Under the pieces are notes generated by a model. That model was not told the origin of the DNA, did not search any database, and was given only the letters and a program-made list of their open reading frames with translations. Shown piece by piece: positions 1-64,000 of a stretch of 64,000 nucleotides of DNA (positions within the stretch are counted from its first letter, which is position 1; each line of letters begins with the position of its first letter). The stretch is from contig NZ_FXUY01000001.1 of NCBI RefSeq assembly GCF_900182985.1, forward strand, positions 3,224,001-3,288,000, given 5' to 3'. A program made the position numbers and the translations under genes. The stretch is from Pseudomonas helmanticensis (lineage in GTDB: Bacteria > Pseudomonadota > Gammaproteobacteria > Pseudomonadales > Pseudomonadaceae).

Positions 1-38
1 CCACTACCCATGGCGCAGGGATTCGCTTATCCTTTTCG

Positions 39-54
39 CTGTATATGGATACAG
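39..54. promoter_or_regulatory. LexA box (SOS operator) upstream of yebG
   Basis: The 16-mer CTGTATATGGATACAG fits the gammaproteobacterial LexA consensus CTG-N10-CAG with an almost palindromic AT core. It lies 44 bases before the yebG start, which is where a LexA repressor site is expected. Confidence 0.9.
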
Positions 55-97
55 TAGTCGTCAAGACAACTTAATGTGAAGGCATGTGAGGTGGTGA

Positions 98-433
98 ATG
101 GCCGTCGAAGTGGTATACCGCAGCAGCCGAGATCTGGAGCGCTTGTTCATGGATAAAGCCGAAGCTGACCGTCATGACAAAATGCTCGAGCTGGCCGAAT
201 ATCTGGCCGATGTCCTGCAAAAAGCCGTTCCGTCCCTGACTGAACAGCAAGTGGAAGAAGCCGGGATCTACATGGCGAAGAACCGCGATGTGTTTGCCCG
301 CGCGTTCAAGAGCCAGCCTGACGCGCTGTCGGAGCTGCTCAATGCACCGGCAGAGCCTGTCGAGAATGTTGAAGCTGCAGACTCTGCTGAAGCGCCGGCG
401 AAGCCAGCCAAAGCAGCAAAGGCCCCGAAGTAA
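98..433 (+). CDS. yebG: YebG-family SOS-inducible protein
   Basis: A small (111 aa) protein whose first ~75 residues match the YebG family (start MAVEVVYRSSRDLE, then MAKNRDVFARAFK). The C-terminal ~35 residues are a low-complexity Ala/Pro/Lys/Glu tail. YebG is a LexA-controlled DNA-damage-inducible protein of unclear biochemical role. A GAGGTGG ribosome site lies just before the ATG and a near-perfect LexA box sits upstream, so damage control is well supported from sequence. The low-complexity tail is common in Pseudomonas homologues and probably disordered. Confidence 0.93.
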   Translation: MAVEVVYRSSRDLERLFMDKAEADRHDKMLELAEYLADVLQKAVPSLTEQQVEEAGIYMAKNRDVFARAFKSQPDALSELLNAPAEPVENVEAADSAEAPAKPAKAAKAPK

Positions 434-442
434 TCAACAAAG

Positions 443-480
443 GATCGCAGCCCCTGTAGGAGCTGCCGAAGGCTGCGATC
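443..480. repeat. P. fluorescens-type intergenic palindrome
   Basis: The inverted arms GATCGCAGCC and GGCTGCGATC flank the core TGTAGGAGCTGCCGAAGG. The same core recurs at least six more times in this window (for example 18.65, 28.6, 33.4, 41.1 and 62.0 kb). It lies between yebG and the convergent dehydrogenase gene and may act as a transcription barrier. Confidence 0.85.
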
Positions 481-495
481 TTTTGATCTTCCCCG

Positions 496-1515
496 TCACC
501 GATACAAAACCCGCTCTGCCAACTCGTCCGCCACCCGCGCCGGCGAACGCTTCTCCGCCTGCGCATGCGCAAACACCTCGGTCAACCGCGAACTGATCTT
601 CGACAGATGCGCGGTAATCGTCGTCAATTCCTCGCCACGATGTTTCAACGACACATAAATCAGCCCACCGGCATTGATCACATAATCCGGCGCATAGAGA
701 ATCCCGCGCCGCTCCAGCTGATCAGCCACGTCCAGGTGCGTCAGTTGATTGTTCGCTGATCCCGCCACCGCTGAACAGCGCAGTTGCGTAACCGTATGAC
801 TGTTCAACACCCCACCCAGACCGCACGGCGCAAGAATGTCGCAAGGCGTACTGAGCAGCGCGTCGTTGGCGATCGGATGTGCGTTGAGTTGTTCCATCGC
901 TAATTGCACTTTGCCGTGGTCGATATCGCTGACCAATAAATCGGCGCCCGCCGCGTGCAGTTGTTCGGCCAGGGCAAAACCGACGTTGCCCAACCCCTGA
1001 ATCGCCACGCGCAAACCTTCGAGGTTATCGCTGCCCAGCCGCGCCATGGCCGTCGCGCGAATACCGGTGAACACGCCCATCGCCGCATGCGGCGCCGGGT
1101 CTCCGGCCGACGTGGTGCTGGTGACATGCTGGGTCTGCTGGGCAATGCAATCCATGTCCACCACGGAAGTGCCGCTGTCGATGGCGGTGATGTAGCGGCC
1201 GTCGAGCTGATCGATGCAGCGACCGAACGCTTCAAACAGCGCGCCACGGTTTTCCACATGCGCCGGGCGCACGATCACCGCAACTCCGCCGCCCTGCTCC
1301 AGACCCGCCAAAGCGGCTTTGTAGCTCATGCCCTGAGCGAGGCGAATGGCGTCCTCGACAGCGGATTCGTCATTGGGATAGGCAAGATAACGACATCCGC
1401 CAAGGGCTGGCCCGAGGCGACTGTTATGGATGGCAATGACCGCCTTCAACCCGGACACCGGGTCAACGCTAAGGTGCAGCGATTCCAGGCGAGTGCTTTG
1501 CATGAGAGCAAACAT
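496..1515 (-). CDS. Leu/Glu/Phe/Val dehydrogenase family protein with altered active site
   Basis: A 339-aa protein of the leucine/valine dehydrogenase family. The N-terminal dimerisation and substrate domain carries LGPALGGCR and GMSYKAALAGLEQGGG. A Rossmann NAD-binding domain follows with GLGNVGFALAEQL, and the C-terminal part has the usual APDYVINAGGLIYV. These enzymes oxidatively deaminate branched-chain amino acids. The first substrate-binding Lys (GMSYK) is present. The second Lys, normally in GGGK and considered catalytic, is Val here (GGGVAVIV, codon gtt near 1288). Either activity is lost or changed, or the base calls need checking. A GGGAG ribosome site supports the start. In P. aeruginosa the syntenic gene is annotated ldh. 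Confidence 0.85.
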   Translation of the reverse strand: MFALMQSTRLESLHLSVDPVSGLKAVIAIHNSRLGPALGGCRYLAYPNDESAVEDAIRLAQGMSYKAALAGLEQGGGVAVIVRPAHVENRGALFEAFGRCIDQLDGRYITAIDSGTSVVDMDCIAQQTQHVTSTTSAGDPAPHAAMGVFTGIRATAMARLGSDNLEGLRVAIQGLGNVGFALAEQLHAAGADLLVSDIDHGKVQLAMEQLNAHPIANDALLSTPCDILAPCGLGGVLNSHTVTQLRCSAVAGSANNQLTHLDVADQLERRGILYAPDYVINAGGLIYVSLKHRGEELTTITAHLSKISSRLTEVFAHAQAEKRSPARVADELAERVLYR

Positions 1516-1700
1516 CGTTGGGCTCCCGAATCACTTCTTGTAGAACGCCAGTATAGGCTCGCGCCTGAAAATTGCTGGAGCGCGCCGGAATAAGCGGCGC
1601 TGCTAACGATGGCTTTACGGCATATCTCGCCGCCCTTGCCGCGAGCCACTGGACGAATCTTGCGCACGGGGCTAAAACGAGGCATTCCCCGGAGATTTCA

Positions 1701-2504
1701 ATGAGTCCGCGCCAACGCTTTTTCGAGTGTCTGCACCGTTCACCGCCCGCGCTGCTGGAAGCTGCGCTGTGGATCGCGGCCGAGCATGAGAAAGAGGTTG
1801 ATCCCGCTGCACTCCTGCTGGATTTCAAAGAGCTGCAACAGAAGGTCAGTTACGGCTTGCCCATGCTATCGGTCAGCGAACTGGCGCAGCCGCTGCTGCG
1901 GCGCATGATTGAATTGGGATTCGCTCAGGACGACTTCCTGCCATTGCGCCCACAGGCGGCGTTACTGCATAAAGTCTTGCAGACGCGACGCGGTCAGCCT
2001 TTGGCGCTGGCACTGATTGCTCTGGAACTGGCGCATGGTCTGGAGATTCCGCTGGTCGGGGTCAATTTTCCCGGGCACTTTTTATTGCGCGTACCCGGCG
2101 CGGATCATTTGCTCGATCCTTGCGGCGGTCGACGCCTGTACCCGAATGATTGTCGCGAGCTGTTACAGCGCCAATACGGGCCGAACATGAAGCTCTCCGC
2201 CGAGCACTTGCTGACCGCCTCACCCCAGCAGATGCTCCAGCGCCTGTCGCGCAACCTGCGCCAGTTGCACCTGACGCAGGACGACTTTATTGCCGCGCTG
2301 ATCGACGCCGAACGCGTACTCGAACTGGGCAACGGCGCTGCCGCCGATTACCTGGCGCGGGCCAGTCTGTATCAGCGGCTGGATTGCCCGAATGCCGAAC
2401 GTTTCGACCTTGAGCATGCCCTGCTGCTGAGCGACGACCCGATCCAGCGATTGCGCCTGACCGAACGCCTCGGCCACCTCCCGCCCAACTCCGTGGTCCA
2501 CTGA
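1701..2504 (+). CDS. SirB1-family transglutaminase-like/TPR protein
   Basis: A 267-aa protein beginning MSPRQRFFECLHR, chosen because a GGAG lies 7 bases before this ATG; an upstream in-frame start at 1572 lacks one. It has the SirB1 layout: a transglutaminase-like fold with RRGQPLALALIALELA and VNFPGHFLLRVP, then a C-terminal helical TPR-like part (LGNGAAADYLARASLYQRL). The family is widespread and its biochemical role is uncertain. It is divergent from the dehydrogenase gene. Confidence 0.85.
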   Translation: MSPRQRFFECLHRSPPALLEAALWIAAEHEKEVDPAALLLDFKELQQKVSYGLPMLSVSELAQPLLRRMIELGFAQDDFLPLRPQAALLHKVLQTRRGQPLALALIALELAHGLEIPLVGVNFPGHFLLRVPGADHLLDPCGGRRLYPNDCRELLQRQYGPNMKLSAEHLLTASPQQMLQRLSRNLRQLHLTQDDFIAALIDAERVLELGNGAAADYLARASLYQRLDCPNAERFDLEHALLLSDDPIQRLRLTERLGHLPPNSVVH

Positions 2505-2508
2505 ATAC

Positions 2509-2600
2509 CCTGTGGGAGCTAGCCTGCTAGCGAAGCAGGCGGCTCGGTCTTTCAGTTAAACCGCGTTATCGTTCTTCGCTAGCAGGCTAGCTCCCACAGG
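2509..2600. repeat. Inverted REP pair overlapping the MFS gene 3' end
   Basis: The left arm (2509-2535, core TGTGGGAGCTAGCCTGCTAG) is repeated inverted at 2574-2600. The right arm encodes the last residues of the transporter gene (VGASLLAKN), so the repeat has been read into the protein. Confidence 0.88.
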
Positions 2601-3926
2601 AGATTGCGCTGTGTCGGCAGGCGAACGCACCTGAATGATCAGCAGTGCTGCAATGACAGCCGGAATCGCACAGAAGAAGAAAATCTGCTCCACCGGAATG
2701 TGCATCGCCAGCAGCAGGCTGCCAAACAGCGGCCCGAGAATCGAGCCGAAACGCCCCACGCCCAGCGCCCAACCGGTGCCCGTGGCGCGGACATGCGCCG
2801 GGTAGAAATTACTGGCGAACGCATTCAGCGTCAGTTGCCCGCCGATGATGCAGAAGCCGGCGGCAAACACGCAGGCCACCAGATAACGCGGATTGTCGTG
2901 ATTGAGCCCGAGCAGAATCGTGCACAACGCAGCTCCGGCAAGCACGCCGGATAACAGGCGAACTTTGCGTTTCAAACGGTCGGCGAACCAGGCCATGCAA
3001 ATCGCCCCCAGAGTACCGGCGAACAGAAACATCGACGTCACCAGATTGGCTTCGTTGAGCTTCAGGCCACTTTCCAGCAACAGCGTCGGCAGCCAGCTGA
3101 TCATGAAATACAGCAGGATCAGGCTGACGAAAAACGTCGCCCAGATCAGCAACGTCGGGCGCGCGTAGCCGTTGCGGAACAACTCGACCACAGTCAGTTT
3201 GCTGCCCTGCTCGCGCTCGTTCTGTTCGACGGAGGCAATTGGCGGTTGCCAGTCCGGCAGCATCCGCGCGGTGACTTTGCACAGGCGCGCATACGGTGGC
3301 GCATCACGCAGCAGGCGTGGCAGCGATTCCGGCAGCATCCACCAGAGAAACGGGAACAGCAGCAACGGCGTCACGCCGCCTGCAAGAAACACCGCCTGCC
3401 AGCCGAACTGATCGATGAACCCGGCCGCGACAAAACCACCCGCCGCACCGCCGAAAGAAAAGCCGCAGGCGGCCAGTGTCACCATCAAGGTGCGCAGGCG
3501 CGGCGGCGAATATTCCGACATCAACGCCATCGCGCTGGGCATCGCACCGCCCATGCCGATGCCGCAGATGAAGCGCGCAATCATCAACGTATTCAGCGAA
3601 TCGGCGAACACCATCAGCACTGTGAGGGTGGCGTAGATCAGCACGCAGGCGAGCAGAATCCGGCGTACGCCGAAACGGTCGGCCAATGGCGTTACCACCA
3701 GCGAGCCAATGGTCAGGCCCAACAGGTTGGCGCTGAAAACAGGTCCGAATGCGGCTTTTTCCAGACCCCAGTCCTGCGCCAGTGCCGGGACAACGTAACC
3801 GAGTACCTGCGCGTCATAGCCATCGGTGACGAGCAGCAAGGCGAGCAGGATCAAGAGCAACCACTGATAGCGGGACACAGGACGGGCGTCGAGTGCCGCG
3901 CGGAAGCTGGCAATCTGGTTATGCAT
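2556..3926 (-). CDS. MFS transporter, aromatic acid:H+ symporter (AAHS) type
   Basis: A 456-aa inner-membrane protein with about 12 hydrophobic segments. The motif TDGYDAQVLGYVVPAL in TM1 and the loop GSLVVTPLADRFGVRR are typical of the AAHS branch (PcaK/BenK-like) that imports 4-hydroxybenzoate or related aromatic acids with protons. The central loop carries RLLRDAPPYARLCKV. The last ~15 residues are encoded by a REP element. The homogentisate catabolic operon lies just upstream on the same strand, separated by a repeat, so an aromatic substrate is plausible but unproven. Confidence 0.85.
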   Translation of the reverse strand: MHNQIASFRAALDARPVSRYQWLLLILLALLLVTDGYDAQVLGYVVPALAQDWGLEKAAFGPVFSANLLGLTIGSLVVTPLADRFGVRRILLACVLIYATLTVLMVFADSLNTLMIARFICGIGMGGAMPSAMALMSEYSPPRLRTLMVTLAACGFSFGGAAGGFVAAGFIDQFGWQAVFLAGGVTPLLLFPFLWWMLPESLPRLLRDAPPYARLCKVTARMLPDWQPPIASVEQNEREQGSKLTVVELFRNGYARPTLLIWATFFVSLILLYFMISWLPTLLLESGLKLNEANLVTSMFLFAGTLGAICMAWFADRLKRKVRLLSGVLAGAALCTILLGLNHDNPRYLVACVFAAGFCIIGGQLTLNAFASNFYPAHVRATGTGWALGVGRFGSILGPLFGSLLLAMHIPVEQIFFFCAIPAVIAALLIIQVRSPADTAQSPVGASLLAKNDNAV

Positions 3927-3972
3927 CGCAAGGTACCTGTTTTGTTTTTATGATTTTTTGCTGTGGCAACCG

Positions 3973-4076
3973 GATCGTTCCCACGCTCCGCGTGGGAATG
4001 CCGCCGGGGACGCTCTGCGTCCACTGTGACGCAGAGCGTCACCGGATGCGTTCCCACGCAGAGCGTGGGAACGATC
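3973..4076. repeat. Long intergenic inverted repeat (GATCGTTCCCACGC type)
   Basis: GATCGTTCCCACGCTCCGCG at the left edge pairs with GCGTGGGAACGATC at the right edge. Inner arms (GACGCTCTGCGTC and GACGCAGAGCGTC) form further stems. It fills the gap between maiA and the MFS gene. A related copy is nested inside another repeat near 28.7 kb. Confidence 0.88.
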
Positions 4077-4090
4077 AGTCACAATTTTGG

Positions 4091-4726
4091 TTACGGGGTG
4101 TCAGGTTGATTCGCGGGATGGGCTTTGATGAATGCCGGATGCTCAGCCGCCAATGCAGCAACGCGGCGAATTTTTGGGTACGCCTCCAACGAAACATTGA
4201 ACCGCTCAGCCGCATACAACTGCGCAATCAGATACACATCCGCCACACACGGCCACTCGCCGAAACAGAAACCGCTATCACCAATCAACTGCTCCACCGT
4301 CGCCAACCCCTGGTGGATCCAGTGGCTGATCCACTCCACCACCTGCGGCTCTTCCTGCCCCGACTGGCGCAGACGATTGAGCACACTGACGTTGTGCAGT
4401 GGATGCACATCGCAACCGATCACCGCCGCGACGCCGCGCACATGGGCGCGGGCAACCAGATCTTCCGGCAACAACGGCACCTGTGGATAACGCTCCTCCA
4501 GATACTCGATGATCGCCGGCGACTGAATCAGCAACTCGCCATTATCGGTGCGCAGCGCCGGCACGCGCCCCTGTGGATTGATCGCCAGATACGCCGCTTG
4601 CCGATGCTCGCCACCGGCCGCTGCGATCAGGTTGACCGGCAAGGCCTGATAGTCGAGGCCCTTCAACGCCAGCGCGATGCGCACCCGGTACGACGAGGTC
4701 GAACGGTAGTAGGTATAGAGATCCAT
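4091..4726 (-). CDS. maiA: Maleylacetoacetate isomerase
   Basis: A 211-aa zeta-class glutathione transferase. The thioredoxin-like N-terminal domain has [18 protein letters not shown] and NPQGRVPAL, and the helical C-terminal domain includes CDVHPLHN. It isomerises maleylacetoacetate to fumarylacetoacetate using glutathione, the step between HmgA and FahA. The family signature SSCSxR reads STSSYR here, so the Cys is Ser, while the serines that activate glutathione are kept. It is the last gene of the hmgA-fahA-maiA operon, 12 bases after fahA, with AGGAG before the ATG. Confidence 0.95.
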
Positions 4727-4738
4727 GAGCCGCTCCTG

Positions 4739-6043
4739 TCAGCGCGCCGCGAGCACTTTGCCGCGGCATTCGCCGAAACCGATCGAGGCAAAACCGTCAC
4801 GGGCACAACGCGCACGGAGGATGATTTCGTCACCGTCTCCAAGGAATTTACGCACTTCGCCAGACGCCAGTTCGATCGGCTTTTTACCGCCCTCGGTGAT
4901 TTCCAGCAGGCTGCCGAACTGACCGGTTTCCGGGCCGGACAAGGTGCCCGAACCAAACAGGTCACCGGCCTGCAACTGGCAGCCGTTGACGCTGTGATGC
5001 GCAACCATCTGCGCGACGGTCCAGTACATGTAACGGGTATTGCTCAGGGTCAGGCGATGGGCCGGCAGATTTTGCTCGCGCATGGTTTCGGTGAGCAACA
5101 GCACTTCCAGTTCGATGTCGAAGGCACCGCCGTCCTGATCGCGTTTATCGAACAGATACGGCAGCGGCTGCGGATCACCTTCAGGACGCGCCGGTTGCGC
5201 GGTGCGAAACGGCTCCAGCGCCTCTGCCGTGACGACCCATGGCGAGACGCTGGTGATGAAACTCTTCGACAGGAACGGCCCCAGTGGCTGGTATTCCCAA
5301 GCCTGGATATCGCGCGCCGACCAGTCGTTGAGCAGACAGAAACCGGCGATGTGATCAGCGGCGTCACCGATGGCGATCGAATCGCCCATCTCGTTGCCCT
5401 GGCCGATCCAGATACCCAGTTCCAGTTCATAGTCCAGACGTGCGCACGGGCCGAAGGTCGGCTCGCTCGCACCCGCTGGCAAGGTCTGACCTTTCGGCCG
5501 ACGTACATCGGTTCCGGAGGCGCGCACGGTAGAGGCGCGACCGTGATAACCGATCGGCACGTGCTTGTAGTTCGGCAGCAGCGGGTTATCCGGGCGGAAC
5601 AGTTTGCCAACGTTTTGCGCGTGTTCGATACCGACGTAGAAGTCGGTGTAATCGCTGATGCGTGCTGGAAGATGCAGTTGGCAATCGGCCGCCAATGGCA
5701 GCAGTTTCGCGCCTTGGGCTTCGATGTTGCCGCGCAGGGTGCTGCCTTCGCTGAACAGTTCCAACAGGCGCGTACGCAGGGCAACACGCGCCTCGCGACC
5801 GAGATCGAAGAACGCGTTCAACTGTCCGCCGTGCATGGCTTCCACTGCACTGCGCGCAGCTCCGTCGAACAGGCCGGCTTCCAGCGCCACTTGCAGATCG
5901 AAGATGTGTTCGCCAATCGCCACGCCTGCACGCGGCGCCGAACCGTTGGTGCTGAACACACCCAACGGCAGGTTCTGCAACGGGAAATCGCTGTGGCCGT
6001 TGGCTGAAGCGACCCAGCTACGGGTGATGGAATTCTGCGTCAT
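4739..6043 (-). CDS. fahA: Fumarylacetoacetase
   Basis: A 434-aa FAH hydrolase. The short N-terminal SH3-like part starts around FPLQNLPLGVFS. The catalytic FAH fold contains YTDFYVGIEHAQNVG, GYHGRASTV, LDYELELGIWIGQGN and NDWSARDIQAWEY. It cleaves fumarylacetoacetate to fumarate and acetoacetate, the last step of tyrosine degradation. GGAG lies before the ATG. The gene sits directly after hmgA and before maiA on the same strand. Confidence 0.97.
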   Translation of the reverse strand: MTQNSITRSWVASANGHSDFPLQNLPLGVFSTNGSAPRAGVAIGEHIFDLQVALEAGLFDGAARSAVEAMHGGQLNAFFDLGREARVALRTRLLELFSEGSTLRGNIEAQGAKLLPLAADCQLHLPARISDYTDFYVGIEHAQNVGKLFRPDNPLLPNYKHVPIGYHGRASTVRASGTDVRRPKGQTLPAGASEPTFGPCARLDYELELGIWIGQGNEMGDSIAIGDAADHIAGFCLLNDWSARDIQAWEYQPLGPFLSKSFITSVSPWVVTAEALEPFRTAQPARPEGDPQPLPYLFDKRDQDGGAFDIELEVLLLTETMREQNLPAHRLTLSNTRYMYWTVAQMVAHHSVNGCQLQAGDLFGSGTLSGPETGQFGSLLEITEGGKKPIELASGEVRKFLGDGDEIILRARCARDGFASIGFGECRGKVLAAR

Positions 6044-6046
6044 GGG

Positions 6047-7351
6047 TTATCTCCGGGTCGGGTCGAACGTGGCGGGCAAAGTGGCCCAGCAGGCGTCGTA
6101 AGTAGATTGCAGTTGCGGGCAGTCGAGGGCGAAGCGGCTTGGGCGCAGCACTTGGCTGGTCTCGAACATGAAGGCCATGGTGTTGTCGATCTTTGCCGGT
6201 TTGAGTTCGGCGTTGATCGCTTTGGTGCAGGTCTCACCGTCCGGGCCGTGTGCGCTCATGCAGCTGTGCAGCGAGGCGCCACCGGGCACGAAGCCTTCGG
6301 CCTTGGCGTCGTATTCGCCCTGGATCAGGCCCATGAATTCGTTCATCAGGTTGCGGTGGAACCACGGTGGCCGGAAGGTATTCTCGGCAACCATCCAGCG
6401 CGGCGGGAAGATCACGAAGTCGAGGTTGGCCAGACCATGCACGCTGGTCGGCGAGGTCAGTACAGTAAAGATCGACGGATCCGGATGATCGAAACTCACC
6501 GTACCGATGGTGTTGAAACGGCGCAGATCGTATTTGTACGGCACGTTATTGCCGTGCCAGGCGACCACGTTCAGCGGCGAATGATTGAGTTCGGTGGCCC
6601 ACAACTGGCCGAGAAACTTCTGCACCAGTGTGGTCGGTTGCTGGAGGTTTTCGTAAGCGGCGACCGGGGTCAGGAAGTCGCGCGGATTGGCCAGACCGTT
6701 GCTGCCGATCGGCCCCAGATCCGGCAGGCGCAGCGGCGCGCCATGGTTTTCGGCGACGTAACCACGCGCCTGCGGGTCGAGCAATTCCACGCGGAACTTC
6801 AGCCCGCGCGGCAGCACAGCGATTTCCAGCGGCGCGACCTCCAGCACACCCAACTCGGTGGCGATACGCAGACGGCCAAATTGCGGCACCAGCAGAAGCT
6901 CGCCGTCGGCGTTGAAGAACACCCGTTCCATCGAACGGTTGGCGACGTAGTTGTAGATGCTGATCCCGGCCGGTTTTTCCGCTCCAGAGTTAGCCGCCAT
7001 GCTCACCAGACCGTCAATAAAATCGGTCGGCTCGGCCGGGATTTCCAGCGGATTCCAGCGCAGGCGATTGGGCGTCACTTCACCCAACGGACCGCCCGCC
7101 AATTGACGTTCCAGTTTGACGAAGGCCGGGTGATTGGCCGACGGCTGAATGCGGTACATCCAGGTGCGGCGCGCTTCGCTGCGGGTCATGGTGAACGCAG
7201 TGCCGGAGAACAATTCGGTGTAGAGGCCGTACGGGGCTTTTTGCGGGGAGTTCTGGCCGACGGGCAGCGCGCCGGGCAACGCTTCAGTGCTGAATTCGTT
7301 GCCGAAACCGGACTGATACGCCAGCGCCTGAGCGGTTGAATCGAGGTTCAT
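6047..7351 (-). CDS. hmgA: Homogentisate 1,2-dioxygenase
   Basis: A 434-aa non-heme Fe(II) cupin dioxygenase that opens the homogentisate ring to give maleylacetoacetate. The start [13 protein letters not shown] was chosen because GGAGG lies 6 bases before it; a 20-residue upstream extension lacks such a site. Recognisable blocks are [54 protein letters not shown] (iron-ligand region) and SCMSAHGPD. It is the first gene of the hmgA-fahA-maiA operon, three bases from fahA. Expression is probably controlled by the divergent IclR-type regulator. Confidence 0.97.
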
Positions 7352-7437
7352 GGAGCCTCCTGAACAGGGAGTCGGCAGTGGCCCATCGCTCTGGCTCAGA
7401 GGTTTCGGCACGCCGGGGTTGTTATTATCGTAATTCG

Positions 7438-7454
7438 ATTACGCATAACGTAAT
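7438..7454. promoter_or_regulatory. 17-bp palindromic operator, probable HmgR site
   Basis: ATTACGCATAACGTAAT is a perfect palindrome with 6-bp arms and a 5-base spacer, located between hmgA and hmgR. A second, imperfect palindrome overlaps it (CGTAATTCGATTACG, 7429-7443). From memory, HmgR of P. putida recognises a 17-bp palindrome in this intergenic position, released by homogentisate. Confidence 0.75.
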
Positions 7455-7515
7455 TTGCTCGCTATCCAGCGTCAAGCTATAAAGACGCCCATTCGTATCG
7501 GAACCCGGCCGCACC

Positions 7516-8298
7516 ATGGAAAAAACCAGCGACAGCAACGGCAAACAGAAAGTCCGCTCCGCCGAAGTCGGCACCGACATCCTCAAGGCCCTGGCCGAGT
7601 TGTCGCCATCGACGTCGTTGTCGCGTCTGGCCGAGCATGTGCAGATGCCGGCGAGCAAGGTCCATCGCTATCTGCAGGCATTGATCGCCTCGGGATTTGC
7701 CGAGCAGAACGCCGCCACCAACCATTACGGTCTTGGCCGTGAAGCGTTGCGCGTAGGCCTCGCTGCACTGAACAGTATGGACGTGCTGAAAGTCGCCGCC
7801 CTGCCGCTGGCCGAATTGCGCGACGAACTGAACGAGACCTGCTTTTTGGCGGTATGGGGCAATCAGGGCGCAACCGTGGTGCACATCGAACCGGCGGTGC
7901 GCGCGGTGACGGTGGTGACGCAATTGGGTTCGGTGCTGCCGTTGCTCAGTTCATCGACGGGACTGGTGTTCAGCGCGTATTTGCCGCCTCGGGAAACCGA
8001 TGAGCTGCGCGAACGGGAAATCGCCGTCGCCGATCATCCGCTGAAGGACGACAACGCCTATTCGACGCAGTGCGAACAGATCCGCGCGCGCGGCCTGCAT
8101 CATGTCCACGGCCTGCTGATGCCGGGAGTCGATGCGTTGTCGGCGCCAGTATTCAATGCCGTCGGCCAGATCGCAGCGGTACTGACAATTGTCGGCCCGA
8201 CCTCGTTGTTTCACGCTGACGAAAATGGCCCTGCTGCCCAGCGTTTGCTCGCGGCAACGCGCGCGGTGAGCTGGCGCATGGGTTATGACGCAGGCTGA
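7516..8298 (+). CDS. hmgR: IclR-family regulator of the homogentisate operon
   Basis: A 260-aa IclR protein. The N-terminal winged helix spans about residues 15-75 (TDILKALAELSPSTSLSRLAEHVQMPASKVHR is broken here across the helix-turn-helix). The C-terminal effector domain has LSSSTGLVFSAYLPP and a C-terminal ASAPVFN-like block (LSAPVFNAVGQIAAVLTIVG). It is divergent from hmgA-fahA-maiA with a shared 164-bp region holding the palindromic operator. Known HmgR proteins repress these genes and respond to homogentisate; the assignment rests on family plus position. Confidence 0.9.
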   Translation: MEKTSDSNGKQKVRSAEVGTDILKALAELSPSTSLSRLAEHVQMPASKVHRYLQALIASGFAEQNAATNHYGLGREALRVGLAALNSMDVLKVAALPLAELRDELNETCFLAVWGNQGATVVHIEPAVRAVTVVTQLGSVLPLLSSSTGLVFSAYLPPRETDELREREIAVADHPLKDDNAYSTQCEQIRARGLHHVHGLLMPGVDALSAPVFNAVGQIAAVLTIVGPTSLFHADENGPAAQRLLAATRAVSWRMGYDAG

Positions 8299-8319
8299 TT
8301 GACCTCGACGCCAACCTCG

Positions 8320-10869
8320 TCAGCACAGCCCGAGCACTTTGGCCTTGGCCACCGCTTGGGTTCTGCGCTCCACGCTTAACTTGGCGTTGATCCTGCGCGC
8401 ATGGGTCTTGACCGTGTGCAGGGAAATGTACAGTTGCTCGGCGATCTTCTGATTGGATTCGCCTTGGGCAATCAGCTTCAACACCTCAACTTCACGCCGG
8501 CTCAACAGCGCTTCGGCTGCGACCGCCGGCGTTTCAGCGCAGAGCTCGGCGGCTGCGCGGATCAGCGCTGTATCGGGATGACGCAAGCGCCACTCGAGCA
8601 GCGACTGCTGCAACTGACACCGCACCACCAGCGCTTGGCCCTGTTGCAGCGCCCGTTGTGCCAATGACACTTCACCTTTGTGCCAGGCAAGTTGCGCCAG
8701 CACCAAGTGCAACTCGGCTTCGAGGCTCAACATGCCTTTTTGTTGCGCGCCGCTCAACGCCTGCTGGATTTCCGCCAGATCAATCAGCGATGGCTGTATT
8801 TGCGCCCTGGCCGTGAACAACAAATACTCCAGGCGCGGAATCAGCTCGAGGGTTGCCGGTGGCGCTTGCCGCGCGTGCGGCCCGTGAAAGTGGCGTAAAA
8901 CTCGGCTCAGCGCTTCATGCGCCAGTTCCGCCCGGCCCTGTTGCAACCAGAATTGACTGCTGACCTGCAGCAACACGCCGCGATACACCGTGTCCGGAAT
9001 CTGCCGTTGCTGCATCAACCGTTCCGCATCGCGCAGGCGCACAAACGCTTGCGCATAATCCTGCTGATTGGCCGCCAGTTGCGCCAGCCCGAGAAAACCA
9101 TACAGCACGCGTTTGTCGTGACTGCGCAGGCAGTCTTCCAGCCCGCGCTGGAACCACTCGGCAGCACGCGCTTCGTCGCCCATGCACAGGGCCAGCCTGC
9201 CGCGCCGCAACGCGATGCGGCCGAGCAACGGCACCGGGCGATGTTCACGCTGGCACAGCAGTTCCTGCGTGCTGGCCAACAGATCGTCGGCGCGGGCCGG
9301 CGCACCGCGCTGCTCCAGCAATTGCGCATGGTCGAGTTCGAGCAAACCTTCGAACAGCAATGAACCCTGAGCGCGCGCCAGGCACAACGCCTCGCGGTTT
9401 ATGCCATGGGCCAGTTCCAGTTCGCCACAGAGCAAGGCTTGCTGGGTTTGCCCGGACAGGCACAACAGCCGTGCGGGCCAGGCGTCGCTTGCCAACTCGG
9501 CCAGCGCTTGGCGGAAATGCTCGCGCGCTGGCGCCATTCGCCCCTGCAAATGCAGCAACCAGCCTTGCAGCGCCTGCCATCGCGCCAGCCATTGCCGCTG
9601 TTTTTGTGCCGAGGGTTGCGGGACGAATCGCGACATGTGTTCGATGCTGGCAGCGGCCTGATCAAAACGGCCGGCGAACAGCAGCGCTGCCGTGATCAAG
9701 CCGACCAATTGCGGCGAGCCCAACGTCAACTCTTCGCCTTGCTGCTCATGCAAGCGCAACAGCAGCACCACCGTTTGATCATCGAACAGATGCTCGAAAG
9801 TGAAGTGCTGCAACAAGCTCACCGCCACTTCGAATTCTTCCGCCAGCAAGGCTTGTTCGAACGCCGAACGCCAGTCCTCTCGCGCGGTAAACCATTGGCA
9901 CGCGCGCCGGTGCCAGGAGCGCCCCTGTGGCCAGCGCGACTCTTGGATCACGCGGGTCAGCGGCGGAAAAACCTGCAGCCATTCGGCCGAGTCCTGCCAG
10001 GGTTCGATAAAACAGCCGAGGCTCTGCAACGCGCGCAAGAGCTGTGCACCGTCCCCGGCACCGAACAGATGCTCACACAATTCATTATTGAAGCGCGGTA
10101 AATGCGCCAACACGCGCCAAGCCTCGGCCAGCTCCGGCGACAGGCTGCTGAAGAGTTCGTGTTGCAAGTAATCGAGCAGCGTGTCCACCCGTTGCTGCGG
10201 CTGATTGCTCTGCGCCCAGTCGCACTTTTGCAGCAGCGCCATGCGCACGCCGGCGCACCAGCCACCGGTACGTTGCCCAATTCGCCCGGCAACGCTCAGC
10301 GCTTGTTCGGCTGGTAAATGGTGCAGCACCTGGGCGATTTCACTTTGCGTGAGAGCCAGTGTTGCGGCTTCACATTCATACAGCTCATCGTCGAGTAGCA
10401 AGCGCGGCCAGTTGCACTGTGGCCGCCGCCGCGTGCCGATCCACCAGATCAAGGCCGGACCGCTGATTGCCAACAGTCGATCGAGCCAGGCGTCCAGCGC
10501 CGGATCCGGCTGACGACAATAATCGTCGATAAACAGCCACGTCGGTTGCGACCAGCGCGCCAGTGCAGCAAGCAGGCCGGCCTCATCCGTTGCGATCAGG
10601 CCCAGCGCTTGCGTCAGCCGCTGAGAGAATTCGCCGCGACTGATCGTGGCCCCCGCCAACGCTATCCAGTGCAGCGAACACTGGGCCGGCGCCTGCAACA
10701 GGCATTCGGTGAGCAATGCACTCTTGCCGCTACCGGCCGGCGCGCAGATCAGCCGCACCCGTGCCGCTGACGCCAGTAATGGTTCGCACAAGCGTGCGCG
10801 CGCCTGATGATGAGAGGACAGTCGGGGAAGAAATCCGGGGCGATCCAGGCACGGCGTCATGGCGGTCAT
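8320..10869 (-). CDS. MalT-like large ATP-binding LuxR-family regulator
   Basis: An 849-aa STAND-type transcription factor. The N-terminal NTPase has Walker A APAGSGKSALL near residue 45 and Walker B TWLFIDDY near 115. A long helical repeat (TPR/SUPR-like) region spans roughly 330-760. The C-terminal LuxR helix-turn-helix includes LSRREVEVLKLIAQGESNQ and SLHTVKTHARRINAKL. Such regulators oligomerise on binding ATP plus an inducer and activate nearby operons. It lies downstream of the DUF1302-DUF1329 genes, behind a terminator, and probably regulates them, which is inference. A second possible ATG is three codons in. Confidence 0.9.
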   Translation of the reverse strand: MTAMTPCLDRPGFLPRLSSHHQARARLCEPLLASAARVRLICAPAGSGKSALLTECLLQAPAQCSLHWIALAGATISRGEFSQRLTQALGLIATDEAGLLAALARWSQPTWLFIDDYCRQPDPALDAWLDRLLAISGPALIWWIGTRRRPQCNWPRLLLDDELYECEAATLALTQSEIAQVLHHLPAEQALSVAGRIGQRTGGWCAGVRMALLQKCDWAQSNQPQQRVDTLLDYLQHELFSSLSPELAEAWRVLAHLPRFNNELCEHLFGAGDGAQLLRALQSLGCFIEPWQDSAEWLQVFPPLTRVIQESRWPQGRSWHRRACQWFTAREDWRSAFEQALLAEEFEVAVSLLQHFTFEHLFDDQTVVLLLRLHEQQGEELTLGSPQLVGLITAALLFAGRFDQAAASIEHMSRFVPQPSAQKQRQWLARWQALQGWLLHLQGRMAPAREHFRQALAELASDAWPARLLCLSGQTQQALLCGELELAHGINREALCLARAQGSLLFEGLLELDHAQLLEQRGAPARADDLLASTQELLCQREHRPVPLLGRIALRRGRLALCMGDEARAAEWFQRGLEDCLRSHDKRVLYGFLGLAQLAANQQDYAQAFVRLRDAERLMQQRQIPDTVYRGVLLQVSSQFWLQQGRAELAHEALSRVLRHFHGPHARQAPPATLELIPRLEYLLFTARAQIQPSLIDLAEIQQALSGAQQKGMLSLEAELHLVLAQLAWHKGEVSLAQRALQQGQALVVRCQLQQSLLEWRLRHPDTALIRAAAELCAETPAVAAEALLSRREVEVLKLIAQGESNQKIAEQLYISLHTVKTHARRINAKLSVERRTQAVAKAKVLGLC

Positions 10870-10957
10870 CAGGTGAGCCTTTTTATCGTTGTGCAGTCAC
10901 CCTAGCCCTGTCCAGTGAGCTTGTTGACGAGTATTCAGCGCGCTGATTGCCAGCCAT

Positions 10958-10986
10958 AAAAAAGGCGACCGTGCGGTCGCCTTTTG
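10958..10986 (-). terminator. Rho-independent terminator after the DUF1329 gene
   Basis: GGCGACC and GGTCGCC form a stem with a 4-base loop, flanked by A and T runs on both sides. It lies just beyond the DUF1329 stop codon and could also work for rightward transcription. Confidence 0.85.
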
Positions 10987-11008
10987 TACAGCCGATGTAT
11001 CCGAAACG

Positions 11009-12376
11009 TTACCGAACGCCCTCTGCGCGCAGGGCCGATGGCGTGAAGTCGGCAGCCTTGGCTTCGAAGCCGAACTCGAAGCTGTGTTTCTCTTCGTTCT
11101 TCATGCCCAGGGCAATGTAGCGGCCGGCAATGATGTCGTAGAGCGCTTCCAGGGTGTAAGCCTGGGCCTGGTGATCGTAGTAATACTGCGCATGCCCTTC
11201 GGCGACACGCCACAGTTGGCCGCGGCCATCGTAGTGATCGACCAGTGCCACCTGCCAGCTGTCCTCGTCGATGTACATGTGGCGCTTGGCATAAATGTGC
11301 CGCTCGCTCGGTTTCACCGTGCCGATGACTTCCCAGACGCGGTGCAATTCATAGCGGGTCAAGTCCTGGTTGATGTGCCCGGCCTTGACGATGTCGTCGT
11401 ACTTGAGCGTCGGCGAATCGAGCTTGTAGCTGTTGTACGGAATGTACATTTCCTTCTTGCCGACCAGTTTCCAGTCATAGCGATCCGGTGCGCCGGAGAA
11501 CATGTCGAAGTTGTCCGAGGTGCGCAGACCGTCCGCCGCAGTGCCCGGGCCGTCATACGCCACTTGCGGCGCACGCCGAACCCGACGCTGGCCGGCGTTG
11601 TAGATCCACGCCAGACGCGGCTCCTTCACCTGATCGAGGGTTTCGTGCACCAGCAGCACGTTACCGGCCAGACGCGCCGGCGCCGTCACCGATTGCTTGA
11701 AGAAGGTCAGCACGTTGGCGGCTTTGTCCGGATCGAGATCCTTCATCAACTGCGGCACGGCGATTTCTTCTTCGAAGCGGATCGGCGTGTAGCTGCCGTT
11801 GGTCTGCGGCGTCACCTGAGTGATGATGCGTTTGACGTTGCCGCCGTGATAGCGGGTGATGTGGTTCCACAAGACCTCGACGCCGTTCTTCGGAATAGGG
11901 AAGGCGTAATAGCGATTGCCGGTGAAATTGGCCAGGCCGTTACCGTCATTGATTGTCGTCACGTTCAGCGCACTGCGCTTGGCCGACTCGTAGATGTCCG
12001 CCGGCACGGCGACCGTGCGATGCGTTGGGTAGACCGGGATCTTGTAGGTTTCCGGGTAGCGCTTGAACATCGCCACCTGGCCTTCGGAAAGTTTGTCCTT
12101 GTACTTGTCGACGTTGGCCGGGGTGATGGTGAACAACGGTTTTTCGTTGGCGAACGGATCGGCGAGAAAGCCCTTGCTGTCCACCGCCCCGGCGTTCTTC
12201 GGAATGCCGCCGGTCCATGCGGGAATCGAGCCGTCAGCATTACCGGCCTTCTCGGCACCCAGCGGAGTCAGGCTGGTGCCAAGCTTGTTCGCTTCATCCG
12301 CCGACACCGCCGCCATCACGTTGGCCGCCAGCAGACTCAGGGCGAGGACACCACATTGCAGAATCATTTTGCGCAT
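11009..12376 (-). CDS. DUF1329 domain periplasmic protein
   Basis: A 455-aa protein with a signal peptide (MRKMILQCGVLALSLLA then ANVMAAVSADEA), so probably periplasmic or outer-membrane associated. The start MRKMIL is preferred because AGAAGG lies 9 bases upstream; an ATG three codons earlier abuts that site. DUF1329 proteins have a LolA/LolB-like beta fold; visible blocks include IPKNGVEVLWNHITRYHGG, PRLAWIYNAGQRRVRR and YDWKLVGKKEMYIPYNSYK. They occur paired with DUF1302 proteins and are suspected to handle lipophilic substrates. It follows the DUF1302 gene by 23 bases, so one transcript is likely. Confidence 0.88.
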   Translation of the reverse strand: MRKMILQCGVLALSLLAANVMAAVSADEANKLGTSLTPLGAEKAGNADGSIPAWTGGIPKNAGAVDSKGFLADPFANEKPLFTITPANVDKYKDKLSEGQVAMFKRYPETYKIPVYPTHRTVAVPADIYESAKRSALNVTTINDGNGLANFTGNRYYAFPIPKNGVEVLWNHITRYHGGNVKRIITQVTPQTNGSYTPIRFEEEIAVPQLMKDLDPDKAANVLTFFKQSVTAPARLAGNVLLVHETLDQVKEPRLAWIYNAGQRRVRRAPQVAYDGPGTAADGLRTSDNFDMFSGAPDRYDWKLVGKKEMYIPYNSYKLDSPTLKYDDIVKAGHINQDLTRYELHRVWEVIGTVKPSERHIYAKRHMYIDEDSWQVALVDHYDGRGQLWRVAEGHAQYYYDHQAQAYTLEALYDIIAGRYIALGMKNEEKHSFEFGFEAKAADFTPSALRAEGVR

Positions 12377-12399
12377 TGCTTTCATCCTTCTCGGGCAGA

Positions 12400-14193
12400 T
12401 CAGAAGTTCACGCCGAAGCTCAGGGCCACGAAGTCACGATCTTCGAGGACGTTGTAGTCGCCACCAAAAAAATCGGTGTAACTGAGGCTCGCGGTGTAGG
12501 TGTTGCGGTAGTCGGCATCGACGCCGACGCTGATCGCTTTCGCGCCTTCGTTGAACAGGCCGTTGGGGCCGTAACCGGCGACGTCATGCGACCACGACAG
12601 GTTGGGTTTGAGGTTGATCCCGCCGATCACGTTGGCGTAATCGAGGATCGCCCGGGCGCGATAGCCCCACGACGTCGAGGTGACAAAACCGTCGGTGTCG
12701 CCACCAAAACCGTACTGGCCGTAGACCGAGTCGCGGCCATAACGTAGCTGGCTGCGCGACTCCAGACCGCCGACATGCACGACCGCCGCTTCACCGACCA
12801 CGGTCAGACGCTCAGCGCCCAGCACTTGATCGAAAAAGTGCGTGAGGGTGCTCTGGATCTGCGTGACTTCCTTGCGGCGATAGCCCTTGTTGTCTGCACC
12901 CGGCGTGGTCACCAGTGGCGATGCTGTGCCAGCGGCAATTGGGTTAAGCAGCGCCAGCGTCAGGTCGTTGGTGTTGACCTGCACCGGTGCGTTCGGCCGA
13001 TAGCTGATCTCGCCGGTCCAGGCAGTACCGGTGGGCAGCGTGGTGGAAAAGCTCGCGCCATACAGGCGAATGTCTTCCGGGTATTCGAGGTAGTACTGAC
13101 CGCGTCCGAGCATCACGCTTTGCGCCAAGCCCGAACCGCTGCCAGGCGCCAGGCCGTTGGCGATGCCGACCATCGCCGGCAATGTCGCCAGCGTCGACAG
13201 GCCTGCCGTGGTGGTACCGACTGTCGGTGTGCGGCTGTGGTAATTCATGAAATAGAGGCCGTACTCAGTGTCGTCGCCCAGCCAGCGCAGCGCCGTGCCC
13301 CACTGCCCGGAATCGCGCGCGTCACGGTCGCCGCCACGGGGAACGACTACGCCCTCGCGGGTCACTTCGATGGGTTGGCCGAACGCCGCTGCCAGCGGTG
13401 CCAGCGGCGCAATCGCCGGGCTGCCGACGGTGTAGCCGTTGTTGCAGCCGTCCGCCGCGACGTCGACACCAAAGAACGTGCCGCAGTTGTCGAGAACCGT
13501 CTGATCCCATTCCAGTTGATAGAAACCTTCGACCGAAAGTTTGTCGGTGAGGCTCTGCGAGCCGAACAGCATGTTCACCGGAATCAGGCCTTCCTTGATC
13601 TCTGCGCCCGGGCGGCGGAAGGCTGAGACGTCGATCGGGTTGATGCTGTTGATCGAGTTGCCGATGAAGGTACTTTCACCCCAGCTCACCACCTGCTTGC
13701 CCGCGCGCACGGTACCTGGCAGGTCGGCGATGGTGTAGTTGTGATAGACGAAGGCATCGAGAATCTGCGCACCGGACGACTTCGCGCCCTCCTTGCGGCC
13801 ACTGTCACTGATCGGCTTGAACTCGCGGTCTTCGTCCTTCAATTCAAAGTCGTACCAATACTTGCCACGCACAAACACACCGGTGTCACCGTACTTCAGT
13901 TCGAGGTCGTGGATGCCTTTGAAGATTTTCGAGAACGTCTCGCCCTTCTTGAAGTTCAGGCGCCCGTCATCACCGGTCGAAGATTGGCCCGTGCCACCGT
14001 TGACCGTACCGACCAGCGACTTGTCGGCATCGCGCAGGCCCCAACTCGCGCCCACCGACAGCGACGAGTCGAACGTGCCTTCGATTTCCCCGATGTTGAA
14101 CGAAACCGCGTGCGCCTGGGCGCAGCAACCCAGAGCCACCGCGGCTGCCAGCGCCTGCGGTGTGAAGATGGCGCGCATTGTTGTTTTTGTCAT
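12400..14193 (-). CDS. DUF1302 outer-membrane-type protein
   Basis: A 597-aa protein starting MTKTTMRAIFTPQAL, with a GGGGAAG site upstream and a signal peptide ending near AQAHA. The mature part is rich in alternating aromatic beta strands (LRYGRDSVYGQYGFGG, YTASLSYTDFFGGDYN) and ends LSFGVNF, as expected for an outer-membrane barrel. The DUF1302 hallmark GEIEGTFDSSLSVGASWGLR opens it, followed by GKQVVSWGESTFIGNSIN. Function is unproven; the DUF1302/DUF1329 pair is thought to move hydrophobic compounds. Reading could open further upstream, but without a ribosome site or signal peptide. Confidence 0.9.
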   Translation of the reverse strand: MTKTTMRAIFTPQALAAAVALGCCAQAHAVSFNIGEIEGTFDSSLSVGASWGLRDADKSLVGTVNGGTGQSSTGDDGRLNFKKGETFSKIFKGIHDLELKYGDTGVFVRGKYWYDFELKDEDREFKPISDSGRKEGAKSSGAQILDAFVYHNYTIADLPGTVRAGKQVVSWGESTFIGNSINSINPIDVSAFRRPGAEIKEGLIPVNMLFGSQSLTDKLSVEGFYQLEWDQTVLDNCGTFFGVDVAADGCNNGYTVGSPAIAPLAPLAAAFGQPIEVTREGVVVPRGGDRDARDSGQWGTALRWLGDDTEYGLYFMNYHSRTPTVGTTTAGLSTLATLPAMVGIANGLAPGSGSGLAQSVMLGRGQYYLEYPEDIRLYGASFSTTLPTGTAWTGEISYRPNAPVQVNTNDLTLALLNPIAAGTASPLVTTPGADNKGYRRKEVTQIQSTLTHFFDQVLGAERLTVVGEAAVVHVGGLESRSQLRYGRDSVYGQYGFGGDTDGFVTSTSWGYRARAILDYANVIGGINLKPNLSWSHDVAGYGPNGLFNEGAKAISVGVDADYRNTYTASLSYTDFFGGDYNVLEDRDFVALSFGVNF

Positions 14194-14384
14194 GCGTCTT
14201 CCCCGGTGAGTGACAGAAGGCCCCACCCTACTGCCGGGCGAGCAGGTCGATAAGCGCACCAAGGAGGTATTCGCGTTGTCGCTCGAAAGGATGAATGCCC
14301 GCACCGCACGGGGCGTTGCGCGCGCCATGGACCGGCTGGATGGACGATCATCAGCGCAATGCATGGTGCGCAATCGGCCACCGG

Positions 14385-14407
14385 ACTGTTGCATGCCCCG
14401 CAACAGT
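14385..14407. promoter_or_regulatory. 23-bp inverted repeat, candidate operator
   Basis: ACTGTTGC and GCAACAGT are perfect 8-bp arms around ATGCCCC. It lies 192 bases before the DUF1302 start, in non-coding DNA. It could be the binding site of the neighbouring MalT-like LuxR regulator. No direct evidence assigns it. Confidence 0.45.
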
Positions 14408-14419
14408 GCATGTCCGGAA

Positions 14420-14640
14420 TCGCTATTTTTCCTACAGCCCCAAGCCCTTATTCTGAACGGGCTTTCACGGAATACGTCGCAAAGCACAATGCCAGCTACG
14501 CTCAGTCAGCGAAGCGATTGGCAACAGATATCAGGTGAATCGAAGCATTCGGTTGACCGTCCCGCTGTTCACTGACGTTGATTTGTAGCTCCTTGATCCA
14601 ACGTCTTACCTTGGCCGCTGCGTTTGCAGCGGCCTTTTTT
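14420..14640 (+). ncRNA. Candidate small RNA ending in an orphan terminator
   Basis: No reading frame with coding character ends here, yet a strong rightward terminator lies at 14613-14640. Just before it, GACGTT (14574) and AACGTC (14600) can pair into another stem. A 5' end cannot be fixed; 14420 is a guess from the adjacent AT-rich tract. I could not match it to RsmX/Y/Z (few GGA motifs) or CrcZ (no CA-rich motifs). Confidence 0.35.
14613..14640 (+). terminator. Strong intrinsic terminator without an upstream gene
   Basis: GGCCGCTGC and GCAGCGGCC form a perfect 9-bp stem with loop GTTT, followed by six T. On the plus strand the nearest upstream gene is hmgR, 6 kb away, so it probably ends an unannotated transcript. 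Confidence 0.85.
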
Positions 14641-14658
14641 ATGGGCGCATGAAATACC

Positions 14659-14680
14659 TTTCCTGATTTCATGCAGGAAA
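14659..14680. promoter_or_regulatory. Inverted repeat upstream of the bacteriocin gene
   Basis: TTTCCTG and CAGGAAA are perfect 7-bp arms separated by 8 bases, about 190 bases before the bacteriocin start. It may be an operator; neither a LexA box nor a certain PrtN P-box was recognised here. Confidence 0.35.
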
Positions 14681-14871
14681 TGTCCGACTCCGTGTAAGAA
14701 CTTCCCTGGCTTAAAGCCGCCGCGCTGAAACTTCATACTTTATCCACAGCAAAAACCCACACCCCTTCCGGACACTTCCGAAGCACTTTCGCTGTAACTT
14801 CAAATGGCAGAGGCAACCAGTTTCTGTGAAGTTTCAACTTCCAAAAAATGCACATTCAAAAGGATATGAAT

Positions 14872-17049
14872 ATGCAAAGGCCTCCACCGTTTGAATTAAC
14901 GGAACCGGTTCATACAATAGGTACGTTGCCGCCGTCGATGCTGCCAACTTCCGGCACAGTCGATCATTACCGCCATGGGGGCACTTTCGGTACTGTGCGA
15001 AGTCCGGCGCGTTATCAACCGATACTGCAAAGTTTCATCATCCCGCAAGAACGCGAGTTCAAAAGTAGAACCGAACAGATCCCCCAGACCATTGAAGTGG
15101 AACTGGCCGCCACGCGTCTGGAAGAGTCCACACAGCCGTTGCCACCGGCGGCCGCAATCATTCGCGAGTTGGGCGTACGCAACAAACTGATTCAACGCAA
15201 GAATCAGCAACTGCAACACCAGACAGCCCTGTCACAGCAGTTTTACGGCAGCGACCCAACTAACAAAAGCGCCGATCAGTTTCTTGCTCGCGCCAATGTC
15301 ATCGACAACCGCTTACGGCCCGACGGCCCGGGCATGAATCTGTGGAAACAGTCCTACCGCGCGGCACTCGAAGCCCGCCTGCTGACCCAGACGCTGGCGG
15401 TTCTGCACCAACAACAGATCAGCGTGCACCAATGGCTCGCAGCGGTACAAGCCAACGACCACACGCAGAACCTCGCAGCAGAAGCCACGCGCCAGGCGGC
15501 AGAACAGGCACGAATCGCCGTCGAGCAACAGCGTCAGCGAGACCTGCAGGAACAAGTCCGTCGCCAGCAGGAACAGGCAGAAATACAGGCACGCGAGCAG
15601 GCTCGACTGGCGGCATTGGCCGAGGCGCAGCGTGTGGCTGCCGAGCAGGCGCGTGTTGCTGCCGAAGCCGCCGCACAACAAATCGTCGCTGAGAAGAGGC
15701 GACTCGAAGTGCTGGCCGAACAGCAACGCCAGACTGAAGCCGACAGAGTCCGTACCGCGCAGGAAGCCCGGCAGAAGACTGAAAAAGCCCGTATCGAACA
15801 GCAACAAAAAGCCGATCGATCAGCGAAAAGAAAAAACCAGAAACAGGCACGCCGCAAAGCCCGAGCGCAGGCTCAAGAGCATGCCGAGCGCAAACGCCTG
15901 CACGCCGAATGGCAGCAGCAAACCGAAGCGCGCTGGACAAGCCCGACATTCGCCAATGCCGGCGCAGCCGCAGCTTTTGGCCCGACCTTCGCCGGAACAC
16001 TCGGCATTATTGCCAACCCTGCAACCACGACGGCGGCACTGCAGACCTCGTTGCGCACGGGTGTAGCCCTTGCGGTAGCAGCCGCTTCCACCTTCGCCGT
16101 GCCGTTTGTGGTGGGTTTCGCCGCGTTATTGGTCCCCTCCGATCTGGGCAACGGCGATCTCTATTCCGCGAGCGTTCCTCTTGCAGAGCTTGCGCCTGAC
16201 CTGGCAGTCGATCTGTATCAATTGGCAGCCTCCGGCGGTGCCGTCGATCTGCCGGTGCGGCTTGGCTCAAGGTCGCTGGGCAACCGTGTCGACATTGTCG
16301 TCGTCAGCACTGATGGCGTGGTTGTCCCGCACACAGTGCCAGTGAGACTGGCGCGGTTTGATGCGCAGAAAAACCTTTACGTTTCGAGCGCCGCTGACAT
16401 TGGAGCGAAGGGCCCCACGGTCACTTGGACGCCATTGGTCGCGCCGCTGAATCCTTCGACCGAAGCCCCTCAGGTCGAAATGGATTTGCCGATCTACGAA
16501 GGCGCCGAGGTAACCGCCGACAGCGGTCGGATCGATCTCAACCCGGTATGGGATCAATACGGATTCGGTGGCTGGATCACCGTCTTCCCGATCGACTCCG
16601 GGCTACCGCCCATCTTCACGATGTTCCGGGATCGAAGGCAGGATCCCGGGGTGGTCAGCGGAATGGGACAGGCGGTTTCGAGCAATTGGTTGGCAGCGGC
16701 AAAAACCCCGGAAGGCGCCCCGATCCCGGCGCAAATTGCGCATAAGTTTCGAGGGCGGGAGTTTTCGAGTTTCAGGGCGTTTCGCAGGGCGTTTTGGAAA
16801 GCGGTTGCAAATGATGTTTTTCTGGTTGAACAGTTTTCTCGATTTAACAAATTCGACATAAAACGAGGGCTTTCACCGACTGCCTCTGGATCAGAACGAA
16901 TTGGAGGAAAAATCAAACTAGATATTCATCATATTGAGCCTATTTTCGATGGTGGCTCGGTGTATGACGTAGACAACCTTCGCATACTCACACCCAGGCA
17001 GCACATTGAAACCCATTCAAGAATGAGAAAATTAAAAAATGAAGCCTAA
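14872..17049 (+). CDS. S-type pyocin/colicin-like bacteriocin with HNH DNase
   Basis: A 725-aa toxin. The start at 14872 has AAGGA 7 bases upstream; ATGs at 14848 and 14866 are alternatives. Layout: an N-terminal part of unknown receptor specificity (to ~200); a long charged helical region rich in Ala/Gln/Glu/Arg (~200-347), suited to receptor binding; a hydrophobic Ala/Gly stretch (~363-427); a pyocin-S translocation domain (~430-585, ending PPIFTMFRDRR); and a colicin E9-type DNase (~590-725) from VSSNWLAAAKTPEGAPIP. The HNH motif is complete: LDIHHIEP, GGSVYDVDNLR and TPRQHIETH, with family spacing. The residue before IHH is Asp where E-colicins have Glu. Cognate immunity overlaps the 3' end. 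It should kill related pseudomonads by degrading DNA. Confidence 0.93.
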   Translation: MQRPPPFELTEPVHTIGTLPPSMLPTSGTVDHYRHGGTFGTVRSPARYQPILQSFIIPQEREFKSRTEQIPQTIEVELAATRLEESTQPLPPAAAIIRELGVRNKLIQRKNQQLQHQTALSQQFYGSDPTNKSADQFLARANVIDNRLRPDGPGMNLWKQSYRAALEARLLTQTLAVLHQQQISVHQWLAAVQANDHTQNLAAEATRQAAEQARIAVEQQRQRDLQEQVRRQQEQAEIQAREQARLAALAEAQRVAAEQARVAAEAAAQQIVAEKRRLEVLAEQQRQTEADRVRTAQEARQKTEKARIEQQQKADRSAKRKNQKQARRKARAQAQEHAERKRLHAEWQQQTEARWTSPTFANAGAAAAFGPTFAGTLGIIANPATTTAALQTSLRTGVALAVAAASTFAVPFVVGFAALLVPSDLGNGDLYSASVPLAELAPDLAVDLYQLAASGGAVDLPVRLGSRSLGNRVDIVVVSTDGVVVPHTVPVRLARFDAQKNLYVSSAADIGAKGPTVTWTPLVAPLNPSTEAPQVEMDLPIYEGAEVTADSGRIDLNPVWDQYGFGGWITVFPIDSGLPPIFTMFRDRRQDPGVVSGMGQAVSSNWLAAAKTPEGAPIPAQIAHKFRGREFSSFRAFRRAFWKAVANDVFLVEQFSRFNKFDIKRGLSPTASGSERIGGKIKLDIHHIEPIFDGGSVYDVDNLRILTPRQHIETHSRMRKLKNEA

Positions 17050-17302
17050 TAAGAAATTTGAGGAATATACAGAAGCAGAGTACATATCTCTCATCAATCG
17101 TTTGGTTGAGGGCGATTACTCATCAGAGAAAGAACACGACGCTATTGTCAACGAGATTATTCTATCGTCTGAGCATCCCAATGGAACAGACGTTCTTTAC
17201 TATCCCGAGGACGGTACGGACGACAGTCCAGCTGGGGTATTAGAAACTATAAAATCCTGGCGCACTGTCAATGGAAAACCTGGATTCAAAACACAACAGT
17301 AA
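17039..17302 (+). CDS. Colicin/pyocin DNase immunity protein, copy 1
   Basis: An 87-aa acidic Im2/Im9-like four-helix protein that would bind and block the DNase exosite before release. Family marks are YTEAEYISLINRL, SEHPNGTDVLYYPEDGTDD and WRTVNGKPGFK; the Tyr-Tyr-Pro contact motif is intact. It overlaps the bacteriocin 3' end by 11 bases, so it is translationally coupled and the natural cognate partner. DNA here is clearly more AT-rich than the flanking core genes, consistent with horizontal origin. Confidence 0.93.
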   Translation: MKPNKKFEEYTEAEYISLINRLVEGDYSSEKEHDAIVNEIILSSEHPNGTDVLYYPEDGTDDSPAGVLETIKSWRTVNGKPGFKTQQ

Positions 17303-17321
17303 TAAAAAGGCAGATTTTTAA

Positions 17322-17585
17322 TTGAAGCTAAAAAATGCGCTAACAGACTATACAGAGGCCGAATATCTAGAAATCATACAGCGCTTATTTAAAGGGAAAT
17401 TACCTTCGGAAGAACAGCATGACGAGCTTGTCGATCACATCGTAAAAACCTCCGAACACCCGAATGGAACCGGAGTGCTCTACTACCCCGAAGAAGGTAT
17501 TGAGGACAGCCCAGAAGGCGTATTAGGAGCCATTAAAGCCTGGCGCGCAGCCAACGGAAAACCCGGATTCAAAACCGAGGAATGA
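17322..17585 (+). CDS. Second colicin/pyocin DNase immunity protein, copy 2
   Basis: An 87-aa paralogue of the preceding gene, starting at TTG (MKLKNALTDYTEAEYLEIIQ; an AAAAAGG lies upstream). It keeps SEHPNGTGVLYYPEEG and WRAANGKPGFK. The helix II specificity segment differs: HDELVDHIVKTSEHP here against HDAIVNEIILSSEHP in copy 1. It begins 19 bases after copy 1. It may widen protection to a competitor toxin or be left from an earlier toxin swap; which toxin it blocks cannot be told from sequence. Confidence 0.9.
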   Translation: MKLKNALTDYTEAEYLEIIQRLFKGKLPSEEQHDELVDHIVKTSEHPNGTGVLYYPEEGIEDSPEGVLGAIKAWRAANGKPGFKTEE

Positions 17586-17587
17586 AA

Positions 17588-17622
17588 AAAAAGCGAGCAG
17601 GCTTCAACGCCTGCTCGCTTTC
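17588..17622. terminator. Bidirectional terminator between immunity genes and SDR
   Basis: GCGAGCAGG and CCTGCTCGC form a 9-bp stem with loop CTTCAACG, with an A run on the left and T-rich DNA on the right. It starts just after the second immunity stop and lies just beyond the convergent SDR gene stop. Confidence 0.75.
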
Positions 17623-17629
17623 GCTTCGA

Positions 17630-18541
17630 TTACAACGAGTACTTCTGCAAATTCGCCATCATTTCCTTCAGCGCCTCGATATTGTCCTTCGGATGCGCCG
17701 CCCCTTCGAAATCGCAAATCTGCTGCCAATGCGCGGCAACGTCCTCAGGCGAGAAACCCGCACGCGGATCGAACCCGGCGCCCAGGCTGCGTTCCCAGCG
17801 CACTTTGCCCATCCAGCCGCCACCGACTTCGAACAATCCGGAAGTCTCCTGGCACTGTTCGCTCGCCAGGTACACCACCAACGGGCTGACCAGCTCCGGT
17901 TTGAGTTGCTCGAACACTTGTGGCGGGATCAGGCCTTCGGTCATGCGCGTGCCGCCGGTTGGCGCGATGGCGTTGACCAGAATGTTGTTCTTGCGACCTT
18001 CGATGGCCAGGGTGCGGGTCAGACCATAGAGGCCGAGTTTGGCCATGCCGTAGTTGGACTGGCCGAAGTTGCCGTAGATACCCGAGGTCGAAGCCGTGAA
18101 GATCACGCGGCCGTAGTTTTGCTCGCGCAGATGCGGCCATGCGGCGCGGGTGACTTTGTAGGCGCCTTCGACGTGGACGCGATACACCAGATCCCAGTCG
18201 GCGTCGTCCATTTTGTGGAAGGTCTTGTCGCGCAGGATACCGGCGTTGTTGACCACCACGTCGACGCGGCCGAAGGCATCGAGAGCGTTCTGTACGAGTT
18301 TGTCGCCGTCGGTGACCGAGTCGTGGTTGGCTTCGGCGATACCGCCGGCCTGACGGATTTCCGCGACCACGCGATCGGCAGCGGAAGCATTCGCGCCCTC
18401 GCCCTGCGTCGAGCCGCCGAGGTCGTTGACCAGCACTTTGGCGCCCTGCTTGGCGAACAGCAGCGCATGAGCGCGACCGAGGCCACCACCGGCTCCGGTG
18501 ACGATTACGACTTTATCTTCGAAACGCACAGACTCATTCAT
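17630..18541 (-). CDS. SDR oxidoreductase, MFE-2-like 3-hydroxyacyl-CoA dehydrogenase type
   Basis: A 303-aa short-chain dehydrogenase beginning MNESVRFEDKVVIVTG (GGAG upstream). The cofactor motif is TGAGGGLGRAHALLFAKQG, then NDLGGS, NNAGILRDKTF and the catalytic YGMAKLG with upstream Ser. The NDLGG and ILRDKTFHKM blocks are typical of the peroxisomal multifunctional enzyme type 2 dehydrogenase group. The extra C-terminal ~45 residues (GFDPRAGFSPEDVAAHWQQI) also occur there. It probably oxidises a 3-hydroxyacyl-CoA; the exact substrate is unknown. Confidence 0.88.
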   Translation of the reverse strand: MNESVRFEDKVVIVTGAGGGLGRAHALLFAKQGAKVLVNDLGGSTQGEGANASAADRVVAEIRQAGGIAEANHDSVTDGDKLVQNALDAFGRVDVVVNNAGILRDKTFHKMDDADWDLVYRVHVEGAYKVTRAAWPHLREQNYGRVIFTASTSGIYGNFGQSNYGMAKLGLYGLTRTLAIEGRKNNILVNAIAPTGGTRMTEGLIPPQVFEQLKPELVSPLVVYLASEQCQETSGLFEVGGGWMGKVRWERSLGAGFDPRAGFSPEDVAAHWQQICDFEGAAHPKDNIEALKEMMANLQKYSL

Positions 18542-18650
18542 CGCGGCAACTCCAGCAGGCCAGTATTGACCCCGAGTGTCAGGCACGCGGCTTTCGGTCA
18601 CAACGAATACGGCAGAGGCTGAATGGTGCGCGATAAGGTTGGGGGATAGT

Positions 18651-18733
18651 GAAGATCAAAAGATCGCAGCCTGCGGCAGCTCCTACACAAATCCAATGTA
18701 GGAGCTGCCGCAGGCTGCGATCTTTTGATCTTC
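18651..18733. repeat. Inverted pair of GTAGGAGCTGCC palindromes
   Basis: GAAGATCAAAAGATCGCAGC at the left is mirrored by the complementary sequence at the right edge. The inner part TGTAGGAGCTGCCGCAGG is the local family core. It fills the space between two leftward genes. Confidence 0.88.
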
Positions 18734-19634
18734 AGGAGCAGGCCACTCTGCGCGGTGGCAAGACAAAGCGTTCACGAAACTCCAGGTAGTGCTTAAGCAC
18801 CTGCACCGGCGCCTCAGTTTGCGGGTAGTGACCAATGCCCGGCAGCAGCACAGCGTCGGCATCAGGAATCAACTCGCAATAACGCTGCACCATGTGCGCA
18901 CCAGAGATCGGATCGACTTCGCCATCGATCACCCGCAGAGGAATTTCACCGCGCTGCATCGCCGCGACCCAACGGTCACGCTGGACCCGGCGTTCGGGGA
19001 TGTAGCTGATCAGTTTGTGCATCACGCGCGGGCCGTGATTGCTGTCGACCAGACTCCAGAAATCATCCAGTTCGCTTTCGCTCGGCCGGGTGTGCGGGCC
19101 GAAGATCTGGCGGAAGCTTTTCACCAGAGCATCACGGGTAAACGCACGGCCGATCATCCAGCCCAACGGGCTCAACAACAGTTTTTGCATCAGCACCGGG
19201 CGATGGGTTTCCGGGAACAGGCCGCCATTGAGGAATACGCAACTGGCCACTTCGATGCGGTCTTCGTAATGCCGGGCGAGCAATTCCTGCGCGACGCTGT
19301 CGCCGTAATCGTGTGCCAACAGATGCACCGGTTGCTCGACCTGCAAATGCGCGAGCAACGCCTGTTGCAGATCGGCCTGTTCCAGCAGGCTGTAGGTGTG
19401 ATTGAGCGGTTTCGCCGAGTCGCCAAAACCGAGCATGTCACAGGCGATCACCCGATAACGCTGCGCCAGTGGCTGCCACAGGTAGTGCCAATCCCAACTG
19501 GCCGTCGGAAAGCCATGGATCAGCAACAGTGGCTCGCCCTGCCCGGTTGTCCAGTAACGGATCGGCTGGCCACGAAAGACAAACGTCTGGCTGCGTTTGC
19601 GCCAGACACACAGAGGAATCTCGGCGAGAGGCAT
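18732..19634 (-). CDS. Alpha/beta hydrolase, epoxide hydrolase/haloalkane dehalogenase-like
   Basis: A 300-aa alpha/beta hydrolase. The oxyanion segment is LLIHGFPTASWDW. The nucleophile elbow AHDYGDSVAQEL carries Asp rather than Ser, as in epoxide hydrolases and the MEST group. The remaining charge-relay candidates are the Asp in VIDGEVDPISG and the His in GIGHYPQTEAP. The start codon overlaps the stop of the preceding class II aldolase gene by one base (TAATG), indicating coupling. The substrate is unknown. The 3' end touches the intergenic repeat. Confidence 0.85.
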   Translation of the reverse strand: MPLAEIPLCVWRKRSQTFVFRGQPIRYWTTGQGEPLLLIHGFPTASWDWHYLWQPLAQRYRVIACDMLGFGDSAKPLNHTYSLLEQADLQQALLAHLQVEQPVHLLAHDYGDSVAQELLARHYEDRIEVASCVFLNGGLFPETHRPVLMQKLLLSPLGWMIGRAFTRDALVKSFRQIFGPHTRPSESELDDFWSLVDSNHGPRVMHKLISYIPERRVQRDRWVAAMQRGEIPLRVIDGEVDPISGAHMVQRYCELIPDADAVLLPGIGHYPQTEAPVQVLKHYLEFRERFVLPPRRVACS

Positions 19635-20416
19635 TAGAGTTTATACCCGGGGTCTTGTTTATCGAGTTTGCGCAGCAACGCTGGCCAGGCCAACGCACCA
19701 CCCATGCCTTGAGCACTTTTGGTGACGCCGGCGATCATCGCTTTGGCGCCTGCGAGAATCTGCGGTTCGATGGCGATGAGTTCAGCACCACCGGTTTGCG
19801 CCATTACCTGGATGTCGCAGGCACGCTGGAAGGTGAACATCATCAGAAAGGTATCGGCGATGCTGCCGCCACAGGTCAGCAGACCGTGGTTGTGCAGCAT
19901 CAGGAAATTGTTTTCGCCCAGATCGGCCTGCAAGCGCGCCTTCTCTTCGTGGTTCAGCGCCACGCCTTCGTAGGCGTGATAGGCCAGGCTCGACAGCACG
20001 AACAACGATTGCTGGCTGATCGGCAGTACGCCCTGCTTTTGCGCCGACACCGCAACACCGGAGGCAGTGTGCGTATGCAGCACGCAAACCACGTCATGCC
20101 GCACTTCGTGCACGGCGCTGTGGATGGTGTAGCCGGCGGGATTGATCTCGTGGGGGCTGTCCATGAGTTTGTTGCCGGCCTGATCGACTTTCACCAGGCT
20201 CGACGCGGTGATCTCATGAAACATCAGACCAAACGGGTTGATCAGGAAATCTTCGGTGCCCGGTACCTTGGCGGAAATATGGGTGAAGATCAGATCGTCC
20301 CAGCCGTGGGCGGCGACCAGACGATAACAAGCGGCGAGATCGACACGGGCCTGCCACTCCGCGGCGCTGACCTGATCTTTGACATTAAGGGACGATTGGA
20401 CGGGGGCTACGCTCAC
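19634..20416 (-). CDS. Class II aldolase/adducin family protein
   Basis: A 260-aa protein with the class II aldolase metal site: HVCVLHTH-like block VVCVLHTHTASG, plus LMLHNHGLLTCGG with the third His. The start is taken as the GTG at 20416 (MSVAPVQSSLN) because AGAGG lies 8 bases before it; a GTG 11 codons upstream is possible. Members cleave or epimerise sugar phosphates, but this large pseudomonad subgroup has no fixed substrate. It is co-transcribed with the hydrolase gene. Confidence 0.88.
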   Translation of the reverse strand: MSVAPVQSSLNVKDQVSAAEWQARVDLAACYRLVAAHGWDDLIFTHISAKVPGTEDFLINPFGLMFHEITASSLVKVDQAGNKLMDSPHEINPAGYTIHSAVHEVRHDVVCVLHTHTASGVAVSAQKQGVLPISQQSLFVLSSLAYHAYEGVALNHEEKARLQADLGENNFLMLHNHGLLTCGGSIADTFLMMFTFQRACDIQVMAQTGGAELIAIEPQILAGAKAMIAGVTKSAQGMGGALAWPALLRKLDKQDPGYKL

Positions 20417-20547
20417 TGTATGCACCTCTGCGTTCTTATTGTTCTGCACGTGTGAGCAGTCTAGTCAGGCGCAGAGGATCGCGTAGTTGCATTGGCAGCC
20501 AGCTTGATGACTGATCGAGTCAGCGATGCAAACAGCTTGGATCCATG

Positions 20548-21234
20548 TCAAAGCAACGACGCCAACAATGGCGCGGCAAACAGATTGAGTAACCCGGTCA
20601 AGACCATCACCAGCCCGGCGACAGAGCCTTCTTCGCCGCCCACTTCATGGGCCCGGCTGACCCCGGCACCGTGCGCGCCAACCCCGAACAGCGCACCCCG
20701 GGCCAAGGCACTGCGCAGTGGCAGCCACTTCAACAGCACGCCACCGAGCATTGCCCCAAACACACCGGTGAACATCACGAACACCGCCGTCAACTCCGGC
20801 ACCCCGCCCAGATTCTGCGCCAGCGGCATGGCGAACGGCGTAGTGATCGAACGCGGCAGCAGTGACATCGTCACCGAGCTGTCGAGTGCCAACGCCTTGG
20901 CCAGTCCGAACGAGGTGCCGATCGACGCGGCACTGCCGGCAATCATCCCCAGCAGGAGTGCCAACCAGTGCCGCATCAACAAGCGGCGTTGTTGCCAGAT
21001 CGGCACGGCGAAGGCGACGGTCACCGGGCCCAGCACCAGCATCAACCAGTGGGTGTTGCTCGAATACTCGGCATACGCGGTGTGCAGCGGCACGGCGAGC
21101 GCCAGCAACAGCGCAGGGACCAGAATCAGCGGTGACAACACGTAGCGGCCGGTGCGCCGATAAATCCAGCGGCTGAACAAATACGCCGACAAGGTGAAGG
21201 CGAGCCAGAACATCGGCATCCATTCAAGCTTCAT
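20548..21234 (-). CDS. lrgB: LrgB/CidB-family membrane protein
   Basis: A 228-aa protein with about six membrane segments and the family block VTMSLLPRSITTPFAMPLAQ, followed by VFVMFTGVFGAMLGG and GVGAHGAGVSRA. LrgB works with LrgA, a holin-like partner, in export or control of murein hydrolases or small metabolites. It overlaps lrgA by 11 bases, so the two are translationally coupled. Confidence 0.9.
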   Translation of the reverse strand: MKLEWMPMFWLAFTLSAYLFSRWIYRRTGRYVLSPLILVPALLLALAVPLHTAYAEYSSNTHWLMLVLGPVTVAFAVPIWQQRRLLMRHWLALLLGMIAGSAASIGTSFGLAKALALDSSVTMSLLPRSITTPFAMPLAQNLGGVPELTAVFVMFTGVFGAMLGGVLLKWLPLRSALARGALFGVGAHGAGVSRAHEVGGEEGSVAGLVMVLTGLLNLFAAPLLASLL

Positions 21235-21610
21235 GGGAACGCCTCGCGCGCACGGCCAGTTCCACAGTGAACGCAGTCACCAGCATCACCATCAAAGTGC
21301 TGCCCGCGATCACCAGCAAAATCCGCCAACCGTCATTGCGCAGCAACGCGCCGTAGTCGAGCAAGCTCATCAGTGCCGGAATGAAAAACAGCAACATCTC
21401 GGCCATCAGCAAACCCGCGCCCAATTGCAGCGCCGCCGGTTTGACCCAGCCGAAAGCGAAGGCCAACAGCAACAGCGCCATGCCGATGACGCCGCCGGGA
21501 ATCGGCCAGGCTAGCCATGCGGCTAGTTGGCAGCCGAGCAGGTAGAGACCGAGTAACACGGCGAGTTCGACAAAGAGACGGAAAAAGTGTTTGAGACGGG
21601 CGGCGTTCAT
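21224..21610 (-). CDS. lrgA: LrgA/CidA-family holin-like membrane protein
   Basis: A 128-aa protein with about four hydrophobic segments: FVELAVLLGLYLLG, PIPGGVIGMALLLLAF, MAEMLLFFIPALMSLLDY and the C-terminal LLVIAGSTLMVMLVTAF. The PIPGGVIGM and LLFFIPA blocks are typical of LrgA/CidA. It is the first gene of lrgAB and is divergent from a LysR regulator, the usual arrangement for cid/lrg control. Confidence 0.9.
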   Translation of the reverse strand: MNAARLKHFFRLFVELAVLLGLYLLGCQLAAWLAWPIPGGVIGMALLLLAFAFGWVKPAALQLGAGLLMAEMLLFFIPALMSLLDYGALLRNDGWRILLVIAGSTLMVMLVTAFTVELAVRARRSHEA

Positions 21611-21684
21611 GATTGTGCTCCTGACAGGGGCCTATTTTACGAAGCGGCCTGCCATCCCCGAAGCGAATTGTTAGACTCAAGACC

Positions 21685-21699
21685 ATTCCAAAATGGAAT
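21685..21699. promoter_or_regulatory. Palindrome at the lrgA/LysR divergent promoter
   Basis: ATTCCAAAATGGAAT has perfect 6-bp arms around AAA and contains a T-N11-A LysR-type core. It lies 6 bases before the LysR start and 75 before lrgA, and so may serve for autoregulation and lrgAB control. Confidence 0.55.
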
Positions 21700-21705
21700 C
21701 AGGCA

Positions 21706-22593
21706 ATGGAATTCAAACAGCTGCGCAGTTTTGTCGAAGTCATGCACCAGGGCGGTTTCACTCAAGCCGCAAAAACCCTGCACATCAGTCAGTCAGCGGT
21801 AAGCAAACAAATCGCGCAGCTCGAACAAAGCCTCGGCACGCCTTTGCTCGAGCGGCTCGGTTCGCAATTGCGCCTGACCGCCGCTGGCAGCGTGGTGCTG
21901 CAACGGGCCGAGGGCATGCTGCGCCTGCGCAACGAGTTGCTCGCGGAACTGGATGATCTTAGTCACCTGGCGCGTGGAGAACTGCGCCTTGGTCTGCCGC
22001 TGCTGGGGAGCGACGCACTGTTCGCAGAACTGTTTGCCGAATACCGGCGGCGCTATCCGAACATCAGCATCCAGTTGCTCGAAGGTGGCAGCCGCAACAT
22101 TGAGCAGGCTGTGCTGAGCGGTGAACTGGAGTTGGGCGGCAGTCTGTTGCCCAAGGATCAGCAATTCGACTGGCAGCCGTTTTGCGATGAACAACTCGAC
22201 GCTTTGCTGCCGGTGGATCATCCGTTGGCCGATCGGGGCGAGATCGGTCTGGAAGAATTGGCCGAGACGCCCTTTCTGCTCTATCAGCGCAGCTTCGTGC
22301 TCAACGACCGCTTGCTGCAGGCATGCCAGCAATTGGGCTTCACGCCGAAGGAAGGCGGACGCAGCGGTCAGGCCGATTTTCTTGCGGCGCTGGTCGCCGC
22401 CGGGCAAGGCGTGGTGCTGTTGCCCAGCGTGGTCGCACGCGGTCTGGTGCGACCTGGCGTGGTGCGACTGACCTTGCGAGCACCAGATTATCTGCGCTGG
22501 GATATCGCGTTCATCTGGCGTCGGGGCGCGTATTTGTCGAAAGCCGCGCAAGCGTGGCTGAGCTTGTTGCGCGAGCGGACGATCAGCCCTTGA
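21706..22593 (+). CDS. LysR-family regulator next to lrgAB
   Basis: A 295-aa LysR protein. The N-terminal winged helix begins MEFKQLRSFVEVMHQGGFTQ with the recognition region SQSAVSKQIAQLEQSLG. The periplasmic-binding-protein-like effector domain spans about 90-290, with LPVDHPLADRG and VAAGQGVVLLPSVVA. It is divergent from lrgAB and likely their regulator, by analogy with CidR. It overlaps the convergent flavodoxin 3' end by 11 bases. Confidence 0.9.
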   Translation: MEFKQLRSFVEVMHQGGFTQAAKTLHISQSAVSKQIAQLEQSLGTPLLERLGSQLRLTAAGSVVLQRAEGMLRLRNELLAELDDLSHLARGELRLGLPLLGSDALFAELFAEYRRRYPNISIQLLEGGSRNIEQAVLSGELELGGSLLPKDQQFDWQPFCDEQLDALLPVDHPLADRGEIGLEELAETPFLLYQRSFVLNDRLLQACQQLGFTPKEGGRSGQADFLAALVAAGQGVVLLPSVVARGLVRPGVVRLTLRAPDYLRWDIAFIWRRGAYLSKAAQAWLSLLRERTISP

Positions 22594-23038
22594 GCGCGTC
22601 GATCAACTGCGCTAGCCAAGGCTCGGCGTCGGTTTCCGGGGTGACACTTTCACTGGCATCGATGCGCAGCATCTCTTGCACTTCGCGCACACCCAGTTCG
22701 CCGAACAGTTCGCGCATTTGCTCGCCGCCGCCGCAGAAAGTTTCACCGTAACTGGCGTCGCCCAGAGCAATCACTGCGCCCGGCAAACCACGCCACGCCG
22801 CCGGTAACTGGTCGCGAATCGCCGAGTACAGCGGCATCAGGTTGTCCGGCAACTCGCCCATGCCGGTGGTCGAAGTCACCGCGAGGAACGCGTCAGGGCC
22901 GAACGCTTGAATGTCCGCCAGGCTGGCGCGCGAGTTATAGAAGGTTTCAAAACCAGCGGATTTCAGCAGGTTCTGGGCGTGGCGAGCGACTTCTTCGGCG
23001 GTGCCGTAGACCGAACCGGAGAGGATGGCGACTTTCAT
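22583..23038 (-). CDS. Flavodoxin (MioC-like short-chain)
   Basis: A 151-aa FMN-binding electron carrier starting MKVAILSGSVYGTAEEVARHA. The phosphate-binding loop is SGSVYGTAEE, and the flavin-contact loops are TSTTGMGELPDN and LGDASYGETFCGGG. An in-frame extension of 19 residues upstream was rejected because the flavodoxin fold starts at MKVAIL. It ends inside the convergent LysR gene. Confidence 0.92.
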   Translation of the reverse strand: MKVAILSGSVYGTAEEVARHAQNLLKSAGFETFYNSRASLADIQAFGPDAFLAVTSTTGMGELPDNLMPLYSAIRDQLPAAWRGLPGAVIALGDASYGETFCGGGEQMRELFGELGVREVQEMLRIDASESVTPETDAEPWLAQLIDALKG

Positions 23039-23192
23039 CAATCTGATCCTGAAACTGGAAAAAAAGAGCGGCGATAGTAACAGCCTCGAGCGCAAAGCTG
23101 CGACTGGATCTCAACTGGCGATAATGGCCAGTAGACAGCGCTTACGGTTCTTCTAGAATGCGAACCACTGACAACTCTGAAAGGATTCAAAG

Positions 23193-23651
23193 ATGATCAA
23201 CGCCAGTCTGCTGCAAATGGTGATCAATGCGTCGAACGACGGCATCGTGGTCGCCGAGAAGGAAGGCGAGCACGACAATATTCTGATTTATGTGAACCCG
23301 GCGTTTGAACGTCTGACCGGCTACACCAGCGAAGAGATCCTCTACCAGGACTGCCGTTTTCTGCAGGCTGGAGACCGTGACCAAGAAAGTCTGGAGCTGA
23401 TTCGTGAGGTGTTGCACAACAATGGATCGTGCCGTGAGATCCTGCGCAACTATCGCAAGGACGGAACGCCGTTCTGGAATGAGCTGTCGCTTTCGACGGT
23501 GAAAAACGCCGCGGACGGGCAGACTTATTTCGTCGGCGTGCAGAAAGATGTGACTGTCCAGGTCAAGGCGCAACAGCGTGTCGTGCAGCTAGAAGCACAG
23601 GTTGCGGCGCTGCAGGCAGAGCTGGAAGCATTGAAAGCGACAAACGGTTAA
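23193..23651 (+). CDS. Short LOV-domain blue-light receptor
   Basis: A 152-aa protein, nearly all a LOV (PAS) core with short N- and C-terminal helices. The adduct-forming Cys54 is in YQDCRFLQAGDRDQ, close to GxNCRFLQ. Other flavin contacts are VNPAFERLTGY, LRNYRKDGTPFWNEL and VGVQKDVT. The C-terminal ~30 residues (VVQLEAQVAALQAELEAL) form a coiled coil for dimerisation, with no kinase or other output domain. It closely resembles PpSB1-LOV of P. putida, which forms a cysteinyl-FMN adduct in blue light. An AAAGGA ribosome site precedes the ATG. Its output probably runs through the LitR-type MerR protein two genes away. Confidence 0.93.
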   Translation: MINASLLQMVINASNDGIVVAEKEGEHDNILIYVNPAFERLTGYTSEEILYQDCRFLQAGDRDQESLELIREVLHNNGSCREILRNYRKDGTPFWNELSLSTVKNAADGQTYFVGVQKDVTVQVKAQQRVVQLEAQVAALQAELEALKATNG

Positions 23652-23723
23652 AACAAAACAGCGAACTAATTGTCATTAACTACAATCACCAATGACTTTG
23701 TAACTATTTCTTTCGAGCTAGCC

Positions 23724-24329
23724 ATGCAACGCGACGCCCTTCTCACTCAGGATGAGCTGGATTTCATCCAGACCATGCAGCACAACCCGCAACTGAACGT
23801 GCGGGATGCGACGTCGAGTCTGCTGGTTAATGGCGGTTCGCAGATCCGTGACTTGCTCACGCGCCTCGCGGCGCATGAACAAGTCACCATTCAGGCCAAC
23901 TTCGAAAACCAGCAAATGACCTTTCCGCTGCACCTGGTGGAAGACGAGTTTCATGCGCTGCACCTGCGCCTCGGTGTCCCGAGCATTTACGAAGACGGCC
24001 CGATGGTGCGCCCATGGCGACTGGTACTTGAAGAGCCGGTCGCGCTGGAAAATGCCAAAGGCCAGCCAGGCATGATGTGGGTGCACGAGGTTTCGCATAA
24101 AGGCGTGTTGCTGGAAATGCGCAACAAGACCAAACCACCCAAGCATTTCGCCTTGTGGTTCAGCCCTTCGGGGTATGAGCGGATTTCATTGCGCGGCAAT
24201 TTCGAACGCGAAACCGAACAGGGTTTCTACGCCTACGAGCTGAGCCAGACCGATGCCGATGAAACCGAACGTCTGCGTCAGTTCATCCTGCAACAGCATC
24301 GCTTGACCCATCCTGCCCTGCACACCTGA
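23724..24329 (+). CDS. Conserved hypothetical protein, PilZ-like
   Basis: A 201-aa soluble protein starting MQRDALLTQDELDFIQ; an in-frame TTG at 23670 is less likely. The N-terminal half may be helical. The C-terminal half has RPWRLVLEEP followed by VHEVSHKGVLLEMRN, resembling a degenerate PilZ pattern (Arg cluster, then xSxxG), so c-di-GMP binding is possible but not convincing. It lies between the LOV gene and the convergent MerR gene; a light-signalling role is only contextual. Confidence 0.7.
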   Translation: MQRDALLTQDELDFIQTMQHNPQLNVRDATSSLLVNGGSQIRDLLTRLAAHEQVTIQANFENQQMTFPLHLVEDEFHALHLRLGVPSIYEDGPMVRPWRLVLEEPVALENAKGQPGMMWVHEVSHKGVLLEMRNKTKPPKHFALWFSPSGYERISLRGNFERETEQGFYAYELSQTDADETERLRQFILQQHRLTHPALHT

Positions 24330-24332
24330 TTC

Positions 24333-25310
24333 TCAGGTATCCAGTTTACCGGCGAGAAATTGCGTCAGGCGCTGACGCATGGTTGCACCTTCGTTACCAA
24401 TGCAACCGATTGAACTGGCCGCCAGACTGTCTTGCGCCAGATCGGCCGCGTCTCCCGCCAGCAACACCTGACAATCGAGACTCAACGCCAGCCGTTGCAA
24501 GCGTCGCGGTAATTCCGCGCTGGGCGCATGATTGGAAAACAGCACCAGCGCTTCCGGTTTGATCTTCTCGCAAATCAGCGTCAGCTCGTCGAACGGCTGC
24601 CCAGTGGTCAGCACCCGCACACCCGATTCGCTGGTACTGAGAAATAACGCCGCCACCAGCAATTCCAGTTCGCGGCACTGACCGGCCAAAGCGCTGACAA
24701 CAATCCTGCGCGGCTGAGCAGCACGCAATGTGACGATCCGCTGCAACACCCGCGCGCGCAGAAAACCATCGAAAAACAGCCATTCGCTGGTTTGCCCGAA
24801 CGCCTCCTGACGCTGCAACAATGCCCGCCAGAGCGGCATCAGAATGTCCTGAAACACCACAGCGAGCGAATACGAAGAAAATATCTGCGCATACACCCGA
24901 TCCATTTCCTGATCATCAAACGAACTGATCGCGCGCTGCACCTGATGCTGCCACTGCTGATAGTCAGCCTGCACCAGATCGTCGGAAATGATGTGCGCCA
25001 GCGCTTTCAAGGGCTCGGTCTTGGCGAGAATCCTGCCGATCTTGCTGACCGCTACGCCACGGTCGATCCATTCGACAATGCTGCGAACGCGCTCGATATC
25101 GGTGATCGAATACAGCCGATGCCCGCTTTCGGTGCGTGTCGGCTCGATCAATCCGTAACGTCGCTCCCATGCGCGCAAGGTGACCGGGTTGACGCCCGTC
25201 AGCCGCGAGACTTCGCGGATAGGGAACAGATCTTCGCGCTCGATCGCCACAGATGCCTGCGAAACAGGGTTTACGTCCGTCATGACAGGCATTGTGCGGT
25301 CAACTTCCAT
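24333..25310 (-). CDS. MerR-family regulator, LitR/CarH-like with altered B12 site
   Basis: A 325-aa protein. The MerR winged helix (~27-95) includes FPIREVSRLTGVNPVTLRAWERRYGLIEP and is followed by a helical bundle (~110-210) and a Rossmann-like B12-type domain (~210-320). CarH/LitR light sensors bind adenosylcobalamin through a Trp plus a Glu-His pair in the bundle; here the aligned part is LWRALLQRQEAFGQTSEWLF, so the His appears to be Trp. That suggests loss of cobalamin photosensing and dependence on a partner. The short LOV gene nearby is the obvious candidate. It likely represses light-inducible genes. The literal first seven residues may not be used, since MPVMTDVN is another start. 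Confidence 0.88.
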   Translation of the reverse strand: MEVDRTMPVMTDVNPVSQASVAIEREDLFPIREVSRLTGVNPVTLRAWERRYGLIEPTRTESGHRLYSITDIERVRSIVEWIDRGVAVSKIGRILAKTEPLKALAHIISDDLVQADYQQWQHQVQRAISSFDDQEMDRVYAQIFSSYSLAVVFQDILMPLWRALLQRQEAFGQTSEWLFFDGFLRARVLQRIVTLRAAQPRRIVVSALAGQCRELELLVAALFLSTSESGVRVLTTGQPFDELTLICEKIKPEALVLFSNHAPSAELPRRLQRLALSLDCQVLLAGDAADLAQDSLAASSIGCIGNEGATMRQRLTQFLAGKLDT

Positions 25311-25503
25311 GCTGGTTAATTGGATCCCATTCTACCCCTGATGCCCCTTCATCGTTCAAGTAGCTATCTGCGACGAAAGTCGCTGGTTTAATCGTTAAAA
25401 TCAGGAATAATCCTTGCTTGTTGAAAAGCGCAGGCCTCTACCCCGGCCTGCGTCAGGCGAACTTCCTACCCGGAACGACGCAATCGAAATACGGAGATAC
25501 ACA

Positions 25504-26070
25504 ATGTCTACTTCCCCCGTCACGCTGATGGTCGCGCGTCGCGTCGCCGATGGCCGCTATCAGGATCTGATTGCCTGGCTTCGCGAAGGCGAACAACTGG
25601 CCACCGACTTTCCCGGTTATCTCGGTTCTGGCGTGCTCGCTCCGCCGCCCGGCGATAACGAATTCCAGATTATTTTCCGCTTTGTCGATGAACAGACCCT
25701 GCACGCCTGGGAGTACTCCGCGTCGCGCACTGCGTGGCTCGATCGTGGCAGCGATCTGTTTGCACATCCGAAGGAGCATCGAGTCAGCGGCATCGAAGGC
25801 TGGTTCGGTGCGGCCGGTCAGCGTCCTCCACGCTGGAAACAGGCGGTCGCGATCTGGCTGGCGTTCTTTCCGGTGTCGCTGCTGTTCAATTTTGCCCTCG
25901 GCCCGTTGCTCGCTGAATTGAGCCTGTTGCCGCGTGTATTGATCAGCACGGCATGCCTGACACCGCTGATGGTCTACTTCTTTATTCCACTGTCGACGCG
26001 CTTGCTGGCGAACTGGCTGAACAGCACGCCGGTACGACTGCCGGTGTCGGCAGTACCTCAGAAACATTAA
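25504..26070 (+). CDS. ABM-domain protein with C-terminal membrane segments
   Basis: A 188-aa protein starting MSTSPVTLMVARRVAD, with CGGAG 7 bases upstream. The N-terminal ~100 residues form an antibiotic-biosynthesis-monooxygenase-like ferredoxin fold (ARRVADGRYQDLIAWL, FQIIFRFVDEQTLHAWE). Two hydrophobic segments follow (AIWLAFFPVSLLFNFALGPL and LISTACLTPLMVYFFIPL). It is divergent from the LitR-type regulator, so it is a likely direct target. Function is unknown. Confidence 0.8.
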   Translation: MSTSPVTLMVARRVADGRYQDLIAWLREGEQLATDFPGYLGSGVLAPPPGDNEFQIIFRFVDEQTLHAWEYSASRTAWLDRGSDLFAHPKEHRVSGIEGWFGAAGQRPPRWKQAVAIWLAFFPVSLLFNFALGPLLAELSLLPRVLISTACLTPLMVYFFIPLSTRLLANWLNSTPVRLPVSAVPQKH

Positions 26071-26153
26071 AGATCGCAGCCTCGTTGCACTCGACAGCTC
26101 CTACAGGGATGTGAGCTGGCCGGTGCGGGAGCTGCCGCAGGCTGCGATCTTTT
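26071..26153. repeat. Degenerate inverted GTAGGAGCTGCC repeat pair
   Basis: AAGATCGCAGCC at the left and GGCTGCGATCTTTT at the right flank decayed inner arms (GACAGCTCCTACAGGG, GGGAGCTGCCGCAGG). It sits between the ABM gene and folM and has lost more matches than the other copies. Confidence 0.75.
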
Positions 26154-26203
26154 CAGGCGCGTCGCTGTTATAGTTTTTGCTCCCACCGCGATGCGAGCCG
26201 TTC

Positions 26204-26914
26204 ATGCCTGATTCCGCAGCCCCGATCCTCATCACCGGCGCCGGCCAGCGAGTCGGTCTGCATTGTGCGCAGCGTTTGCTCGAGGATGGTCATCGGGTCA
26301 TCTTCACCTACCGCACTGAACGGCCCGGCGTACAGGCACTGAGAGACCAAGGCGCGCTCGGCTTGTACGCTGATTTTTCCAGCGAAGCGGCCATTCTCGC
26401 GTTCATCACCGAGCTGAAAACCCACACCGACAGCCTGCGGGCGATCATCCACAATGCGTCCGAATGGTTGGCAGAGTCGCCGGACAACGAGGCTGATGCC
26501 TTCACGCGCATGTTCAATATCCACATGCTCGCGCCTTATCTGCTCAACCTGCACTGCGGCGAGCTGCTGCAACGCTCGACGCCTGCCGACATCATTCACA
26601 TCAGCGACGACGTCACCCGCAAGGGCAGCAGCAAACACATCGGTTATTGCGCCACCAAGGCCGGGCTCGACAGCCTGACCCTGTCTTTTGCCGCGCGTTA
26701 TGCGCCAGCCATCAAGGTCAACGGCATTGCCCCGGCCCTGCTATTGTTCAACCCCGAGGACGACGCGGCCTACCGCGCCAAGGCCCTGGCGAAATCCGCG
26801 CTGGGCATCGAACCTGGCAGCGAAGTGATCTACCAAAGCCTGCGCTATCTGCTCGACAACCCTTATGTCACCGGGACGACCCTGACCGTCAACGGCGGAC
26901 GGCACGTCAAATAA
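26204..26914 (+). CDS. folM: Dihydromonapterin reductase
   Basis: A 236-aa SDR enzyme starting MPDSAAPILITGAGQRVG. The cofactor loop is TGAGQRVGLHCAQ, the active site IGYCATKAGLDSL, and the C-terminal part GTTLTVNGGRHVK. FolM reduces dihydromonapterin to tetrahydromonapterin, the pterin used by phenylalanine hydroxylase in pseudomonads. It is followed at 21 bases by folE1 and then folX, the complete route to this pterin. An in-frame TTG at 26177 is unlikely to be the start. Confidence 0.9.
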   Translation: MPDSAAPILITGAGQRVGLHCAQRLLEDGHRVIFTYRTERPGVQALRDQGALGLYADFSSEAAILAFITELKTHTDSLRAIIHNASEWLAESPDNEADAFTRMFNIHMLAPYLLNLHCGELLQRSTPADIIHISDDVTRKGSSKHIGYCATKAGLDSLTLSFAARYAPAIKVNGIAPALLLFNPEDDAAYRAKALAKSALGIEPGSEVIYQSLRYLLDNPYVTGTTLTVNGGRHVK

Positions 26915-26935
26915 GCCGCCTCGCGAGGATGTTCC

Positions 26936-27496
26936 ATGACCCGCTCACTGCCCGAGAATTACCGCGACATCCTCATCGGCCTCGGTGAAGATCCCGATCG
27001 AGAAGGACTGCTCGACACCCCGACGCGCGCGGCCAAAGCCATGCAATACCTGTGTCACGGCTACGAACAGAGCGTCGACGAGATCGTCAATGGCGCACTG
27101 TTTGCCTCGGACAGCGACGAGATGATCATCGTCGCTGACATCGAGCTGTACTCGTTGTGCGAACATCACTTGCTGCCCTTCATCGGCAAGGCCCATGTGG
27201 CTTATATTCCGACGGGCAAGGTACTGGGTCTGTCGAAGATCGCGCGACTGGTGGACATGTTCGCCCGGCGTCTGCAGATTCAGGAAAACCTCACTCGGCA
27301 AATCGCCGACGCGGTGCAACAGGTCACCGATGCTGCCGGCGTTGCCGTGGTCATCGAGGCCAGACACATGTGCATGATGATGCGCGGTGTTGAAAAACAG
27401 AATTCGACCATGAACACCTCGGTCATGCTCGGCGCCTTCCGCGAGTCGAGCAATACCCGCCAGGAGTTCCTGCAATTGATTGGACGGAGCAAGTAA
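26936..27496 (+). CDS. folE1: GTP cyclohydrolase I
   Basis: A 186-aa type I enzyme. The zinc site includes LCEHHLLPF and [15 protein letters not shown], with the second Cys in MCMMM; the GTP-contact part is [18 protein letters not shown]. It converts GTP to 7,8-dihydroneopterin triphosphate. AGGA precedes the ATG. The context with folM and folX points to tetrahydromonapterin rather than general folate supply. In P. putida a folE gene is, as I recall, among the light-induced targets of the LOV/LitR system. Confidence 0.95.
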
Positions 27497-27868
27497 ATGC
27501 CACAACTTCAGCCGGGAATGGCGCGCATCCGGGTCAAGGATCTGCGCTTGCGCACCTTTATCGGGATCAACGAGGACGAGATCCTCAACAAGCAGGATGT
27601 GCTGATCAACGTGACAATCCTGTATGCCGCGCAGGAAGCGGTGCGGGACAACGACATCGATCACGCATTGAACTACCGCACGATCACCAAGGCGATCATC
27701 GCCCACGTCGAGGGCAACCGTTTTGCGCTGCTCGAACGCCTGACTCAGGAGTTGCTCGATCTGGTGATGAGTAATGGCTCGGTGCTGTACGCCGAAGTCG
27801 AAGTCGACAAGCCGCATGCGCTGCGTTTTGCCGAGTCGGTATCAATTACGCTCGCGGCAAGCCGCTGA
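27497..27868 (+). CDS. folX: Dihydroneopterin triphosphate 2'-epimerase
   Basis: A 123-aa tetrahydrobiopterin-fold protein ([54 protein letters not shown]). The FolX group differs from FolB and epimerises dihydroneopterin triphosphate to dihydromonapterin triphosphate. Its start directly abuts the folE1 stop codon, so it is coupled and in the same operon. Confidence 0.93.
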
Positions 27869-27950
27869 GCTTCAAGCTTCAAGCTTCAGGCGGTAAGCTA
27901 ACGGCCGACCCCGATCCAATCTTGCAGCTTGAAGCTTGCCGCTTAAAGCT
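27868..27950. repeat. AGCTTCAAGC-type intergenic inverted repeat
   Basis: AGCTTCAAGCTTCAAGCTTC at the left is complementary to GCTTGAAGCTTGCCGCTT at the right, with AAGCTT periodicity. It is a different repeat family from the TGTAGGAGC copies. Confidence 0.75.
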
Positions 27951-27967
27951 GTCTCGCAGAGACTCCC

Positions 27968-28264
27968 ATGACTGATCAACAACGCCTCGAACTCGAAGCC
28001 GCCGCCTTCCGCCGGCTGGTCGCTCACCTGGACAGCCGCAAGGACGTGCAGAACATCGACCTGATGAACCTCGCCGGGTTCTGCCGCAACTGCCTGTCGA
28101 AGTGGTACAAGGCCGAAGCCGACGAGCGCCAGATCGACGTCAGCCTCGATGACGCCCGAGAAGTGGTTTACGGCATGCCGTACGCCGAGTGGAAAGCCCA
28201 ATATCAGCAAGAAGCCAGCGCCGATCAGCAAGCGGCGTTCGCCAAAGGAAAAACCCATGAGTGA
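27968..28264 (+). CDS. DUF1244 family small protein
   Basis: A 98-aa protein with the DUF1244 signature NLAGFCRNCLSKWYKAEADER and VVYGMPYAEWKAQYQ. The family is short and widespread in proteobacteria, with no established role. The two Cys in FCRNC could bind metal. It overlaps the next gene by 8 bases. Confidence 0.9.
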   Translation: MTDQQRLELEAAAFRRLVAHLDSRKDVQNIDLMNLAGFCRNCLSKWYKAEADERQIDVSLDDAREVVYGMPYAEWKAQYQQEASADQQAAFAKGKTHE

Positions 28265-28595
28265 CCTCAACACCCTGCGCGTCAGCCTCAACAGCGGCGA
28301 ACACGTGTTCGCCGACACCCTGGCTTTTGTTGCCGCCGGTTACGACTACCAGCCGCAAGCCTTCAACAACGGTGGCGTGGAAAACGCTGCCGGGCAGAAC
28401 GAAGGTTCGTGCAAGACTTTGGGTCTGGCGCTGCTGGAAGGGCTGAGTGATGAAGAAGCGCTGCTGGCGTTTGGCGAGCATTACCGCTCGGTGGTGGCGA
28501 CGCCTGAGGGCAGCGATCACGGCAATATTCGTGCGTTGATCGAACATGGCCTCGCTGGCGTGAAATTCACCGCCCAGCCCCTGACCCGCCGCTGA
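28257..28595 (+). CDS. HopJ-family protein
   Basis: A 112-aa protein starting MSDLNTLRVSLNSGEHVF; the ATG overlaps the DUF1244 3' end (ATGAGTGA). Family blocks are YDYQPQAFNNGGVENAAG and NEGSCKTLGLALLEGLSDEE, then LLAFGEHYRSV. Databases name it HopJ type III effector, but it lies in a conserved two-gene housekeeping pair with no secretion genes nearby, so an effector role is doubtful. The function is unknown. Confidence 0.9.
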   Translation: MSDLNTLRVSLNSGEHVFADTLAFVAAGYDYQPQAFNNGGVENAAGQNEGSCKTLGLALLEGLSDEEALLAFGEHYRSVVATPEGSDHGNIRALIEHGLAGVKFTAQPLTRR

Positions 28596-28599
28596 TCAA

Positions 28600-28792
28600 G
28601 ATCAAAAGATCGCAGCCTTCGGCAGCTCCTACACTGATCTGATCGTTCCCACGCTCCGCGTGGAAATGCAGCTGGGGACGCTCCGCGTCCCAACGGACGC
28701 AGAGCGTCCAGATGAGGCATTCCCACGCAGAGCGTGGGAACGATCATCATGGGATCAGTGTAGGAGCTGCCGAAGGCTGCGATCTTTTGATT
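28600..28792. repeat. Nested repeats: one palindromic family inside another
   Basis: The outer arms belong to the AAAAGATCGCAGCC...GTAGGAGCTGCC family (28604-28638 and 28754-28791, both ending in the tract ACTGATC/GATCAGT). Between them lies a full GATCGTTCCCACGCTCCGCG family inverted pair (~28641-28745). The second family seems to have inserted into the first, between its two arms. Confidence 0.85.
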
Positions 28793-28796
28793 CTCA

Positions 28797-28825
28797 TAAA
28801 AAAACCGGCCGAAGCCGGTTTTTTT
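28797..28825. terminator. Bidirectional terminator between hopJ-like gene and trxB
   Basis: AACCGGC and GCCGGTT form a 7-bp stem with loop CGAA, flanked by A and T runs. It lies just past the leftward trxB stop and also serves rightward transcripts. Confidence 0.88.
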
Positions 28826-28837
28826 GTGCCTGCGATC

Positions 28838-29947
<1,110 letters not shown>

Positions 29948-30111
29948 TTAAGGAAATACGGTTTAACAATCCAGCTCATAGGTGGTCTCTATGCCGACAC
30001 ACTGACGAGATGGACGTCTTTGTTACAGTGAATGTCGATCGCTCTACCGCGCTTTCGCAGCGGTTGCAAAGTCGGTAAGGTCGGCGCGATTTCCCTTGCT
30101 CGGAGCATCTT

Positions 30112-30864
30112 ATGCCCGCCCCTGTTCTGTCCGGTCCGCAATATCTGCGCGAAGGCCTCAAACTGGTCTTGAGTCCAGGCCTGCGCCTGTTCGTGTTGTT
30201 GCCGCTGGCGATCAATCTGGTGCTGTTCGTCGGATTGATCTATCTGGCCGGCCACCAGTTCAGCCTGTGGGTCGATACGCTGATGCCGTCTCTGCCCGAG
30301 TGGCTGAGTTTTCTCAGCTACATCCTCTGGCCCCTGTTCGTGGTGCTGGTGGCGTTGATGGTGTTCTTTACCTTCACCATGCTCGCCAACGTCATCGCCG
30401 CACCGTTCAACGGTTTCCTCGCGGAAAAAGTCGAAGTGGTGGTGCGCGGCACCGATGATTTCCCGGCGTTCAGCTGGGGCGAACTGATCGCCATGGTCCC
30501 GCGCACCCTCGCTCGGGAAATGCGCAAACTCGGTTATTTCCTGCCCAGGGCGATCGGCCTGTTCATCCTCTCCTTCATTCCGGTGGTCAACATCGTCGCC
30601 GCGCCGCTGTGGCTGCTGTTCGGGGTGTGGATGATGGCGATCCAGTACATCGACTACCCGGCGGATAACCACAAACTGGGCTGGAACGAGATGCTCGCCT
30701 GGCTGCGCCAGAAGCGCTGGCAGAGCATGAGTTTTGGCGGGATTGTCTATCTGGTGCTGCTGATTCCGGTGGTGAACATCCTGATGATGCCGGCTGCGGT
30801 GGCCGGGGCGACACTGTTCTGGGTGCGTGAGCGTGGCGCCGAGAACCTTGTGAGCCAGCGCTAG
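30112..30864 (+). CDS. cysZ: Sulfate transporter CysZ
   Basis: A 250-aa inner-membrane protein with four long hydrophobic segments ([75 protein letters not shown]). The repeated IPVVNI proline motif is typical of CysZ. It imports sulfate for assimilation. The 311-bp region before it (29801-30111) holds the trxB leader and presumably the cysZ promoter; I saw nothing else there. GGAG precedes the ATG. It links functionally with cysD-cysNC at 38-41 kb. Confidence 0.93.
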
Positions 30865-30904
30865 GCGCGTCACAAATCCATCATCCGAACGTCACAGGCA
30901 CGAC

Positions 30905-32104
30905 ATGGCCTCAGCCGACACTGAGGTCATGACGACAGCTCTACACATCACCCTGATCAGCGAAACCTTCCCACCGGAAATCAACGGCGTGGCCAATACC
31001 CTTGGCCGCTTGTGCGAGGGACTGCGCGCGCGCGGGCATCAGGTTGATCTGGTGCGGCCGCGTCAGGCCGGCGATCCGCAGCGTAGTGAAGATAATGCGC
31101 TGTTGTTGTGTCGAGGCTGGCCGCTGCCGGGGTATCCGGGGCTGCAATGGGGTCAGTCGTCGATGCACAAACTGCTGCGACGCTGGAAGCGCCAGCGGCC
31201 GGATGTGCTGTACATCGCCACGGAAGGTCCGCTCGGCTTGTCGGCGCTGCGCGCGGCGCGGCGTTTGGGAATATCGGTGGTCAGCGGGTTTCACACCAAC
31301 TTTCAGCAATACACCAGTCAATACGGGCTCGGTCTGCTGACGCGGATGCTCACGCATTACCTGCGCTGGTTTCACAATCGCTCGGCCATGACTTTGGTGC
31401 CCAGTCCCAGTCAGCGTCTGGAACTGGAGCGTCGGCATTTCGAGCGTTTGGCGTTGTTGTCGCGCGGTGTGGACAGCCAGTTGTTTCATCCGAGCAAACG
31501 CCTGAATGCGTTGCGTGAGCAATGGGGATTGGGCGATCGCGATGTTGCGGTGATTCATGTCGGACGCCTCGCACCGGAGAAAAACCTCGGTCTGCTCAAA
31601 CGCAGTTTCGAAACGCTGCGCAGCACTTATCCACAACGCAATCTGAAACTGATCGTGGTCGGTGACGGGCCGCAACGGCTGGCGCTGGAAAAAGAACTGC
31701 CTGAGGCGATTTTTTGCGGTGCACAGCGCGGTGAGGCGTTGGCGGCGCACTATGCGTCGGGCGACGTATTTTTGTTTCCGAGCCTGACCGAAACCTTTGG
31801 CAATGTTGTGCTCGAAGCTTTGGCGTCGGGCCTCGGTGTGGTGGCTTACGATCAGGCGGCGGCGGCGCAGCATATTCGTCATGGCTACAGCGGCGTGCTG
31901 GCGATGCCCGGGGACGAAGAGGCGTTTTGCGAGGCGGCGGTGTGGTTATTGGAAGAGGATGAGCGGTTGCGTTGCGTGCGGCTGAATGCGCGACAGCATG
32001 CGAGTCGCCAGGGATGGGCGGCGATTATCGAGCAGTTTGAAAAGCATTTGCGCGGGGCTTGCCTGGGGGAGCAGGTGGTGCCGAATGCGCAGACATTGCC
32101 TTGA
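30905..32104 (+). CDS. GT4 family glycosyltransferase
   Basis: A 399-aa GT-B glycosyltransferase. The N-terminal acceptor domain begins ITLISETFPPEINGVANTLGR. The C-terminal nucleotide-sugar domain has VGRLAPEKNLGLLKRSF and the EX7E motif in LTETFGNVVLEALASG. It is closest to the alpha-mannosyltransferases of the PimB/MgtA type that use GDP-mannose, but donor and acceptor are not known. A second ATG at 30929 gives MTTALHITLI. Confidence 0.88.
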   Translation: MASADTEVMTTALHITLISETFPPEINGVANTLGRLCEGLRARGHQVDLVRPRQAGDPQRSEDNALLLCRGWPLPGYPGLQWGQSSMHKLLRRWKRQRPDVLYIATEGPLGLSALRAARRLGISVVSGFHTNFQQYTSQYGLGLLTRMLTHYLRWFHNRSAMTLVPSPSQRLELERRHFERLALLSRGVDSQLFHPSKRLNALREQWGLGDRDVAVIHVGRLAPEKNLGLLKRSFETLRSTYPQRNLKLIVVGDGPQRLALEKELPEAIFCGAQRGEALAAHYASGDVFLFPSLTETFGNVVLEALASGLGVVAYDQAAAAQHIRHGYSGVLAMPGDEEAFCEAAVWLLEEDERLRCVRLNARQHASRQGWAAIIEQFEKHLRGACLGEQVVPNAQTLP

Positions 32105-32120
32105 GTTCAGGCAACTTGGA

Positions 32121-32199
32121 GACCGCTACCGCGAGCAGGCTCACTCCTACAGGGGGAATGCATTCCAATTGTAGGAGTGAGCCTGCTCGCGATGGCGTC
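32121..32199. repeat. Inverted REP pair (GAGCAGGCTCACTCCTAC)
   Basis: The left arm GCGAGCAGGCTCACTCCTAC and its complement (GTAGGAGTGAGCCTGCTCGC) flank a short AT-rich loop. The same family recurs at 37.97-38.06 kb. Confidence 0.9.
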
Positions 32200-32213
32200 A
32201 GTACAGCCGCCGC

Positions 32214-33317
32214 TTAAACCAGCGTCATCAACGCCTCACGGCTGAATGGCAGAATGTCCTGCTCACGCCCTTCGCGGACTTTCTGCGCCCAGTCCGGATC
32301 GACCAGCAGCGCGCGGCCCACTGCCACCAGATCAAATTCCTCTTTGTTCAAACGCTCCAGCAGGTTCTCCAGACTGGCCGGTTGCGCGACCTTGTCGGTA
32401 TTGACCATGAACTGCAGGAACTCGCCATCCAGGCCGACGCTGCCAACGGTGATGGTCGGTTTACCGGTCAGCTTACGGGTCCAGCCCGCCAGGTTCAGGT
32501 CAGAGCCATCGAACTCCGGCTCCCAGAAACGCCGCGTCGAGCAGTGAAAAATATCCACGCCAGCGTCGGACAACGGCTTGAGGAACTCGCCCAGCGCTTC
32601 CGGGGTTTGCACCAGACGCGCGGTGTAATCCTGCTGCTTCCACTGCGAGAAACGGAAGATGATCGGGAAACCTTCGCCGACCGCAGCACGCACCGCTTGA
32701 ATCAGTTCGATGGCGAAACGCGAGCGGTTGGCAAGGCTGCCGCCGTATTCGTCGCTGCGCTGGTTGCTGCCTTCCCAGAAAAACTGGTCGATCAGGTAAC
32801 CGTGCGCGCCGTGGATCTCGACGCCGTCCATGCCGATGCTTTGCGCTTCTTTAGCCGCTTGGGCGAAGGCTGCGATCACGTCCTGGATGTCTTGTTTGCT
32901 CATGCCGTGTACCACGACCTGACCGTCCTTGAGCTTTTCCGACGGGCCGTAACCCGGCACGCTGGCGTCCGGCTCGGTGCCGATGCGACGCACGCTGCCG
33001 ACATGCCACAGTTGCGGAACGATCTTGCCGCCTTCGGCGTGCACCGCGTCGACGACTTTTTTCCAGCCGGCCAACGGCGCTTCACCAAAGAATTGCGGCA
33101 CGTTCGGGTAACCGTTGGAGGCCACGTGACCGACGGTGGTGCCTTCGGTGATGATCAGGCCAACCCCTGCGGCGGCGCGACGGCGGTAGTACTCGATGAC
33201 TTTCGAATTAGGCACGCCGCCTGGCGAGAAAGAGCGGGTCATCGGCGCCATGACCACACGGGTCGGCAGTTCGAGGGCACCGAGGTGGAACGGTTTGAAC
33301 AAGGCTTGAACGGGCAT
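32214..33317 (-). CDS. Old Yellow Enzyme-family NADH:flavin oxidoreductase
   Basis: A 367-aa TIM-barrel FMN ene-reductase. Signature blocks are RVVMAPMTRSFSPGG, YYRRRAAAGVGLIITEGT and the substrate-binding GAHGYLIDQFFWEGSNQRSD, where OYE enzymes usually have an HxxN/H pair near here. FMN is also contacted by VAVGRALLVDP. It reduces activated alkenes or nitro groups; a physiological substrate is not known. No obvious operon partner. Confidence 0.92.
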   Translation of the reverse strand: MPVQALFKPFHLGALELPTRVVMAPMTRSFSPGGVPNSKVIEYYRRRAAAGVGLIITEGTTVGHVASNGYPNVPQFFGEAPLAGWKKVVDAVHAEGGKIVPQLWHVGSVRRIGTEPDASVPGYGPSEKLKDGQVVVHGMSKQDIQDVIAAFAQAAKEAQSIGMDGVEIHGAHGYLIDQFFWEGSNQRSDEYGGSLANRSRFAIELIQAVRAAVGEGFPIIFRFSQWKQQDYTARLVQTPEALGEFLKPLSDAGVDIFHCSTRRFWEPEFDGSDLNLAGWTRKLTGKPTITVGSVGLDGEFLQFMVNTDKVAQPASLENLLERLNKEEFDLVAVGRALLVDPDWAQKVREGREQDILPFSREALMTLV

Positions 33318-33422
33318 CGATAAGCTCCACAGAGATGGCTTTATGACGGCGATAATATGGAGGACCGAGGCCTTTGAACAGCATTATTGATTTTGGTGAT
33401 TAAGGATTAAAAGACGCAAAGC

Positions 33423-33500
33423 AAAAGATCGCAGCCTTCGGCAGCTCCTACACGGGGATAAGGTTTCCCTGTAGGAGCTGCCGAAGGCTGCGATCTTTTG
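33423..33500. repeat. Inverted GTAGGAGCTGCC repeat pair
   Basis: AAAGATCGCAGCCTTCGGCA on the left is repeated inverted on the right (TGCCGAAGGCTGCGATCTTT). It lies between the OYE gene and gpx. Confidence 0.9.
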
Positions 33501-33511
33501 AACTAGCTTTA

Positions 33512-33994
33512 TCAGCCCAGCGCTTTTTCAATCGCATGCACGATGGTCGGATCATCCGGGGCCGTGCGCGGCGAGAACCGCGCCAGCACGCGACCATCCT
33601 TGCCGAGCAGGAATTTCTCGAAGTTCCAGGTGATGTCACCGGGAAACTCCGCGCCCTCGCCCGCCAGCAAGCGGTACAACTGATGACGGTCATGACCGTT
33701 GACTTCGAGCTTGCTCGACAACGGGAACGTCACGCCATAGTTGAGGCTGCAAAAATCCTGAATGTCCTTTTCAGAACCGGGTTCCTGGCCGGCAAACTGG
33801 TTGCACGGCAGGCCCAGCACACTGAAGCCTTTGCCTTTGAATTGCTGATAGAGGTTTTCCAGCGCCGCGTACTGAGGCGTCAAGCCGCACTTGGAGGCGA
33901 CGTTGACCACCAGCACGACTTGGCCCTTGAACGGCGCCAGCGGTAGCTCCTGACCATCCAGGGCTGTCAACTTAAGGTCGTGAAAAGCACTCAT
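33512..33994 (-). CDS. Glutathione peroxidase family protein
   Basis: A 160-aa thioredoxin-fold peroxidase. The catalytic Cys is in NVASKCGLTPQYAALE (Cys in place of selenocysteine), with Gln in GLPCNQFAGQEPGS and Trp in ITWNFEKFLLGKDG. The Cys in GLPCNQF may act as resolving residue, so electrons may come from thioredoxin as in BtuE-like enzymes. It detoxifies hydroperoxides in the cytosol. GGAG precedes the ATG. Confidence 0.95.
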   Translation of the reverse strand: MSAFHDLKLTALDGQELPLAPFKGQVVLVVNVASKCGLTPQYAALENLYQQFKGKGFSVLGLPCNQFAGQEPGSEKDIQDFCSLNYGVTFPLSSKLEVNGHDRHQLYRLLAGEGAEFPGDITWNFEKFLLGKDGRVLARFSPRTAPDDPTIVHAIEKALG

Positions 33995-34066
33995 GACGAA
34001 CTCCAGGATTCCGATGTTCTACTCGAAACAGCCACTTGGCGAGGCCACCAAGGACAGCCGCGGACT

Positions 34067-34088
34067 AAAAAGGCGCCCGCAGGCGCCT
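34067..34088 (-). terminator. Terminator after slyD
   Basis: AGGCGCC and GGCGCCT make a 7-bp stem with a 4-base loop. On the leftward strand a T run follows it. It lies 30 bases beyond the slyD stop. Confidence 0.8.
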
Positions 34089-34117
34089 CTCCAGTACTCG
34101 AAGCTTAGCGCAGAAAA

Positions 34118-34603
34118 TCAGTGGTGATGGCCACCTTCGCCATGGACGTGGCCATGAGCGATTTCTTCCTGGCTGGCATCACGGATGTCAACGATCTTCA
34201 CTTTGAAGTTCAGGCGCTGACCGGCCAACGGGTGGTTGCCGTCAACAGTCACGTCGTCGCCGTCGAGGTCACGGATGGTGACGATCTGCATCTGGCCGTC
34301 CGGCGCCGAAGCGTGGAACTGCATGCCGACTTCCAACTCGTCAACGCCTTCGAACATGCTGCGGCTCAGGGTGCTGACCAGTTCAGCGGCGTATTCGCCG
34401 TAAGCATCTTCCGGCTCAACGGAAACTTCCAGTTCGTCGCCGACAGCTTTGCCATCCAGAGCTTTTTCCAGGCCCGGGATGATGTTGCCTGCGCCTTGCA
34501 GGTAGACCAGCGGAGCGCCGCCGGCGGAGCTGTCGATGACCTCACCAGCGTCGTTGGTCAGGGTATAGTCGATGGAGACAGCCTTATTGGCGGCGATCAG
34601 CAT
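34118..34603 (-). CDS. slyD: FKBP-type peptidyl-prolyl isomerase SlyD
   Basis: A 161-aa protein starting MLIAANKAVSIDYTL. The FKBP part is residues 1-70 and 130-150 (PLVYLQGAGNIIPGLEKAL), with the insert-in-flap chaperone domain between (~70-120: PEDAYGEYAAELVSTL). The C-terminal tail GHVHGEGGHHH is a short His cluster able to bind nickel, shorter than in E. coli. SlyD assists proline isomerisation and metallocentre assembly. Its ATG faces the ATG of the divergent DUF3565 gene with 2 bases shared, an unusual compact layout. Confidence 0.93.
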   Translation of the reverse strand: MLIAANKAVSIDYTLTNDAGEVIDSSAGGAPLVYLQGAGNIIPGLEKALDGKAVGDELEVSVEPEDAYGEYAAELVSTLSRSMFEGVDELEVGMQFHASAPDGQMQIVTIRDLDGDDVTVDGNHPLAGQRLNFKVKIVDIRDASQEEIAHGHVHGEGGHHH

Positions 34604-34898
34604 GGGGCGAGACCTTTTGCAGAAGAATATAGAAAGGCCAAGTTTAGCGAAGCAATCGCGCGAAAGCGAACACAACCCGGACAAACGGGTTTCGACGATC
34701 ACAGGCTTCCATCAGGACGAAGAGGGCCATTGGGTGGCCGAGCTTTCCTGTGGCCACACCCAACACTTGCGTCACCAGCCGCCCTGGCAATCGCGGGCGT
34801 GGGTGCTCGACCCGGCGCAACGTATTGAAAAAATAGGCCAACCCTTTGCCTGCGGTTGGTGCGCTCAAGCCTCGGTTAGCGATAACCTTGGCGACTGA
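34602..34898 (+). CDS. DUF3565 small zinc-ribbon-like protein
   Basis: A protein of up to 98 aa with the DUF3565 block ITGFHQDEEGHWVAELSCGH then QHLRHQPPWQSRAWVLDP, ending FACGWCAQ. Cys and His residues (CGHTQH, CGWC) suggest a metal site. The only upstream ATG compatible with this frame is at 34602 (MGRDLLQKN), overlapping the slyD start on the other strand by two bases. A non-ATG start near 34690 is possible, which leaves the 5' end uncertain. Function unknown. Confidence 0.75.
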   Translation: MGRDLLQKNIERPSLAKQSRESEHNPDKRVSTITGFHQDEEGHWVAELSCGHTQHLRHQPPWQSRAWVLDPAQRIEKIGQPFACGWCAQASVSDNLGD

Positions 34899-34958
34899 AT
34901 TTCGGTAGTCAGCCAGACATAAGCTGACACCATTGCCATGCACCCTTAGAGAATTCGC

Positions 34959-37058
34959 ATGCAAACTTTTTTTATCGCGCCCACCGATTTTGGCGTGGGT
35001 CTGACCTCCATCAGCCTCGGGCTGGTGCGTACATTGGAGCGCGCCGGCTTGAAAGTCGGCTTCTTCAAACCGATCGCCCAGCCGCATCCGGGCGACACCG
35101 GCCCTGAGCGCTCCACCGAACTGGTGGCGCGCACCCACGGCCTGAAACCGCCGCAACCATTGGGCCTCGCTCACGTAGAGAGGATGCTCGGCGACGGTCA
35201 GCTCGATGAGCTGCTCGAAGAAATCATCACCCTGTATCAGCAAGCCGCCATCGGCAAAGACGTGCTGGTCGTCGAAGGCATGGTGCCGACCCGCAGCGCC
35301 AGCTATGCCGCGCGGGTCAACCTGCATCTGGCCAAAAGCCTCGATGCCGAGGTGATTCTGGTCTCGGCGCCGGAAAACGAAGTGCTCGCCGAACTCTCCG
35401 GTCGGGTTGAACTGCAGGCGCAATTGTTCGGTGGCCCGAAGGACCCGAAAGTCCTCGGGGTGATCCTCAACAAGGTCAAGACCGACGAGAGCATTGAAGC
35501 CTTTGCCACGCGCCTGAAGGAGCATTCGCCGTTGCTGCGCAGCGGTGATTTCCGCTTGCTCGGCTGCATTCCGTTCCAGCCCGAACTCAACGCGCCACGC
35601 ACCCGCGACGTCGCCGACCTGATGGGCGCACAAGTGCTCAACGCCGGCGACTACGAAACCCGGCGGATGACCAAAATCATCATTTGCGCGCGGACCATGC
35701 GCAATACCGTCGAGCTGCTCAAGCCCGGCGTGCTGGTGGTGACGCCGGGGGACCGCGACGACATCATCCTCGCCGTCAGCCTCGCGGCGATTAACGGCGT
35801 GCCGCTGGCCGGCCTGTTGCTGACCAGCGACACCCTGCCCGATCCGCGCATCATGGATCTGTGCCGAGGCGCGTTGCAGGCCGGCTTGCCAGTGTTATCG
35901 GTGAGCACCGGCTCGTATGACACCGCCAACCTGCTCAACGGTTTGAACAAGGAAATCCCGATCGATGACCGCGAGCGTGCGGAGATCATCACTGATTTCG
36001 TCGCCAGCCATCTCGACGCCAAATGGCTGCACCAGCGCTGCGGTACGCCACGGGAAATGCGCCTGTCGCCGGCGGTGTTCCGCTATCAATTGATCCAGCG
36101 TGCGCAAGCGGCGAACAAGCGCATCGTCCTGCCAGAAGGCAGCGAGCCGTTCACCGTGCAAGCGGCGGCGATCTGTCAGGAGCGCGGGATTGCCCGTTGC
36201 GTGTTGCTGGCGAAACCGGAAGACGTCGAAGCCGTCGCTCGCGCGCAAGGCATCGTCTTGCCGCCGGGGCTGGAGATTCTCGATCCGGACCTGATCCGCG
36301 AGCGCTACGTCGAGCCGATGGTTGCCCTGCGCAAAACCAAAAGCCTCAACGCACCGATGGCCGAGCAGCAACTGGAAGACACCGTGGTGATCGGCACCAT
36401 GATGCTCGCGCTGGATGAAGTCGACGGATTGGTTTCCGGTGTGATCAACACCACCGCCAACACCATTCGCCCGGCCTTGCAGTTGATCAAGACCGCACCG
36501 GGTTGCACGCTGGTGTCGTCGGTGTTCTTCATGCTGTTCCCGGAAGAAGTGCTGGTGTACGGCGACTGCGTGATGAACCCGCACCCAAGCGCCACCGAAC
36601 TGGCCGAGATTGCCCTGCAAAGCGCCGACTCGGCAGCGGCGTTCGGCATCACCCCGCGTGTGGCGATGATCAGTTACTCCAGCGGCGAATCGGCCACCGG
36701 CGAAGAAGTCGAAAAAGTCCGCGAGGCCACCCTGCTCGCTCACGAACAACAGCACTCGCTGCTGATCGACGGCCCGCTGCAATACGACGCCGCCGCCAAC
36801 GCTGAAGTAGCCCGGCAACTGGCGCCGAACAGTCAGGTCGCCGGTCGCGCCACGGTGTTTGTCTTCCCGGATCTGAACACTGGCAACACCACGCACAAAG
36901 CCGTACAGCGCAGCGCCGATTGCGTCAGCCTCGGGCCGATGCTGCAAGGCCTGCGCAAACCGGTGAACGATTTGCCGCGCGGCGCGCAAGTCGACGACAT
37001 CGTCTACACCATCGCCCTCACCGCGATTCAAGCCGCCAACCGACCTATGGATGTGTAA
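34959..37058 (+). CDS. pta: Phosphate acetyltransferase (long form)
   Basis: A 699-aa enzyme interconverting acetyl-CoA and acetyl phosphate. The N-terminal DRTGG/BioD-like part includes FIAPTDFGVGLTSISLGL and the DRTGG domain around 215-330. The catalytic C-terminal part (~390-695) has VLPEGSEPFTVQAA, VSGVINTTANTIRPALQLIK and FPDLNTGNTTHKAVQRS. No ackA gene precedes it, unlike the ackA-pta pair of P. aeruginosa, so the acetate kinase partner lies elsewhere or is absent. Confidence 0.96.
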   Translation: MQTFFIAPTDFGVGLTSISLGLVRTLERAGLKVGFFKPIAQPHPGDTGPERSTELVARTHGLKPPQPLGLAHVERMLGDGQLDELLEEIITLYQQAAIGKDVLVVEGMVPTRSASYAARVNLHLAKSLDAEVILVSAPENEVLAELSGRVELQAQLFGGPKDPKVLGVILNKVKTDESIEAFATRLKEHSPLLRSGDFRLLGCIPFQPELNAPRTRDVADLMGAQVLNAGDYETRRMTKIIICARTMRNTVELLKPGVLVVTPGDRDDIILAVSLAAINGVPLAGLLLTSDTLPDPRIMDLCRGALQAGLPVLSVSTGSYDTANLLNGLNKEIPIDDRERAEIITDFVASHLDAKWLHQRCGTPREMRLSPAVFRYQLIQRAQAANKRIVLPEGSEPFTVQAAAICQERGIARCVLLAKPEDVEAVARAQGIVLPPGLEILDPDLIRERYVEPMVALRKTKSLNAPMAEQQLEDTVVIGTMMLALDEVDGLVSGVINTTANTIRPALQLIKTAPGCTLVSSVFFMLFPEEVLVYGDCVMNPHPSATELAEIALQSADSAAAFGITPRVAMISYSSGESATGEEVEKVREATLLAHEQQHSLLIDGPLQYDAAANAEVARQLAPNSQVAGRATVFVFPDLNTGNTTHKAVQRSADCVSLGPMLQGLRKPVNDLPRGAQVDDIVYTIALTAIQAANRPMDV

Positions 37059-37964
37059 ATGCTGGATTTTCTACCTGCACCCGTGCGCGGTGTGATCGCC
37101 TCGCTACTGTTGGCGCTCAACACGATTCTGCTCTGCTCGTTTCTGTTCTGCGTGGCGCTGGTCAAGGCCTTGCCGTTTGCCTTGACCCAACGCATCGCCG
37201 GTTGGCTGATGAGCCACACCCATGAAGCGTGGATCAGCAATAACAAGGGCTGGATGAACCTGGTACGCCGCACGCGCTGGCACATCAGCGGCTTGCAAGG
37301 CCTCGACTATCAGCACTCGTACCTGATCACCAGCAACCACCAGAGCTGGGTCGATATTCTGGTGCTGCAATACGTGCTTAACCGTCGTATTCAGCCGCTG
37401 AAGTTCTTCCTCAAGCAGGAGCTGATCTGGGTGCCGGTGATTGGTCTGGCCTGGTGGGCGCTGGGCTTTCCGTTCATGAAGCGCTACTCCAAGGCGTACC
37501 TGGCCAAGCATCCGGAGAAGAAAGGCAAAGACCTCGAAACCACGCGCAAGACGTGTGCGAAGTTTCGCAATAATCCGGTGGGGATTTTCAACTTCGTCGA
37601 GGGGACGCGGTTTACCGAAGGCAAACATGCGCAACAGCAATCGCCGTTCAAATACCTGCTCAAGCCGAAGGCTGGCGGGATTGCCTTTGTGCTGGATGCG
37701 ATGGGTGAGCAACTGGAGTCGATCGTCAATGTGACGATTCACTATCCGGCCGGGCGTCCGGGGTTTTGGGACTTGCTGTGCGGCAATGTGCGCGATGTGG
37801 TGGTGCATTTTGCAGAGCTGAAGATCCCGCAGCAATTCATCGGCAAGAACTACGATCAGGACGGTGAGTATCGCTTGCAGTTTCAGGGCTGGATCAATCA
37901 GCTGTGGCTGGACAAGGATGCGCTGCTCGAACAGATGCACCGCGAATATCCAGGCAAGCTCTAA
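37059..37964 (+). CDS. PlsC-like lysophospholipid acyltransferase
   Basis: A 301-aa membrane-associated acyltransferase: an N-terminal hydrophobic helix (VIASLLLALNTILLCSFLFC), the HX4D motif in TSNHQSWVDILVLQ, and the FVEGTRFTEGKHA block. This is the YihG-like branch of the LPLAT family. It probably acylates the sn-2 position of lysophosphatidate or a related lipid. The start directly follows the pta stop codon, so it is co-translated with pta, though no metabolic reason is obvious. Confidence 0.9.
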   Translation: MLDFLPAPVRGVIASLLLALNTILLCSFLFCVALVKALPFALTQRIAGWLMSHTHEAWISNNKGWMNLVRRTRWHISGLQGLDYQHSYLITSNHQSWVDILVLQYVLNRRIQPLKFFLKQELIWVPVIGLAWWALGFPFMKRYSKAYLAKHPEKKGKDLETTRKTCAKFRNNPVGIFNFVEGTRFTEGKHAQQQSPFKYLLKPKAGGIAFVLDAMGEQLESIVNVTIHYPAGRPGFWDLLCGNVRDVVVHFAELKIPQQFIGKNYDQDGEYRLQFQGWINQLWLDKDALLEQMHREYPGKL

Positions 37965-37966
37965 TC

Positions 37967-38059
37967 CCCTGTAGGAGTGAGCCTGCTCGCGATGGCGGTG
38001 GATCAGCCACCAACAATGTTGAATGACACACCGCTATCGCGAGCAGGCTCACTCCTACA
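37967..38059. repeat. Inverted REP pair (GAGCAGGCTCACTCCTAC)
   Basis: CCTGTAGGAGTGAGCCTGCT on the left pairs with the complementary right arm ending near 38059. It is the same family as at 32.12-32.20 kb. Confidence 0.9.
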
Positions 38060-38080
38060 ATTGACCGAGTTGGCCCGAAT

Positions 38081-38119
38081 AAAAAAGCCCGCCGATGATC
38101 ACTCATCGGCGGGCTTTTT
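38081..38119. terminator. Long bidirectional terminator after cysNC
   Basis: AAAAGCCCGCCGATGA and its near-complement form a 16-bp stem with a short loop, flanked by A and T runs. It lies just beyond the leftward cysNC stop and also ends the rightward pta-acyltransferase transcript. Confidence 0.92.
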
Positions 38120-38135
38120 GTTTGGCAGCTAACGC

Positions 38136-40034
38136 TTAGATCGCGCCACGCTGACGCAGCAGATCCAGCACTTGCTTGACGCTTTCTTCCAGACTCAGCG
38201 TCTGCGTGTCGATCACCAGATCGGCATTCAGCGGCACGTCGTACGGGAAGGATTCGCCCGGGATGTTGTCGCCACCAGCAGCGTACAGACCTTGTGGATC
38301 ACGCTCGGCGCACACGGCCGGCGAAGCCTGTACGTAGACCGTCAACAGACGATCCTTGCCGATCAGGTCCTTGGCCTGCTCGCGCCCTTCGGCACTCGGT
38401 GCAACGAACGCGGCCAGGGTCACCAGGCCGGCTTCGTTGAACTGACGCGCCACGTGCGCGGCACGACGCCAGTTTTCGGTACGGCCGATGCGATCCTGTG
38501 GCAGACCTTTATTCAGGTCATGACGCAGGTTCTGCCCATCCAGCACAAACACCGCACGGCCCATGTCGAACAGCTTGCGCTCGACCGCATACGCCAGCGT
38601 GCTCTTGCCCGCGCCCGACAGACCGCTGAACAGCACGGTAGCCGGTTGCTGGCCGAAACGCTGAGCGCGTTCTTCAGTGGCAACGTGCGCGAGTTTGCCG
38701 TGGTGCGTGGCGGTGCCGTGTGTCACTGGCTGCGCGACGATCATGCCGGCGCCAACCGTGCCGTTGGTCAAGCGATCGATGATGATGAACGCGCCGGTGG
38801 TGCGGTTGCTTTCGTAACCGTCGAGGGCGATCGGCGCATCGAGCGCGATCTTCACCTTGCCGATTTCGTTGAGCTGCAACGCGCTCGCCGGGCCTTCTTC
38901 CAACGTGTTCACGTCGACCTTGTTGACGATGCTGGCAATCGAGCCCGGCACGTAACTGGTGGCGCGTTTGATGTCGTATTTCTTGCCCGGCAGCATCGGC
39001 TCTTCAGCCATCCACACCAGCATCGCTTCGAAGCTGTCGGTGACCGGCGGCACGTTGTCGGCATGCACCAACAGGTCGCCACGGGAGATGTCGATTTCGT
39101 CTTCCATGGTCAGCGTTACGGCCTGACCTGGACCTGCGTGTTCCAGTTCACCTTCGAAGGTGACGATGGATTTCACGCGGCTGCTCTTGCCCGACGGCAG
39201 CACCACCACTTCGTCGCCTTTCTTGACGATGCCGCTGGCCAGCGTGCCGGCGAAACCACGGAAGTTCAGGTTCGGACGGTTGACGTACTGCACCGGGAAA
39301 CGCAGATCGGTGAAGTTGCGATCGCCGGCGACTTCCACGGTCTCGAGGATTTCCATCAGCGACTGGCCTTTGTACCAAGGCGAGCGCTCGGACTTGTTCA
39401 CCACGTTGTCGCCCTTGAGGGCAGACATCGGCACGAAGTGCATGCTGGTCGGCTTCATCTTCAAGCCTTCGGCGAACTTCAGATAGTCAGCCTTGATCGA
39501 CTCGAACACGCCTTCATCGAAGTCTTTCAGATCCATCTTGTTGATGGCGACGACGATGTGTTTGATCCCCAACAGGGACGCGATGAAGCTGTGGCGTCGG
39601 GTCTGGGTCTGCACGCCATAACGCGCATCGACGAGGATGATCGCCAGGTCACAGGTGGAGGCACCGGTGGCCATGTTGCGGGTGTACTGCTCATGGCCGG
39701 GAGTGTCGGCGATGATGAATTTGCGTTTCGCGGTGGAAAAATAGCGGTAGGCGACATCGATGGTGATGCCCTGCTCACGCTCGGCCTGCAGGCCGTCGAC
39801 CAGCAAGGCCAGGTCGATGTCGTCACCGGTGGTGCCGACTTTCTTCGAGTCGCGGGTGATCGCTTCGAGGTGATCTTCGTAGATCATCTTCGAGTCGTGC
39901 AGCAAGCGCCCGATCAGGGTGCTCTTGCCGTCATCGACGTTACCGCAGGTCAAAAAGCGCAGCAGCTCTTTACGTTCGTGCTGGCCCAGGTAGGCGAGGA
40001 TGTCCTCGCTGATCAAATCAGATACGTGCGACAT
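38136..40034 (-). CDS. cysNC: Bifunctional sulfate adenylyltransferase subunit 1/APS kinase
   Basis: A 632-aa fusion. The N-terminal part (~1-430) is the EF-Tu-like GTPase of ATP sulfurylase: [46 protein letters not shown]. The C-terminal part (~455-632) is APS kinase with [18 protein letters not shown] and [13 protein letters not shown]. Together with CysD it makes APS and then PAPS from sulfate. It begins 9 bases after cysD; GGGG precedes the ATG. Fusion of the two activities is normal in Pseudomonas. Confidence 0.97.
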
Positions 40035-40043
40035 GACAACCCC

Positions 40044-40961
40044 TTAGAAATAACCCTGACGTTTTTTGTCTTCCATCGAGCCTGCGCCATCGTGGTCGAT
40101 GACCCGGCCCTGGCGCTCGGAAGTTCGCGTCAGGAGCATTTCCTGGATGATGTCCGTCAGCGTCTCGGCTTCGGACTCCACCGCGCCCGTCAACGGGTAG
40201 CAGCCAAGGGTGCGGAAACGCACTTTCTTTTTGACGATGCGCGCTTTGTCTTCGTCGGACAGGTGTTCGAGGATGCGCTCGTCGTCGATCATGATCAGCG
40301 TGCCGTTCTTCTCGATCACTTCACGTTCGGCGGCGAAGTACAGCGGCACAATCGGGATGCCTTCGAGGTAGATGTACTGCCAGATGTCCAGTTCGGTCCA
40401 GTTCGACAGAGGGAATACGCGGATGGATTCGCCCTTGTTGACCTTGCCGTTGTAGACGTTCCACAACTCTGGGCGCTGGTTTTTCGGGTCCCAGCGGTGC
40501 TTGCTGTCGCGGAACGAGTACACGCGCTCTTTGGCGCGGGATTTCTCTTCATCGCGACGGGCGCCGCCGAAGGCTGCGTCGAAACCATGCTTGTCGAGCG
40601 CCTGTTTCAGGCCTTCGGTCTTCATGATGTCGGTGTGTTTAGCGCTGCCGTGGGTGAACGGGTTGATGTTCTGCGCCACGCCATCGGGGTTGATGTGGGT
40701 GATCAGGTCCAGGCCCAGTTCTTCGACCATCTTGTCGCGGAACTTGTACATCTCCTGGAATTTCCAGCGAGTGTCGACGTGCATCACCGGAAACGGCAGT
40801 TTGCCCGGGAAGAACGCCTTGCGTGCCAGGTGCAGCATCACGGCGGAGTCTTTACCGATGGAGTACAGCATCACCGGGTTATCGAACTCGGCGGCCACCT
40901 CGCGGATGATGTGGATGCTTTCCGCCTCCAGCTGTTTCAGATGCGTCAGTTTGTCGACCAT
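40044..40961 (-). CDS. cysD: Sulfate adenylyltransferase subunit 2
   Basis: A 305-aa PP-loop ATP pyrophosphatase-type subunit. ATP site [20 protein letters not shown], then [20 protein letters not shown] and [19 protein letters not shown]. It transfers AMP to sulfate, driven by GTP hydrolysis of CysN. First gene of cysD-cysNC; the upstream 245 bases to 41206 hold a repeat pair and presumably the promoter. Confidence 0.97.
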
Positions 40962-41100
40962 GGCTACTCACGAAAACTTTCTTATGAACGGCCAGCGGGC
41001 CGTGTTCGAGCGGGAAATCCTAGCACAGCGGCCTCTTCTAATCAGGACGCCAACTAGATCGAAAGGGTATATGAATATGCCCACTCGTTTGGGCGATGCC

Positions 41101-41196
41101 CCCTGTAGGAGCTGCCGAAGGCTGCGATCTTTTTATCTGGTCTTTTAAAAAACAAGATCAAAAGATCGCAGCCTTCGGCAGCTCCTACACAGGGGA
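41101..41196. repeat. Inverted GTAGGAGCTGCC repeat pair
   Basis: CCCTGTAGGAGCTGCCGAAG on the left is mirrored on the right by GCCTTCGGCAGCTCCTACAC. It fills much of the gap between cysD and the Nif3-like gene. Confidence 0.9.
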
Positions 41197-41206
41197 GCGG
41201 TGTTCG

Positions 41207-41965
41207 TCAGATCGGGTTTGGGCAGTCGATGAAGATGTGTTCGAGGGCGAAGCGTTTCGCCAGGTAGTCGCCTAGCGCCTGCACGCCGTAGCGTTCGGTG
41301 GCGTGGTGGCCGGCGGCGATGAAGCTGATGTCGTTTTCGCGGGCGCTGTGGAAGGTCTGCTCGGACGCTTCACCACTGAGATACAGATCGACGCCCGCCG
41401 CGACGGCCTGATCGATATAGCCCTGACCGCCACCGGTGCACCAGCCGACCCGGCGGATCATCGGGTTGCCCTCGATCAAAAGTGGCTCGCGGCCCATGAC
41501 TTCCTGCACCTTGCGGGCAAAATCGCGCGCGGTCATCGGGTCTTTCAGCGAACCGACCAGACCAACGATCTTAAGATTGTCCGGATCCAGCGGCCCCTCC
41601 ACCGTGATGTCCAGTTGGCGAGCCAGCTGCACGTTATTGCCAACGTCCGGGTGCAGGTCCAGCGGCAGGTGATAGGCCAACAGACTGATGTCGTGCTTGA
41701 GCAGGGTCTTCAGTCGACGCTGCTTCATGCCGGTGATGCACGGGTTTTCGCCCTTCCAGAAATAACCATGATGCACCAGCACCAGATCGGCCTCGGCCTC
41801 GACGGCGGCATCCAGCAAGGCCTGACTGGCGGTGACGCCGCTGACAATGCGCATCACCTGCGGACGGCCTTCGACCTGCAAGCCGTTGGGGCAATAATCG
41901 GCAATTTTCGCACTGCCAAGGTAACGGTCGGCTTCTTCGACGAGGGTGCTGAGGGCAACGGCCAT
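41207..41965 (-). CDS. Nif3-like dinuclear metal centre protein
   Basis: A 252-aa Nif3/YbgI-family protein with metal ligands in DLVLVHHGYFWKGE, YHLPLDLHPDVGNN and FIAAGHHATERYG. These form hexameric rings with two metal ions per subunit; a GTP cyclohydrolase-like role (type I-like fold) has been suggested in some members but is not settled. GGAG precedes the ATG. It is divergent from algW with a shared 103-base gap. Confidence 0.92.
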   Translation of the reverse strand: MAVALSTLVEEADRYLGSAKIADYCPNGLQVEGRPQVMRIVSGVTASQALLDAAVEAEADLVLVHHGYFWKGENPCITGMKQRRLKTLLKHDISLLAYHLPLDLHPDVGNNVQLARQLDITVEGPLDPDNLKIVGLVGSLKDPMTARDFARKVQEVMGREPLLIEGNPMIRRVGWCTGGGQGYIDQAVAAGVDLYLSGEASEQTFHSARENDISFIAAGHHATERYGVQALGDYLAKRFALEHIFIDCPNPI

Positions 41966-42008
41966 GAAAGACTCCTAAATATCCCGTTCAGAGGCGCGCG
42001 CGGCCTCG

Positions 42009-42014
42009 TATAAT
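42009..42014 (+). promoter_or_regulatory. Consensus -10 element upstream of algW
   Basis: TATAAT lies 55 bases before the algW start, within the divergent gap to the Nif3-like gene. No strong -35 hexamer was recognised at ideal spacing. Confidence 0.45.
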
Positions 42015-42068
42015 GCGCGACATTATGGGCGGTCTGACCCCGCCTGCAACTCTTCCAGGACGTGCTTA

Positions 42069-43226
42069 ATGTTCAAGGCGCTACGTTTTATGGGCTGGCC
42101 GCTGTTGGCCGGCGTGCTTATCGCTCTGTTGATTATTCAGCGTTACCCGCAGTGGGTCGGGCTGCCGAGCCTCGACGTCAACCTGCAACAGGCGCCGCAA
42201 ACCACCAGCGTGCAGCAGGGCCCGGTGTCCTATGCCGACGCGGTGACCATCGCGGCGCCATCGGTGGTCAACCTGTACACCACCAAAGTCATCAACAAAC
42301 CGGCGCATCCGTTGTTCGAAGATCCACAATTCCGGCGCTTCTTCGGTGACAACTCGCCGAAGCAGAAACGCATGGAGTCGAGCCTTGGTTCCGGCGTGAT
42401 CATGAGCCCGGAAGGCTACATCCTCACCAACAACCACGTGACCAGCGGTGCCGATCAGATTGTGGTCGCCCTGAAAGACGGTCGCGAAACCCTCGCCCGC
42501 GTCATCGGCAGCGACCCGGAAACCGATCTTGCGGTCTTGAAGATTGACCTGAAAAGCCTGCCGGCGATCACCGTCGGCCGCTCCGACAACATTCGTATCG
42601 GCGACGTTGCGCTGGCCATCGGCAACCCGTTCGGTGTTGGCCAGACCGTAACCATGGGCATCATCAGCGCCACCGGGCGCAATCAGTTGGGCCTGAACAA
42701 CTACGAAGACTTCATCCAGACCGACGCGGCGATCAACCCGGGCAACTCCGGCGGCGCGCTGGTCGATGCCAACGGCAACCTGACCGGCATCAACACGGCG
42801 ATCTTCTCCAAGTCCGGCGGCTCGCAGGGCATCGGTTTTGCCATCCCGGTGAAACTGGCGATGGAAGTCATGAAGTCGATCATCGAGCACGGCCAGGTGA
42901 TTCGTGGCTGGCTGGGCATTGAAGTACAACCGCTGACGCAGGAACTGGCCGAGTCGTTCGGTTTGTCCGGGCGTCCGGGGATTGTTGTTGCGGGGATCTT
43001 CCGCGATGGCCCTGCGCAGAAGGCGGGCCTGCAATTGGGTGACGTGATTCTGAGCATTGATGGCGAGCCGGCCGGTGATGGTCGCCGTTCGATGAACCAG
43101 GTCGCGCGGATCAAACCGACCGACAAGGTGACGATTCAGGTGATGCGCAACGGCAAAGAGTTGAAGCTGAGCGCTGAAATCGGCTTGCGCCCGCCACCGG
43201 CGCCGGTGCAGGAAAAAGAAGAGTAA
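42069..43226 (+). CDS. algW: Periplasmic serine endoprotease AlgW (DegS-like)
   Basis: A 385-aa inner-membrane-anchored protease: N-terminal anchor (FMGWPLLAGVLIALLIIQR), trypsin-like domain with His in LTNNHVTSGAD, Asp in DPETDLAVLKI and Ser in NPGNSGGALVD, then one PDZ domain (~275-365). In P. aeruginosa AlgW cleaves MucA at stress and so frees sigma factor AlgU. Position next to cysD and hisC agrees with P. aeruginosa gene order, apart from the insertion that follows here. Confidence 0.95.
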   Translation: MFKALRFMGWPLLAGVLIALLIIQRYPQWVGLPSLDVNLQQAPQTTSVQQGPVSYADAVTIAAPSVVNLYTTKVINKPAHPLFEDPQFRRFFGDNSPKQKRMESSLGSGVIMSPEGYILTNNHVTSGADQIVVALKDGRETLARVIGSDPETDLAVLKIDLKSLPAITVGRSDNIRIGDVALAIGNPFGVGQTVTMGIISATGRNQLGLNNYEDFIQTDAAINPGNSGGALVDANGNLTGINTAIFSKSGGSQGIGFAIPVKLAMEVMKSIIEHGQVIRGWLGIEVQPLTQELAESFGLSGRPGIVVAGIFRDGPAQKAGLQLGDVILSIDGEPAGDGRRSMNQVARIKPTDKVTIQVMRNGKELKLSAEIGLRPPPAPVQEKEE

Positions 43227-43272
43227 GACTTTTTTCGCGCCAAGCGCGCGAATAAAAGACATTCTCAACAGG

Positions 43273-43317
43273 CATGTTATATTGTTTCAATTCTAAGAAT
43301 TGGAACAACATAACATG
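43273..43317. promoter_or_regulatory. 45-bp near-perfect palindrome covering the TonB receptor start
   Basis: The left arm starts CATGTTATATTGTTTCAATT and the right arm ends in its near-complement with the ATG itself (43315-43317). Of 22 arm positions 20 match, around a single central base. It contains the ribosome site. Half-sites TGTTAT and ATAACA recall Zur arms but with unusually wide spacing. As RNA it would form a long hairpin hiding the start; as DNA it could be a repressor operator. Confidence 0.8.
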
Positions 43318-45420
43318 TCGTCTCGAACAAAGGCCTCGCTGCTCGGCCTGAGCCTTGGCCTGCTGGTCGATCCAGCTTTCGCCGAAGAACCCGAACCCCT
43401 CGAACTCGACGCCATCAGCGTCATTTCCGACTACGAATCGCCGACCGGCCCGGTCAAGGGCTATCGCGCCACGCGTTCGTCCAGCGCGACCAAAACCGAC
43501 ACCGCGATCCGCGATATTCCGCAGGCGATCAGCGTGGTGCCGGCCAGCGTGCTCAAGGATCTGGGCAGCAGCAGCGTCGAGCGCGCACTGGATTTCGCTG
43601 GCGGCGTGTCGAAGCAAAACAACTTCGGCGGCCTGACGCTTTACGAATACAGCGTGCGCGGCTTCACCACGTCCGAGTTCTACAAGGACGGTTTCAGCGC
43701 TAATCGCGGCTACCCGAGCACACCGGATGCGGCCAATATCGAGCGCATCGAAGTGCTCAAAGGCCCGGCCGCCAGTCTGTATGGTCGAGGCGATCCTGGC
43801 GGCACGGTGAACATCGTCACCAAGAAGCCGCAAGCCGAAGCCTTCACCACCCTGCAAACCAGCGCCGGCAGTTGGGATCGTTATCGCAGCGCGCTGGACG
43901 TCAACACGCCGCTGGATGATCAGGGCAATGTGCTCTCGCGGATTAACCTGGCAATTGAGGACAACCACAGCTTTCGCGATCACGTCGACAGTCACCGCGT
44001 GTTCGTCGCACCTTCGATCAGCTGGCAGTTGAATCCGGATACCTCGCTGCTGGTGGAAAGCGAGATCGTCCGTCACAGCTCCACGTTCGATCGCGGCATC
44101 GTCGCGCCAAACAACAAGTGGAGCGGCGTTTCGCGCTCGACCTTCCTTGGCGAACCCAACGACGGCAACATCGACAACCACAACAATCTGCTTCAGGCCA
44201 TGTTGGAACATCACCTCAACGACAGCTGGAAGCTGCGCCTGGCCAGTCATTACAAGGAAGGCAAACTCTGGGGTTACGCCTCGGAAAACCGCCCGCTGAG
44301 CGCTGATGACCGCACCGACAACCGTCGCTATCGCGAACGCGATACCCGTTGGCACGACAGCATCACCCAGCTCGAGCTGCGCGGTCTGTTCGACCTCGGC
44401 CCATGGCAACACGAACTGCTGATCGGCAGCGAATACGAAAACTTCCGCAAAAACGAGCGTGTCACCAGCATCGCCGGCGGCCCTTACGCCATCGACATCT
44501 ACAAACAGATCTACGGTCAGGCGAAACCCAACGGCGCACGCTCGGGCACTGACACGTTCGAACACGTCGAAAGCCATGCGCTGAATCTGCAGGACCAAAT
44601 CATCTTCACCGACAAACTGCGCGGGATGATCGGTGCGCGCTTCGAGCATTTTGATCAACACATCGACGACCACAGTCGCAACGCAACGAGCAACCAGCGT
44701 CATGACGCCCTCACCCAACGTGCCGGCCTGCTCTATCAACTGACGCCAGAAACCGGGCTGTTTGCCAATGCCTCGACCTCGTTCAAACCGAACAATGGCC
44801 TCGACGCGTCCGGCAAATCCTTCGACCCGGAAGAAGGTGTCGGCTACGAAATCGGGATCAAGAGCGAACTGTTCGACGACCGCCTGAGCAGCACCCTCGC
44901 CTTCTTCCACATCGACAAGGAAAACGTCCTCGCCCTCGATCCGGCCACCGACACCAGCCGTGCGATGGGCAAGGCGCGTAGTCGCGGTTTCGATTGGCAG
45001 GTCACCGGGCAAGTCACCGATGCCGTACGCGTGATCGGCGCCTTTGCCTACATCGACGCCGAAGTCACCCAGGGTGACGCAGTGATTCCCACCGGCAGCC
45101 GCATCCTCGGCGTGGCCAAACGCAGCGGCAGTCTGCTTGGCGTGTATGAGTTTCAGGATGGGCGTTTGCGTGGCTCGGATGTCGGCGCGGCGTTCACGTA
45201 TGTCGGCGACCGCTCCGGTGAATCCGGTAGCGATTTTGAATTGCCGGCGTATCAAACCGTCGACCTGCTGGCTCACTACAAGGCCAGCGACAACGTCACC
45301 GTCGGCCTGAATCTGAACAACGTCTTCGACGAAAAATACTACGAGCGCTCCTACAGCAACTACTGGGTCAACTCAGGCGAGCCGCGCAATTTCACCGTCA
45401 GCCTGACTCTCAACCTGTAA
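43315..45420 (+). CDS. TonB-dependent outer-membrane receptor
   Basis: A 701-aa receptor starting MSSRTKASLLGLSLGLLVD with a signal peptide ending AFA. The plug domain spans roughly 45-155 (IPQAISVVPASVLKDLG, IERIEVLKGPAASLYGRGDPGGTVNIVTKKP written here in parts: VLKGPAASLYGRGDPGG). The barrel runs to the C-terminal FTVSLTLNL with a terminal hydrophobic residue. The sequence is of the siderophore-receptor type, but the partner DUF4198 gene suggests a metal complex. It lies in an insertion between algW and hisC. Control probably involves the palindrome at its start. Confidence 0.92.
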   Translation: MSSRTKASLLGLSLGLLVDPAFAEEPEPLELDAISVISDYESPTGPVKGYRATRSSSATKTDTAIRDIPQAISVVPASVLKDLGSSSVERALDFAGGVSKQNNFGGLTLYEYSVRGFTTSEFYKDGFSANRGYPSTPDAANIERIEVLKGPAASLYGRGDPGGTVNIVTKKPQAEAFTTLQTSAGSWDRYRSALDVNTPLDDQGNVLSRINLAIEDNHSFRDHVDSHRVFVAPSISWQLNPDTSLLVESEIVRHSSTFDRGIVAPNNKWSGVSRSTFLGEPNDGNIDNHNNLLQAMLEHHLNDSWKLRLASHYKEGKLWGYASENRPLSADDRTDNRRYRERDTRWHDSITQLELRGLFDLGPWQHELLIGSEYENFRKNERVTSIAGGPYAIDIYKQIYGQAKPNGARSGTDTFEHVESHALNLQDQIIFTDKLRGMIGARFEHFDQHIDDHSRNATSNQRHDALTQRAGLLYQLTPETGLFANASTSFKPNNGLDASGKSFDPEEGVGYEIGIKSELFDDRLSSTLAFFHIDKENVLALDPATDTSRAMGKARSRGFDWQVTGQVTDAVRVIGAFAYIDAEVTQGDAVIPTGSRILGVAKRSGSLLGVYEFQDGRLRGSDVGAAFTYVGDRSGESGSDFELPAYQTVDLLAHYKASDNVTVGLNLNNVFDEKYYERSYSNYWVNSGEPRNFTVSLTLNL

Positions 45421-45433
45421 AAGGAAGTCCCCC

Positions 45434-46153
45434 ATGCAATACGGCAAAACCCTTGTGCTCATCGCCGCGCTGTTCGCCGGCCAGGTCTCGGCCCATGGCC
45501 TTTGGACCGAACAACGCCGTGGCAATATCGAAGTGATCTACGGCCATGGCGCCGAAGACAACGCCTTCAAGGCACAGAAAATCAGCGGTGCCTGGGCCTA
45601 CGATGTGGGCGGCAAGATGATTCCGGTCAGCGTCGAGCGTCTGGCGGATCACGCGAGATTGAAACCGTTGGAAACGCCGGCGGTGCTGGCCGTGGCACTG
45701 AACAACGGCATGTGGTCGCAAACCGCCGACAAGAAGTGGATCAACGAAGGTCGCAGCAAAGTGCCGGGGGCTGTCGAGTCCACCCAGACGTTCAAGTACA
45801 GCTTGGCGATTTATCAGCCGGGGGCCAAGTTGCCGAAACTCGAGCAGATCAAATTGCTGATCCTGCCGGAGGTTGATCCGTTGACTGTGGGGCCTGGGAA
45901 ATCATTGCCGGTGCGGGTGTTGCTGGATGGCAAACCGGCGGCAGGGGTGAAGTTGATTGGCGACTATCGCAGTGCGCCGAACACCTTGAGCACCGAGACC
46001 GACAAGGACGGTCGTGCGCAGGTATTGGTGAGAAATGAAGGATTGAATGTGATTGCGGCGCAGGTTGAGGTTTCGGTGAAGGACAGTGTTGATGTGAATA
46101 GTCGTGGGCTGTTCAGCTCGCTGACATTCCTTGGCGAGCCGCATCACGAATAA
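45434..46153 (+). CDS. DUF4198 periplasmic protein
   Basis: A 239-aa protein with signal peptide MQYGKTLVLIAALFAGQVSA; cleavage after VSA leaves His as the first mature residue (HGLWTEQ). An N-terminal His can bind copper or other metals through its amino group. The family (nickel/cobalt uptake-related DUF4198) has Ig-like beta domains; here a second one spans about 145-235 (PLTVGPGKSLPVRVLLDGKP). The C-terminus is HHE. It starts 13 bases after the TonB receptor gene with AAAGGAAG upstream, so they form an operon likely for metal uptake. Confidence 0.87.
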   Translation: MQYGKTLVLIAALFAGQVSAHGLWTEQRRGNIEVIYGHGAEDNAFKAQKISGAWAYDVGGKMIPVSVERLADHARLKPLETPAVLAVALNNGMWSQTADKKWINEGRSKVPGAVESTQTFKYSLAIYQPGAKLPKLEQIKLLILPEVDPLTVGPGKSLPVRVLLDGKPAAGVKLIGDYRSAPNTLSTETDKDGRAQVLVRNEGLNVIAAQVEVSVKDSVDVNSRGLFSSLTFLGEPHHE

Positions 46154-46210
46154 GAGCATACCCTCATCGGAAACGCCGCCCGCCCAGCCCTCTCCCGGAG
46201 GGAGAGGGAG

Positions 46211-46603
46211 CCGACCGAGTTGTCTTGTGAGGTACATCGACCTGAAAGACCGGGTCGATTATGGATTCGGTAAAGCAGAATCAGGTCGGTGCAATTCAAC
46301 AGCATCCCCCAATCAGTCCCCTCTCCCTTTGGAAGTGGGAGCCGACCGAGTTGTCTTGTGAGGTACATCGACCTGAAAGACCGAGTCGATTATGGATTCG
46401 GTAAAGCAGAATCAGGTCGGTGCAATTCAACAGCATCCCCCAATCAGTCCCCTCTCCCTTTGGGAGTGGGAGCCGACCGAGTTGTCTTGTGAGGTACATC
46501 GACCTGAAAGACCGAGTCGATTATGGATTCGGTAAAGCAGCATCAGGTCAGTGCAATTCAACAGCATCCCCCAATCAGTCCCCTCTCCCTTTGGGAGAGG
46601 GTT
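46211..46603. repeat. Three tandem copies of a 131-bp repeat
   Basis: CCGACCGAGTTGTCTTGTGA recurs at 46211, 46342 and 46473, a period of 131 bases, with only scattered differences between units. Each unit ends with CCCTCTCCCTTTGG followed by a short G-rich run. The last unit runs into GGGTTAGGGTGAGGGG before the hisC stop. The region 46154-46623 holds no convincing gene; short reading frames there exist only because of the repetition. Confidence 0.93.
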
Positions 46604-46623
46604 AGGGTGAGGGGCTCTTGCCT

Positions 46624-47676
46624 TTAAAGCTCACCCAGGCCGTCGATCAACGCCTGATTCTGCTCCGGCGTGCCAATCGAAATCCGCAGGAACTGCGCAA
46701 TCCGCTGTTGCTTGAAGTGCCGCACAATCACGCCTTGCTCGCGCAACTTGGCCGCAAGTCCCGCCGCATCATGCTGCGGGTGCCGCGCAAAAATGAAATT
46801 CGCCGCCGACGGCAGCACTTCAAAACCCTTGGCCTGCAACTGCGCGATCACCCACTCACGGCTCTCGATCACCAATCGGCAGGTCTTGTCGAAATACTCG
46901 CGATCTTCGAACGCAGCAGCAGCACCGACAATCGCCAGACGATCCAGCGGATACGAGTTAAAGCTGTTCTTGATCCGCTCCAGCGCTTCGATAAGATCCG
47001 GATGCCCCACCGCCAGACCAACGCGCAAACCCGCCAACGAACGCGACTTGGACAGCGTCTGCGTCACCAGCAGGTTCGGATAACGATCGACCAGACTGAT
47101 CGCCGTATCGCCGCCGAAGTCGATGTACGCCTCATCAACAACCACAACTGAATCCGGGTTGGCCTTGAGGATTTGCTCGACTGCATCCAGCGCCAGCAGG
47201 CAACCGGTCGGTGCGTTCGGGTTAGGGAAGATGATCCCGCCATTCGGCTTGGCGTAGTCGGCCGGGTCGATCTGGAACTGCGCATCCAGCGGCACCGCGT
47301 TGAACTTGATGCCATACAAACCGCAATAAACCGGATAGAAGCTGTAGCTGATGTCCGGGAACAGCAGCGGCTGATCATGCTGCAGCAAACCGTGGAAAAT
47401 GTGCGCGAGCACTTCGTCCGAACCGTTGCCGAGGAACACCTGATTGCTCTGCACGCCGTAATACTGGGCGACGGCAGTTTTCAGCAGATCGCTGTTCGGA
47501 TCCGGGTACAGACGCAGGTTGTCATTCAACTCAACCTGCATCGCCGCCAGGGCTTTTGGCGATGGGCCGTAGGGGTTTTCATTGGTGTTGAGCTTGACCA
47601 GTTTGGTCAGCTTCGGCTGTTCGCCCGGCACGTACGGCACCAGATCCTTGACGAACGGGCTCCAGAATTTACTCAT
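46624..47676 (-). CDS. hisC: Histidinol-phosphate aminotransferase
   Basis: A 350-aa fold-type I PLP aminotransferase. Blocks: [66 protein letters not shown] and the PLP lysine in [19 protein letters not shown]. It converts imidazole-acetol phosphate to histidinol phosphate. It starts 3 bases after the hisD stop, in the hisG-hisD-hisC order. Confidence 0.96.
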
Positions 47677-47679
47677 CGC

Positions 47680-49017
47680 TCAGTTCCCCTGCCCTTTTAG
47701 AAAGTCTGCGTCTTTGATGCGGTATTCGGCGCTGCGCGCGTGCGCACTCAGCGATTCGCCACGTGCCAGTACCGATGCCGTTTTACCCAACTCGGAAGCA
47801 CCGGCCTCGGAGCAGAAGATGATCGACGAACGCTTCTGGAAGTCGTACACGCCCAGCGGCGAGGAGAATCGCGCGGTGCCGGAAGTCGGCAACACGTGGT
47901 TCGGGCCTGCGCAGTAGTCGCCCAGCGCTTCTGAGGTGTGACGGCCCATGAAGATTGCGCCGGCGTGGCGGATCTGCGGCAGCCAGGCTTGCGGGTCAGC
48001 GACCGACAGCTCCAAGTGTTCCGGGGCGATGCGGTTGGCGACGTCGATGGCTTGCGCCATGTCCTTCACGTGAATCAGCGCACCACGACCATTGATCGAG
48101 GTTTCGATGATGGTCGCGCGGTCCATGGTCGGCAGCAGTTTGTCGATGCTCGCCGCGACCTTGTCGAGGAACTCGGCGTCCGGGCTGACCAGAATCGCCT
48201 GCGCGTCTTCGTCGTGCTCGGCTTGCGAGAACAGGTCCATGGCGATCCAGTCCGGATCGGTCTGGCCGTCGCACACCACGAGAATTTCCGAAGGGCCGGC
48301 GATCATGTCGATGCCGACCTGACCGAAGACGTGACGCTTGGCCGTGGCGACATAAATGTTGCCCGGACCCACCACCTTATCGACTTTCGGCACGCTTTCG
48401 GTGCCATAAGCCAGCGCTGCGACGGCTTGCGCGCCACCGATGGTGAACACCCGGTCAACGCCGGCGATGCACGCAGCCGCCAACACCAGTTCGTTGATTT
48501 CACCGCGCGGGGTCGGCACGACCATGACCACTTCGGTTACGCCGGCGACCTTGGCCGGAATCGCGTTCATCAACACCGACGACGGGTACGACGCCTTGCC
48601 GCCCGGCACGTACAGACCGGCGCGATCCAGCGGCGTGACCTTCTGGCCGAGCACAGTGCCGTCGGCTTCGGTGTAGCTCCACGAATCCTGTTTCTGTTTC
48701 TCGTGGTAGCTGCGCACGCGGGCCGCAGCTTTTTCCAGGGCTTCGCGCTGTGCCACGGTAATCCGCGTCAGCGCCAGTTCCAGGCGCTCGCGCGGCAGGA
48801 TCAGGTCAGCCATCGAAGCGACTTCGAGGCCGTCGAACTTCTCGGTGAACTCGACCAGCGCTGCGTCACCGCGTTCGCGCACAGCCTTGATGATGTCCAG
48901 CACCCGCTGATTGACCGAGTCGTCAGACACACTTTCCCAGCTCAGCAGATGATCCAGATGATGCGCGAAATCCGGGTCAGCAGCGTTGAGTCGGCGAATT
49001 GCAGTCGTTGCGGTCAT
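47680..49017 (-). CDS. hisD: Histidinol dehydrogenase
   Basis: A 445-aa zinc enzyme performing the last two steps of histidine synthesis. Recognisable blocks: [72 protein letters not shown] and the metal-binding [13 protein letters not shown]. Length is normal. It lies between hisG and hisC on the same strand. Confidence 0.97.
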
Positions 49018-49141
49018 AGCGAGAGCCTCATAGGAATGGCAAAAACTCAGGCGCCCGAAACTATCATTCGATCCGCTTAGGCACCTGAGAATTCTGGCTA
49101 TGAGGCGGATAGACGGCGCGACCTGGGGTCGCGCAGGTAAA

Positions 49142-49777
49142 TCAGCCGCGGTGTCGCGATTCCACTGCGTTGCGCAGGGTGTCGATCAACGCCTGGATTC
49201 GGGCGTGTTGCATTTTCATCGAAGCCTTGTTGACCACCAGGCGCGAGCTGATCGTGGCGATCAGTTCCTGAGGCTCCAGGCCGTTGGCGCGCAGGGTGTT
49301 GCCGGTGTCGACCACGTCGATGATCTTGTCGGCGAGACCGATCAGCGGTGCCAGTTCCATCGAGCCGTAGAGCTTGATGATGTCGACCTGACGGCCCTGC
49401 TCGGCGTAGTAACGCTTGGCGACGTTGACGAATTTGGTCGCCACACGCAGACGGCCCTTGGGCTCTGGCGCGCCGATCTTGCCGGCGGTCATCAGTTTGC
49501 ACTGGGCAATCTGCAGGTCCAGTGGCTCGTAGAGGCCCTGACCGGTGTATTCCATCAACACGTCTTTACCGGCAACGCCCAAATCGGCCGCGCCATGCTC
49601 GACATAGGTCGGCACATCGGTGGCGCGCACGATCAGCAGACGAACGTCGTCCTGCGTCGTGGGGATGATCAGCTTGCGGCTCTTGTCCGGATTCTCGGTC
49701 GGCACGATGCCCGCTTCGGCGAGAAGCGGCAGGGTGTCGTCAAGGATGCGGCCCTTGGACAGTGCGATGGTCAACAT
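49142..49777 (-). CDS. hisG: ATP phosphoribosyltransferase (short form)
   Basis: A 211-aa catalytic subunit starting [20 protein letters not shown], with the PRPP-binding block [18 protein letters not shown] upstream of [20 protein letters not shown]. Short HisG lacks the regulatory C-terminal domain and works with HisZ, which is not in this window. It catalyses the first step of histidine synthesis. It lies 124 bases after murA, 124 bases before hisD. Confidence 0.96.
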
Positions 49778-49901
49778 GGGAAACGTCAGTCCTTATCAAG
49801 GTACTTATGTCCGGTCGCAATCGGCGCCGGACACACATCGAGCCGGAAACCGGCTCGACTCTTAAACTCAGTGGACACGTCCCTGTGTCCCAATCCAGCA
49901 A

Positions 49902-51429
<1,528 letters not shown>

Positions 51430-51474
51430 GCTCAACCTCAATCGGCGCCCTGTGCGCACGGGTCGGACATCATA

Positions 51475-51533
51475 CAAAAAAGCCCCGCGCCTGCGAACCC
51501 CGCATGGCAGGACTCTGACGGGGGGCTTCTTTA
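51475..51533. terminator. Possible terminator between mlaB and ibaG
   Basis: AAAAAAGCCCC on the left pairs with GGGGGGCTTCTTT on the right, with a smaller inner stem (CCTGCG/GGCAGG region). Large loop; strength is uncertain. Confidence 0.45.
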
Positions 51534-51544
51534 CAGATGCGGGT

Positions 51545-51850
51545 TCAGGGGTGCGCCAACAGCTCGGTCAGCTCACTGACCTGGGCGATTTCGCGCATGT
51601 CTTCGGGCATCGCGCGGATGCTCACAGCCTTGCCGGCCGCGTGGGCATCGCGCATGAAGCACAGCAGCAACGACAAACCGACGCTGCTGGATTTCTTCAC
51701 CGCCGAACAATCGATCACCAGCGACGCCGCTTTGCTGGACTTGATCAGTGCCTGACCTTCCTTGCGCAGGTCAGGCCCGGTGCGGTAATCCAGCACTCCG
51801 CTGAGCAATAGCTCGTCGACATCACTCATACGAACTGCGGCCTCATTCAT
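51545..51850 (-). CDS. mlaB: STAS domain protein MlaB
   Basis: A 101-aa STAS protein of the Mla lipid-transport ABC complex, with SLVIDCSAVKKSSSVGLSLL as the phosphate-helix segment, and VDELLLSGVLDYRTGPDLR at the start. It binds MlaF and supports complex assembly and activity. It overlaps mlaC by 4 bases. Confidence 0.92.
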   Translation of the reverse strand: MNEAAVRMSDVDELLLSGVLDYRTGPDLRKEGQALIKSSKAASLVIDCSAVKKSSSVGLSLLLCFMRDAHAAGKAVSIRAMPEDMREIAQVSELTELLAHP

Positions 51851-52491
51851 TGCGCTTGGTTCTTTTCGGTGGACTCTTTGGCTTTGGCCACTTCACCTGC
51901 CCAATTGTTGATGGTCTTGTCCAGGTCATTGCCATTGCGCTGCATCGCGTCAGCGAACTGATCACGGAACAGCTTGCCGATGTTGATGCCGTTGATGATC
52001 ACATTGCGCAGTTTCCACTCGCCGTCGATCTTCTCCAGCGTGTACTGCACAGGATAGATCGCACCGCTGGAGCCTTTGACGGTCATGCCGACGCTGGTGC
52101 GATCGCCCGACTCATCCTTGGCAGGATCGACGGTAATGCCCTGGTTGTTGTACTCGAGCAAGGCGTTACCGTAGAACTGGAACAGGCCGCGTTTGAAGTT
52201 TTCCTGGAAGGTCTGCATCTGCGCAGGCGTGGCCTTGCGCGAATACTTGACCGTCATGATGCTCTTGGAAATGCCTTCGGCATCCACTACTGGCCCGACG
52301 ATGCTGTTGAGCGCCGCGTAGAAATCAGTTGGATCCTGCTTGTACTTCTCTTTATTGGCGGACAGATTGGCAAGCATCCGGTTCGTGGTGTCCTGAACCA
52401 GATCATGCGCCGATTGTGCCGCCACAGCGTTACCCATCAGTGGCAATGCCGCGAGCAACACCAACAGGCCACGTCGCAAGGTAGAGATCAT
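51847..52491 (-). CDS. mlaC: Periplasmic phospholipid-binding protein MlaC
   Basis: A 214-aa Ttg2D-like protein with a signal peptide (RRGLLVLLAALPLMGNAVAA). It carries the MlaC/Ttg2 pattern FYAALNSIVGPVVDAEGISK, RKATPAQMQTFQENFKRGL and INGINIGKLFRDQFADAM. It ferries phospholipid between the outer-membrane MlaA complex and the inner-membrane MlaFEDB complex. Confidence 0.95.
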   Translation of the reverse strand: MISTLRRGLLVLLAALPLMGNAVAAQSAHDLVQDTTNRMLANLSANKEKYKQDPTDFYAALNSIVGPVVDAEGISKSIMTVKYSRKATPAQMQTFQENFKRGLFQFYGNALLEYNNQGITVDPAKDESGDRTSVGMTVKGSSGAIYPVQYTLEKIDGEWKLRNVIINGINIGKLFRDQFADAMQRNGNDLDKTINNWAGEVAKAKESTEKNQAQ

Positions 52492-52502
52492 TCAAAAGCT
52501 CC

Positions 52503-52970
52503 TCATTTGGCGTCTTTGCTAACGGTATTGAGCAGGAATTTACCGATCAGGTCTTCCAGTACCAGAGACGACTGCGTGTCATGGATGGTTCCGCCATCCT
52601 TCAGCGGCTTGTCTTCCCCGCCGACACTGATACCGATGTACTTCTCGCCCAGCAGACCAGCGGTCAGGATAGACGCTGTGGAGTCAGTCGGCAGATTGTC
52701 GACCTTTTTATCCACTTGCAGGGTCACCCGACCGGTGAAGCTGTCGCGGTCCAGATCGATTGCCGTGACCTTGCCGATGGTCACACCGGCCATGGTCACT
52801 TTGGATCTGACCGTCAAACCGGCGATATTGTCGAAGTACGCATACAGCTTATAGGAGTCGGTGGTCGACGTCGGAGACAGGCCACTGACCCGCAAAGCAA
52901 GCAGCAGCAAAGCCAGGATCCCTGCCAGCAGGAACAGGCCGACACCGATTTCCAGGGTGCGGTTTTGCAT
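52503..52970 (-). CDS. mlaD: MCE-domain lipid-transport protein MlaD
   Basis: A 155-aa inner-membrane-anchored MCE protein: N-terminal anchor (EIGVGLFLLAGILALLLLAL), then one MCE domain (SYKLYAYFDNIAGLTVRSKV, MAGVTIGKVTAIDLD) with YIGISVGGEDKPL. MlaD hexamers form the periplasmic channel collar. It shares one base with mlaE, and mlaC follows at 11 bases. Confidence 0.95.
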   Translation of the reverse strand: MQNRTLEIGVGLFLLAGILALLLLALRVSGLSPTSTTDSYKLYAYFDNIAGLTVRSKVTMAGVTIGKVTAIDLDRDSFTGRVTLQVDKKVDNLPTDSTASILTAGLLGEKYIGISVGGEDKPLKDGGTIHDTQSSLVLEDLIGKFLLNTVSKDAK

Positions 52971-53767
52971 CAGAAATCTCCAAACATCAAAGCGGTCAGA
53001 ATAAAGTCCAGGCCGAGCACTGCCAGCGAGGCAAATACCACGGTCTTGGTAGTGGCACGACTGATCCCCTCGGAAGTGGGCTCACAGTCATAGCCTTGGA
53101 ATACGGCGATCCAGGTCACGACAAAGGCGAAAACGATACTTTTGATGACGCCGTTAAGCACGTCACTGGTGAAGTTCACGCTGTTCTGCATGTTCGCCCA
53201 GTAGGAACCTTCATACACGCCCAGCCAGTCGACAGCTACCCACGAACCGCCCCAGATGCCTACCACGCTGAAAATCATCGCCAGCACCGGCAGGGAAATG
53301 AAGCCTGCCCACAGCCGCGGAGCAATAATGTACTTGAGCGGGTCGACACCGATCATTTCCAGGCTGGAAAGCTGTTCGGTGGATTTCATGTTGCCGATTT
53401 CTGCGGTCAATGCCGAGCCGGCACGTCCGGCGAACAACAGCGCCGTCACTACCGGGCCGAGTTCACGCAGCAGGGTCAAGGCCACCATCTGACCCACTGC
53501 CTGCTCCGAACCGTAGCTGGAGAGAATACTGAAACCCTGCAGCGCCAGAACCATGCCGATGAAAATGCCGGAAACGACGATGATCACCAGCGACATTACG
53601 CCGACCGAATGCAGCTGCTTGACCAGCAGACCGAAGCCGCCGCTGATTCCACCACGGCCGAGCAAGGCATGGAACAGGAACAGTGTCGCGCGGCCGAACA
53701 CCGCGACGGCGTCGATCGCCGACTCGCCGAACCGGCGTACGCGTTCTATTAATGAAAATCTGCGCAT
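52970..53767 (-). CDS. mlaE: ABC transporter permease MlaE
   Basis: A 265-aa MlaE-type permease with about five to six hydrophobic segments; family blocks [39 protein letters not shown] and [20 protein letters not shown], then [19 protein letters not shown]. It works with MlaF in phospholipid movement across the inner membrane, keeping the outer leaflet asymmetric. It overlaps the flanking genes by one base on each side. Confidence 0.96.
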
Positions 53768-54576
53768 CAGCGCTTCCCCAGAAGATCTGCGCGGTAATCC
53801 GTCGCTGGAAAATGGTACGGCACCGGGCCATCGGGATCGCCGGTCATGAACTGACGGATACGCGGCTCGTCCGAATTCATCAATTCGTCCGGCGTGCCCT
53901 GCCCCAGCACCTGGCCATCGCCCACTACATAGATGTAGTCGGCAATGCTCGCGGTTTCGGCCAGATCGTGGGAAACCACGATACTGGTGATCCCCAGTGC
54001 ATCGTTGAGCAGACGGATCAGGCGTACCAGCACGCCCATGGCGATCGGGTCCTGGCCGACGAACGGCTCGTCGTACATGAGGATCTGCGGGTCGAGCGCA
54101 ATCGCCCGGGCCAGCGCAACGCGACGTTTCATGCCACCGGACAGCTCATCGGGCATCAACTCGATGGCACCGCGCAGACCGACCGCCTGCAATTTGAGCA
54201 GGACGATGTCGCGGATCATTTCTTCCGGCAACTCGGTATGAACGCGCAGGGGAAAAGCGACGTTCTCGAAAACATCGAGGTCGGTGAACAGTGCGCCGCT
54301 CTGGAACAGCACGCCCATGTGCTTGCGCGCATCGAACAGATCGCTGCGCGACAACTTCGGCAGGTTCTGTCCGTTGACCCAGACTTCGCCGCTGGTTGGG
54401 CGCAATTGTGCGCCCATCAACCGCAGCAGCGTGGTCTTGCCACACCCGGAAGGCCCCATGATGCCGGTGACCTTGCCGCGCGGGATGCGGATATCGACGT
54501 TATTGAAAATGCTGCGCGCACCGCGCTTGAAGGAGACTCCCTTCAGCTCGACCGCGTAGGCGTTATCGGCACTCAT
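53767..54576 (-). CDS. mlaF: ABC transporter ATPase MlaF
   Basis: A 269-aa ABC ATPase. Walker [16 protein letters not shown], signature [20 protein letters not shown], Walker [16 protein letters not shown], and the switch His in [18 protein letters not shown]. It drives lipid transport by MlaE/MlaD. First gene of mlaFEDCB and divergent from kdsD over a 275-base gap. Confidence 0.97.
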
Positions 54577-54811
54577 CTAAACTCCTTGCGATGCAGCCTC
54601 TCACTCGGACGCCTGGCTTTCCTGGGAAAGCACATACCCTCCGGGCAGGCCGAACTGGCGGCGAACTATATCACTGCAAAGGCCAAGCGCCCAAGGTCTG
54701 TGCCGGCCTGTGTTCGGCAATCTGACAGGGTTGGAGTGGCTTTTTCGGGGTTTTGGTAACGAGGAATGACAAAGCACGACGAACTTGCGTGAGGCTTTTC
54801 AACTTAACCGC

Positions 54812-54817
54812 TATAAT
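54812..54817 (+). promoter_or_regulatory. -10 element upstream of kdsD
   Basis: TATAAT lies 35 bases before the kdsD ATG. The best -35-like hexamer, TTGCGT (54785-54790), is at 21-base spacing, longer than ideal. Confidence 0.5.
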
Positions 54818-54851
54818 CGCCGCCTTTTCATCGGGCTATACGATTTCTGAC

Positions 54852-55826
54852 ATGAGCCAATCCAGCGACCTGATTCAATCGGCACAACGCACCATCCGCC
54901 TCGAAGTGGAAGCCGTACAAGGCTTGTTGCCCCATATCGACGCCGATTTCGTACGCGCTTGCGAGATGATTCTGGCCAGCAAGGGCCGTGTAGTTGTAGT
55001 CGGCATGGGCAAATCCGGGCACGTCGGCAACAAGATCGCCGCGACACTGGCCAGCACCGGCACTCCGGCTTTTTTCGTGCATCCGGCTGAAGCCAGCCAC
55101 GGCGACATGGGCATGATCACCCGCGACGACGTGATTCTGGCCCTGTCGAACTCCGGCTCGACCAACGAAATCGTCACCCTGCTGCCGCTGATCAAACGCC
55201 TGGGCATCCAGCTGATCAGCGTCACCGGCAACCCGCAATCGCCGCTGGCCAAGGCTGCCGAAGTCAACCTCAACGTTCACGTCGAGCACGAAGCCTGCCC
55301 GCTCAACCTGGCGCCGACCTCTTCGACCACTGCGGCATTGGTCATGGGCGATGCCCTGGCTGTCGCCCTGCTCGAAGCACGCGGTTTTACCGCTGAAGAT
55401 TTCGCCTTCTCCCATCCGGGTGGCGCGCTGGGCCGTCGTTTGTTGCTGAAAGTCGAGAACGTCATGCACGCCGGCCAGGAACTGCCGCAGGTGCAGCGCG
55501 GCACACTGCTCAAGGACGCGTTGATGGAAATGACCCGCAAGGGTCTGGGCATGACCGCCATCCTTGAAGCCGATGGCAAGCTCGCCGGGATCTTCACCGA
55601 CGGCGATTTGCGCCGCACGCTGGATCGCAGCATCGACATCCGCAGCGCCACCATCGACCAGGTGATGACCGCACACGGCAAGACTGCCCGGCCCGAGATG
55701 CTCGCCGCCGAAGCCCTGAAAATCATGGAAGACCATCGAATCAACGCACTGGTAGTCGTCGACGAGGAAGATCGCCCGATTGGCGCCTTCAACCTCTCCG
55801 ACCTGCTGCGCGCAGGAGTCATGTAA
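54852..55826 (+). CDS. kdsD: D-arabinose-5-phosphate isomerase
   Basis: A 324-aa SIS-domain enzyme starting MSQSSDLIQSAQRTIRLEVE, with two C-terminal CBS domains. Substrate block VVVVGMGKSGHVGNKIAATL, ALSNSGSTNEIVTLLPLIKR and AFSHPGGALGRRLL. It converts ribulose-5-phosphate to arabinose-5-phosphate, precursor of Kdo in LPS. First gene of the kdsD-kdsC-lptCAB cluster. The reading frame stays open 33 codons upstream, without a good site. Confidence 0.96.
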   Translation: MSQSSDLIQSAQRTIRLEVEAVQGLLPHIDADFVRACEMILASKGRVVVVGMGKSGHVGNKIAATLASTGTPAFFVHPAEASHGDMGMITRDDVILALSNSGSTNEIVTLLPLIKRLGIQLISVTGNPQSPLAKAAEVNLNVHVEHEACPLNLAPTSSTTAALVMGDALAVALLEARGFTAEDFAFSHPGGALGRRLLLKVENVMHAGQELPQVQRGTLLKDALMEMTRKGLGMTAILEADGKLAGIFTDGDLRRTLDRSIDIRSATIDQVMTAHGKTARPEMLAAEALKIMEDHRINALVVVDEEDRPIGAFNLSDLLRAGVM

Positions 55827-56351
55827 ATGAGCACCGATCTGCTGCAACGCGGCAAAGCGATCAAACTGGCGGTTTTCGACGTCGACGGCGTCCTCACCGA
55901 CGGGCGCCTGTATTTCCTTGAAGACGGCAGCGAATTCAAGACCTTCAATACCCTCGACGGCCAAGGCATCAAAATGTTGATGAATGCCGGCGTGCAGACC
56001 GCCATCATCAGCGGCCGCAAGACCCCGGTGGTCGAACGGCGCGCAAAAAATCTCGGCATCCCGCACCTGTTTCAGGGGCGTGAAGACAAATTGGTGGTTC
56101 TCGACGGTCTTCTCGAGCAACTGGGCCTAAGCTATGAACAGGTCGCCTACCTCGGTGACGACCTGCCCGACCTGCCGGTGATCCGCCGGGTAGGCCTGGG
56201 CATGGCTGTTGCCAACGCTGCCGATTTCGTCCGCGAACACGCCCACGGCGTTACTCGCGCCCGTGGTGGCGAAGGTGCTGCACGCGAATTCTGCGAATTG
56301 ATCCTGCGCGCCCAGGGCCGCCTCGATGCGGCCAACGCCGCGTACCTGTGA
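55827..56351 (+). CDS. kdsC: 3-deoxy-D-manno-octulosonate 8-phosphate phosphatase
   Basis: A 174-aa HAD hydrolase without cap: nucleophile Asp in LAVFDVDGVLTDGRLYF, the second motif in TAIISGRKTPVVERRA, and the acidic pair in VAYLGDDLPDLPVI. It frees Kdo from Kdo-8-phosphate. Its ATG immediately follows the kdsD stop codon, so the two are coupled. Confidence 0.96.
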   Translation: MSTDLLQRGKAIKLAVFDVDGVLTDGRLYFLEDGSEFKTFNTLDGQGIKMLMNAGVQTAIISGRKTPVVERRAKNLGIPHLFQGREDKLVVLDGLLEQLGLSYEQVAYLGDDLPDLPVIRRVGLGMAVANAADFVREHAHGVTRARGGEGAAREFCELILRAQGRLDAANAAYL

Positions 56352-56359
56352 GCCAAACC

Positions 56360-56932
56360 ATGTTTAGCAAAAAATTTCGCAACTTCCTGCTGTTCGGCTG
56401 CATCGCTGCGTTGTTCGCCGCGGTCGGCTACTGGAACATCAGCCCGGAACGCTTCCTCGACAAGCCTCCGGTCTCGTCCGTGGACACCCCGATTGACTGG
56501 TACGCGACCAACACGCATACCCTGCAATACCTGCCGGACGGCAAAGTGCAATACGAAATGACGTCCGACAAGGCCGAGCACGTCAAGGCGACCGACATCA
56601 CCCTGGTCACCAAACCCGACCTGAACATGTACCGCGGCACTGATTTTCCGTGGCACGTGACCAGTGAGCGTGGCGAAGTGAACTCGGGCGGTACCGAAGT
56701 CGAATTGATTGACTCGGTACGCGTCAAACGCACCGATGAAAAGAACCGCGACACGCTGATCACTTCCACCCGCATGACAGTGTTCCCGCAGCAGCAATAT
56801 GCGCAGACCGAGCAACCCGTTAGAATCGACGGCGCTGGCGGTGTATCAACTGGCGTTGGAATGAAAGCGTACCTGAAGGAAAGCAGGATACACCTGCTAT
56901 CGAACGTAAGAGGACAGTATGAGGCTCGTTAA
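56360..56932 (+). CDS. lptC: LPS export protein LptC
   Basis: A 190-aa single-pass inner-membrane protein: MFSKKFRNFLLFGCIAALFA anchor, then a periplasmic OstA-like beta-jellyroll with YLPDGKVQYEMTSDKAEH and GEVNSGGTEVELIDSVRVK. LptC links LptBFG to LptA in LPS transport. A GTG at 56348 overlapping the kdsC stop (GTGA) is an alternative start. It overlaps lptA by 14 bases. Confidence 0.93.
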   Translation: MFSKKFRNFLLFGCIAALFAAVGYWNISPERFLDKPPVSSVDTPIDWYATNTHTLQYLPDGKVQYEMTSDKAEHVKATDITLVTKPDLNMYRGTDFPWHVTSERGEVNSGGTEVELIDSVRVKRTDEKNRDTLITSTRMTVFPQQQYAQTEQPVRIDGAGGVSTGVGMKAYLKESRIHLLSNVRGQYEAR

Positions 56933-57463
56933 AACCCTCCCTATTTTGCTCAGTCTGGGCGCAGCACTGGGAAGCGTGAGCGCCTGGGCTCTGCCGAACG
57001 ATCAGCAGCAACCTATCCGCATTCAAGCCGACGACGCCCAACTGGACGACAAGAACGGCATCGCTACCTATAAAGGTGATGTGATCATCACCCAGGGTTC
57101 GATGATCGTTAAGGGCAACACGGTGACCATCACCCGTACCCCGGCCGGCGATATCGACGTGGTGACGTCGGTGGGCAACCTTGCCTACTTCGAGCAATTG
57201 CAGACTCAAGGTGACACCAAGCCCGTGCAGGGCTGGGGCGTGACGATCCAGTACCACGCTGCGCAAAATCGCGTCGTGCTGATCGACAAGGCCAAGGTTG
57301 TCGACAAGGACAACAACACGACTCAGGGCGAGAAAATCGTCTATGACACCGTGAAGAAACTGGCCAGCGCCGGTCGCGCTACCGGCAGCAAGGTCACCGA
57401 GGCGCGTCCGCGCATCGACATGGTGATCCAGCCGAAGAAGAAAACCGACGAGAAAACCCAGTA

Positions 57464-57464
<1 letters not shown>
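56919..57464 (+). CDS. lptA: LPS export periplasmic protein LptA
   Basis: A 181-aa OstA-fold protein with signal peptide [18 protein letters not shown] up to SAWA. Family blocks: [35 protein letters not shown] and [20 protein letters not shown]. It forms the periplasmic bridge for LPS. GAGG precedes the ATG; its stop overlaps the lptB start (TAATG). Confidence 0.95.
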
Positions 57465-58189
<725 letters not shown>

Positions 58190-58251
58190 GCGTGACAGTG
58201 CCCGGTGCCGCCGGAGCGCAGTATCGATTCAAGCGCGATTTAATACGCTTG

Positions 58252-58365
58252 ATTGTTACAGCGCTCCAGGCAAACACGTCGCTTCAAAGGTGTTCACCGC
58301 TCGCCTGAGCAACGCGTCAATAAAGTTTTCTATCTTTTTATTGTTACAGCGCTCTAGGCAAACAC
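58252..58365. repeat. Duplicated 26-bp element before rpoN
   Basis: The 26-mer beginning ATTGTTACAGCGCTC and ending GGCAAACAC occurs at 58252-58277 and again at 58340-58365, 88 bases apart, with a single C/T difference. A weaker relative (GTTACAGCGTTCCAG) lies just after rpoN at 59961. Both copies precede the rpoN start, possibly as regulator sites. Confidence 0.85.
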
Positions 58366-58461
58366 TTCAGTTTCAGGCATATAATTTGCTTAAGTTTGGC
58401 GCTTCGGCGCCCTGTAGTGGATGGCGCGTAGCGCCGGCGAATAAGGTGTTAAGCCCCTGCC

Positions 58462-59955
58462 ATGAAACCATCGCTAGTCTTGAGAATGGGCCAGCAGCTG
58501 ACGATGACACCGCAGCTGCAACAGGCCATCCGCCTGCTCCAATTGTCGACCCTGGATCTGCAACAGGAAATCCAGGAGGCTCTGGAATCCAATCCGATGC
58601 TCGAACGCCAGGAAGAAGGCGAAGACTTCGACAATTCCGATCCGCTGGCCGACAACGCCGAACAGAAGCCCAACACCGAGATCCAGGAACCTTCCTACCA
58701 GGAAACCGCGCCGACGGTCGACAACCTCGAAGACGGCGAATGGAACGAACGCATCCCCAACGAACTCCCGGTCGATACCGCCTGGGAAGACGTCTACCAG
58801 ACCAGCGCCAGCAGCCTGCCCAGCAGCGATGATGACGAGTGGGACTTCACCACCCGCACCTCCGCTGGCGAAAGCCTGCAAAGCCATCTGCTGTGGCAAT
58901 TGAACCTCGCACCGATGTCCGACACCGATCGCCTGATCGCCGTGACCCTGATCGATTGCATCAACAATCAGGGCTACCTGGACGAAACCCTCGAAGAGAT
59001 TCTCGAGGCATTCGATCCGGAACTGGACATCGAACTGGACGAAATCGAAGCCGTCCTGCACCGCATCCAGCAATTCGAACCGGCCGGTATCGGCGCACGC
59101 AACCTCGGCGAATGCCTGTTGCTGCAATTGCGCCAGTTACCTGCCAAGACGCCATGGCTGGCAGAAGCCAAACGTCTGGTTAGTGACTACATCGACCTGC
59201 TCGGCAGCCGCGACTACAGCCAGTTGATGCGCCGCATGAAGCTCAAGGAAGATGAGCTGCGCCAGGTCATCGAACTGGTGCAGAGCCTCAACCCGCGCCC
59301 AGGCTCGCAGATCGAGTCCAGCGAAGCCGAATACGTCGTCCCCGACGTCATCGTGCGCAAGGACAACGAGCGCTGGCTGGTCGAGCTGAATCAGGAGTCG
59401 GTGCCACGCCTGCGCGTCAACGCGCAGTACGCCGGTTTCGTCCGTCGCGCCGACACCAGCGCCGACAACACCTTCATGCGCAATCAGTTGCAGGAGGCCC
59501 GCTGGTTCATCAAGAGCCTGCAAAGCCGCAACGAAACCCTGATGAAGGTTGCCACGCAGATCGTCGAACACCAGCGCGGTTTCCTCGAATACGGCGACGA
59601 AGCGATGAAACCGCTGGTCCTGCATGACATCGCCGAAGCAGTCGGCATGCATGAATCGACGATTTCGCGGGTGACCACGCAGAAATTCATGCATACCCCG
59701 CGCGGTATTTATGAACTGAAATACTTTTTCTCCAGCCACGTCAGCACCTCCGAAGGCGGCGAATGCTCGTCCACAGCGATCCGCGCGATCATCAAGAAAC
59801 TGGTTGCTGCGGAAAATCAGAAAAAGCCGTTGAGTGACAGCAAGATCGCTGGTTTACTGGAGGCACAAGGCATTCAGGTGGCTCGCCGCACCGTCGCCAA
59901 GTACCGCGAATCCCTCGGGATCGCGCCTTCGAGCGAACGCAAGCGGTTGATGTAA
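58462..59955 (+). CDS. rpoN: RNA polymerase sigma-54 factor
   Basis: A 497-aa sigma-54. Region I is glutamine-rich ([20 protein letters not shown]), the acidic region II runs about 50-140, core-binding and DNA-binding parts follow, and the C-terminal RpoN box reads [14 protein letters not shown]. It directs RNA polymerase to -24/-12 promoters (nitrogen use, motility and more). First of the rpoN-hpf-ptsN-rapZ-ptsO group. Confidence 0.98.
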
Positions 59956-60028
59956 GCCACGTTACAGCGTTCCAGTGGCAGGCTTTTCGGCCTGCCGCTT
60001 TATGCACTGGCAACGAAGGAGAAGCTGT

Positions 60029-60337
60029 ATGCAAGTCAACATCAGTGGACACCAACTGGAAGTGACCCAACCTCTGCGTTCCTATATCGAGGAAAAACTC
60101 CAACGACTGGAGCGACATTTCGACAAGATCACCAACGTGCAAGTCACGATGTGCGTCGAAAAGCTGAAGCAGAAAATCGAAGCCACCTTGCATATTCCCG
60201 GCAGCGAAGTGGTCGCAAACGCAGAAGATACAGACATGTACGCTGCGATCGACTCACTCACCGACAAGCTGGATCGCCAACTCAAAAAGCATAAGGAAAA
60301 GACCCAGAGCCTCCTCCAGGGCGCTACCGGTCGATAA
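60029..60337 (+). CDS. hpf: Ribosome hibernation promoting factor
   Basis: A 102-aa short HPF/YhbH-type protein starting MQVNISGHQLEVTQPLRSYI with AAGGAGAAG upstream. Blocks: EEKLQRLERHFDKITNVQVT and DTDMYAAIDSLTDKLDRQL. It binds the ribosome in stationary phase. An 18-residue upstream extension has no ribosome site. It is 73 bases after rpoN. Confidence 0.95.
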   Translation: MQVNISGHQLEVTQPLRSYIEEKLQRLERHFDKITNVQVTMCVEKLKQKIEATLHIPGSEVVANAEDTDMYAAIDSLTDKLDRQLKKHKEKTQSLLQGATGR

Positions 60338-60349
60338 CCCCCCTAACCC

Positions 60350-60814
60350 ATGATCCGACTTGAAAGTATCCTGACCCCCGGCCGTTCTCTCGTGAACGTG
60401 CCGGGCGGCAGTAAAAAGAAAGCCCTCGAACAAATTGCCAACCTGATCGCCCGCGAAGTGCCGGATCTGGAGATGCAAGATGTCTTCGAGGCACTGATTG
60501 CCCGTGAAAAACTCGGTTCCACCGGTTTTGGTAACGGCATCGCCATTCCACACTGCCGCCTCAAGGGCTGCGAAGCGCCGGTCAGCGCGCTGATGCACCT
60601 TGAAGCCCCTATCGATTTCGACGCCATCGATGGCGCTCCGGTCGACCTGCTGTTCGTGCTGCTGGTCCCCGAAGCCGCGACCGATGCGCACCTGGAGTTG
60701 CTACGTCAGATCGCCAGCATGCTGGATCGCAAGGAAGTGCGCGACAGACTGCGCAGCGCCCAGACTAACCAAGCCTTGTATCAGGTTGTCCTGGACGAGC
60801 AAAGCGGGCAGTAA
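60350..60814 (+). CDS. ptsN: Nitrogen PTS enzyme IIA
   Basis: A 154-aa EIIA-Ntr protein with the phosphorylated His in [16 protein letters not shown], upstream LGSTGFG, and [19 protein letters not shown]. It receives phosphate from PtsO and regulates potassium, carbon and nitrogen balance. It follows hpf at 12 bases. Confidence 0.96.
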
Positions 60815-60816
60815 TC

Positions 60817-61674
60817 ATGCGTTTGATCATCGTCAGTGGCCGTTCCGGCTCGGGTAAAAGCACCGCACTGGATGTCCTCGAGGACAACGGTTACTACTGC
60901 ATCGACAATCTGCCGGCGGGATTGCTGCCGGAACTGGCCGAACGCGCCCTGATTCACACCGAACTGGCGCAGCCGCTGGTGGCCGTGTCGATCGATGCGC
61001 GTAACCTGCCAAGCCATCTGTCGCGCTTTCCCGAACTGCTTGAAGATGCCCGCAGCAAGCATATCCAGTGCGACGTCCTGTATCTGGATGCCGACGAGGA
61101 AACCCTGCTCAAGCGTTTTTCCGAGACTCGCCGCCGCCATCCCTTGAGCAATGCCAATCGCTCGCTGGCCGAAGCGATCCATGACGAAACCGCCCTGCTC
61201 GGCCCGATTGCCGACCTTGCCGACCTGAAAATCAATACCACCAATCTGAACCTGTACCAGTTGCGCGACACCCTCAAGCTGCGCCTGCTGAACCAGCCGG
61301 AACCGGGTACCGCATTTCTGGTCGAGTCATTCGGTTTCAAGCGCGGCATGCCGGTCGATGCCGATCTGGTGTTTGACGTACGCTGCCTGCCTAACCCGTA
61401 CTGGAAGCCGGAATTGCGCGAGCAATCCGGTCTCGATGCTCCGGTGGCAGACTATCTGGCGGCGCAGCCGGAGGTCGAAGAGATGTTTCAGGACATCTTC
61501 ACCTACCTGCACAAGTGGCTGCCACGCTTTGCCGCGAGCAACCGTGCCTACGTCACCATTGCCATAGGCTGCACCGGCGGGCATCACCGCTCCGTCTACC
61601 TGACCGAACGCCTGGGTCAGGCCCTGCAGAAAACCCTGAAGAACGTCCAGGTTCGCCACCGCGACCTCACTTAA
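60817..61674 (+). CDS. rapZ: RapZ/YvcJ-family nucleotide-binding protein
   Basis: A 285-aa P-loop protein: Walker [36 protein letters not shown], then the C-terminal basic region including [20 protein letters not shown]. In enterobacteria RapZ is an RNA-binding adaptor for GlmZ decay; whether that holds in pseudomonads is unclear. It is two bases after ptsN. Confidence 0.94.
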
Positions 61675-61689
61675 AGGATTCACACCGCG

Positions 61690-61965
61690 ATGCCTGCTCT
61701 GGAAATCGAAATCATCAACAAACTGGGCCTGCATGCCCGCGCGTCGGCCAAGTTCGTTGGCGTGGCCGGGCAGTATCCGGATTGCACGATCAGAGTGGGG
61801 CGCACGCCGGAGACCACGGTCGATGGCAAAAGCATTATGGCGATGATGATGCTGGCGGCTGGCAAGGGCACCAGGATTTATCTGAGCACCGAAGGTGAAA
61901 AGGATCAGGAAGCGCTGGATGCGTTGGTCGCGCTGATCAACAACTACTTCGATGAGGGTGGCTGA
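61690..61965 (+). CDS. ptsO: Phosphocarrier NPr (nitrogen PTS HPr)
   Basis: A 91-aa HPr-like protein with the active His in NKLGLHARASAKFVGVAG and the Ser-containing DGKSIMAMMMLAAGKGT. It shuttles phosphate from PtsP to PtsN. AAAGGA precedes the ATG. Last gene of the rpoN group. Confidence 0.95.
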   Translation: MPALEIEIINKLGLHARASAKFVGVAGQYPDCTIRVGRTPETTVDGKSIMAMMMLAAGKGTRIYLSTEGEKDQEALDALVALINNYFDEGG

Positions 61966-61972
61966 TAACCAA

Positions 61973-62083
61973 AGTCAAAAGTTCGCAGCGTTCGGCAGCT
62001 CCTACATTGGAAGGCCGCGTGTGGTGTTAACCCGCAGCACATAACCCCATGTAGGAGCTGCCGCAGGCTGCGATCTTTTGATC
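61973..62083. repeat. Inverted GTAGGAGCTGCC repeat pair
   Basis: AGTCAAAAGTTCGCAGCGTT on the left is a slightly decayed arm (consensus GATCGCAGCC); the right arm TGTAGGAGCTGCCGCAGG with CTGCGATCTTTTGATC is intact. It separates convergent ptsO and the ZIP gene. Confidence 0.82.
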
Positions 62084-62087
62084 TGCT

Positions 62088-62981
62088 TCAACCCAATGCC
62101 GTATCCATCACCATCATCAAACAAAACCCGCTCAACAAGCCAAGACTGGCCAGTTTGTCATGACCATTGCGTCGCGACTCGGGGATCACCTCGTGAGTCA
62201 CCACCAGCAACATCGCCCCGGCAGCCAATGCCAGCCCTAACGGCAACAACACCTGCGCCAGACTGACCAGCCACGCGCATAACAGCGCAAATACCGGTTC
62301 GACCAGACCTGATGCCGCGCCGATCAGGAACGCCTTGACCCGCGACATCCCTGCCCCGGCCAATACCAACGCAATCACCAGACCTTCCGGCACATCCTGC
62401 AAGGCGATGCCCATGGCCAGGCTGTCCGCATCCGGCATGCCGCCGCCGGCAGAAACGCCGACAGCCATGCCTTCGGGGATGTTATGAGCAATGATGGCGA
62501 ACACGAACAACCAGATGCGCGGCGGAATCACCGGGTGCTCGACGGTACCGACGAGCATTTCCGGGGAAGCGCCGGACACCCTGAGATCAACCAGATACAG
62601 ACCGAATGCACCGAGCATGATGCCGAAGCAGATCAGGCCACTGGCACCCCACGGCGTCATGCCCAGGCTTTCGGCGGCAGCAATGCCCGGCACGATCAGC
62701 GAAAACGCCGTCGCCGCCAGCATCACCCCGGCGCCAAACCCCAGCAACGTATCGCTGAGCGCCTGCGGCATGCGCCGAATCACCAGCACCGGGACAGCGC
62801 CAAGCGCCGTGCCGAGGGCGCAGATCGCGCCACCCTGCAACGCCCGCGACAGCCGCGGTTCCAGATTCAGCCATTCCAGTCCGTGGGCGACCAGCAAGGT
62901 CACGCCCGCCAACAGCAATAGCGATCCCACTGCGTAACGAAACATACGCCCACTTCCGATCGCCAGTGTTTCAGTGCCCAT
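62088..62981 (-). CDS. ZIP-family metal transporter
   Basis: A 297-aa inner-membrane protein with about eight membrane segments. ZIP metal-site motifs are AHNIPEGMAVGVSAGGG in TM4 and ALQDVPEGLVIALVLAG in TM5, plus THEVIPESRR near the end. It imports zinc, and perhaps iron or manganese; the next gene encodes a manganese SOD. AAGG precedes the ATG. Confidence 0.92.
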   Translation of the reverse strand: MGTETLAIGSGRMFRYAVGSLLLLAGVTLLVAHGLEWLNLEPRLSRALQGGAICALGTALGAVPVLVIRRMPQALSDTLLGFGAGVMLAATAFSLIVPGIAAAESLGMTPWGASGLICFGIMLGAFGLYLVDLRVSGASPEMLVGTVEHPVIPPRIWLFVFAIIAHNIPEGMAVGVSAGGGMPDADSLAMGIALQDVPEGLVIALVLAGAGMSRVKAFLIGAASGLVEPVFALLCAWLVSLAQVLLPLGLALAAGAMLLVVTHEVIPESRRNGHDKLASLGLLSGFCLMMVMDTALG

Positions 62982-63011
62982 AGTCAGCCTTGGATTGTTT
63001 TTATAGAAGAC

Positions 63012-63623
63012 TTAAACCAGTGCCGCCTGATAGCGCGCAGCGACTTCAGGCCAATTGATCACGTTGTAAAAGGCGTTGATGTATTCCGGGCGACGGTTCT
63101 GGTAGCGCAGGTAATAGGCGTGTTCCCAGACGTCGAGACCGAGAATCGGCGTGTTGCCGTTCATCAACGGGCTGTCCTGGTTGCCGCTGCTTTCCACGAT
63201 CAGTTTTTTCTCCGGGGTCACGCTGAGCCAGGCCCAACCGCTGCCGAAACGGGTCAGCGCGGCTTTGGTGAACGCTTCCTTGAAGCTGTCGAGACCGCCC
63301 AATTGCTCATCAATGGCCTTGGCCAGCGCGCCGTCCGGCTTGCCGCCACCGCCAGGCACCATCACTTCCCAGAACAGCGAATGGTTGGCGTGACCGCCGC
63401 CCTGATTGATCACCGCCGCACGAAGTTTTTCCGGTAGCTGCTTAACGCTGGCGACAAGTTTTTCCACCGGCCATTCGGCGTACTCAGTGCCTTCTACCGC
63501 CGCGTTGAGGTTATTGATGTAGGTCTGGTGATGCTTGGTGTAGTGAATCTCCATGGTCTGCGCATCGATGTGCGGTTCCAGGGCGTCGTAGGCGTAAGGC
63601 AAGGCAGGCAAGGTAAAAGCCAT
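63012..63623 (-). CDS. sodA: Superoxide dismutase, manganese type
   Basis: A 203-aa SOD starting [20 protein letters not shown] (GGAG upstream). Metal ligands are in [25 protein letters not shown] and [30 protein letters not shown] with WLSVTPE favours the Mn type. In P. aeruginosa the matching gene, sodM, follows fumC in a Fur-repressed operon; the small upstream gene here, one base before, fits that layout. Confidence 0.95.
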
Positions 63624-63624
63624 T

Positions 63625-64000
63625 TCAATGGACTCCATGGTGATGGGGGGCAGGCGCGCGTCGCGCATTGCCGGTATCCGGATGCAGCAGACGCTGGGTG
63701 CGTGGGTATTCGCCGTGTTCGCTGATGAAATTCAGCAGTTCGACGTAGGTCTTGCTGCTCTGGCGCAGCGCCGCTTCACGCAGCGCCGGGCGCAGGCGCT
63801 CGTCCTGCATGGTCTGCAACAGCCGCTGGTGGATGGCGCAGAGGTATTCGGCGCTCTCCTCCGGCTGATTCAGGCGCAAATGCAAGTCAGCCAGGTTGTG
63901 ATGGGAGATGACGCAGGCCGCCACCGCTTCGTCGGCATCCGTCCAGCGTTCGAACAACACTTGCGCCAGGGCCAGGGCTTGCAGGTAAGCCTCACGGGCG
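63625..64000 (-). CDS. Conserved protein upstream of sodA, partial at window edge
   Basis: The 3' part of a leftward gene whose frame stays open to the right edge, so the true start lies beyond 64000. The visible ~124 residues are mostly helical ([40 protein letters not shown]) and resemble the small TPR-like gene between fumC and sodA in Pseudomonas iron-starvation operons. Its TGA is separated from the sodA ATG by a single base. Function is unknown. Confidence 0.75.

What the first reader, a model, noticed from the sequence alone, without database searches (positions are those of the whole stretch)
14872..17585. S-type pyocin DNase with two tandem, divergent immunity genes
The HNH DNase keeps full colicin E9 spacing, and the gene is followed by two Im paralogues rather than one. 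Their shared contact motif (YYP) is intact but helix II, the specificity element, differs. The second starts at TTG and lies 19 bases on. This could give protection against a competitor toxin, or mark an ongoing toxin swap. The N-terminal half and its long charged helical arm do not match a receptor class I recognise. The immunity region is AT-rich, unlike its neighbours.
Basis: partly seen in the sequence, partly recalled or inferred. Interest (0 to 1): 0.78.

Follow-up and report, generated by a model that had tools for sequence, protein, structure and literature searches.

The report
Pyocin with a leftover immunity gene
A Pseudomonas bacterium carries a DNA-cutting bacteriocin with its matching antidote gene, followed by a second antidote gene that most likely belonged to an earlier version of the toxin and was later spliced with a third antidote gene; the general phenomenon is known, and this is a clear, finely preserved example.

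Summary
In detail: a 725-aa S-type pyocin (Pyocin_S, Col-Pyo_DNase) is followed by two Im7-like immunity genes, 57% identical and 19 bp apart. They are not a recent duplication. Im1 pairs with the only Im beside a DNase 72% identical to ours (support 100/98), Im2 with the only Im beside a DNase 66% identical (100/86); the toxin-facing segments split the same way. So Im1 is most likely the cognate antidote and Im2 an orphan from a displaced DNase module. Against its near-twin DTU12.3, Im2 is itself a hybrid: codons 1-60 match that strain's second (frameshifted) Im gene, codons 61-87 its third. The toxin sits in a fixed slot: of 90 slots surveyed, 33 hold a Pyocin_S toxin and 16 a full HNH DNase; 7 of those 16 have two or three Ims, all with DNase scraps, which the window lacks. 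The N-terminus is predicted to fold like pyocins S5/S2. Orphan pyocin immunity (PMC4905994) and immunity arrays (PMC5361080) are published; I found no print of a hybrid Im. Protection by Im2 is inferred.

The parts
14850..14877 (+). Conserved leader GCACATTCAAAAGGA(T/C)ATGAATATGCAA: Shine-Dalgarno and start region, predicted hairpin with the GGA in the loop
14872..17049 (+). S-type pyocin, 725 aa (ORF can be read from 14848, 733 aa)
15001..15453 (+). Residues 44-194: predicted helical bundle resembling pyocin S5 domain 1 and pyocin S2 (kinked three-helix bundle)
15469..15939 (+). Residues ~200-356: long charged helical arm, predicted as long helices broken near 268-277 (modest confidence)
16216..16623 (+). 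Pyocin_S domain, residues 449-584; residues ~353-577 resemble colicin D/E3/E9 translocation domains
16648..17016 (+). Col-Pyo HNH DNase domain, residues 593-715; its last ~75 residues are AT-rich like the Ims
17039..17302 (+). Im1, probable cognate immunity protein (87 aa)
17322..17585 (+). Im2, orphan immunity protein (87 aa), TTG start
17502..17503 (+). Hybrid joint in Im2, after codon 60: left side matches DTU12.3 Im gene 2, right side and 3' flank match DTU12.3 Im gene 3
12400..14487 (-). Left flank of the slot: gene that I label OMP1302 (label recalled, no family search run)
17630..18601 (-). Right flank of the slot: gene that I label SDR (label recalled, no family search run)

Best explanation
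A polymorphic DNase pyocin in a fixed chromosomal slot. The AT-rich C-terminal half of the DNase together with Im1 probably came in as a replacement module; Im1 is the cognate antidote, bound to the DNase exosite until the toxin enters a target cell (mechanism from the known E9/pyocin family). Im2 is the antidote of a displaced DNase of the type now seen in G036 and G111, kept downstream. Later, recombination between neighbouring Im genes (a three-gene state like that still seen in DTU12.3) fused the head of that antidote (codons 1-60, which hold the loop, helix II and YYP segments) to the tail of a third one. Im2 probably still protects against strains with the older DNase. Shown: anatomy, separate ancestry of Im1 and Im2, hybrid structure relative to DTU12.3, slot and DNase scraps elsewhere. 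Inferred: order of events, binding partners, protection.
For: Im tree of 70 Ims: W_Im1 with the first-position Im of L039 (G029) 100/98; W_Im2 with that of L033 (G036) 100/86, then L035 (G111) 100/89. Exosite: ours KFDIKRGLSPTA, G029 KFDIKNGLSPTA, G036 KTDLRDGLAPSA; Im1's NRLVEGDYSSEKEHDAIV is identical in G029's Im, and Im2's segment resembles G036's. G036's Im also starts with TTG. DTU12.3 is 99.0% identical over 6,576 bp but has three Im genes, the second frameshifted; P0121 (5 member sequences) shows the Im2-tail/Im3 arrangement beyond DTU12.3, P0123 an Im2-type protein with its own tail, so the window's form looks derived. Slot survey: 7 of 16 full-DNase slots have 2-3 Ims, all 7 with DNase fragments. 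G199's slot is G062's with the toxin gone and the last DNase codons plus Im kept (98.98% over 492 bp). 69 of 80 tandem Ims have their nearest relative in another genome.
Against: The window and DTU12.3 have no DNase scrap between the Ims, unlike the 7 multi-Im slots, so the displacement step is not directly recorded here. Im2 is only 78% identical to its best partner, codons 1-60 only 76%. The tree rests on 86 columns and the program warns that many forks cannot be resolved. The correlation test separates Im1 from Im2 only modestly (exosite against Im residues 23-41: rho 0.55 against 0.35). Im2 has a TTG start and a weak upstream AAGG, and its DTU12.3 counterpart is frameshifted, so it may be on the way out. 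11 of 80 tandem Ims elsewhere do have an array mate as nearest relative.
Confidence: 0.68

Rival explanations
1. Im2 is a relic: a displaced immunity gene that no longer protects, in decay, its hybrid form an accident of deletion.
For: Its DTU12.3 counterpart is frameshifted; TTG start with weak upstream AAGG; the hybrid is found only in the window's own contig in the protein search (P0122, 1 member).
Against: The window copy is an intact 87-codon frame with a full Pfam score; dN 0.14-0.17 with dS saturated or 2.5 against the G036/G111 Ims, which is long-term constraint, not proof of present function; the joint leaves the toxin-facing segments from one parent.
Confidence: 0.2
2. Both Ims neutralise the strain's own DNase (backup or dual immunity, as for the T6SS toxin Tde5 with two immunity proteins).
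For: Both keep YYP and lie 19 bp apart on one strand. Dual immunity exists for Tde5 (PMC13392607, abstract).
Against: Tde5's two antidotes are structurally distinct and bind different surfaces (abstract), whereas these are paralogues; their specificity segments and best partners differ.
Confidence: 0.1
3. Simple recent duplication of the cognate Im without new specificity.
For: Tandem position; similar short spacers ahead of the window's Im2 and the third Im of DTU12.3.
Against: Each Im has closer relatives in other genomes (82% and 78%) than in its neighbour (56-57%).
Confidence: 0.02

Closest known systems
P. aeruginosa PAO1 pyocin S2 locus with orphan S6 immunity gene (PMC4905994, passages seen)
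   Same: S-type pyocin locus with an extra immunity gene from a lost toxin; there preceded by a 3' scrap of the toxin gene and shown to protect
   Different: There the orphan belongs to another nuclease class (rRNase); here both Ims are of the HNH-DNase class, no toxin scrap remains, and the orphan is a hybrid
V. cholerae T6SS immunity gene arrays by sequential displacement (PMC5361080, abstract and section 13)
   Same: New effector-immunity module pushes older immunity genes downstream; tandem genes are not each other's closest relatives
   Different: Diffusible pyocin, not T6SS
Additional immunity genes downstream of Pseudomonas bacteriocin pairs (PMC5358913 discussion, passages)
   Same: States that such extra genes occur and may serve to trap invading pyocins
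   Different: No hybrid Im in the passages seen
Colicin E plasmids with a second immunity gene (ColE3-CA38, ColE9-J; recalled, no call)
   Same: Extra immunity gene beside the cognate one
   Different: Plasmid-borne, enterobacterial
Pyocin S8, S2, AP41 and colicin E9 DNase-Im pairs (PDB sequence matches)
   Same: Same DNase and Im families
   Different: These are single DNase-Im complexes

Membership tests
S-type HNH DNase pyocin | Pyocin_S domain followed by Col-Pyo DNase domain | tested here: met
S-type HNH DNase pyocin | HNH residues (E9 H102, H103, N118, H127, H131; numbering recalled) | tested here: met
   All five identical in the window; K at 96 and D at 100, both seen in other natural DNases
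S-type HNH DNase pyocin | Kills other strains; DNase activity | not testable with these tools
   needs bench work
Im7-like colicin/pyocin immunity protein (PF01320) | Family profile and YYP motif | tested here: met
   Im2 has G, not D, at Im9 position 51, as 10 of 71 first-position Ims do
Im7-like colicin/pyocin immunity protein (PF01320) | Tight inhibition of a cognate DNase | not testable with these tools
   needs binding assays
Orphan immunity gene left by toxin displacement | Orphan's nearest relatives are Ims beside other toxins, not its neighbour | tested here: met
Orphan immunity gene left by toxin displacement | Typical but not defining: scrap of the displaced toxin gene before the orphan | tested here: not met
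   Only a 19-bp spacer in the window; scraps are present in all 7 multi-Im DNase slots of the survey. The published model also has steps that replace the old effector without a scrap (PMC5361080 section 13), and tight arrays without scraps occur elsewhere
Orphan immunity gene left by toxin displacement | Protects against the former toxin | not testable with these tools
   needs bench work
kTHB receptor domain (pyocin S5/S2) | Kinked three-helix bundle after a disordered N-terminus | tested here: inconclusive

The most novel reading that the evidence does not exclude
Tandem immunity arrays in Pseudomonas are working reservoirs in which neighbouring Im genes recombine behind helix III, so that toxin-facing heads are kept while tails are exchanged and copies are lost or fused: an array is a standing memory of past toxins that is continually reshuffled, and Im2 is a functional product of it.
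Probability: 0.15. Interest if true: 0.6.

Novelty: new member of a known kind. Interest (0 to 1): 0.4.

Why it matters
It shows, between two near-identical loci, how an immunity array can shrink by recombination between antidote genes, and it gives a defined chromosomal slot in which toxin replacement and immunity retention can be counted across part of a genus. If Im2 protects, it explains resistance to a toxin that the strain does not make.

Tried and rejected
Simple duplication: rejected. Im2 as cognate of the present DNase because of equal YYP motifs: not favoured. A before/after pair in the same slot, G349 and P. frederiksbergensis AS1 (97.8% identical over 2,725 bp up to within the DNase): not a simple swap, because AS1's second Im is not G349's Im. 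LexA-type CTG-N10-CAG site within 260 bp upstream of the toxin: in 2 of 28 slot pyocins, not in the window. Rfam on 14500-17700: one match, below its gathering score (suhB, 21.2 against 41 bits). Foldseek against the PDB: the 50 rows shown are DNase or colicin E9 chains; the N-terminal match came only from VIA-align. The survey paper of nuclease bacteriocins PMC5536347 has no 'orphan', 'two immunity' or 'multiple immunity' in its main text (passages). The whole-toxin model is only moderate (mean pLDDT 69.1, pTM 0.35); the second structure job was not used. NG86 dS came back saturated for some pairs, so dN/dS says only that long-term constraint is likely. One fetched stretch (10 bases, L255) was useless.

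Full report
What is there. The toxin reads from 14872 (725 aa); a Shine-Dalgarno-like AAAAGGA ends about 6 nt before that ATG. Im1 overlaps the toxin's end, Im2 follows after 19 bp; they are 57% identical. The AT-rich stretch starts within the DNase domain: residues 1-60 57.5% GC, 61-135 40.2%, Im1 42.0%, Im2 47.0%. Against PDB sequences, Im1 is nearest to the pyocin S8 antidote and Im2 to Im7/Im9 types; the toxin to klebicin G, and its DNase to S8 and AP41.

Where it sits. In many Pseudomonas loci the same interval, between the genes at 12400-14487 and 17630-18601, holds a pyocin. For a sample not chosen by immunity genes I took the 96 best SDR matches after the window's own in a search of 398 genus genomes, dropped 2 at contig ends, fetched 80 and reused 14 already held; 4 of the 94 lacked both flanks together. 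Of the 90 left, 50 have no hit to the N-terminal, Pyocin_S, DNase or Im probes, 33 have Pyocin_S, 16 a full HNH DNase (one of them without Pyocin_S), 18 Pyocin_S without a full DNase (their killing domains were not examined). Im counts in the 16: one in 9, two in 5, three in 2. All 7 multi-Im slots have DNase fragments (in L200 the extra Im and the fragments lie upstream of the pyocin); 5 further slots have an Im without a full DNase. The window and DTU12.3 are not in these counts. The sample takes closer relatives first, so the rates are not genus-wide.

Separate ancestry. In a tree of 70 of 140 different Ims (those at least 48% identical to Im1 or Im2; 86 columns, many forks unresolved), Im1 pairs with the only Im at the G029 locus (100/98) and Im2 with the only Im at the G036 locus (100/86), then G111 (100/89). 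Their DNases are 72% (G029) and 66% (G036) identical to ours. At the exosite our DNase shares KFDIK-GLSPTA with G029; G036 and G111 have K-DLRDGLAPSA. The Im segment NRLVEGDYSSEKEHDAIV is identical in Im1 and G029's Im; Im2's resembles G036's. That these elements set specificity is from PMC7884437 (passages). Correlations of the window with the other 70 first-position pairs lean the same way, but only modestly. Over all arrays, 69 of 80 tandem Ims have their nearest relative in another genome, 11 in the array (89 loci kept; 16 loci sharing an Im with another, DTU12.3 among them, dropped).

The hybrid. Pseudomonas sp. DTU12.3 (L068) matches the window at 99.0% over 6,576 bp but has three Im genes: Im1 (identical protein), a second that is frameshifted, and a third, 76% identical to window Im2. 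Window Im2 equals the second gene up to codon 60 apart from two small differences, and the third gene from codon 61 through its 3' flank; the joint is at 17502-17503. A 129-aa protein cluster (P0121, 5 members) has the tail of the second gene running in frame into the third, and P0123, from a metagenome source, is an Im2-type protein with its own tail. The three-Im form therefore looks older, and the window's derived by recombination between neighbours with loss of about 280 bp. The reverse (a gain in DTU12.3) is less simple but not excluded.

Other stages elsewhere. G199's slot keeps the last ~53 DNase codons and the Im of G062's pyocin without the toxin (98.98% over 492 bp). G178's second Im, behind a DNase scrap, is 98% identical to G349's first-position Im. 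SDR 3'-end scraps lie inside 4 of the 90 slots (L040, L149, L151, L153) and in L051, outside the survey. Outside the slot, DNase pyocins with three to five tight, divergent Ims occur (L248, L249, L253; these were picked because they had several Ims).

Verdict. Known kind: orphan pyocin immunity from a lost toxin is published with proof of protection (PMC4905994, passages), and so is the displacement model (PMC5361080, abstract and section 13). Five paper searches (only 72 aimed at it) showed no account of hybrid Im genes in their listings; they cover only the held library, and the listings were capped at 15 to 20 rows.

Noticed in passing
window 14850-14877; L227-L247: A leader GCACATTCAAAAGGA(T/C)ATGAATATGCAA is kept, with small variations, in front of all 28 slot pyocins aligned (window and DTU12.3 included) although the DNA upstream differs; found in 36 of 62 distinct hits to the N-terminal domain, many misses being partial or distant hits. 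21 exact hits in 19 of 199 genus genomes (reversed-pattern control 0), all 21 loci with this N-terminal domain nearby. Predicted hairpin with GGA in the loop (z -3.05 for 33 nt, only -0.56 for 61 nt): possibly an Rsm/CsrA-type control site, a guess.
   Followed up: partly
L068 6845-7261; P0121: In DTU12.3 and in protein cluster P0121 the tail of one Im runs in frame into the next Im.
   Followed up: partly
L040, L149, L151, L153, L051: Pieces of the SDR gene's 3' end inside the slot, probably scars of past insertions.
   Followed up: no
L248 5247-6767 (G097): One DNase pyocin followed by five tandem Ims, 46-59% identical to each other.
   Followed up: no
L252 5881-7275 (G128): Three successive units of partial DNase plus Im.
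   Followed up: no
G000:C2 ~1429.7-1430.3 kb (L063 8655-9290): A second HNH DNase with its own Im (41% identical to Im1) elsewhere in the same genome.
   Followed up: no
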